Positions 1 through 23,577 of a stretch of DNA of 23,577 nucleotides are shown piece by piece (position 1 is the stretch's first letter; every line of letters begins with the position of its first letter). The stretch comes from a virus. Both the position numbers and the translations under genes were made by a program. Location of the stretch: the IMG/VR virus record IMGVR_UViG_3300010396_000102, positions 1-23,577 of that record. The stretch is one strand, 5' to 3'. Below the pieces are notes generated by a model. It did no database searches. It had not been told where the DNA came from and saw nothing but the letters and a program-made list of their open reading frames with translations.

Positions 1-278
1 AAGAAGGCCGGCGGCACTTCCAGCGCGGTGATCGAGACGTTGGTCACGCCCGGATTCGAATCCTTGTGGATGATCTGCTGATAGCGAGCATCGCGGCGCT
101 TGCTCTTGATCTCCACCGAGTCGCCGGCTTCGTAGCTGAAGGTCAGCGAGGACTGCTCCAGGGGCTGGTTGCCGAACTTGTCGACGGGCTCGGGAATGAC
201 GGGGACGCGAACGCCCCCGGCGCCGTGCTCCCAGAAGCGCAGGTCACCTGCGAATTTACGGACTTTTGGCTGTGCCAT
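1..278 (-). CDS. Phage tail tube (major tail) protein, 3' end outside the window
   Basis: The first 92 codons of a leftward gene are present; the rest lies beyond the left edge. The start ATG at 278-276 has an AAAGGA ribosome-binding site about nine bases upstream and follows the previous stop by 13 bases. The protein opens MAQPKVRKFAGDLRF and continues as short beta-strand-like segments without membrane or signal sequence. One segment, SYEAGDSVEIKSKRRD, fits the tail-tube style of long-tailed phages. The position right after a tail-terminator-like gene is where a lambda V-type major tail protein is expected. The family call rests mainly on this gene order, because less than half the protein may be visible. 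It would polymerise into the tail tube. A different minor tail protein is possible. Confidence 0.55.
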   Translation of the reverse strand, partial: MAQPKVRKFAGDLRFWEHGAGGVRVPVIPEPVDKFGNQPLEQSSLTFSYEAGDSVEIKSKRRDARYQQIIHKDSNPGVTNVSITALEVPPAF

Positions 279-291
279 GGTTCTGGTTCCT

Positions 292-774
292 TTACGAGTT
301 GGACACGGGCTCAAAGGTCTCGGTCAGACCAGCCCGCGCGGTGATCTGAGCGACTACGGCGGTATGCCCGGCATCGTCTTCCAGCGTCGCCAGCTGGGTT
401 TCCAGCAGCTCGAAGCTGGTCACCCCCAACGGCAGCGACTTCTCTTTGAACGTCAGGGCGCGGATCAGGTCGTGGCGCGCTCGATGAACGAGCAGCCTGG
501 GATTCGCTTCATCGCTGCCACGCGGAACTTCGAACTCGATGGTGATGGCCGCATCGGAGCTGGACTGGGCCACACCGCCGCCGCTGCGGGAGAGCTGGCG
601 GACAGAGATGATGGTTGCCGGCTCGGTGTTGTCCTCGCTGATCTCGGTTTCATCGATGATCACGGCGCCCGCACCGATGTCGGTGCGGAAGCCACTGCTG
701 CGTGAGATCAGCCGGACACGCGCTGCCAAGAACTCAACCAACTGCCACGACAGCGGCTCTGCCAAGTCAGCCAC
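292..774 (-). CDS. Tail terminator/completion-like protein
   Basis: A 160-residue protein starting at GTG 774, overlapping the preceding connector gene by eight bases, which suggests translational coupling. The N-terminal segment (helix, then SGFRTDIGAGAVIIDETEIS at about residues 26-45) matches the helix plus GY/GF-x-T-D-x-G pattern common in phage tail terminator and tail completion proteins (lambda U / DUF3168 style). These cap the tail tube and join it to the head. A basic stretch near residues 93-107 (PRLLVHRARHDLIRAL) is also typical. Its place between an FII-like connector and the tail tube gene supports the role. Lambda has both Z and U here; only one gene is present, so it may do either job. 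The assignment is by pattern and context, not a clear family match. Confidence 0.5.
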   Translation of the reverse strand: MADLAEPLSWQLVEFLAARVRLISRSSGFRTDIGAGAVIIDETEISEDNTEPATIISVRQLSRSGGGVAQSSSDAAITIEFEVPRGSDEANPRLLVHRARHDLIRALTFKEKSLPLGVTSFELLETQLATLEDDAGHTAVVAQITARAGLTETFEPVSNS

Positions 775-1102
775 GGCTCACCAGCCAGCGGCTCTGCGAG
801 CCGTCATCACTGATCTTCTTGCTGTTGACGAAGACCTCAGTACCAAACGCGCACGAAACCACCTCGAAGCGATCGCCCTGGTCAGGCGCCACATCCGAAC
901 GCAGGTACGCGATCTCCACACGCCCAGCCCTGAACTGGCGCAGTTCACCGATGGTTTCAACGTCGCGCTCCACGTAGGCACGCACGCCCTCGGTGATCGG
1001 GCCATCCTTGGCCGTGTACCGACCTCGCGACGCCATGCCCGCCAGCGCAAAGGCGGCGTGCAAGGTGCCATCCAGATCGCGGAGGAAATCGACCTCGCTC
1101 AC
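767..1102 (-). CDS. Head-tail connector protein, lambda gpFII-like
   Basis: The chosen start is GTG 1102-1100, which overlaps the Rz stop codon (GTGA) and has an excellent AGGAGG site six bases upstream. This gives 111 residues, close to lambda FII (117). A longer frame exists to 1162 but would run far into Rz and Rz1. The protein begins VSEVDFLRDLDGTLHAAFAL, then has a beta-rich core (GRYTAKDGPITEGVRAYVER, GDRFEVVSCAFGTEVFV) and ends SRWLVSRG. A small beta-barrel with a terminal W-L-x-x-R/G is what FII-type stoppers look like. FII proteins bind the bottom of the portal/gpW connector and provide the tail attachment surface. Context (before the tail terminator and tail tube genes) agrees. Similarity to FII is by eye only. 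Confidence 0.5.
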   Translation of the reverse strand: MSEVDFLRDLDGTLHAAFALAGMASRGRYTAKDGPITEGVRAYVERDVETIGELRQFRAGRVEIAYLRSDVAPDQGDRFEVVSCAFGTEVFVNSKKISDDGSQSRWLVSRG

Positions 1103-1590
1103 CGGGCACCTCCTGAGCACAGCAGCGCGTACGACTGCAGTGCCCTCACCTGGGCGTCGCACTGGGCGGCGGCGCCAATAGCTCGGCCCGCACTTTCGAT
1201 TCGGTCTTCGGCTCGACCATCAGGCTGGCTGGCGGCAGCGGTGGCTGCGGACAGCTCTGCGGTGGCGACGGACGCTTGCCAACGCTGGTGCAGGCGCTGG
1301 TTGCCAGTGCGCAGATCAGCGATGAGGCGATCAGATGCCTTCTGTGCATCGTCCTTCTCCTTTTCGTACTTGGAGGCCAGGTTGTTCGCGGCGGCGGCGC
1401 TGCCTCGCTCGGCCTTCAGGGTTTCGGTCACTGCATTGGCCTCAGCGCGGGCTGCGTCACGCTCGCGCTCCATGGCGTCTCGGCTCGACGCGGCCTGGTC
1501 GGCTGCACGGTGGGCGTTGGACACCGAGGCGCGCTGCCAGACGACGACGCCCAGCAGCAGCAGAATGGCGACGACTAGGGCACGGATCAT
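1099..1590 (-). CDS. Rz-like i-spanin (inner-membrane lysis protein)
   Basis: A 163-residue protein with an N-terminal membrane anchor (about residues 3-18, ALVVAILLLLGVVVW) followed by a long alanine/glutamate/arginine-rich coiled coil (about 25-110) and a cysteine-containing C-terminus. This is the layout of a type II membrane i-spanin such as lambda Rz, which spans the periplasm and, with the o-spanin, fuses inner and outer membranes in the last step of lysis. The start ATG 1590 overlaps the upstream stop as ATGA, and the stop overlaps the next start as GTGA. A complete Rz1-type lipoprotein gene is nested in the +1 frame, which strongly confirms the assignment. Known: Rz/Rz1 pairs are often nested. 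Seen: topology, coiled coil and nested gene. Confidence 0.88.
   Translation of the reverse strand: MIRALVVAILLLLGVVVWQRASVSNAHRAADQAASSRDAMERERDAARAEANAVTETLKAERGSAAAANNLASKYEKEKDDAQKASDRLIADLRTGNQRLHQRWQASVATAELSAATAAASQPDGRAEDRIESAGRAIGAAAQCDAQVRALQSYALLCSGGAR
1146..1349 (-). CDS. Rz1-like o-spanin lipoprotein nested inside Rz
   Basis: A 67-residue frame lies entirely within Rz in another reading frame. It begins with an ATG preceded by a very strong AAGGAG site. The product has a basic start (MHRRHLIASS), a short hydrophobic stretch and a lipobox-like LATSAC with the lipidation cysteine at residue 20. The mature part is proline-rich (PSPPQSCPQPPLPP, and later APPPSATP). These are the hallmarks of an outer-membrane o-spanin: signal peptidase II cleavage, lipid attachment, and a short proline-rich periplasmic tail that meets the C-terminus of Rz. 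The threonine at lipobox position -3 is not ideal but tolerable. Gene finders often miss such nested genes. Confidence 0.88.
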   Translation of the reverse strand: MHRRHLIASSLICALATSACTSVGKRPSPPQSCPQPPLPPASLMVEPKTESKVRAELLAPPPSATPR

Positions 1591-1928
1591 GCGGATATCA
1601 CCGGATCTTCGGGGGGAATAACAGCACCAACGCCGCGCATCGCCGCCTCCAGTGACATGATGCGAAGGCGCAGCCTGTGGGCTTCTTCCTGTGCGGTCAT
1701 ACGAAGCTTGATCTCTTCTGTCAGCTTCAAGGTCGTTGCAGCCTGCGACTCCTCCAGCGACTTGACGCGCTGAATGAGCCCATTGAGTAGATCGACATTG
1801 GCGTCGGTTTCGGTGCGGTCCTTACGCCTCGCAAGCAAGGCCGTCCACGCTTCACGGAACAACCAAAGCGCGACGACGCTTCCGGCCGCCCACCAGGGCA
1901 CTTGTGCACCGACGTCGCCGACGACCAT
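1587..1928 (-). CDS. One-TM membrane protein with coiled coil, holin candidate
   Basis: A 113-residue protein whose start overlaps the stop of the lytic enzyme gene (TGATG) and whose stop overlaps the Rz start (ATGA), so it is fully embedded in the lysis cassette. Residues about 11-31 (PWWAAGSVVALWLFREAWTA) form one likely membrane segment with an extracytoplasmic N-terminus. It is followed by a positive patch (LLARRKDR) and a predicted coiled coil from about 45 to 98. Holins usually have one to three membrane segments, and this is the only membrane protein beside the lytic enzyme and spanins, so a holin or pinholin role is the natural inference. The long cytoplasmic coiled coil is unusual for a holin. 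I recognise no specific family. Confidence 0.6.
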   Translation of the reverse strand: MVVGDVGAQVPWWAAGSVVALWLFREAWTALLARRKDRTETDANVDLLNGLIQRVKSLEESQAATTLKLTEEIKLRMTAQEEAHRLRLRIMSLEAAMRGVGAVIPPEDPVISA

Positions 1929-2359
1929 CAGCGCAGCGCCTCAGCGACACCTGCAGCGATCACGTCAGCGTTCCAGTACATGCCGCCGTTTTCGTGCTTG
2001 GCGATGGCGGAAGCGAGCCGACCCAGCGTGACCGGATTGTCCAAACGGATGATCTCGGAGGGCGAGACGCCCACCGCCGTCGCAACCTGCTGGACATAGG
2101 CAGTCGTGTTGTTCTCGACCGGCGGCGCCCAACGGCTGATGATCTCCTTCACCGTGCGCAGCCCATGCTTACGCTGATAGGTAAGCAGGGTCTTAGCCAA
2201 GGCGCGGAAGCCGGCCTGCGGTGTCAGGAACACACAGAACCGTCCCTCGCGGGTAATGGCTGCGGCGGAACGATCCTCACCCTGCCACGGAGTGCTGGTG
2301 CGGTCGATGTTGCCAGGATTGTTGTTTCGTACGCCGCGTGGCGTGCCGGTGGTGCCCAT
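1928..2359 (-). CDS. P5-like lytic enzyme (endolysin candidate)
   Basis: The core motif RGVRNNNPGNI, followed by a segment with FLTPQAGFRAL and TAYVQQVATAVGV, is that of the phage proteins often named 'structural protein P5' or virion lytic protein, generally regarded as lysozyme-fold peptidoglycan hydrolases. There is no signal peptide or membrane segment, so release would depend on a holin. I chose ATG 2359 (143 residues) because GGGGGA lies just upstream. ATG 2371 and GTG 2401 are in-frame alternatives, but GTG 2401 would sit inside the strong hairpin at 2388-2430. The gene leads the lysis cassette (enzyme, membrane protein, Rz/Rz1) and overlaps the next start. Some members of the family are virion components, so a tail- or capsid-borne lysin is possible. 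Confidence 0.7.
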   Translation of the reverse strand: MGTTGTPRGVRNNNPGNIDRTSTPWQGEDRSAAAITREGRFCVFLTPQAGFRALAKTLLTYQRKHGLRTVKEIISRWAPPVENNTTAYVQQVATAVGVSPSEIIRLDNPVTLGRLASAIAKHENGGMYWNADVIAAGVAEALR

Positions 2360-2387
2360 GCGATCCCCCATCGTCGCTGTGGAAGAA

Positions 2388-2430
2388 CCGGCACCGCTCA
2401 CGCCACCCGGGCGTCTGTGAGCGGTGCCGG
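2388..2430 (-). terminator. 14-bp perfect hairpin between head and lysis genes
   Basis: CCGGCACCGCTCAC (2388-2401) is matched perfectly by GTGAGCGGTGCCGG (2417-2430), with a 15-base loop that can pair further. On the minus strand the stem is followed by TTCTTCC, a weak pyrimidine tail, so a partial terminator or attenuator in front of the lytic enzyme gene is the simplest reading. An RNA-processing or start-occluding structure is the alternative. Confidence 0.5.
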
Positions 2431-2439
2431 CCTGTTCGG

Positions 2440-2793
2440 TTATGCGCCCGCTGCAGCCGAGCCCGGGGTAAGCCGGACGAAAACAGTCAGGGCGCCGGCC
2501 TCGGCCGGGTAGACCGCGAAGCCGATATCGGCGACCTGATCGGCACTGGCTGCCGCAGCGATCGCGTGGCCGGCGGCGGTGTCCCAGTTGACGGCGGCAC
2601 CGGCAGCGAAAACGGCAGCAGGCAGCTTGGGCATCTCGAAGACGCCTTCGACGTGCGTTGCGATGGTTTCGCCGGTCTTGCCATCGGTGACGGCAACGGC
2701 AACCAGCTTGCCCTGGACCACCAGCTCGCCACTCTTGATGTCTGCGGACAGGGTCACGTCGAGCACGCGACCGTCCTGATGTGCGTTCTTCAT
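2440..2793 (-). CDS. DUF2190-family capsid decoration protein
   Basis: A 117-residue protein with the DUF2190 pattern: an early segment KSGELVVQGKLVAVAVTDGKTGE, then VEGVFEMPKLPAAVFAAGAAVNWD, then repeated small-residue strands. Proteins of this family are small capsid-cement or head-fibre proteins and are usually encoded next to the major capsid gene, as here. The ATG at 2793 follows the capsid gene after a 69-base gap holding a GC-rich hairpin. GGAGAGAAT precedes the start and provides the ribosome-binding site. It probably fills the same role as lambda gpD, stabilising the expanded head. No signal or membrane segment is present. Family membership is by recognised motif layout, and function follows from family knowledge and context. 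Confidence 0.75.
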   Translation of the reverse strand: MKNAHQDGRVLDVTLSADIKSGELVVQGKLVAVAVTDGKTGETIATHVEGVFEMPKLPAAVFAAGAAVNWDTAAGHAIAAAASADQVADIGFAVYPAEAGALTVFVRLTPGSAAAGA

Positions 2794-2826
2794 AAATTCT
2801 CTCCGGATGCGTGAAGGGTTTCAGGA

Positions 2827-2848
2827 GGCCGCCGCTGACGCGGCGACC
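2827..2848 (-). other. GC-rich hairpin between capsid and decoration genes
   Basis: GGCCGCCGC (2827-2835) and GCGGCGACC (2840-2848) form a nine-pair stem with one G-T pair and a four-base loop in the only gap between these two genes. No T-tract follows on the minus strand. It could act as a 3'-end stabiliser or processing site that lets capsid mRNA outlast the rest of the operon. That role is inference. Confidence 0.35.
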
Positions 2849-2862
2849 TCGATGTGGGGCGA

Positions 2863-5103
2863 TCAGCCCTGAGTGGGGGCCGGGTTACCGGGGTTCTTGT
2901 AGATACCGCGGTAATCGGCGATTGCCGGAGCCGCATCCAGACGCACCTTCCAAGCCACGCCGTCCACGGTGAAACCCTGGTGCTGTTCGAGGTACGGCGT
3001 CTGGTTGCCGTCGAGGTAGCCCACGACGATCCCGTCCACGTATGCCGGGTTCGAGATGCCGTACCAAGCCTGAGCACTCTTGGCGTCCAGCCGACCGTCG
3101 TCCCAGACTTCGAAGGTCTCACGCACGATGTTGGGATCGTTGCTGCCAACGCCTGCGCCCACGGCGAACTGGGCGGTACGTACGGTCTTTGCCAAGCCGC
3201 TCAGGGCCACCGGCGTCAGCAGGCCACGCATCGGCACCTGGATGAGGTTGCCGTCAGCATCCTTCTGCAGGCGCATGGCTGCCTGCATTGCGCCGACGCT
3301 GGCGGTGCTGATCAACGCTGCCGGCAGCAGGTTGTTGTGGTCAACGTGGAAAAGGGTCTTCCCATCGGCCAGCTTGGGGTTGCTGTTGATCAGGTCGAAA
3401 ACCGCCTTGGCGAGCGTACGGCGTGCGGCTTGGCCCATCTTGCGCGGCACGTCGCCAAACACACCCAGTTCGTCGTTGATGATGGCCTGGCGGCTGATGG
3501 TGAACAGCTTGCCGTAGGTCACGATCTTCATGGCCTGCGACTGTTCGGAGAACGAGCCCTGCTTGTACTCGCCGCCTTCCGGGACGACGTCCAGATCCGA
3601 GAACGCGCCCAGCCCGACCAGGTTGGTCGGCTTGAAGTCGCTCACGTTCACCGGACGGGTGTACTGGTCAAAGGTCTCTTCCACTTCCTGATAGCCCTGC
3701 AGCAGCGCCCTACGCGAGGCGTCGCCCAGCAGCTGCGGGAAGTCCGAGCTGCTGTGGGTGAACGCCATGCCCACCACTTCCAGGCGCTCCATGCCACGGG
3801 TGTCCACACCGGCTTGCTGCACGCAAGCACGGGCGATCTCGGTCAGGGACATACCACGGAAGGCGTTGCCTTCCGTCGCCTGGACCAGGCCGGCACGCGC
3901 CTGGATCGCGTTGGACATGGCCGCGCGGGTCAGATCGCGCTGGTCAGTACCAGCGGTGATGGCCGCACCACCATTGAGCGGAGCAGCGTTGCTGCCCAGC
4001 AGTGCCAGAATGTGGCGGCCCACCGCATCGGCGGTGATGTTGGAGTCCGCCTGCGCCATCACGCCATTCACGTATTCCCGGACCTGCGCGTTGCCCATGT
4101 GAGGCTGCGCAATGGCCTGGATCTGGGTGTTGCGCTCCCGCAATGCGCCCAGAGCGGCCTGAACCGGATCGCCCGAGGCTGGCGCGTGGGCGGGAGCCGC
4201 AGCGACGACCGGGGTGTCGGGTGTGGTGGCGGTGGTTGCGACTGCCGGGCTCTGTCGACCGGCGTTCGCGAGGATGGCGCTGTACTGCTTCTTCATGGTT
4301 GGATCCTCGATATGGCCGATCACGGCCGACTGGCTGACCTCGGGAAGCGAGGCGAATACTTGCGGGGAGAGGCTCGCGACGATGCTTCGACGCAGCTGGG
4401 ACAGCACGGGCGTACCGGCACCTTCGATGGACTGCAGATAGCCGCTGATGGCGACGGCAGATGCCGACGACCACATGGCCGTGGCGCCGGGGTCAGCATC
4501 CACCACCACGTCGGCCAGACCGGCGTCGACAGCCTGCGGGCCGGAGTACCAGTGGTCTGCGTCGTCGGTGAGCAGGAGCTCCATTTCTTCGCGCCGGCCG
4601 GAGCGGGCCGCATAGGCCTCCAGCATTGCCGACGCGTGCGCGTCCAGGGCATCTGCGTTCTGGCGGAACGAAGTAGCGCTGCCGGCGGCCACGGTACGTG
4701 GCGCATGAACCATGACCAGCGAACTGGCGTAGACACGACGCTCATCGCCGGCTTGCAGAATCAGCGATGCGATGGACGCGGCCTGGCCCTCCACCGTGAT
4801 GATCTTGCGCGCCGGATGGGCCTGCAGCGCGTTGTGGATTGCCATGCCGTCGGCGACGACACCACCCACACTGTTGAGCCGAACGTGGATCGTACCTGCG
4901 GTGATCTGGCCGATTCGTTCGACCAGGCCAGCAGCGGACACCGATTCTTCGAACAGGTAGCCTCCGATGGCCCCATAGATCATCACGTCGGCAATATCGG
5001 CCTCGGCCCGGACCTGATAAAGGGCCGGGCCGAGCTCGGCTTCGCTTGCCGCATCCGCGCGGATGGCGTTCTTGATCGCGCTGGCCAACAGGCGTGCACG
5101 CAT
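2863..5103 (-). CDS. ClpP-type prohead protease / major capsid protein fusion
   Basis: One 746-residue frame joins three parts. Residues 1-210 are a ClpP-like serine protease: LNSVGG at 77, GQAASIAS with catalytic Ser110, MVHAP with His133, and the probable acid Asp183 just before WYSGPQAVDAGLAD, matching the ClpP pattern. Residues about 275-380 are Ala/Gln-rich and scaffold-like. Residues about 400-746 are a major capsid domain with KLFTISRQAIINDELGVFGD and FHVDHNNLLP, resembling Mu-like/HK97-fold head proteins annotated as protease/capsid fusions. The protease would cut away the scaffold during head maturation. The portal gene precedes it by one base. An internal ATG at codon 270 has a possible ribosome-binding site and may give separate capsid or scaffold-capsid chains. 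Confidence 0.9.
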   Translation of the reverse strand: MRARLLASAIKNAIRADAASEAELGPALYQVRAEADIADVMIYGAIGGYLFEESVSAAGLVERIGQITAGTIHVRLNSVGGVVADGMAIHNALQAHPARKIITVEGQAASIASLILQAGDERRVYASSLVMVHAPRTVAAGSATSFRQNADALDAHASAMLEAYAARSGRREEMELLLTDDADHWYSGPQAVDAGLADVVVDADPGATAMWSSASAVAISGYLQSIEGAGTPVLSQLRRSIVASLSPQVFASLPEVSQSAVIGHIEDPTMKKQYSAILANAGRQSPAVATTATTPDTPVVAAAPAHAPASGDPVQAALGALRERNTQIQAIAQPHMGNAQVREYVNGVMAQADSNITADAVGRHILALLGSNAAPLNGGAAITAGTDQRDLTRAAMSNAIQARAGLVQATEGNAFRGMSLTEIARACVQQAGVDTRGMERLEVVGMAFTHSSSDFPQLLGDASRRALLQGYQEVEETFDQYTRPVNVSDFKPTNLVGLGAFSDLDVVPEGGEYKQGSFSEQSQAMKIVTYGKLFTISRQAIINDELGVFGDVPRKMGQAARRTLAKAVFDLINSNPKLADGKTLFHVDHNNLLPAALISTASVGAMQAAMRLQKDADGNLIQVPMRGLLTPVALSGLAKTVRTAQFAVGAGVGSNDPNIVRETFEVWDDGRLDAKSAQAWYGISNPAYVDGIVVGYLDGNQTPYLEQHQGFTVDGVAWKVRLDAAPAIADYRGIYKNPGNPAPTQG
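4294..4308 (-). promoter_or_regulatory. Possible internal translation start in the protease/capsid fusion
   Basis: GAGG (4308-4305) lies eight bases before an in-frame ATG (4296-4294) encoding MKKQYSAILAN. This is exactly where the protease ends and the scaffold-like region begins. Lambda C/Nu3 uses the same trick to make scaffold from within the protease gene. The site is moderate, so initiation here is inference. Confidence 0.35.
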
Positions 5104-5104
5104 G

Positions 5105-6637
5105 TCATTCGCTCCTGGAAAGATCGCGCGTCAGCTGGCCCAGGACTTGGGCGCGCGCTTCCGCACTGGTGTTGGGCGCCGGTGGCGCAAGGGTTTGGGT
5201 CTGCTCCTGCCAGTCCTGGCGCTGACGCAGAACCTCAGCGGGGTTGTTGCCGTACTGAAGCGTGTTCTGCTGCGGTGACACCCAACCTCGGTCCTCCGCC
5301 TCGCCGCGTGCATATGCCTCCTTCAACGGGTCAATCCACGGCATCACCGGGCGGACGTACGTAGAGGCGGCCAGGTCCCGCAGCGTCCAGCCGCGCGGCA
5401 GGCGCACGCGGCCAGAGAGCACACACGCCTCGACGAATCGCATGCGCTGCGGGCGCACGCACAGCGCAATGAAGCGCTCGGCCAGCATCAGGTAACTGCC
5501 CCACTTCTCAACCAGCTCCTGCCGCTGTGCCGAGTAGGTTCCGTTGTAATCAAGCGAGAGGCTGGAGTAGCTCACGCCGATCCCACCGGCAGCAGCGCGC
5601 AGCTGCTCCTTGCGCCAAGTTGCGGCGTTGGGGTTCGGGCGATCCGTCCCCAGACTCTCAATCGACTCGCCCGGCAGCAGATCATCGAAGATTGCGCCCG
5701 GCGCCAGGCGCAGCTCGCGAACGGGCACACCGTCCTGCAAGATCGCCTGGCCGCCGAGGTCGTTGCCGTACTGCTCGCCGCTACCTTTCTTGATCTGGAA
5801 CGTCATCGACGCCGCCACCTTGGCTGCGATGCGCTCGGATTCTTCGTAGTCCTTCACGTCTTCGAAGCGGGACATGGCGCTCGCGAACACGCTGAGCCCC
5901 CGCACTTGGTGCAGGCGCTTCATCAGCGCGATGCAGTGCATGAACTCGGCAGACACCCGCTTGGTCTCTAGCCGAGTGCCCATCGGGTCACCCGGATGGC
6001 TTTTGTACACGTGGAACGCGATAGGTCGGCCCCATGCGTTGCGCTCGACACCTTGCAGGATGTTGCGCGCCGGATCGTTGAAGTCCAAGGGCACCAAGTC
6101 GGCTTCCAGCATCTCGAAGCTATAAGGCACGGCAGTGCCGTGCTCGAAGTACGGCACGGTGCCGATCAGATCCTGATAGAACGCATCACCGTCGCGGAAC
6201 CAGCTGCGTGCGAGCAGCTGCTGGCACATGCCGTAGTCGTGCGTCCGGGTGGCCTCGGGCGCGTCCCACCAAGCGTCCCAGAGGTCGTCCAGCTGCAATG
6301 CCAGTTCGCGGTTGATCGGCTTTCCGGGAAGTCGAGGTGCTGATAGCACGTCGATGCCTGCACCAACAGTATTCTGGACCAGGACGTTCAGCGCGTTGTC
6401 CGCCAGATCCAGGTCACGCTCCAGATGGCGGGCCTGATCGCGGAGCTGGCGCGCATCCATGCCCGCGATGGCATTGCCGCTGCCCCAGTCCCTCGCCAGC
6501 TTTCGGTTTCGCGACGGGCGCGTGACTTCGTGCGCGCGGGCGATTACCGGGGCCATCTGAGCCCGCGCCGATTGAATGGCACGATCGGCGCCGAGAGCGG
6601 CACCCAATCGTGCCTTGGCGATCTGCGCGGAGGACAT
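5105..6637 (-). CDS. Portal protein, lambda gpB family
   Basis: A 510-residue portal (lambda gpB is 533). The frame is open further upstream, but ATG 6637 overlaps the gpW-like stop (TGATG) and has a GGGGTGA-type site, so the upstream extension is rejected. Typical lambda-portal segments are visible: RARHEVTR-like N-terminus, DNALNVLVQNTVGAGIDV, ARSWFRDGDAF, a MLEADLVP strand, VERNAWGRPIAFHVYKSHPGD, the MHCIALMKRLHQVRGLSVFA block and YSSLSLDYNGTYSAQRQELVE near the C-terminus. Twelve copies form the ring through which terminase pumps DNA and to which gpW and FII-like proteins attach. Neighbours (gpW before, protease/capsid after) match the canonical lambda W-B-C order. Confidence 0.92.
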   Translation of the reverse strand: MSSAQIAKARLGAALGADRAIQSARAQMAPVIARAHEVTRPSRNRKLARDWGSGNAIAGMDARQLRDQARHLERDLDLADNALNVLVQNTVGAGIDVLSAPRLPGKPINRELALQLDDLWDAWWDAPEATRTHDYGMCQQLLARSWFRDGDAFYQDLIGTVPYFEHGTAVPYSFEMLEADLVPLDFNDPARNILQGVERNAWGRPIAFHVYKSHPGDPMGTRLETKRVSAEFMHCIALMKRLHQVRGLSVFASAMSRFEDVKDYEESERIAAKVAASMTFQIKKGSGEQYGNDLGGQAILQDGVPVRELRLAPGAIFDDLLPGESIESLGTDRPNPNAATWRKEQLRAAAGGIGVSYSSLSLDYNGTYSAQRQELVEKWGSYLMLAERFIALCVRPQRMRFVEACVLSGRVRLPRGWTLRDLAASTYVRPVMPWIDPLKEAYARGEAEDRGWVSPQQNTLQYGNNPAEVLRQRQDWQEQTQTLAPPAPNTSAEARAQVLGQLTRDLSRSE

Positions 6638-6855
6638 CAGGTCACCCCACCGAAATCGGCGTTGGCCCAGCGTGCCCGCCGACCGGCGACCGCGCCTGCA
6701 CGCAAGACCGCAGCCTGCCACTCTTTCCGACCGGAACGGATCTCAGTCAGGTCTGCCCGGGTCAACTGGCGATCACCGATGCGAACGGTCTGGCCCGAAA
6801 GGACGGCGACCTCCGCGTCGATGTAGAAATCCAGCATTTCCTGAGCAGTCTTCAT
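6637..6855 (-). CDS. gpW-like head-tail joining protein
   Basis: A 72-residue protein beginning MKTAQEMLDFYIDAEVAVLS, followed by a short hairpin (GQTVRIGDRQLT) and a second basic helix, the alpha-beta-beta-alpha layout of lambda gpW (68 residues). gpW plugs the portal after packaging and starts connector assembly. Its place before the portal gene, overlapping it as TGATG, is the lambda order. ATG 6855 lacks a convincing Shine-Dalgarno site. The only strong one (AAGGAGG, 6919-6913) is more than 50 bases upstream, separated by the hairpin at 6879-6909. An in-frame GTG at 6879, directly after that hairpin, would give 80 residues. The start is therefore uncertain; the family call is firm. Confidence 0.75.
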   Translation of the reverse strand: MKTAQEMLDFYIDAEVAVLSGQTVRIGDRQLTRADLTEIRSGRKEWQAAVLRAGAVAGRRARWANADFGGVT

Positions 6856-6878
6856 GACTACATAGGCTACGGATAGCA

Positions 6879-6909
6879 CTGTCCACGAACTCAATAAACC
6901 CGTGGACAG
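6879..6909. repeat. Perfect 9-bp inverted repeat upstream of gpW-like gene
   Basis: CTGTCCACG (6879-6887) and CGTGGACAG (6901-6909) flank a 13-base AT-rich loop. The element lies in a 92-base gap between the Mor-like gene and gpW, next to an unusually AT-rich patch (about 6905-6975). A further GTGGAC half-copy occurs near 6975. It could be an operator, a promoter-linked dyad or an RNA hairpin shaping gpW translation. Confidence 0.5.
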
Positions 6910-6947
6910 CGGCCTCCTTAAGTTACTGATTCAAAAGGAGCAGAAAA

Positions 6948-7280
6948 CTAATTTGTCTCCAGTTTCATTGAAACCGTGGACGAGCCCTGTTTTCCCTTTC
7001 GCGGAAGACCTCCTGGGAATAGCTCATGCAGCTTCGATCTGGACACATCAAAGTCTCGCATTACCTGTTTCACGGGAATCCCCGCCTCCAACGAACGCCG
7101 AATCTCCACCAGGGGGTAGGTTCGAACTGCTGCAGGGAAATATGGCTGCTCGCCGGCAAAGCACTGCATAACCGATTCCACGAACGGCAGCGCCATGCGC
7201 TCGCTGATGCCGATATCGGCTCGCATGGCGGCCAAGATTCGCTCTCTAAGTTCTTCTGCTGATTCGGTGCGCTTTGCCAT
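6948..7280 (-). CDS. Mor-like (Mor/C family) HTH transcription regulator
   Basis: A 110-residue basic protein. An N-terminal helical part (ERILAAMRADIGISERMALPFVESVMQ) leads into FAGEQPYFPAA, which matches the 'GGxQVYIP' hinge of phage Mu Mor and C proteins. A C-terminal helix-turn-helix follows (PLVEIRRSLEAGIPVKQVMRDFDVSRSKLHELF). Mor-family dimers bind a dyad upstream of sigma-70 promoters and activate middle or late genes. The start ATG 7280 overlaps the terminase stop as TAATG; a longer start at 7292 is possible but unlikely. A transcription factor coupled to terminase and ahead of portal genes is unusual and may regulate late genes in place of a Q-type antiterminator, none of which is visible. 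The family call is from motif layout; the target is unknown. Confidence 0.65.
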   Translation of the reverse strand: MAKRTESAEELRERILAAMRADIGISERMALPFVESVMQCFAGEQPYFPAAVRTYPLVEIRRSLEAGIPVKQVMRDFDVSRSKLHELFPGGLPRKGKQGSSTVSMKLETN

Positions 7281-9199
7281 TACAGCGCCCATCCGTCGCG
7301 TGCCATTCCGCGGCTACGCGGCCGGGCCGGCTGCGTTCCACGCGAAACGCTTTTCACATCGGGTTGGGCTGGCGCAGGCGCTGTTTCACGGGAATCGGAA
7401 TTGTTCACCGTCAGCAACAGGCGGGCCTCCAGAACATCCCAGTCTGCGCGCGTGTAGCGATGCAGACGGACCTCTGGGTGATGTGCGGCAGCGTAGGCAT
7501 AGACCCAAGTGTCCAGCGGCTCGTTGCGTGCAACCCTCTTCTCAAAACGGTTCTTCACCGGGTTGTAGACCTCCGACACCAAACCGGGGAAGTACTCATC
7601 CGGCAGCTCATCGCTGAAATGCACCAATCGCAACTCGACGGCGCGCTCTGCATCGGCAGAGAGGCGGCTATACAGATAGTGCTTTGCAGCCACGGTGCCG
7701 ACATGGTGAATGGTGATGCCACGCTTGTCCGTTTTTCCGTTCCAGGTCACGTCAGCCAGCTTGCCCTTCGACAGCACCGGGGCGTTGTTAGGAACGGCAC
7801 CGAAAATACACATGGGTCTGGTGACACGCCGCTGGCGAACGTAGTTCTTTACCGCCTCCGTGCGGTGGCCACCGGCGTCAATAGCGACCGCCATCGGACG
7901 CAGAAGAGCGCCGTCCGCTCGCTCGATGGCGCGGTTCAGAAGGTCCGTCAGCGCAACCCAGACGGCATCCTCTGCGGGATCGCCCTGAAGTTCCACATAA
8001 TCCAAGGTCCAAGCGGTCATGCCACGCCCCCAGCCAACGGTGTGGACCGCGAGGCGGCCATCTTGGGTATCGACACCCACTGTGACCGCCAGCACCCCGA
8101 GCGGAGCCAGGCGCAGGGCGTAGGGCTCGGCGCGATCCTTGATCACGTTGTGCTTGACCGCGCGCATCGACGGGTCTTCCCACGTCTCGGCCAGCCGGTC
8201 ATTCACGAAGGTTTTGAGGGAGGCAGGATCACCCTGCGCCTCCAGCCACTCCTTCACCAGGTCCAGCCAGCGCGGCCCCAGGCCGAACTGGTAGTAAAGA
8301 CAATTGATGGTGTAGCCGCGAATCGGCGAATCAGGGTTGGCAGCCACCCAGCGCCCATTGGCAATCATGTCGGTCTTGAAGTGTTCCTCGATGGCGACGC
8401 CACATTCGCAACAGGCGTACCACGCGTGCCTCCTGTCAGGCGACCACACCAGGCCACTCCACTGCAGTGCCTGGTAATGACCGCAGTGGGGGCACGGCAC
8501 GTGATATCGGCGCTGGTCGCTCTTGTCGTACAGCTTCGCGATCCGGCTGAGTCCGGCGATGCCAGGCGTACTGATGTACTGGCGCTTGTAGGTGGTCGGG
8601 AAGGACGACGTGCGGCCATCCAGCATCTTCACCGGGTCGTCGCCGGTGGAGAGCTGCTGGGGCGCTTCGTCGATTTCATCCACCTGCAGGTACTTCACCG
8701 TCGAGGACTTCAGGCGCTGCGGGCTGCCCATGTGCTCCACGAACAGCTGGCCACCAGCGAAGTCCTTGAACGTGCGCTGGTTGGCGCTGTCGCGGCTGGC
8801 GGTGCTGGTCAGCGCCTTCTTGACCGCTGCGCACACCTCGATCATCGGGTTGAGCTTCTGGGCGATCCACTTGTTCATGGACACCTCACCCGGCAGCGCA
8901 TACATCATCGGGCCCGGCGCATAGTCCATCCAGTAGGCCATGGCATTGGTCGCCAGCTGGCTCTTGCCGAACTGGATCGGAAACATGCAGACCTGGTCAT
9001 GCACTGGGCTGCGGGCAGACATGTTGTCCATCGGCTCACGCAGCGGCGGATTGCGATCCGTCACCCAACGGCCAGGTTTGCTGCCGCTCTTCGTGGACAG
9101 GCGCATGTTCTCATCGCACCACTGCGACACGCTCATGGGCCGCCGCGGCTGGAGCGAGCGCGCCAGCACCGACGCCAGGCAACTCTGTGCCTCCATCAT
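7280..9199 (-). CDS. Terminase large subunit, lambda gpA family
   Basis: A 639-residue packaging motor and nuclease (lambda gpA is 641). Visible features: a deviant Walker A, IQFGKSQLA (residues 75-83), with the pattern typical of gpA proteins; Walker B YLQVDEIDE (170-177) with Asp174 and Glu175; a zinc site CPHCG...CCECG (236-267); and nuclease acidic residues in VTVGVDTQDGRL (Asp377) and VAIDAGGHRTEAV (Asp441). The start ATG 9199 overlaps the small-subunit stop (ATGATG), and the stop overlaps the Mor-like start. gpA-type enzymes cut at cos sites, which makes cos packaging the expected mode and points to the repeat-rich gap upstream of the small subunit as the cos region. No signs of disruption. 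Confidence 0.95.
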   Translation of the reverse strand: MMEAQSCLASVLARSLQPRRPMSVSQWCDENMRLSTKSGSKPGRWVTDRNPPLREPMDNMSARSPVHDQVCMFPIQFGKSQLATNAMAYWMDYAPGPMMYALPGEVSMNKWIAQKLNPMIEVCAAVKKALTSTASRDSANQRTFKDFAGGQLFVEHMGSPQRLKSSTVKYLQVDEIDEAPQQLSTGDDPVKMLDGRTSSFPTTYKRQYISTPGIAGLSRIAKLYDKSDQRRYHVPCPHCGHYQALQWSGLVWSPDRRHAWYACCECGVAIEEHFKTDMIANGRWVAANPDSPIRGYTINCLYYQFGLGPRWLDLVKEWLEAQGDPASLKTFVNDRLAETWEDPSMRAVKHNVIKDRAEPYALRLAPLGVLAVTVGVDTQDGRLAVHTVGWGRGMTAWTLDYVELQGDPAEDAVWVALTDLLNRAIERADGALLRPMAVAIDAGGHRTEAVKNYVRQRRVTRPMCIFGAVPNNAPVLSKGKLADVTWNGKTDKRGITIHHVGTVAAKHYLYSRLSADAERAVELRLVHFSDELPDEYFPGLVSEVYNPVKNRFEKRVARNEPLDTWVYAYAAAHHPEVRLHRYTRADWDVLEARLLLTVNNSDSRETAPAPAQPDVKSVSRGTQPARPRSRGMARDGWAL

Positions 9200-9843
9200 T
9201 CCGCTGCCTCCGCGGCTTTGGCCGCCAACGTGCGGAAGCCCTGGCTCAGTTCTTCCAGTGCGTGGCTCACCTCATCCCACACCAGCCGCCGGCACCCAGC
9301 CTCATCCAGCGTTGCAGCCAGCTGCGGCGCCAGCGTGTCGGCCAAGCGCTCCATCGCTCCCCGGAACGTCGTTGCGTGCTCAGCGAGGAAGGCTTCCACG
9401 TCAGCGCGAGGCAACAGCAACCCCAGTTCCTTCTGCAGCGTGATATGCGCCATGTGCGCGTCGGTCTCTGCCTTGTCGGCCAGCGCCTTGGCCTTGCGCG
9501 CGGAATCCGGCGTCTGGGGACGGCCCGCGCGTGCCGTTCTGGCGTCGGCGTCGTCGTCGCCATCCTCATCCTCGTCATCGATATCGGCGTCGAGGTCATT
9601 GGCGCCCTCCCCGCTCCCCACAAGCGAGCTACCACGCTCATCGGCATGCCGCTGAGCGACACCGGCATACACCGGGTCTGCGGTGCGAGCGTAGAGCTCC
9701 AGCGAGGCGGCCTTCAGGAATCCCTTGCCGCCAGCACCCACCACCACCCTGCCCTTCTTCCTCAGCTCGACCACGTAGGACGGCTTGCAGCCGATCAGCG
9801 TGGCCAGCTCTTTGCCAGTGATCGTCAGGTCTTCCTCAGCCAT
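9196..9843 (-). CDS. Terminase small subunit, Nu1-like
   Basis: A 215-residue DNA-recognition subunit. The N-terminal residues 5-50 (LTITGKELATLIGCKPSYVVELRKKG...KGFLKAASLELY) form a winged helix-turn-helix like Nu1, which binds cosB. Residues 83-100 are an extraordinary acidic run (almost all Asp/Glu), followed by a basic hinge (ARTARAGRP). A coiled helix (SARKAKALADKAETDAHMA) and a C-terminal helical domain (about 145-215) that should contact the large subunit complete it. The ATG at 9843 directly follows the repeat-rich candidate cos segment, the same place Nu1 occupies in lambda. The acidic linker is encoded by a GAC/GAT-rich tract near 9545-9600 prone to length change. The C-terminal half matches 'DUF1441/Nu1' style proteins. 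Confidence 0.85.
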   Translation of the reverse strand: MAEEDLTITGKELATLIGCKPSYVVELRKKGRVVVGAGGKGFLKAASLELYARTADPVYAGVAQRHADERGSSLVGSGEGANDLDADIDDEDEDGDDDADARTARAGRPQTPDSARKAKALADKAETDAHMAHITLQKELGLLLPRADVEAFLAEHATTFRGAMERLADTLAPQLAATLDEAGCRRLVWDEVSHALEELSQGFRTLAAKAAEAAE

Positions 9844-10189
9844 TGATACCCCCTACTCCATTCCCTTCGAAGATCGTTAAAGCGGAAAATCGCGCGCGCG
9901 CGAGCATGTGCGGGCTGTGCGGCGGCGTGTGCGGGATGCGATAGCCGCTGAATCGATGTGGCACAGGGCGTGTGCGGCGCGTGCGGGATGTGCGGTCACC
10001 TACATACGCACGCGAGGCGCATTGCGGTGTCGCAGCGAGATACCCGTTCGCGCCCGCGCCCGCCCATGTAGGCCGATGCCCGCACGTCCCGCACACGCCT
10101 ACTGCCGCAAGAGATTCAGGGCAATTCAATGCCCGCACCTCTGACCGCACATCCCGCACACACCGCACATTGATGGGCACAGTGATCAT
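9836..10189 (-). CDS. Doubtful ORF across the repeat-rich cos candidate
   Basis: An open frame of 117 codons whose ATG (10189) overlaps the primase stop as ATGA and whose stop overlaps the terminase start. The product has no recognisable domain; its Arg/Cys-rich pieces (VRCVRDVRSEVR, CGTCG) simply reflect the GTGCGG repeats. The third codon positions look less GC-biased than in neighbouring genes. I list it because both ends are coupled, but a non-coding packaging site is the better explanation. Confidence 0.25.
   Translation of the reverse strand: MITVPINVRCVRDVRSEVRALNCPESLAAVGVCGTCGHRPTWAGAGANGYLAATPQCASRAYVGDRTSRTRRTRPVPHRFSGYRIPHTPPHSPHMLARARFSALTIFEGNGVGGING
9906..10168. repeat. Interleaved inverted GTGCGG repeats; candidate cos / terminase-binding region
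   Basis: This is most of the only gap over 300 bases in the window (9844-10185). Unit B (9972-9998) and its inverted partner B' (10142-10168) match over 27 bases with two mismatches. Unit A (9924-9936) and inverted A' (10087-10099) match perfectly over 13 bases. The order A-B-A'-B' is interleaved rather than nested. Further GTGCGG copies lie at 9908-9922, and a CG-dinucleotide run precedes at about 9891-9902. In lambda, cos with repeated terminase-binding R sites sits immediately before Nu1. The gene order here is the same, so cos is the leading interpretation; a replication origin beside the primase gene is the alternative. Confidence 0.55.
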
Positions 10190-12600
10190 GCACGCCCCTT
10201 GTAGTCGGAAAACATGCGACGGAAGGACACGACCTGGTCTCCCAGCCATGCTGCCTCTGTCTTCCCGTCAGGCACGGTGCAGTTGCCGAGCATCAGGAAG
10301 CCGTGGGGTCCGTTCACGCTCTGCTCGATCTGGTAGCGCTTGCGCGCCCGATCGGGATGGGTGATCTGGCGCTTGCGCACCAGCGCATTGATGAACTTGG
10401 GCGAAGGTGCTGGGCGCGGTAGACCCTCTCGCGCGCACCAAGCCTTGTAGACCTCGTACCACTCCTTCGACAGCGCAGGCATGGGCTTGAGCCCGGGGAT
10501 GTCGTCTCCGTAAAGCTCATCCAAGAACCGCTGCGGGCTATCCTGGCTCAGGCCAATCAGCTCCTCTTTCGCCTGGGTCATCGGCGGGTTGGTGCCATTG
10601 GTGAAGCCGGTCAGATCCACCTGCAGCAAATAGTGGTGCAGCGCCGCCGTGGCGCCATTGCGGATCTCGGCCAGCACCTCGGTGTAGAACTCTTGACTGA
10701 GCTTGTCCGGCGTCCAGATCACCGCGTGGCGACGGTCGTCCTCTTCCAGCACGACCGGCATCGCCTCGTTCGAGAGGAACACCAAGTTGGCATGGTTGTC
10801 TTCCTCGTAGGCCTGAATGTTCTTCGGGTTGATGCGGATGCGGTCACCCGTGATCAGCGCCTTGAGCTTGTTCTTCAGGTGGTACACCTCGGTGCGTGCA
10901 ACCACTTCGTCGGCCAGCAGGAACAGCTTGCGGCTCGCCCAGTCGTTGAACTTGTCTTCCAGCGCCGCCTGGTCAAGCACCCGGCCGTACTCACCGTAGA
11001 GCTTCATGTACTCATCGAAGAACATGTTCTTGCCGGTGCCCTGCGGACCATGGATGACGATGGTCGATTTCATCTTGGCGCCAGGGTGCTGCAGCGGGTA
11101 GGCCAGCCACTTGACCACCCAGTCGTACAGCGCCTTCTGGTTAGCCTCGTTGCCGCACATATGCCAGAGCAGCTGCAGCAGACGGTCGCAGTTGCCCTCC
11201 TGCGGCACCGTCGGCCAACCGGCAAAGAGGTTGCACGTCACCCCGGGCTTCTCGCATGACGGGTCGAAGTCCACTTCCCGCACCCGCACGATTGACCGAT
11301 CCGAATGCTCCATCCACGCCCGGTGCAGTTCCTTGCGCACGCATGCATCGCGCATGTCGCCCAGGGCAACCAGCATGTGCTCTTCGTGGTCGAACACCGT
11401 GCCACCCTGCCCGTAGACCAGAGCGAAGCGCTCAAGCAGCTCGTTCAGCGAGTGGATCGGGGCAAGACGATCATTCCCCTTGCCCCCGTCGCTGGTGATG
11501 GAAGGCGCGCGTTTTTCGGCAGGCACCCGCCACGACAGCTCCGTAAGGCGGGCCTCGACTTGGGCGCGAACGACATGCAGGCCTTCCTCGGCGTGCAGAT
11601 CGTTGAAGTCGCTGACCTTGCGGCCGTTGTCGATGAAGCGCTCCCGCCTGGCCGGCTCATCGGAAAAGAACGGGTGCAGCACCGCTCCGCCCACGTCCAG
11701 CGCCGCGGCCTCGGCACCGAGCAGGCCTGCATTCGACGCGCCGTGCGGCTGCGCGCACGATGGGCAGAACTGCGGATGGTCGGCCAGCACCAAGCGGCTC
11801 TTGCAGTGACGGCATTTCTGCAACACGTCGTCGTCGGCGCACATCAGGATCTTGATGCCGCGATAGCGCTTCGCCAGCGCCGAGGCGACGGCAAGCAGGT
11901 TGCCCGCATCGAACGCCACGGCAACCGGGTAGCCCGTCGCCATGTGCAGCGTGGCCGCAGTGGCATAGCCCTCGGCCACCAGCAGGATCCACTGCGGGCT
12001 TCCGCCGATCAGGTGAAAGTGGCCCTTCTTGACCATACCGACCGGCCAGTACTCCTTCGCTGGCTTGCGCCCTGCCGCAGCCAGCTTGGCGCTGCGCAGC
12101 ACCTGCAGGCCGTGCACCTGGCCGTTGACGTCCAGCAGCGGGACAAGTGCCGCGCCGGTAGTGCCGTAGCGAAGGCCAAAACCCTGCACACCCTTACTGA
12201 CCAGGTAGTCAGCTTCGCCAACGGCGTTGGCCTTCGCCCAGGCCGACGTTGCCCGCGCGGCCGCACGCTTCGCTTGGCTCTGCCGGGCGGACTCCGCCCG
12301 GCGACGATCCTCGGCCAACCGATTGCGCAGCGCTTCCCGCTGCTCATCGGAGAAGGTCTTGTCGCGCTTGCGCAGATCGACCTTCGTTGCGCCGTTCTCG
12401 TTGCCGTGCCAGACGCCATACGTGCCGACGACCAGCACTTCACCGGCAGAGGTGTTCAGTTCGTGGAGCGCGTACCAGCCGCGTCGCTCGCGTGAACCCT
12501 CGACCCGGCAGCGGACCATGCGTCCGGTGGTGTCCAGTTCTGTGACCAACAGGCCAGCGGACTGCAGCTGCTGCAGCACATCCCCATAGTTCTCAGACAT
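10186..12600 (-). CDS. TOPRIM primase / SF3-type helicase replication protein
   Basis: An 804-residue replication protein. A TOPRIM core is seen at about 205-310: VAEGYATAATL with Glu210, then ILMCADDD (Asp256-258) and NAGLLGAEAA. Between the acidic DDD and that helix sits a four-cysteine zinc ribbon (Cys263, Cys266, Cys279, Cys282). A helicase of the DUF5906/SF3 type follows: Walker A GPQGTGKN (518-525), Walker B LFLLADEV (559-566) and a sensor segment NLVFLSNEAMPV. The N-terminal 80 residues look like the P4-alpha/DUF3987-type accessory region. The protein would prime and unwind phage DNA at the origin and probably makes initiation by a separate protein unnecessary. The start ATG 12600 directly follows the previous stop (TGAATG). 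Confidence 0.88.
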   Translation of the reverse strand: MSENYGDVLQQLQSAGLLVTELDTTGRMVRCRVEGSRERRGWYALHELNTSAGEVLVVGTYGVWHGNENGATKVDLRKRDKTFSDEQREALRNRLAEDRRRAESARQSQAKRAAARATSAWAKANAVGEADYLVSKGVQGFGLRYGTTGAALVPLLDVNGQVHGLQVLRSAKLAAAGRKPAKEYWPVGMVKKGHFHLIGGSPQWILLVAEGYATAATLHMATGYPVAVAFDAGNLLAVASALAKRYRGIKILMCADDDVLQKCRHCKSRLVLADHPQFCPSCAQPHGASNAGLLGAEAAALDVGGAVLHPFFSDEPARRERFIDNGRKVSDFNDLHAEEGLHVVRAQVEARLTELSWRVPAEKRAPSITSDGGKGNDRLAPIHSLNELLERFALVYGQGGTVFDHEEHMLVALGDMRDACVRKELHRAWMEHSDRSIVRVREVDFDPSCEKPGVTCNLFAGWPTVPQEGNCDRLLQLLWHMCGNEANQKALYDWVVKWLAYPLQHPGAKMKSTIVIHGPQGTGKNMFFDEYMKLYGEYGRVLDQAALEDKFNDWASRKLFLLADEVVARTEVYHLKNKLKALITGDRIRINPKNIQAYEEDNHANLVFLSNEAMPVVLEEDDRRHAVIWTPDKLSQEFYTEVLAEIRNGATAALHHYLLQVDLTGFTNGTNPPMTQAKEELIGLSQDSPQRFLDELYGDDIPGLKPMPALSKEWYEVYKAWCAREGLPRPAPSPKFINALVRKRQITHPDRARKRYQIEQSVNGPHGFLMLGNCTVPDGKTEAAWLGDQVVSFRRMFSDYKGRA

Positions 12601-12795
12601 TCAGTAGTTTCCCGAGCCGCTATCTACCCAGGAAATGCGCGTCCCAATACCCGCGTCCGTCAGGTCCAGGGAGGACCCATCGCTGGTATCGAGAATGCCT
12701 CTCAGCACCAGGGCGGATTCAGTTGCGTAGGCAGCACGCGGCCTTTCACAAGCCACCCGGGGGGATGGGGCCGAATCAATGCTTGCGTGGTACAT
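12601..12795 (-). CDS. Small hypothetical protein upstream of primase
   Basis: A 64-residue frame from ATG 12795 with GGAA a few bases upstream, ending directly at the primase ATG (TGAATG), so the two genes are translationally linked. It overlaps the previous gene by 20 bases. The product (MYHASIDSAPSPRVACERP..., ending WVDSGSGNY) shows no domain, signal or membrane segment. It is acidic and serine-rich at its C-terminus. The tight fit between two genes favours a real gene, but a protein-level match is lacking. A longer frame to 12885 is open but would overlap the neighbour more. Confidence 0.5.
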   Translation of the reverse strand: MYHASIDSAPSPRVACERPRAAYATESALVLRGILDTSDGSSLDLTDAGIGTRISWVDSGSGNY

Positions 12796-13006
12796 CAGGA
12801 TTCCCCAAAGGCAGGCAGTGCTGCCGGTTGTCGTGTTGCTCTTGTTGTTGACGGAGGCGCTCGCGCTCTTCCAATGCTTCGTCACCTACCAGCCCGGGCA
12901 CCGCATCTGTCAGGGCCAGGGCCGCGAGTTCCATGGCCTGTCGTGCGGCTGCGCTGGCTGGACCACGCCTTCGATATCTGGATCGATGGGCGCGGTAGAT
13001 CGCCAT
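12776..13006 (-). CDS. Small basic hypothetical protein
   Basis: A 76-residue frame starting at ATG 13006, one base after the stop of the CII-family gene (TGACATG), so re-initiation is likely. The N-terminus is strongly basic (AIYRAHRSRYRRRGP), the middle is a helix (ASAAARQAMELAALALTDAV) and the C-terminus is Glu/Gln/Arg-rich (EERERLRQQQEQHDNRQ). A basic tail plus helices would fit a small nucleic-acid-binding accessory protein of the replication cassette, but that is inference and no family is recognised. The upstream extension to 13039 is not needed. Confidence 0.55.
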   Translation of the reverse strand: MAIYRAHRSRYRRRGPASAAARQAMELAALALTDAVPGLVGDEALEERERLRQQQEQHDNRQHCLPLGNPDVPRKH

Positions 13007-13007
13007 G

Positions 13008-13538
13008 TCAGTCCTCTGCCCCAGACTTACCAGCCGCACGGCAGGCGTTTCGCTCCAAGCGGTAGCAGAGCCTGCGCACCTCTCGCGTCAGATCCTGGAT
13101 TCGATCTGCCTCGGGGACGGTCAGCTGCTGATCGGCCAAAGCGTCGATCCCCGCCCCGGCCAGCGCCCCAGTCAGTTTGTGCAACTCAAGTAATTTCGCT
13201 TGGATAGCGGCGAGCTCGTCGGGCCAACCGCCCTTAGGCGGCGGCGGGACGTAATCCACCATCAAGCTGTACTGACCTGCGAGCGAGCACACCCAGTCAG
13301 TGGCAATCTCCTGAGTACCGACGAACAGCAGCAAGTAGTCCGTCAGGATCTCAGCCATCTCCATCGAAACCGACTCACCATCGATGCCCCTGAGCTTCTT
13401 GCGTAACGTCTCAGCGGATATCGACTTGCCACGGCGCTTGCTGATGTGCGCGGCCGCATCCTGCAGCCCACCAGGCGCACGGGCAACCGCGTTGTTCAGC
13501 GCGTCCCGCCAATAGAGGTCTGAGCGCAGACAGGTCAT
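13008..13538 (-). CDS. Phage regulatory CII-family (CP76) protein
   Basis: A 176-residue regulator. The start ATG 13538 has GGGGGAAGC immediately upstream and overlaps the previous stop (ATGA). The N-terminal half reads DALNNAVARAPGGLQDAAAH...RRGKSISAETLRKKLRG...ESVSMEMAEILTDYL, the signature of the phage regulatory CII family (PF06892, Phage_CP76), a helix-turn-helix group replacing lambda CII in many proteobacterial phages. The C-terminal half is helical and dimer-like (AIQAKLLELHKLTGAL, REVRRLCYRLERNAC). Second position after cro in the leftward early operon equals cII in lambda, so it probably decides lysis versus lysogeny, perhaps by activating cI or int. Its DNA target is not identified. 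Confidence 0.82.
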   Translation of the reverse strand: MTCLRSDLYWRDALNNAVARAPGGLQDAAAHISKRRGKSISAETLRKKLRGIDGESVSMEMAEILTDYLLLFVGTQEIATDWVCSLAGQYSLMVDYVPPPPKGGWPDELAAIQAKLLELHKLTGALAGAGIDALADQQLTVPEADRIQDLTREVRRLCYRLERNACRAAGKSGAED

Positions 13539-13744
13539 GCTTCCCCCTGAAACACGCTGTCGATCATCGTGGGAATCCCGGCAACATCGCGGGCAGAATT
13601 CCACCCATGCCAGAGATCATCAGCTTCCCGCAGCGCATGCGGTTCACCGCGATCCGCGCATACGATGCGACAGCCGGCCTTGGCGGCGTTGTTGCCGTTC
13701 TTTTCGGGCCCGAGGATGGGGCACGGGCGCACCGTCACCTTCAT
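13535..13744 (-). CDS. Small hypothetical protein between cro and cII-like genes
   Basis: A 69-residue frame starting at ATG 13744, which overlaps the cro-like stop (ATGA), with GAGA seven bases upstream; its stop overlaps the next start (ATGA). The product begins MKVTVRPCPILGPEKNG, contains KAGCRIVCADRGEPHALREADDLWHGWN, and has three cysteines but no clear zinc-finger spacing. Double coupling and a place in the early operon make it a likely real gene. It is where lambda-type phages may carry cro-cII spacer genes. I do not recognise it. Confidence 0.6.
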   Translation of the reverse strand: MKVTVRPCPILGPEKNGNNAAKAGCRIVCADRGEPHALREADDLWHGWNSARDVAGIPTMIDSVFQGEA

Positions 13745-13977
13745 GCGATCTCTGCCGACCAGATGTCGGGCCGGATCGCAGACAGCGAGAGCGGCTCGCA
13801 TTCAAGCGAGCGGCTGATCTCGATAGACGCCAAATGAATCTTGCGCGCCAAAGTATGGCTGGGCTTCTTGTTCCTCCAGCCGGTTGCGCACTGCCACAGG
13901 TAACCCTCAGAACTGCCGGTCAGGGCAGCGAGGCGCCGCTTGCGTTCGGGATCCGAAATGAAGGTGAGTAGGTCCAT
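13741..13977 (-). CDS. Cro-like repressor (YdaS/Cro family HTH)
   Basis: A 78-residue protein starting MDLLTFISDPERKRRLAALTGSSE, followed by the characteristic YLWQCATGWRNKKPSHTLARKIHLAS. This is the YdaS/Cro helix-turn-helix pattern, in which one recognition helix sits around YLWQ...GWR. The end, LSAIRPDIW, is a common Cro tail. It is the first gene of the leftward early operon, divergent from the cI-like gene, and should compete for the same operators to push the phage toward lytic growth. ATG 13977 is only a few bases past the predicted promoter start and has no Shine-Dalgarno site, so the mRNA may be nearly leaderless. A longer frame to 14016 would cross the operator and is rejected. Confidence 0.8.
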   Translation of the reverse strand: MDLLTFISDPERKRRLAALTGSSEGYLWQCATGWRNKKPSHTLARKIHLASIEISRSLECEPLSLSAIRPDIWSAEIA

Positions 13978-13985
13978 AGGGCTAG

Positions 13986-14016
13986 TATTTAGCCGGGAGC
14001 TAAACCACTTTGTCAA
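13986..14016 (-). promoter_or_regulatory. Leftward early promoter (PR-like)
   Basis: A perfect TTGACA -35 (14016-14011, minus strand) is followed after 18-19 bases by a weak -10 (CTAAAT/TAAATA, about 13992-13986). Operator 1 covers the spacer and -10. It would drive cro and the whole replication-to-tail block. The -10 is poor, so the exact start is uncertain. Confidence 0.6.
13988..14004. promoter_or_regulatory. Operator 1 (TTTAGC-N5-GCTAAA, perfect)
   Basis: TTTAGC CGGGA GCTAAA is a perfect six-base inverted repeat with a five-base centre. It overlaps the cro promoter and so is a natural cI/Cro site. A second, overlapping dyad GGCTA-N5-TAGCC occupies 13980-13994. Three related sites occur at 14038, 15559 and 15586. 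Confidence 0.7.
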
Positions 14017-14039
14017 GCAGGCAGCGAAACACCCATGTT
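14010..14039 (+). promoter_or_regulatory. Repressor maintenance promoter (PRM-like)
   Basis: TTGTCA (14010-14015) and CATGTT (14034-14039), 18 bases apart, make a weak sigma-70 promoter toward cI. Its -35 overlaps the -35 of the opposite promoter almost base for base. Operator 2 covers its start region. Confidence 0.4.
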
Positions 14040-14054
14040 TAGCTACTAGCTACG
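14038..14054. promoter_or_regulatory. Operator 2 (TTTAGC-N5-GCTACG)
   Basis: TTTAGC TACTA GCTACG keeps the left half-site and four bases of the right half-site of operator 1. It lies 50 bases from operator 1 and just before the cI ATG (14063), so occupancy should block cI transcription. The sequence also contains TAGCTA...TAGCTA symmetry. Confidence 0.6.
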
Positions 14055-14062
14055 CTTCCAAC

Positions 14063-14617
14063 ATGGACGCCATAACTGCCCGACACCTCAACCTTCAAGC
14101 CCTGGTTGCAAGGCTCAAGCCCCAACTTGGAACGCAGAAGGCGATTGCCATCCACTTGGATATGGCCCCCTCATACCTGAATCAACTTCTTGGCGGCAAG
14201 AAGCTGGGTGATGAGGTCGCCCGCAAGATCGAGCGTGCAGCGTCACTTCCACACGGCTGGCTTGATCAACCAAGAAGCGATGAAGCCGGCGACACTGCTC
14301 GCCCCAAAGGTTCTCAGGATCTGCGAATCCAACCTGACATCATCGCCTCCGCGATCAGGCTAGTCCGGCTGACCTTCGCCAACCTCGGCATTGAAGACTT
14401 CAACAATGAAGATGACGGTACCCCGTTGGCTTACGCCTACGAGTACCTCTACCAACGAGGCGAGGCGACGGTGACCCCCGACAATCTGATTGATTTCAGC
14501 AAGGCGCTGGCACAGAAGCTCAGGGAGAAAGATGGAGAAGCCGAAGAAGGAGCCCCCAGCCCCGGGGACACTCGAAGCGTTGGCCGCAGTGATCGCGCAA
14601 CGCGTCGCAAGGCGTGA
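14063..14617 (+). CDS. CI-like prophage repressor without cleavage domain
   Basis: A 184-residue protein with an N-terminal helix-turn-helix at about residues 8-62 (LQALVARLKPQLGTQKAIAIHLDMAPSYLNQLLGGKKLGDEVARKIERA) and a C-terminal region of about 110 residues with helical segments (ASAIRLVRLTFANLG, DNLIDFSKALAQKLR). No S24/LexA-type Ser-Lys protease motif is seen, so RecA-driven self-cleavage is not expected. ATG 14063 is preceded by the operator pair and lacks a Shine-Dalgarno site. Divergence from the cro-like gene and the operators identify it as the lysogenic repressor. The charged tail (last 30 residues) overlaps the next gene in another frame. A longer frame to 13940 would run through both operators and is rejected. 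Confidence 0.82.
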   Translation: MDAITARHLNLQALVARLKPQLGTQKAIAIHLDMAPSYLNQLLGGKKLGDEVARKIERAASLPHGWLDQPRSDEAGDTARPKGSQDLRIQPDIIASAIRLVRLTFANLGIEDFNNEDDGTPLAYAYEYLYQRGEATVTPDNLIDFSKALAQKLREKDGEAEEGAPSPGDTRSVGRSDRATRRKA

Positions 14618-14903
14618 CGTAGCGAAACCTAAGCTCAGGCTTGTACCTGCACCTAAGCCATCCGTCATCGACAGCGTAACCAGGGATAGCATTCTCCGGC
14701 GCATTCGCTGGCTGAGAGATCTCTACAACCTGGGTTGCCTGATCGACCAAGCTACCTTCAATGAGCCTGGCATCGATAGCCTTGATGACGAGGCGTTGAT
14801 GCAACTACATCGGCAAATGGAAGCTGCGAGGGAATGCTGCATGGAGGGTGTACCGCTGGATGAAGCGGGATTTATCAAAGATGTATCGATCCGCGACTGC
14901 TGA
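14532..14903 (+). CDS. Hypothetical protein co-transcribed with the repressor
   Basis: A 123-residue protein whose ATG (14532) has a good GGGAGAAAG site and whose first 86 bases overlap the 3' end of the cI-like gene in another frame. It starts with a Lys/Pro-rich stretch and then forms helices (LEALAAVIAQRVARRDV, SILRRIRWLRDLYNLGCLID, LDDEALMQLHRQMEAARECC). It has no membrane or signal segment and no family I recognise. Expression from the repressor promoter would make it a lysogen-expressed gene, as rexA/rexB are in lambda. A role in immunity, exclusion of other phages or repressor modulation is therefore plausible but not shown. A terminator hairpin follows. Confidence 0.65.
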   Translation: MEKPKKEPPAPGTLEALAAVIAQRVARRDVAKPKLRLVPAPKPSVIDSVTRDSILRRIRWLRDLYNLGCLIDQATFNEPGIDSLDDEALMQLHRQMEAARECCMEGVPLDEAGFIKDVSIRDC

Positions 14904-14916
14904 CGACACAGTTCGC

Positions 14917-14941
14917 AGGTGGGCGCCAAACGCGCCCACTT
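14917..14941. terminator. Bidirectional terminator between convergent genes
   Basis: GTGGGCGC (14919-14926) and GCGCCCAC (14932-14939) form a perfect eight-base stem with loop CAAAC, extendable by a G-T and an A-T pair. It sits between the end of the cI operon (14903) and the stop of the oppositely oriented DUF4124 gene (14941). The T-tract is short on both sides, but the location is ideal. Confidence 0.65.
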
Positions 14942-15483
14942 CAGTTCGCCGGACTGGTTGCCGAGTGTTTTTCTCGCACTGCCCGTTCCCGCTCGCCCCG
15001 CTCAGTTGCGCATCGCTGGCGGGCCGCAGCCATCTGACTGTCCGCCGCAATTCGTTCAGCGCTTTGAGCTTGCTGCAGGCTCGCGATCTGCGAACGCAAT
15101 CCGGAAGCGTAGGTCGCACCCGCAAGATTGTTCTTCGCCGTCGCAAGCTGTCTGTTCAAGTTGGCGATCTGGCTTGAGACCTCTTGGTTCCGCGCATCGA
15201 CAGGCCCGTAGATGCGCCGCTGCTCGCCTGAAACACAGTTCCGCTCGGCAATGCCAGCATCGGCAAGCTCCGTCGTTTGATACACCGCCGCGCGGTTCGC
15301 GGCCTCACCAGCGCTCTCCGCCGATGCTCGATTGGAACGCAGCTTCATCGGCTCAGCCTTCGGAGAGCACGGCTCTTGGGAATAGACGGTCTCCCCTGCC
15401 CCTCCTTTGCACTTGTAGACCTGGCCTGCAGCCGACTGCGAGGCCACGACGGCCACAGCAGCAAAAAGCACCCTACTCAGCAT
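14941..15483 (-). CDS. Secreted DUF4124-domain protein in the immunity region
   Basis: A 180-residue protein with a signal peptide (MLSRVLFAAVAVVASQSAAG, cut near residue 20) and directly after it the DUF4124 motif QVYKCKGGAGETVYSQEPC, common in xanthomonad envelope proteins. The remainder is a long Ala/Gln/Arg helix (about 85-170, SSQIANLNRQLATAKNNL...) probably forming a coiled coil in the periplasm. ATG 15483 has an AGGGAGG site. It is the only minus-strand gene between the cI operon and the rightward operon, sits next to operators 3 and 4, and has its own terminator, so it could be expressed in lysogens. A lysogenic-conversion or superinfection-exclusion role is inference. It may have been picked up from a host gene. 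Confidence 0.75.
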   Translation of the reverse strand: MLSRVLFAAVAVVASQSAAGQVYKCKGGAGETVYSQEPCSPKAEPMKLRSNRASAESAGEAANRAAVYQTTELADAGIAERNCVSGEQRRIYGPVDARNQEVSSQIANLNRQLATAKNNLAGATYASGLRSQIASLQQAQSAERIAADSQMAAARQRCATERGERERAVREKHSATSPAN

Positions 15484-15558
15484 TGCCGCCTCCCTGGCTC
15501 ATTGCTCGCAAGCAAATTAGCCGTAGTTCCCCCCGCTTTTCCAGACCCTCCTGACAAA

Positions 15559-15575
15559 TTTAGCCACCAGCTATT
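15559..15575. promoter_or_regulatory. Operator 3 (TTTAGC-N5-GCTATT)
   Basis: TTTAGC CACCA GCTATT shares the full left half-site and GCTA of the right half-site with operators 1 and 2. It lies about 1.5 kb from the cI/cro pair in front of the rightward early operon, like OL in lambda. Confidence 0.6.
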
Positions 15576-15585
15576 GCATTGAGAA

Positions 15586-15602
15586 TTTAGCTGTGGGATA
15601 AA
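15586..15602. promoter_or_regulatory. Operator 4 (TTTAGC-N5-GATAAA)
   Basis: TTTAGC TGTGG GATAAA has one mismatch in the right half-site against the perfect operator 1. It starts 27 bases after operator 3, a spacing suited to side-by-side binding, and covers the -10 candidate of the rightward promoter. Confidence 0.58.
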
Positions 15603-15609
15603 TCGCCCT

Positions 15610-15646
15610 GCCGGCTCCGCAGCCGGCGGGCGACCGGCGAGTCGCC
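15610..15646 (+). promoter_or_regulatory. Two tandem hairpins in the rightward leader RNA
   Basis: GCCGGCT-CCGC-AGCCGGC (15610-15627) and GGCGAC-CGGCGA-GTCGCC (15629-15646) are perfect stems separated by one base, directly after the presumed transcription start. This matches the architecture of HK022 put sites, which make RNA polymerase resistant to terminators. An attenuator is the alternative. The antitermination reading is inference. Confidence 0.4.
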
Positions 15647-15714
15647 GCTGCCCGGCAACTCCCTTTGCCCCGGCACATGACCCGCCGGCGCCCTCCTTCT
15701 GACAGGAGCGCGCC

Positions 15715-15939
15715 ATGTCTCACCGCTACGCCGACCAAAGTCCCTGCGGGCTGCCGCCTCTGGCCGTGAAGGCCATGCTCGCGCTGGCAGCACGCGATCA
15801 CAGGACCGCCAGCACCCTCTGGGTTCGCAGCAAGGGCGAACACAGCCGCAACCAGCTCCGCCGCTCGCGGCGCATGGGTGTTGCCAGCCTCCGCCTGGAA
15901 GCCTGCTCACGCGATATGTCGGCGGAGGTGCGGGCATGA
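15715..15939 (+). CDS. Hypothetical basic protein, first gene of rightward early operon
   Basis: A 74-residue protein; ATG 15715 is preceded by AGGAGCGCGCC, a good ribosome-binding site. The sequence is helix-forming and basic (PPLAVKAMLALAARDHRTASTLW, RSRRMGVASLRLEACSRD) with no membrane segment. Its stop overlaps the next start as ATGA. As the first gene behind the operator-controlled promoter it is expected to be made very early after infection or induction, the place where lambda carries N. It lacks an obvious Arg-rich N motif, though the central RSKGEHSRNQLRRSRR patch could bind RNA. No family recognised. Confidence 0.65.
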   Translation: MSHRYADQSPCGLPPLAVKAMLALAARDHRTASTLWVRSKGEHSRNQLRRSRRMGVASLRLEACSRDMSAEVRA

Positions 15940-16184
15940 GCGCACTCCTCACCAAGACCCACCACCTCTGGTGCTTCAACTGCGACGAGAACAGCCCGGG
16001 AGCTGCGAGCAGCGACGACTGCGAGGATTCGGCGGGACGCGAAGGTTGGGTGCTTGGAATCGATATAGACGGCGGCGGCGGAGCGCAGTACGCCTGCGCT
16101 GATTGCGCGGAACTTCTGGATGAAGCCCATCCGGTCAGAAGCCTGCGGGCGATGCGGCAAGAAATCAGCGGCGGTGCGGCATGA
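15936..16184 (+). CDS. Small zinc-ribbon-like protein
   Basis: An 82-residue protein starting by ATGA overlap at 15936. Two CxxC pairs (Cys13/Cys16 in WCFNC and Cys54/Cys57 in CADC) are separated by a beta-like stretch, the layout of a zinc ribbon. An acidic linker lies between (SSDDCEDSAGREG) and a glycine run (DGGGGAQ) precedes the second knuckle. Such small early phage proteins often bind nucleic acid or host proteins, but no specific function is visible. Its stop overlaps the start of a small membrane protein gene. Confidence 0.65.
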   Translation: MSALLTKTHHLWCFNCDENSPGAASSDDCEDSAGREGWVLGIDIDGGGGAQYACADCAELLDEAHPVRSLRAMRQEISGGAA

Positions 16185-16330
16185 GCCGGCGCCTCCGCCT
16201 CGCTTGGGCAGCCGTCGCGCTGGTCGCCGCAGTTGTCGTGCCGCTGCGCGTCGCAGAGATCCACCAGGCACACAGCGACCGCGAGGCACCAAAGCCGCGC
16301 TGGGCAGCCAGCAGCGCGGTGAGGGGCTGA
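16181..16330 (+). CDS. 49-residue single-TM small membrane protein
   Basis: A short gene starting by ATGA overlap at 16181. The product has a basic N-terminus (MSRRLRLAW), one membrane segment of about 15-17 residues (AAVALVAAVVVPL) and a soluble tail of about 25 residues (EIHQAHSDREAPKPRWAAS). The topology is N-in, C-out. Small one-TM proteins in early phage operons include superinfection-exclusion and host-takeover factors; here the role is unknown. The coupling on its left side and the two-base gap to the next ATG on its right support a real gene despite its size. Confidence 0.6.
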   Translation: MSRRLRLAWAAVALVAAVVVPLRVAEIHQAHSDREAPKPRWAASSAVRG

Positions 16331-16332
16331 CC

Positions 16333-16653
16333 ATGCGCCAAACCTCTCGCCCGCTTCCGCCTTCGGTGCCGCTCTGCGGCCATGGCCATCATCCGCAAAT
16401 CGTGACGACCGAGGGCGCGCCCACCGGGCACCGCCTCGGCACGCCCTGCCCGCCATTACTGCACATCGAGTGCCACCGCTGCGGCATCGCCACGCGGCCA
16501 GTGCCGCTGGAAAAGGCTGCGCTCGCCGAACTGCGCTGGACCGAACCCAGCCTCTTGCATCTCCGCATCCCGATCTCCCACCTCGCACGCCATCGCGGCG
16601 AAGTCTTGGCCGAACTCGCGGCCGAAACCCCTTCCACGCTCATCGCAGCCTGA
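16333..16653 (+). CDS. Cys/His-rich hypothetical protein
   Basis: A 106-residue protein; ATG 16333 follows the previous stop by two bases (TGACCATG). Cys15 and nearby His17, His19 and His20 (CGHGHHP), Cys39, and the pair Cys47/Cys50 (ECHRC) could form one or two zinc sites in the first half. The second half is helical with His/Arg-rich pieces (HLRIPISHLARHRGEVLAELAAE). No family recognised. Frames extending upstream are shadows of the preceding genes. It is followed by a 14-base gap with a good ribosome-binding site for the next gene. Confidence 0.6.
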   Translation: MRQTSRPLPPSVPLCGHGHHPQIVTTEGAPTGHRLGTPCPPLLHIECHRCGIATRPVPLEKAALAELRWTEPSLLHLRIPISHLARHRGEVLAELAAETPSTLIAA

Positions 16654-16667
16654 CCAGGAGAAAGCCC

Positions 16668-16940
16668 ATGCAAGCCCCTCTCAAGCCAAAGGAAAAGGCT
16701 GCCCTGATCGCAGCTTACGGCGCACCGAACTTCACCCTTCGACGCACGGCGTTCGGCTTCGCGCCGACCAATCACCCCGAGAAGGTATTCACGCGCCGGC
16801 TCATCAACTGGCTGCATGAGCGCGTCCTCGTTCGCTTCGATGATCGCGACCTCCCGCGCGCCGTGACCCTGACCGAGCGCGGCTTGGCTGAGGCACGGGC
16901 ATTGGTCGATACGGCACGCAACCAGGCGCTGAGCGCATGA
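16668..16940 (+). CDS. Small winged-helix-like hypothetical protein
   Basis: A 90-residue protein with AGGAGAAAGCCC in front of ATG 16668. The C-terminal part, VRFDDRDLPRAVTLTERGLAEAR, has the beta-wing plus 'LTxxGxxxA' helix seen at the end of many winged-helix domains, and HERVLVRF would be a wing strand. A DNA-binding role is therefore possible but unproven, because the recognition helix is not clear. It starts with a Lys-rich segment (KPKEKAALIAAYG). Stop overlaps the next start as ATGA. Confidence 0.65.
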   Translation: MQAPLKPKEKAALIAAYGAPNFTLRRTAFGFAPTNHPEKVFTRRLINWLHERVLVRFDDRDLPRAVTLTERGLAEARALVDTARNQALSA

Positions 16941-17263
16941 GCGCGCCAAGTGCCCTGCCCGTAGAGCAGCAATTTGCCACCGGCCACCAGGGCGAGTCGC
17001 TGGTGCTGATGGTCTGCCAAGACTGGCTGTGGGCGGGTCTCTACACCGCCGCACCGCGCGAAACGCTGCTGCAGGTCGCGGCCAGCGCCAGCCGGAGCGT
17101 GGGGGTATCGCACCACGCGCTCACCCTCGGCGGCATCACGTTCCCACTCAACCGACTGGCCGCACAGGCTGCGCACCGCTGGCTTGATCGCCAGGGCGTG
17201 CGCATTCGGTCAATCCCCTCCATCAACCGCGCTACGCGCCGCACGCGAGGAATCCGCGCATGA
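16937..17263 (+). CDS. Hypothetical protein, early operon
   Basis: A 108-residue protein starting by ATGA overlap at 16937. Its first half is uncharged to acidic (VEQQFATGHQGESLVLMVCQDWLWAGLYTA), with a central RETLLQVAASASRSVGVSHHALTLGGITFP and a basic C-terminus (NRATRRTRGIRA). The charge asymmetry and single copy in the operon suggest a small soluble binding protein. No motif is recognised, and no membrane or signal segment is seen. Stop overlaps the next start as ATGA. Confidence 0.6.
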   Translation: MSAPSALPVEQQFATGHQGESLVLMVCQDWLWAGLYTAAPRETLLQVAASASRSVGVSHHALTLGGITFPLNRLAAQAAHRWLDRQGVRIRSIPSINRATRRTRGIRA

Positions 17264-17499
17264 GTCGTTCTGTTGTCATCTATGGGCCGCAACTGTGCGG
17301 CAAACACGCAAACGCGCAGGAGCTGCGCGAACACCTCGGCCTCCGAGCGGTAATAGAGGACTGGGACGGCCACAGCAGCTATCCGCTGGAAGACACCTTG
17401 GTACTGACCGAAAACCCGGACGCCATAGCCGACAGTTCGTCCAAGGTGATGCACCACGGCTGGGCTATGCGCGAGCTGCTCGCAGGAGCGCGCGCATGA
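17260..17499 (+). CDS. Small protein with degenerate P-loop (GPQLCGKH)
   Basis: A 79-residue protein starting by ATGA overlap at 17260. Residues 4-16 (SVVIYGPQLCGKH) form a beta strand leading into a Walker A-type loop in which the usual Ser/Thr after Lys15 is His16. A helix (ANAQELREHLGL) and a strand with acidic residues (AVIEDWDG) follow, as at the start of a nucleotide kinase. At 79 residues it is too short for a full P-loop NTPase fold, so it may be a cut-down mononucleotide-binding protein or a regulator. The stop overlaps the next start as ATGA. Function unknown. Confidence 0.65.
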   Translation: MSRSVVIYGPQLCGKHANAQELREHLGLRAVIEDWDGHSSYPLEDTLVLTENPDAIADSSSKVMHHGWAMRELLAGARA

Positions 17500-17978
17500 G
17501 CGCCCGCCCTCAGCAGATAGGCCGCGCCGCCGCAGTGCGCAACGTCCTGGGCAGATTCCCCCAGGGAGCAACGGTTGAACAGATCAAGGCCGCTGGTCAC
17601 ATCAACGCGTCCAATCAAGCCATCAGCTACACGCTGTCCGGCCTGGCGCGAAGCGGCCAGGCGATGTGTCACCGCTCCGGCGTGCGCGGCATCTGGCGCC
17701 TTGCAAGCCATGTGCAGCACGCGATCGCCCCGCTGCGCGCCCCACCCGCACGGGACCGTTCGGCAGTTGGGCAGCTCACCGGTGTCAGTGACGCAGCAAC
17801 CACAATCCGGCACCGGGAAGTCGACCGCCAGCAACTTGCCGAGGACGTGGACGCATTCCTCGCGGCGGGCGGCCAGATCGAAGTGCTGGGCCATACGCCG
17901 CTTCGGCCGGCGATGGGCCGGCACGCGGCCAACTACGGCGGCTATGCAGAAAGGATGTTGGCCCATGACCCCCACTAA
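17496..17978 (+). CDS. Winged-helix DNA-binding hypothetical protein
   Basis: A 160-residue protein starting by ATGA overlap at 17496. The N-terminal residues 8-70 (GRAAAVRNVLGRFPQGATVEQIKAAGH...NQAISYTLSGLARSGQAMCHRSGVRGIWRL) look like a winged helix, with 'LxRSGxAxxxRSGxxGxWRL' as recognition helix and wing. The C-terminus has FLAAGGQIEVLGHTPLRP followed by NYGGY, a motif I have the impression recurs in phage regulatory proteins but cannot name. It may regulate early genes. It overlaps the next gene by 14 bases. Confidence 0.62.
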   Translation: MSARPQQIGRAAAVRNVLGRFPQGATVEQIKAAGHINASNQAISYTLSGLARSGQAMCHRSGVRGIWRLASHVQHAIAPLRAPPARDRSAVGQLTGVSDAATTIRHREVDRQQLAEDVDAFLAAGGQIEVLGHTPLRPAMGRHAANYGGYAERMLAHDPH

Positions 17979-18366
17979 GGCCCCGACAGCGGTGGACCCT
18001 GCAGTCGAACCAGGAAGGCCGGGGAGCATCTATTCCGATGGTCCGGTGTGGCACGCCTTTGGCAACAGTCGCGCCGCTTACCACATTCTTCCACGCCGCT
18101 CCCTGCAGTCCATGCCTGTTGAGTGGCAGGAGCGGTATGTCGCCCTGATTGCCGAAGCCCGCGCACTTCTGCCGCGCGAAGCATTTCCCGCTTACCAGGT
18201 GATCCGTCTCAACGACGGCATGTATGCCCGCGATCCCAATCGCCAGTACAGACGTTTGCCCCCCTTCTCGCTTTGTCCGGCTGGCGCTGCACCTGACGCC
18301 ACCACAGCGCCGCTCGCTGGCGCATTCGTGAACACCGACATCCAATTTGAACAGGCCCACCGATGA
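17965..18366 (+). CDS. Hypothetical protein, early operon
   Basis: A 133-residue protein starting at ATG 17965, 14 bases inside the previous gene, with AAGGATG upstream. The core is globular (YSDGPVWHAFGNSRAAYHILPR, VEWQERYVALIAEARALLP, YQVIRLNDGMYARDPNRQYR) and the C-terminus is low in charge (LCPAGAAPDATTAPLAGAF). No membrane segment. No family recognised. Stop overlaps the next start as ATGA. Confidence 0.6.
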   Translation: MTPTKAPTAVDPAVEPGRPGSIYSDGPVWHAFGNSRAAYHILPRRSLQSMPVEWQERYVALIAEARALLPREAFPAYQVIRLNDGMYARDPNRQYRRLPPFSLCPAGAAPDATTAPLAGAFVNTDIQFEQAHR

Positions 18367-19061
18367 CCGCGAATCTCACATCTCTCCCGGCCAACTGTCC
18401 GGTTCTGCGCGACGCATTCGACACGATCAATGCCATTGCCGTCGAGGCTGTGTGGCTGCCGAACCAGGCAAAGGCAATCACTATCGCCCAGGCGCAGACC
18501 GCGCTTCGTGACCTGCATCATCGCCTGCCCCGCCAGCAGGATCTGCGTGTATTCGAAACCGCTGTGACCGCCTATTGCGCAACCTTGCGCAGCAGCATGC
18601 AGGACGGCGACACGCCGCTCTGCGATGCCACCCGCACCCGGCTGGCGCAGGCGAGCGAACTGCTGGAGCTGGTCAGGAATCAGACCCGCACCGTGGTAGA
18701 CCCGGCTGACCCCTGGCGCGGTCTCTACCACCCCAGTCGCCTCCCAGCGCGCAACGCCGACGGCGAGATTCACTGTCACCCTGACGTGCCAACGTGGAGC
18801 GATGGTCGCGAGGCTTCGCTGAGGCCTTTGTTTCTCGCGCAGGGCTTCGATCTGCAAGTGACGTTCGGCGACTTCACCGAAGAAGCGGTGGAGGCCGGCG
18901 ACCATCGCTACTGGGACGAGATGCGCGCGTGGCAGCCCGTGGGCCCCGGTGCAGATTGGCGCTTGGTGTGGCTGGGTGATACTGAAGACGGCCCCGCTGC
19001 GTGGTTCGTGCGACCGCTGGGCGCCGAGGCGATTGTCGCCTGGGAGGCAGCACATGGCTGA
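18363..19061 (+). CDS. Hypothetical protein upstream of the methyltransferase
   Basis: A 232-residue protein starting by ATGA overlap at 18363 and overlapping the methyltransferase start by eight bases. The first half is helical (NTINAIAVEAVWLPNQAKAI-like and TIAQAQTALRDLHHRLPRQQ). The second half is beta-rich with many aromatic residues (DPADPWRGLYHPSRLP, YWDEMRAWQPVGPGADWRLVWLGD, AAWFVRPLGAEAIVAWEAA). The tight coupling to the methyltransferase gene suggests a shared function, possibly a modulator or protein that recognises DNA, but nothing in the sequence proves it. It is not a recognisable restriction endonuclease. Confidence 0.65.
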   Translation: MTANLTSLPANCPVLRDAFDTINAIAVEAVWLPNQAKAITIAQAQTALRDLHHRLPRQQDLRVFETAVTAYCATLRSSMQDGDTPLCDATRTRLAQASELLELVRNQTRTVVDPADPWRGLYHPSRLPARNADGEIHCHPDVPTWSDGREASLRPLFLAQGFDLQVTFGDFTEEAVEAGDHRYWDEMRAWQPVGPGADWRLVWLGDTEDGPAAWFVRPLGAEAIVAWEAAHG

Positions 19062-20991
19062 TGGCTCCGGTGGCTTCCGCTTCCCGTTGCATGACCTGAA
19101 GTCACGGCTGCGCACGGACGAGATCGTCGTTGATCTGTTCGCCGGGGGCGGTGGTGCCAGCCACGCGATGGAGACAGCACTGGCTCGAGCGGTGGACATT
19201 GCCATCAACCACAACTCCTGGGCTGTGGGGCTGCACTCTGCCAATCACCCCTTTACCCGCCATCTGTGCCAGGACGTGTGGGAAGCCGACCCGCGCCTCG
19301 AGTGCGGCGGTCGACCTGTGGGCGCACTGCATGCCAGCCCGGACTGCACGCACTTCAGCCAGGCCAAGGGCGGTCAGCCGCGCAGCCGAGCAACTCGCTC
19401 GCTTTCGTGGGTTGTGCCCCGCTGGGCAGGCACAGTGCGTCCGCGCATCATCACGCTGGAGAACGTGAAGCAGATCCTGAAGTGGGGCCCGCTGATCGCC
19501 AAGCGCGATAAGGCCACCGGCCGCGTGATCAAGCTGGACGGGACAGTTGCCGCTGCCGGCGAGTGCGTGCCCTTGGACCAACAGTTCCTGATCCCGGACA
19601 AGAAGCGTGAGGGCACCACCTGGCGCCGCTTCGTCGCTGTGCTGCGAGCGCTCGGGTACCAAGTTGAGTGGCGTGTGCTACGGGCCTGCGACTACGGCGC
19701 CGGGACCACACGGGAGCGGCTCTACATGATCGCTCGGTGCGATGGCGAGGCCATCAACTGGCCCGAACCGACCCACGGGCTAGCCCGCACACTGCCGTAC
19801 GTGTCGGCGGCATCCAGCATCGACTGGTCCATTCCGTGTCCTAGCATCTTCGGCCGCAAGAAGCCGCTCGCGGCCGCAACCCAGGCGCGTATCGTCCGAG
19901 GCATCAAGCGCTTTGTGCTGGACGCCGCCGAGCCGTTCATCGTCCACGCCACCCACGGCGGGGAACGCCGGCCGCACGGGATTGGCGAACCGATGCCAAC
20001 GATCACTGCTGCCAACCGGGGCGAGATGATGATCGTGTCGCCCACCATCGTGCAGTGCGCGAATGCATCCGCCAACGGGGTGGCCGCCGGTGGCGACCCC
20101 CTTGGCACCATCACGGCTTGGCCGCGCGGCGGCTCGCACGCGGTGGTTGCACCTGTTCTTGTGCAGAGCGGATACGGCGTGAGAACCGGCCAGGCACCTC
20201 GCAGCCTCGACATCGATAGGCCGCTGGGCACGATAGTCGCGGGAGGCACCAAGCACGCGCTCGCTGCGGCCAGCTTAGTGAAGTTCCGGGGTACCAGCGA
20301 TGGCGCGGACGCCGGCCATCCGATGCCGACCATCACCAGCGGCGCTGGCGCGGCGCGGCCGGCAGGTGCCGCCCATGCCCTGGGAGTCATGGCAGCGTTT
20401 CTGGAGCAGGTCAACGGCGGGTTCTACCAGGGCGCTGGCAGTGCCGCCGATGAAACCATGCCGACCATCTGCGCCAACGGCAGTCACCAGCGCCTGGTGA
20501 CCGCACACGTGACGGCGATGGCGCAGAACGTCATTGGGTACGACCCACGCGAACCTCTGCCGACAATTCTCGCTGGCGCGCAGCGATATGGCGTCGTGGA
20601 ATGCACCCTAAGCCCGGAACAGGAAGCTGGCGCGCTGCGCGTTGCAGCGTTCCTGATGCGCTACTACGGCACGGGCGGACAGCATGGCGAACTGGACGAC
20701 GCGCTGGCGACCATTACCACGAAGGACCGGCTGGCGCTGGTCACGGTGCATCTGAGCGGTGTGCCGTATGTGATCGTGGATATCGGGCTTCGCATGCTCA
20801 AGCCGCACGAACTTTTCCGCGCCCAAGGCTTCCCGGAGAGCTACATCATTGACCGTACGCAAGACGGTCGGCAGGTAAGCAACAGCCGTGCCGTGGCAAT
20901 GGTCGGAAACAGCGTCAGCCCGCCGCCGCTCCGCGCCATTCTGGAAGCGAACATCAGTGCAGCATCGCAGCCGCAAATGGATGCTGCCTGA
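19054..20991 (+). CDS. C5-cytosine DNA methyltransferase with repeated target-recognition region
   Basis: A 645-residue methyltransferase. Motif I is DLFAGGGG (27-34), the catalytic motif is SPDCTHFS with Cys98 (a D-C-T variant of the usual P-C-Q), motif VI is LENVKQ (135-140), and motif VIII is GAGTTRERLYMIAR (216-228). Motifs IX-X lie at the C-terminus (MLKPHELFRAQGFP, then AVAMVGNSVSPP). From about 308 to 560 the target-recognition region contains seven 'PlpTIt'-like units (cores near 315, 351, 392, 425, 470, 503 and 552). The enzyme would methylate cytosine in phage DNA, protecting it from host restriction. No partner endonuclease is adjacent, so it is an orphan. ATG 19054 overlaps the previous gene by eight bases; the longer frame to 18949 lies inside that gene. 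Confidence 0.9.
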   Translation: MADGSGGFRFPLHDLKSRLRTDEIVVDLFAGGGGASHAMETALARAVDIAINHNSWAVGLHSANHPFTRHLCQDVWEADPRLECGGRPVGALHASPDCTHFSQAKGGQPRSRATRSLSWVVPRWAGTVRPRIITLENVKQILKWGPLIAKRDKATGRVIKLDGTVAAAGECVPLDQQFLIPDKKREGTTWRRFVAVLRALGYQVEWRVLRACDYGAGTTRERLYMIARCDGEAINWPEPTHGLARTLPYVSAASSIDWSIPCPSIFGRKKPLAAATQARIVRGIKRFVLDAAEPFIVHATHGGERRPHGIGEPMPTITAANRGEMMIVSPTIVQCANASANGVAAGGDPLGTITAWPRGGSHAVVAPVLVQSGYGVRTGQAPRSLDIDRPLGTIVAGGTKHALAAASLVKFRGTSDGADAGHPMPTITSGAGAARPAGAAHALGVMAAFLEQVNGGFYQGAGSAADETMPTICANGSHQRLVTAHVTAMAQNVIGYDPREPLPTILAGAQRYGVVECTLSPEQEAGALRVAAFLMRYYGTGGQHGELDDALATITTKDRLALVTVHLSGVPYVIVDIGLRMLKPHELFRAQGFPESYIIDRTQDGRQVSNSRAVAMVGNSVSPPPLRAILEANISAASQPQMDAA

Positions 20992-21041
20992 TGAACTCTA
21001 ATTGGGGCTACCGCCAAGATTCGGCCTCCGAGAGGAACTTC

Positions 21042-21713
21042 TTAAAGGAGAGGGATTATCGTCTCGCCAGCACCGTCATTGAGAACGAACGTCCGAAACT
21101 CAATCCTGAAGCTCTTGGCCAGATCTTCAACGAACCTAATATAGGCCAGGAGGCCACCAACCGCCCCCTGCGGCCCTTCATAGATGATGGTCGTACGCTG
21201 TCCGATCGCAGCGGGCTTACTGATCTGAATGTTCTCTTTAATCCTCCCGGCTGCGGCCGAGATATCTCGAACGTGACTAATCAGGGTCGCCAGATCCGCC
21301 GACAAATTGTTGGGAAGGTTGTGAATTCTCTCCTCGACCTTCTCGGCATTCGGCAACAACGGAACCAGCACGGCCTCTACAGCACTGAGCAAGTCGCGCC
21401 CGGAGGGCCTTCCGTACGTGTCATCGACCGCCGCCCCGGCAAGCATCTTCGCGTTCGATTCAAGGCGGTGTGGAAGATTGGATATCTCGTGGAGCAGCAA
21501 CCGGCCGATGACCCGACCGTTCCTCAAACGGACACGGACAATTTCGTCATGCTGCTGCTTGGCAATTCGGGTCGCCTCGCGGGAAGTACGCCAAGCAAGA
21601 AATGCCACGAAGATCGAGACAACACCAATCCCCGCGCTAACCGCCGTACCCCAGTCAACAACGCAGTTGAGCCCAAGTGGACTGCACGGTATCAAACCCT
21701 CCTGCCAGCTCAT
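21042..21713 (-). CDS. One-TM membrane protein, oppositely oriented
   Basis: A 223-residue protein on the minus strand, with ATG 21713 preceded by GGAGCGAATAG. Residues about 22-41 (TAVSAGIGVVSIFVAFLAW) form one membrane segment, followed by a basic stretch (RTSREATRIAKQQ, RVRLRNGRVIGR) that would lie in the cytoplasm, and a long helical domain. Similar 'DUF-like' one-TM proteins are found in many bacteria. It interrupts the rightward genes and so is probably expressed on its own, perhaps in lysogens. A defence or superinfection-exclusion role is inference. It lies between the methyltransferase and excisionase genes; the 272-codon frame on the other strand is rejected as its shadow. Confidence 0.65.
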   Translation of the reverse strand: MSWQEGLIPCSPLGLNCVVDWGTAVSAGIGVVSIFVAFLAWRTSREATRIAKQQHDEIVRVRLRNGRVIGRLLLHEISNLPHRLESNAKMLAGAAVDDTYGRPSGRDLLSAVEAVLVPLLPNAEKVEERIHNLPNNLSADLATLISHVRDISAAAGRIKENIQISKPAAIGQRTTIIYEGPQGAVGGLLAYIRFVEDLAKSFRIEFRTFVLNDGAGETIIPLL

Positions 21714-21805
21714 CTATTCGCTCCATTGCCAGTTACCGAGATTCTGCCACGCAGGCCACCCAAGGGTGACATCTGCCAGGCTCCCTCGCGGAAAGGACGT
21801 ACCAA

Positions 21806-22156
21806 GTGAGCGCAAGGAGACAGACAGCTGTGGAAGACATTGACGACACCTTAGGTCTGGAAGACGCCGCAAGAATGCTACGGCTTGGCCTAGAAGCGAT
21901 GAAAGACCTGGTGGACAAGGGCGAAGTACCCGCCGTGCGCTTGAATCAGAAGCACACGGTCATGCTGCGCGAGGACCTGATCAACTTCCTTCGCTCGGAG
22001 GGGCGCAAACAGGCTGCTGAACGAAAGCGGTCGGTCATCGGCGCGCTGCCGGCAGCCAATGCACCCGCGTCAGGGTCAACGAGACGGACAAGCAAGTCGC
22101 GACGCACGAAATTGCCCGACCTTCGCGCCTACGAGCAGGCCGATCACCAAAGCTGA
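21806..22156 (+). CDS. Excisionase-like HTH (MerR-type) protein
   Basis: A 116-residue basic protein starting at GTG 21806 with AAAGGA upstream. Residues about 15-68 (LGLEDAARMLRLGLEAMKDLVDKGEVPAVRLNQKHTVMLREDLINFLRSEG) form a HTH_17/excisionase-type winged helix in which 'AARMLRL...MKDLVDKGEVPAVRL' is the recognition part. A Lys/Arg-rich tail (STRRTSKSRRTK) follows. Such proteins bend DNA at attP and tip recombination toward excision. It converges with the integrase gene and overlaps it by 13 bases, with a shared hairpin at the junction. In lambda int and xis are co-directional, so the arrangement here differs. A transcription regulator is the alternative. Confidence 0.72.
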   Translation: MSARRQTAVEDIDDTLGLEDAARMLRLGLEAMKDLVDKGEVPAVRLNQKHTVMLREDLINFLRSEGRKQAAERKRSVIGALPAANAPASGSTRRTSKSRRTKLPDLRAYEQADHQS

Positions 22157-22162
22157 TCGGCC
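22138..22162. terminator. Bidirectional hairpin at the xis/int convergent ends
   Basis: GGCCGATCA (22138-22146) and TGATCGGCC (22154-22162) form a perfect nine-base stem with a seven-base loop. Each arm contains one gene's stop codon: the excisionase TGA at 22154-22156 and the integrase TGA at 22146-22144. No T-tract follows, so it may be a weak terminator or a transcript-collision/stability element. Confidence 0.5.
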
Positions 22163-23259
22163 AAGTCGGAAGCGCGGAGGTTGGCATACCGCTTCAGCTG
22201 TCGTGGGTCGCGGTGCCCTGTGATGTTCGCGATCTTGATGTCGGTTAGCGTGGTCCTTTCGTACAGCCTGCTCGTCGCTTCGTGACGCAGATCATGGAAG
22301 CCAAGGTCTGCGCATCCGGCCGCAACGAATATCCGCTCGAACTGGCGGGACAGCTTGCTGGATACGCGCCGCAGGGCCAGCGGGCTACGGTCGCCCTCCC
22401 AGAACGGGAATAACCGACCGCCGAAGTCTCCCTCGTACGTGGCCAGCTTGCCGAGCAGAGTCGAGGTCATAGGCACCTGGCGCTTGCTCCCGTTCTTCGT
22501 CTTGTCCAGGAAGATCGTACGCCGCGCCACATCAATCTGACTGCGCTCGAGCGTGTAGATCTCGCGCATCCGCATTGCAGTTTCCAGTGCCATATCAAAC
22601 ATCAGCACCAGCGCCTCACGTTGAGGTAGGTCGAGTGGTCGCTGACGGCCGGCAGGCTTGGCACCGGCCAGGATCTCGCGGATGCGCTCCTCCTCACCAG
22701 GTTCGAGCCGGCGATCGCGCTCTTGGTCGGTCTTCGCCTCCCCATCGATTCTTGTAACAGCCACCTTGTCATCGGCGGTGTACGTCGAATAGCCACGGGG
22801 CAACAGGCGCAAAGGGTTCATCGGCAGCGCGCCGTGAGCCGCCAGCCAATCCAGGGCGCGCGACAGCGCCCCCACATAGTGCCGGATGGTCGAAGGCGCG
22901 AGATTCTGCTCACGCTTCATGGTGGTAACCCACTCGGTCGCCCAAGTGAAAGTCAGCTGCGGCAGGGTGATACCGATTGGCAAGCGCGAGAGCAGGACCG
23001 GCAGCAGCTGCGCGTCATCCACCGAAATGTGCTGAGCGCTCCGATACTCGGTGACCTGGTTACGCAGATCCTTCGCAGCCGCCTTGGTATTGGCCAACTC
23101 TTCAGGCACAACGCCACGGTCCAGCAGCGCCTCCAGGCGCCGCACGTATTCGTCGCCCGCCGCTTCATTGGTAAAGCTCAGATAGACCGGCTGGGGCAAC
23201 AACCCCGCCCGCTTGATCGTGTACTGCCAGGAGTCGCCCCTGCGTCGCTTGGTTGCCAT
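22144..23259 (-). CDS. int: Tyrosine site-specific recombinase (phage integrase)
   Basis: A 371-residue integrase. ATG 23259 has GAGGGAAA directly upstream. The N-terminal part (GDSWQYTIKRAGLLPQPVYLSFTN) resembles an arm-binding domain, and residues about 100-180 form the SAM-like core-binding domain. The catalytic domain has Arg230 (TAMRMREI), Lys253 or Lys255 (LDKTKNGSKRQVP), HDLRHEATSRL with His322 and Arg325, His349 (TGHRDP) and the nucleophile Tyr358 (KRYANL). It inserts phage DNA into the host attB and, with the excisionase, excises it. Its 5' end faces the right edge, so an att site might lie between 23260 and the following gene or further out. No att repeat is identifiable without the left end. 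Confidence 0.95.
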   Translation of the reverse strand: MATKRRRGDSWQYTIKRAGLLPQPVYLSFTNEAAGDEYVRRLEALLDRGVVPEELANTKAAAKDLRNQVTEYRSAQHISVDDAQLLPVLLSRLPIGITLPQLTFTWATEWVTTMKREQNLAPSTIRHYVGALSRALDWLAAHGALPMNPLRLLPRGYSTYTADDKVAVTRIDGEAKTDQERDRRLEPGEEERIREILAGAKPAGRQRPLDLPQREALVLMFDMALETAMRMREIYTLERSQIDVARRTIFLDKTKNGSKRQVPMTSTLLGKLATYEGDFGGRLFPFWEGDRSPLALRRVSSKLSRQFERIFVAAGCADLGFHDLRHEATSRLYERTTLTDIKIANITGHRDPRQLKRYANLRASDLADQLW

Positions 23260-23321
23260 TTTCCCTCAACTTACAAGGCTGCAGGACCTACCGACCCCAA
23301 CTAGCCAAGGCCAAACGAAAG

Positions 23322-23577
23322 TTAAAAATCACCCTGTATCTGCTGATTCGTGATTATTCTTGTCATAAGCCTTTGAGCCTGCGACACGGAATATGTATCA
23401 GCTTTTGTTTCATTCAAATGAGCAGCAACTCTTCTTATCTCATCATCCTTGGCAATGATTATGTAGTTGATATCATCCGGCTTAAAGTTAAGACCAAGCC
23501 CCGCCAAGGAAGCATTCGCAACCTCTGCTGTCGTCTCGCTGAAGTCGTCCATGGTGTAAACGGGATGCTGCCCCTCA
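23322..23577 (-). CDS. AT-rich hypothetical ORF, 5' end beyond the window
   Basis: A frame open through the right edge; its visible 84 codons end at the stop at 23322. An in-frame ATG lies at 23552, but without a Shine-Dalgarno site, so the gene probably starts outside. The product is acidic and helical (MDDFSETTAEVANASL, FKPDDINYIIIAKDDEIRRVAAH, SVSQAQRLMTRIITNQQ). The DNA here is visibly richer in A+T than the rest of the window, which suggests a different origin: cargo picked up by the phage, or host DNA next to the attachment site. I recognise no family. Confidence 0.5.
   Translation of the reverse strand, partial: EGQHPVYTMDDFSETTAEVANASLAGLGLNFKPDDINYIIIAKDDEIRRVAAHLNETKADTYSVSQAQRLMTRIITNQQIQGDF

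What the first reader, a model, noticed from the sequence alone, without database searches (positions are those of the whole stretch)
13980..15602. Four TTTAGC-N5-GCTAAA operators in two distant pairs
Sites at 13988, 14038, 15559 and 15586 share TTTAGC and, in the other half, GCTA/GATAAA. Two lie between cro- and cI-like genes and two in front of the rightward operon. The spacing (50 and 27 bases within pairs, about 1.5 kb between pairs) suggests cooperative binding and looping as for lambda OR/OL. A repressor with this operator has not been recalled by me.
Basis: partly seen in the sequence, partly recalled or inferred. Interest (0 to 1): 0.75.

Follow-up and report, generated by a model that had tools for sequence, protein, structure and literature searches.

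The report
Lambda-like immunity operators in Stenotrophomonas phage
The repeated TTTAGC-N5-GCTAAA sequences are almost certainly the DNA switches bound by this phage's repressor: a three-site and a two-site cluster laid out almost exactly as in phage lambda, but with a DNA word that I could not find described anywhere and that repressors of Pseudomonas and Klebsiella phages appear to use as well.

Summary
All four sites are present and are the only matches with at most 2 mismatches in the 23.6-kb contig (none of 200 simulated sequences had 4). All four recur at matching positions in 26 of 27 relatives fetched by repressor protein alone; the last is a short contig ending inside site 4. Half-sites are nearly invariant while the N5 spacers drift. 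OR centres lie 67/42/17 bp from the cI start; in lambda, 66/42/19. Every imperfect half-site overlaps a predicted -35 or -10 hexamer.

The same operators flank repressors of Pseudomonas and Klebsiella phages. They follow the helix-turn-helix domain: 45 of 46 loci with it have sites, versus 2 of 61 sharing only the peptidase domain and 0 of 160 Arg-type relatives. The repressor lacks the S24 autocleavage domain; its nearest fold match, weak, is phage SPC32H Rep, which is released by an antirepressor.

Verdict: a lambda-type immunity switch with a previously unreported operator, a new member of a known kind. Looping and cooperativity remain untested.

The parts
13988..14004 (.). OR1 operator TTTAGC-CGGGA-GCTAAA; covers the -10 region of the leftward cro promoter PR
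   Evidence: perfect palindrome; present in all relatives fetched by protein (1 mismatch in L012, L020, L021)
14013..14029 (.).
   Evidence: half-site columns 1.82 bits, spacer 0.62; right half is a perfect GCTAAA in L034, L077, L090; left half overlaps the -35 TTGACA of PR
14038..14054 (.). OR3 operator TTTAGC-TACTA-GCTACG; covers the predicted -10 of the cI promoter PRM
15559..15575 (.). OL1 operator TTTAGC-CACCA-GCTATT; right half merges into the -35 of PL
15586..15602 (.). OL2 operator TTTAGC-TGTGG-GATAAA; right half is the predicted -10 of PL
   Evidence: right half is GCTAAA in L029 and L034, L090
13986..14016 (-). Predicted PR: -35 TTGACA (14016-14011), -10 GCTAAA/TAAATA (13993-13986)
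   Evidence: the TTGACA is conserved in all relatives listed
14051..14063 (+). Predicted PRM: -10 TACGCT (14051-14056), no good -35, start at or near the A of the cI ATG (14063); no Shine-Dalgarno, so cI probably leaderless
   Evidence: OR2 centre is 42 bp from the ATG, as in lambda
15574..15602 (+). Predicted PL: -35 TTGCAT (15574-15579), 17-bp spacer, -10 GATAAA (15597-15602)
   Evidence: the -35 is TTGACA in L029, L034, L090
14063..14617 (+). CI-like repressor, 184 aa, N-terminal HTH (recognition helix APSYLNQLL), C-terminal helical domain, no S24 peptidase
   Evidence: (phrog_12107, E 8e-40)
13741..13977 (-). Cro-like small HTH protein, 78 aa (helix SSEGYLWQC), nearly or fully leaderless
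   Evidence: assigned by position and by resemblance to relatives' Cro proteins; no family profile matches it
13008..13538 (-). CII-like regulator
   Evidence: phrog_101, E 1.9e-18
14532..14903 (+). Gene overlapping the cI end (S1 gp43 homologue), unknown function
   Evidence: (phrog_27415)
15603..15717 (+). Structured 5' leader of the PL transcript: three helices, the last pairing with the Shine-Dalgarno

Best explanation
The sites are the operators of the phage's lysogeny switch. A dimer of the CI-like protein (14063-14617), and most likely the Cro-like protein (13741-13977) as competitor, reads TTTAGC-N5-GCTAAA. In a lysogen the CI-like protein on OR1+OR2 shuts off leftward PR (cro, CII-like gene, replication) and on OL1+OL2 shuts off rightward PL, by covering their -35 and -10 boxes. 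From OR2, centred 42 bp upstream of the predicted start, it probably activates its own leaderless transcript from PRM, and at high level it shuts PRM from OR3. The repressor has no self-cleavage domain, so release probably needs an antirepressor or other partner rather than RecA cleavage. Shown here: sites, geometry, conservation, tracking of the site with the HTH domain. Inferred: binding, PRM activation, leaderless start, Cro competition, antirepressor. Looping between OR and OL is plausible but has no direct support.
For: Sites specific to these two intergenic regions. All four reader sites in 26 of 27 relatives fetched by repressor protein alone (the exception, L008, ends inside OL2), with OR1 and OR3 at -75 and -25 from the cI ATG; the ATG is also 75 bp from OR1 in relatives with only 34-44% identical repressors. 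Footprint over 32 distinct sequences: half-sites 1.91 bits, spacers 0.97, between sites 0.90. Middle OR2 site conserved. OR centres 67/42/17 bp from the cI start against 66/42/19 in lambda. Deviations fall on promoter hexamers. Same operators at cI/cro of Pseudomonas phages Ostro, AV001, AUS531phi, PotUPM1 and Klebsiella phages Chronis, KO-TP1, with few other hits in the whole records checked. Sites follow the HTH: 27/27 and 18/19 loci with it, 2/61 with the same S24 domain but another HTH, 0/160 Arg-type relatives. Repressor family phrog_12107; CII-like gene two genes after cro.
Against: No binding, transcription-start or expression data. The C-terminal domain is not lambda-CI-like, so cooperativity and looping may differ or be absent; OL spacing is 27 bp in most S1-like phages but 25 in L034 and L090. 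PRM lacks a recognisable -35 and its -10 (TACGCT) is weak. The PR -10 can be read with 17- or 19-bp spacing. The cI family is assigned by profile, not by test in this phage. L026, a distant relative with a similar helix (EQVQVSQWR), lacks sites.
Confidence: 0.88

Rival explanations
1. The sites are primarily Cro-type operators: the small protein 13741-13977 binds them and the 184-aa protein acts elsewhere or through protein contact.
For: The Cro-like recognition helix (GYLWQ) resembles that of CI (SYLNQ) and the pattern recurs in relatives (HLWQ/HLSQ, YLDQ/ALSQ).
Against: The cI-like gene belongs to a repressor family; site presence tracks its HTH across diverse C-terminal domains; related operators also occur in phages whose putative Cro helix looks different (e.g. 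L043, L053). Cro and CI are linked, so the two cannot be fully separated by sequence.
Confidence: 0.07
2. A variant of the best explanation: OR and OL work as independent local switches without OR-OL looping or lambda-style cooperativity; the repressor is a preformed oligomer as in SPC32H Rep or PaaR2.
For: No S24/CI oligomerisation domain; closest fold is SPC32H Rep, weakly; Rep binds DNA as a tetramer (PMC9638917). OR-OL distance varies from about 0.9 to 2.5 kb among relatives.
Against: OR and OL sites coexist in every record checked whole, and a preformed tetramer could itself bridge OR and OL.
Confidence: 0.45
3. Sites for other regulators: host LexA boxes, or KorA/KorB-type plasmid operators that happen to share the half-site.
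For: KorA OA is GTTTAGCTAAAC and KorB OB is TTTAGC(C/G)GCTAAA (PMC2680271).
Against: The spacer is 5, not 0 or 1; no KorA/KorB gene recognised in the window; no LexA-type box near the sites; three host genomes have no site within 1 mismatch outside the prophage.
Confidence: 0.02
4. Chance repeats, or sequence conserved for another reason such as promoters only.
For: Some half-sites double as promoter hexamers.
Against: None of 200 simulations reach 4 sites; left halves of OR3, OL1 and OL2 lie outside the predicted hexamers yet are invariant; spacers drift while half-sites do not; recurs in phages of three host genera.
Confidence: 0.01

Closest known systems
Phage lambda OR/OL with CI and Cro
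   Same: Divergent cI and cro, three OR sites at 23-25-bp steps, 17-bp operators with dyad symmetry, OR2 centre 42 bp from the cI start, OL at a second early promoter, CII-like gene downstream of cro
   Different: Operator sequence (lambda TATCACCGC type; no TTTAGC site within 2 mismatches in the region searched), two OL sites, OL only 1.5 kb away, repressor without S24 domain
PaaR2/YdaS switch of E. coli O157:H7 prophage CP-933P (PMC8630535)
   Same: OR and OL clusters, operators overlapping both promoters, leaderless repressor gene shown by 5' RACE, repressor and Cro analogue bind overlapping sites; palindromes with GTTTAG-type half-sites
   Different: Consensus GTTTAGTAA, four equally spaced palindromes plus pseudosymmetric OR1-3; part of a toxin-antitoxin operon
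RacR/YdaS of the Rac prophage (PMC5700373)
   Same: cI-like/cro-like layout, three repeats in the intergenic region, three EMSA complexes
   Different: Repeat GCCTAA/TTAGGC, not TTTAGC-N5-GCTAAA
Rep of Salmonella phage SPC32H (PDB 5d50, 5d4z)
   Same: Best fold match of the window repressor (E 6.6e-3); phage repressor released by antirepressor Ant
   Different: Weak match over the C-terminal part; Arg instead of Gln in the recognition helix; no TTTAGC sites in related Tyrion-like loci
KorA and KorB operators of plasmid RK2 (PMC2680271)
   Same: Half-sites TTTAGC/GCTAAA
   Different: No 5-bp spacer; different proteins and biology

Membership tests
Lambda-type immunity region (function and layout) | Divergent repressor and Cro genes with several operators between them | tested here: met
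Lambda-type immunity region (function and layout) | Three OR sites at regular spacing overlapping PR and PRM | tested here: met
   25-bp steps, middle site conserved; the promoters are predictions
Lambda-type immunity region (function and layout) | Second operator cluster (OL) at a promoter for the other early operon | tested here: met
Lambda-type immunity region (function and layout) | Leaderless repressor transcript activated from OR2 | tested here: inconclusive
   No Shine-Dalgarno and OR2 centre at 42 bp; start site not measured
Lambda-type immunity region (function and layout) | Cooperative binding and OR-OL looping | not testable with these tools
   needs protein
Lambda-type immunity region (function and layout) | CI and Cro bind the same sites | not testable with these tools
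   recognition helices are alike
S24 (LexA/lambda CI) self-cleaving repressors | Peptidase_S24 domain | tested here: not met
   no Pfam hit in the window protein; found in relatives Ostro, AUS531phi, Chronis
SPC32H Rep/Ant-type repressors | HTH plus Rep-type C-terminal domain | tested here: inconclusive
   Foldseek best hit 5d50, E 6.6e-3, model pLDDT 74, pTM 0.38; sequence match confined to the HTH half
SPC32H Rep/Ant-type repressors | Dedicated antirepressor | not tested
   no candidate identified in the window
PaaR2/YdaS family | GTTTAGTAA palindromes and YdaS-family Cro | tested here: not met
   sites are TTTAGC-N5-GCTAAA; window Cro has no YdaS Pfam hit, relatives only below cutoff
KorA/KorB operators | TTTAGC and GCTAAA overlapping or 1 bp apart | tested here: not met
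   5-bp spacer in every site
LexA operators | Xanthomonadales-type TTAG/TACTA box (consensus from my own knowledge) | tested here: not met
   only one 3-mismatch hit, inside cI at 14440

The most novel reading that the evidence does not exclude
TTTAGC-N5-GCTAAA is a shared immunity code: repressors with a Gln-type recognition helix in Stenotrophomonas, Pseudomonas and Klebsiella phages keep the same operator and much of the OR geometry while exchanging cleavable (S24) and non-cleavable C-terminal domains, so operator recognition and mode of induction evolve as separate modules and phages of different genera could be cross-immune.
Probability: 0.35. Interest if true: 0.6.

Novelty: new member of a known kind. 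Interest (0 to 1): 0.42.

Why it matters
It gives a complete, testable operator map for a large group of uncharacterised temperate phages of Stenotrophomonas and relatives, and shows a lambda-like OR geometry kept by a repressor that lacks lambda's self-cleavage domain. The site follows the DNA-binding domain and not the C-terminal domain, which separates immunity specificity from induction mode. The Gln/Arg difference in the recognition helix is a specific, testable proposal for what sets the specificity. The sites also offer a simple marker for finding immunity regions in raw phage sequence.

Tried and rejected
LexA-box reading: no box near the sites. KorA/KorB reading: half-site shared, spacing wrong. 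Third OL site at 25-27 bp on either side of OL1/OL2: none seen by eye. The TTAGC at 15517: part of a likely leftward promoter for the DUF4124 gene (GATAAT in relatives), not an operator. Known operators: no match in the regions of D3, N15, HK022 and lambda searched; F116 only an unrelated 2-mismatch hit outside cI-cro. N15 has TTATAGC-TG-GCTATAA, a related core with a 2-bp spacer. Literature searches for the sequence and for Pseudomonas CI operators found no report; the phage S1 paper (10.1128/AEM.01709-08) is not held. Papers followed up that proved unrelated: LfsT (PMC9769523), Fc02 (PMC9936078, primer sequence only); a search by PDB codes 7NKV/8C3K/8C3L gave nothing useful. A genus-wide genome search failed on handle rules and was not pursued. 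The Gln-versus-Arg comparison is partly circular for loci L029-L096, which were found by the operator pattern; only protein-fetched loci are counted. A first version of the S24 control looked only near the annotated first Met and was replaced by whole-locus scans.

Full report
What the record is. The window is a 23,577-bp virus record, a fragment of a temperate phage closely related to Stenotrophomonas phage S1: repressor and Cro-like protein are each about 85% identical to those of S1. Close relatives also lie in Stenotrophomonas genomes. Leftward genes run from cro (13977) through a CII-like gene and a primase-type replication gene toward structural genes; the rightward side holds cI, a small overlapping gene and, from 15715, a second operon.

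The observation. The four sites are real and specific. TTTAGC occurs four times on the + strand and GCTAAA once, and all are inside these sites. With at most 2 mismatches the whole record has exactly these four; simulations give 0.21 on average and never four. At 3 mismatches the excess is modest.

Conservation. I fetched relatives with the repressor protein only. Among the 27 S1-like loci, OR1 and OR3 are always 75 and 25 bp before the cI ATG, and OL1/OL2 lie about 1.48-1.52 kb after it; the only missing site is OL2 in L008, where the contig ends inside the site. Over 32 distinct sequences, including repressors only 34-44% identical to the window's, OR half-site columns carry 1.91 bits, spacers 0.97 and the sequence between sites 0.90. 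The asymmetries are conserved too: GCTACG in OR3 (with rare GCTACT), GCTATT in OL1, GATAAA in OL2.

The fifth site. Midway between OR1 and OR3 lies TCAAGC-N5-GCGAAA (14013-14029). It is degenerate in the window, but in L034, L077 and L090 its right half is a perfect GCTAAA, and its half-sites are nearly as conserved as the others (1.82 bits against 0.62 in its spacer). So OR has three sites at 25-bp steps.

Why the sites are imperfect. Each deviation sits on a predicted promoter element: OR2 left half on the TTGACA -35 of PR; OR3 right half on the TACGCT -10 of PRM; OL1 right half on the TTGCAT -35 of PL; OL2 right half, GATAAA, is the -10 of PL, 17 bp away. OR1, the perfect palindrome, covers the -10 of PR. 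In L029, L034 and L090, whose OL2 right half is GCTAAA, the PL -35 is TTGACA. These promoters are sequence predictions, not measured starts.

Comparison with lambda geometry. OR centres lie 67, 42 and 17 bp from the cI start here and 66, 42 and 19 in lambda. In lambda the cI transcript from PRM starts at the AUG and CI at OR2 activates it (established knowledge; both points are also stated in PMC8630535). The window's cI has no Shine-Dalgarno and a -10 seven bases before the ATG, so the same arrangement is inferred.

Which protein. Named phages with related repressors have the same operators at the same place: Pseudomonas Ostro, AV001, AUS531phi, PotUPM1 and Klebsiella Chronis, KO-TP1, with few other hits in the complete records checked. 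Distant relatives Tyrion and EPP-1, whose recognition helices carry Arg instead of Gln at the position of Gln41, have none. Scanning protein-fetched loci: S1-like 27 of 27, Ostro-like HTH 18 of 19 (L277 has an altered N-terminus), same S24 domain but another HTH 2 of 61 (one 1-mismatch hit shared by two loci, away from the cI start), Arg-type 0 of 160. The operator therefore follows the HTH domain. Because the Arg-type loci come from two families only, Gln41 as the determinant is a hypothesis. A pattern scan shows the operator beside several further CI families, but those loci were chosen by the pattern.

The repressor. 184 residues, phrog_12107 transcriptional repressor, no S24 domain, whereas Ostro, AUS531phi and Chronis repressors have one. 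The AlphaFold model is moderate (pLDDT 74, pTM 0.38); the best fold match is Rep of phage SPC32H, but it is not strongly significant, and the sequence match is only to its HTH half. Induction by an antirepressor is inferred from this and from the missing protease domain.

Known or new. Layout and logic are those of lambda and of PaaR2/YdaS in CP-933P (PMC8630535). I found no published description of TTTAGC-N5-GCTAAA as a phage operator; the S1 paper could not be read, so it may mention it. The half-site is shared with KorA and KorB operators, with different spacing.

Outside the finding. The PL transcript begins with a leader of about 115-138 nt with three helices, the last pairing with the Shine-Dalgarno of the first gene. 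Seven pairs have changes on both sides, 98.8% of cells pair, no shuffle reached the observed covariation score, and sliding the partners destroys it. Rfam has no match. It may be an antitermination or translation control element.

Noticed in passing
window 15603-15717 (+): Strongly structured, covarying 5' leader of the predicted PL transcript (three helices; the third sequesters the Shine-Dalgarno of the 15715 gene); no Rfam match. Possible antitermination (put-like) or translational control RNA.
   Followed up: partly
window 14941-15540 (-): DUF4124 gene between cI and OL on the opposite strand, with its own likely promoter (GATAAT -10 in relatives, GCTAAT here); looks like an accessory gene that could be expressed in the lysogen.
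   Followed up: no
L032, L033, L045, L065, L067: A related S24-type CI family with two sites 55 bp apart beyond the cI end, one of them of the GATAAA type, and another site at the cI start: operators on both sides of cI.
   Followed up: partly
L043, L053, L066, L082, L095: CI genes with an SGTGKPR-type HTH region flanked by two pairs of extended sites such as ATTAGCCTAAGGCTAAA, about 34 and 58 bp apart within pairs; close to the RacR repeat GCCTAA/TTAGGC.
   Followed up: no
phage N15 (L349) 9730-9745: Annotated CB operator contains TTATAGC-TG-GCTATAA, the same TAGC/GCTA core with a 2-bp spacer.
   Followed up: no
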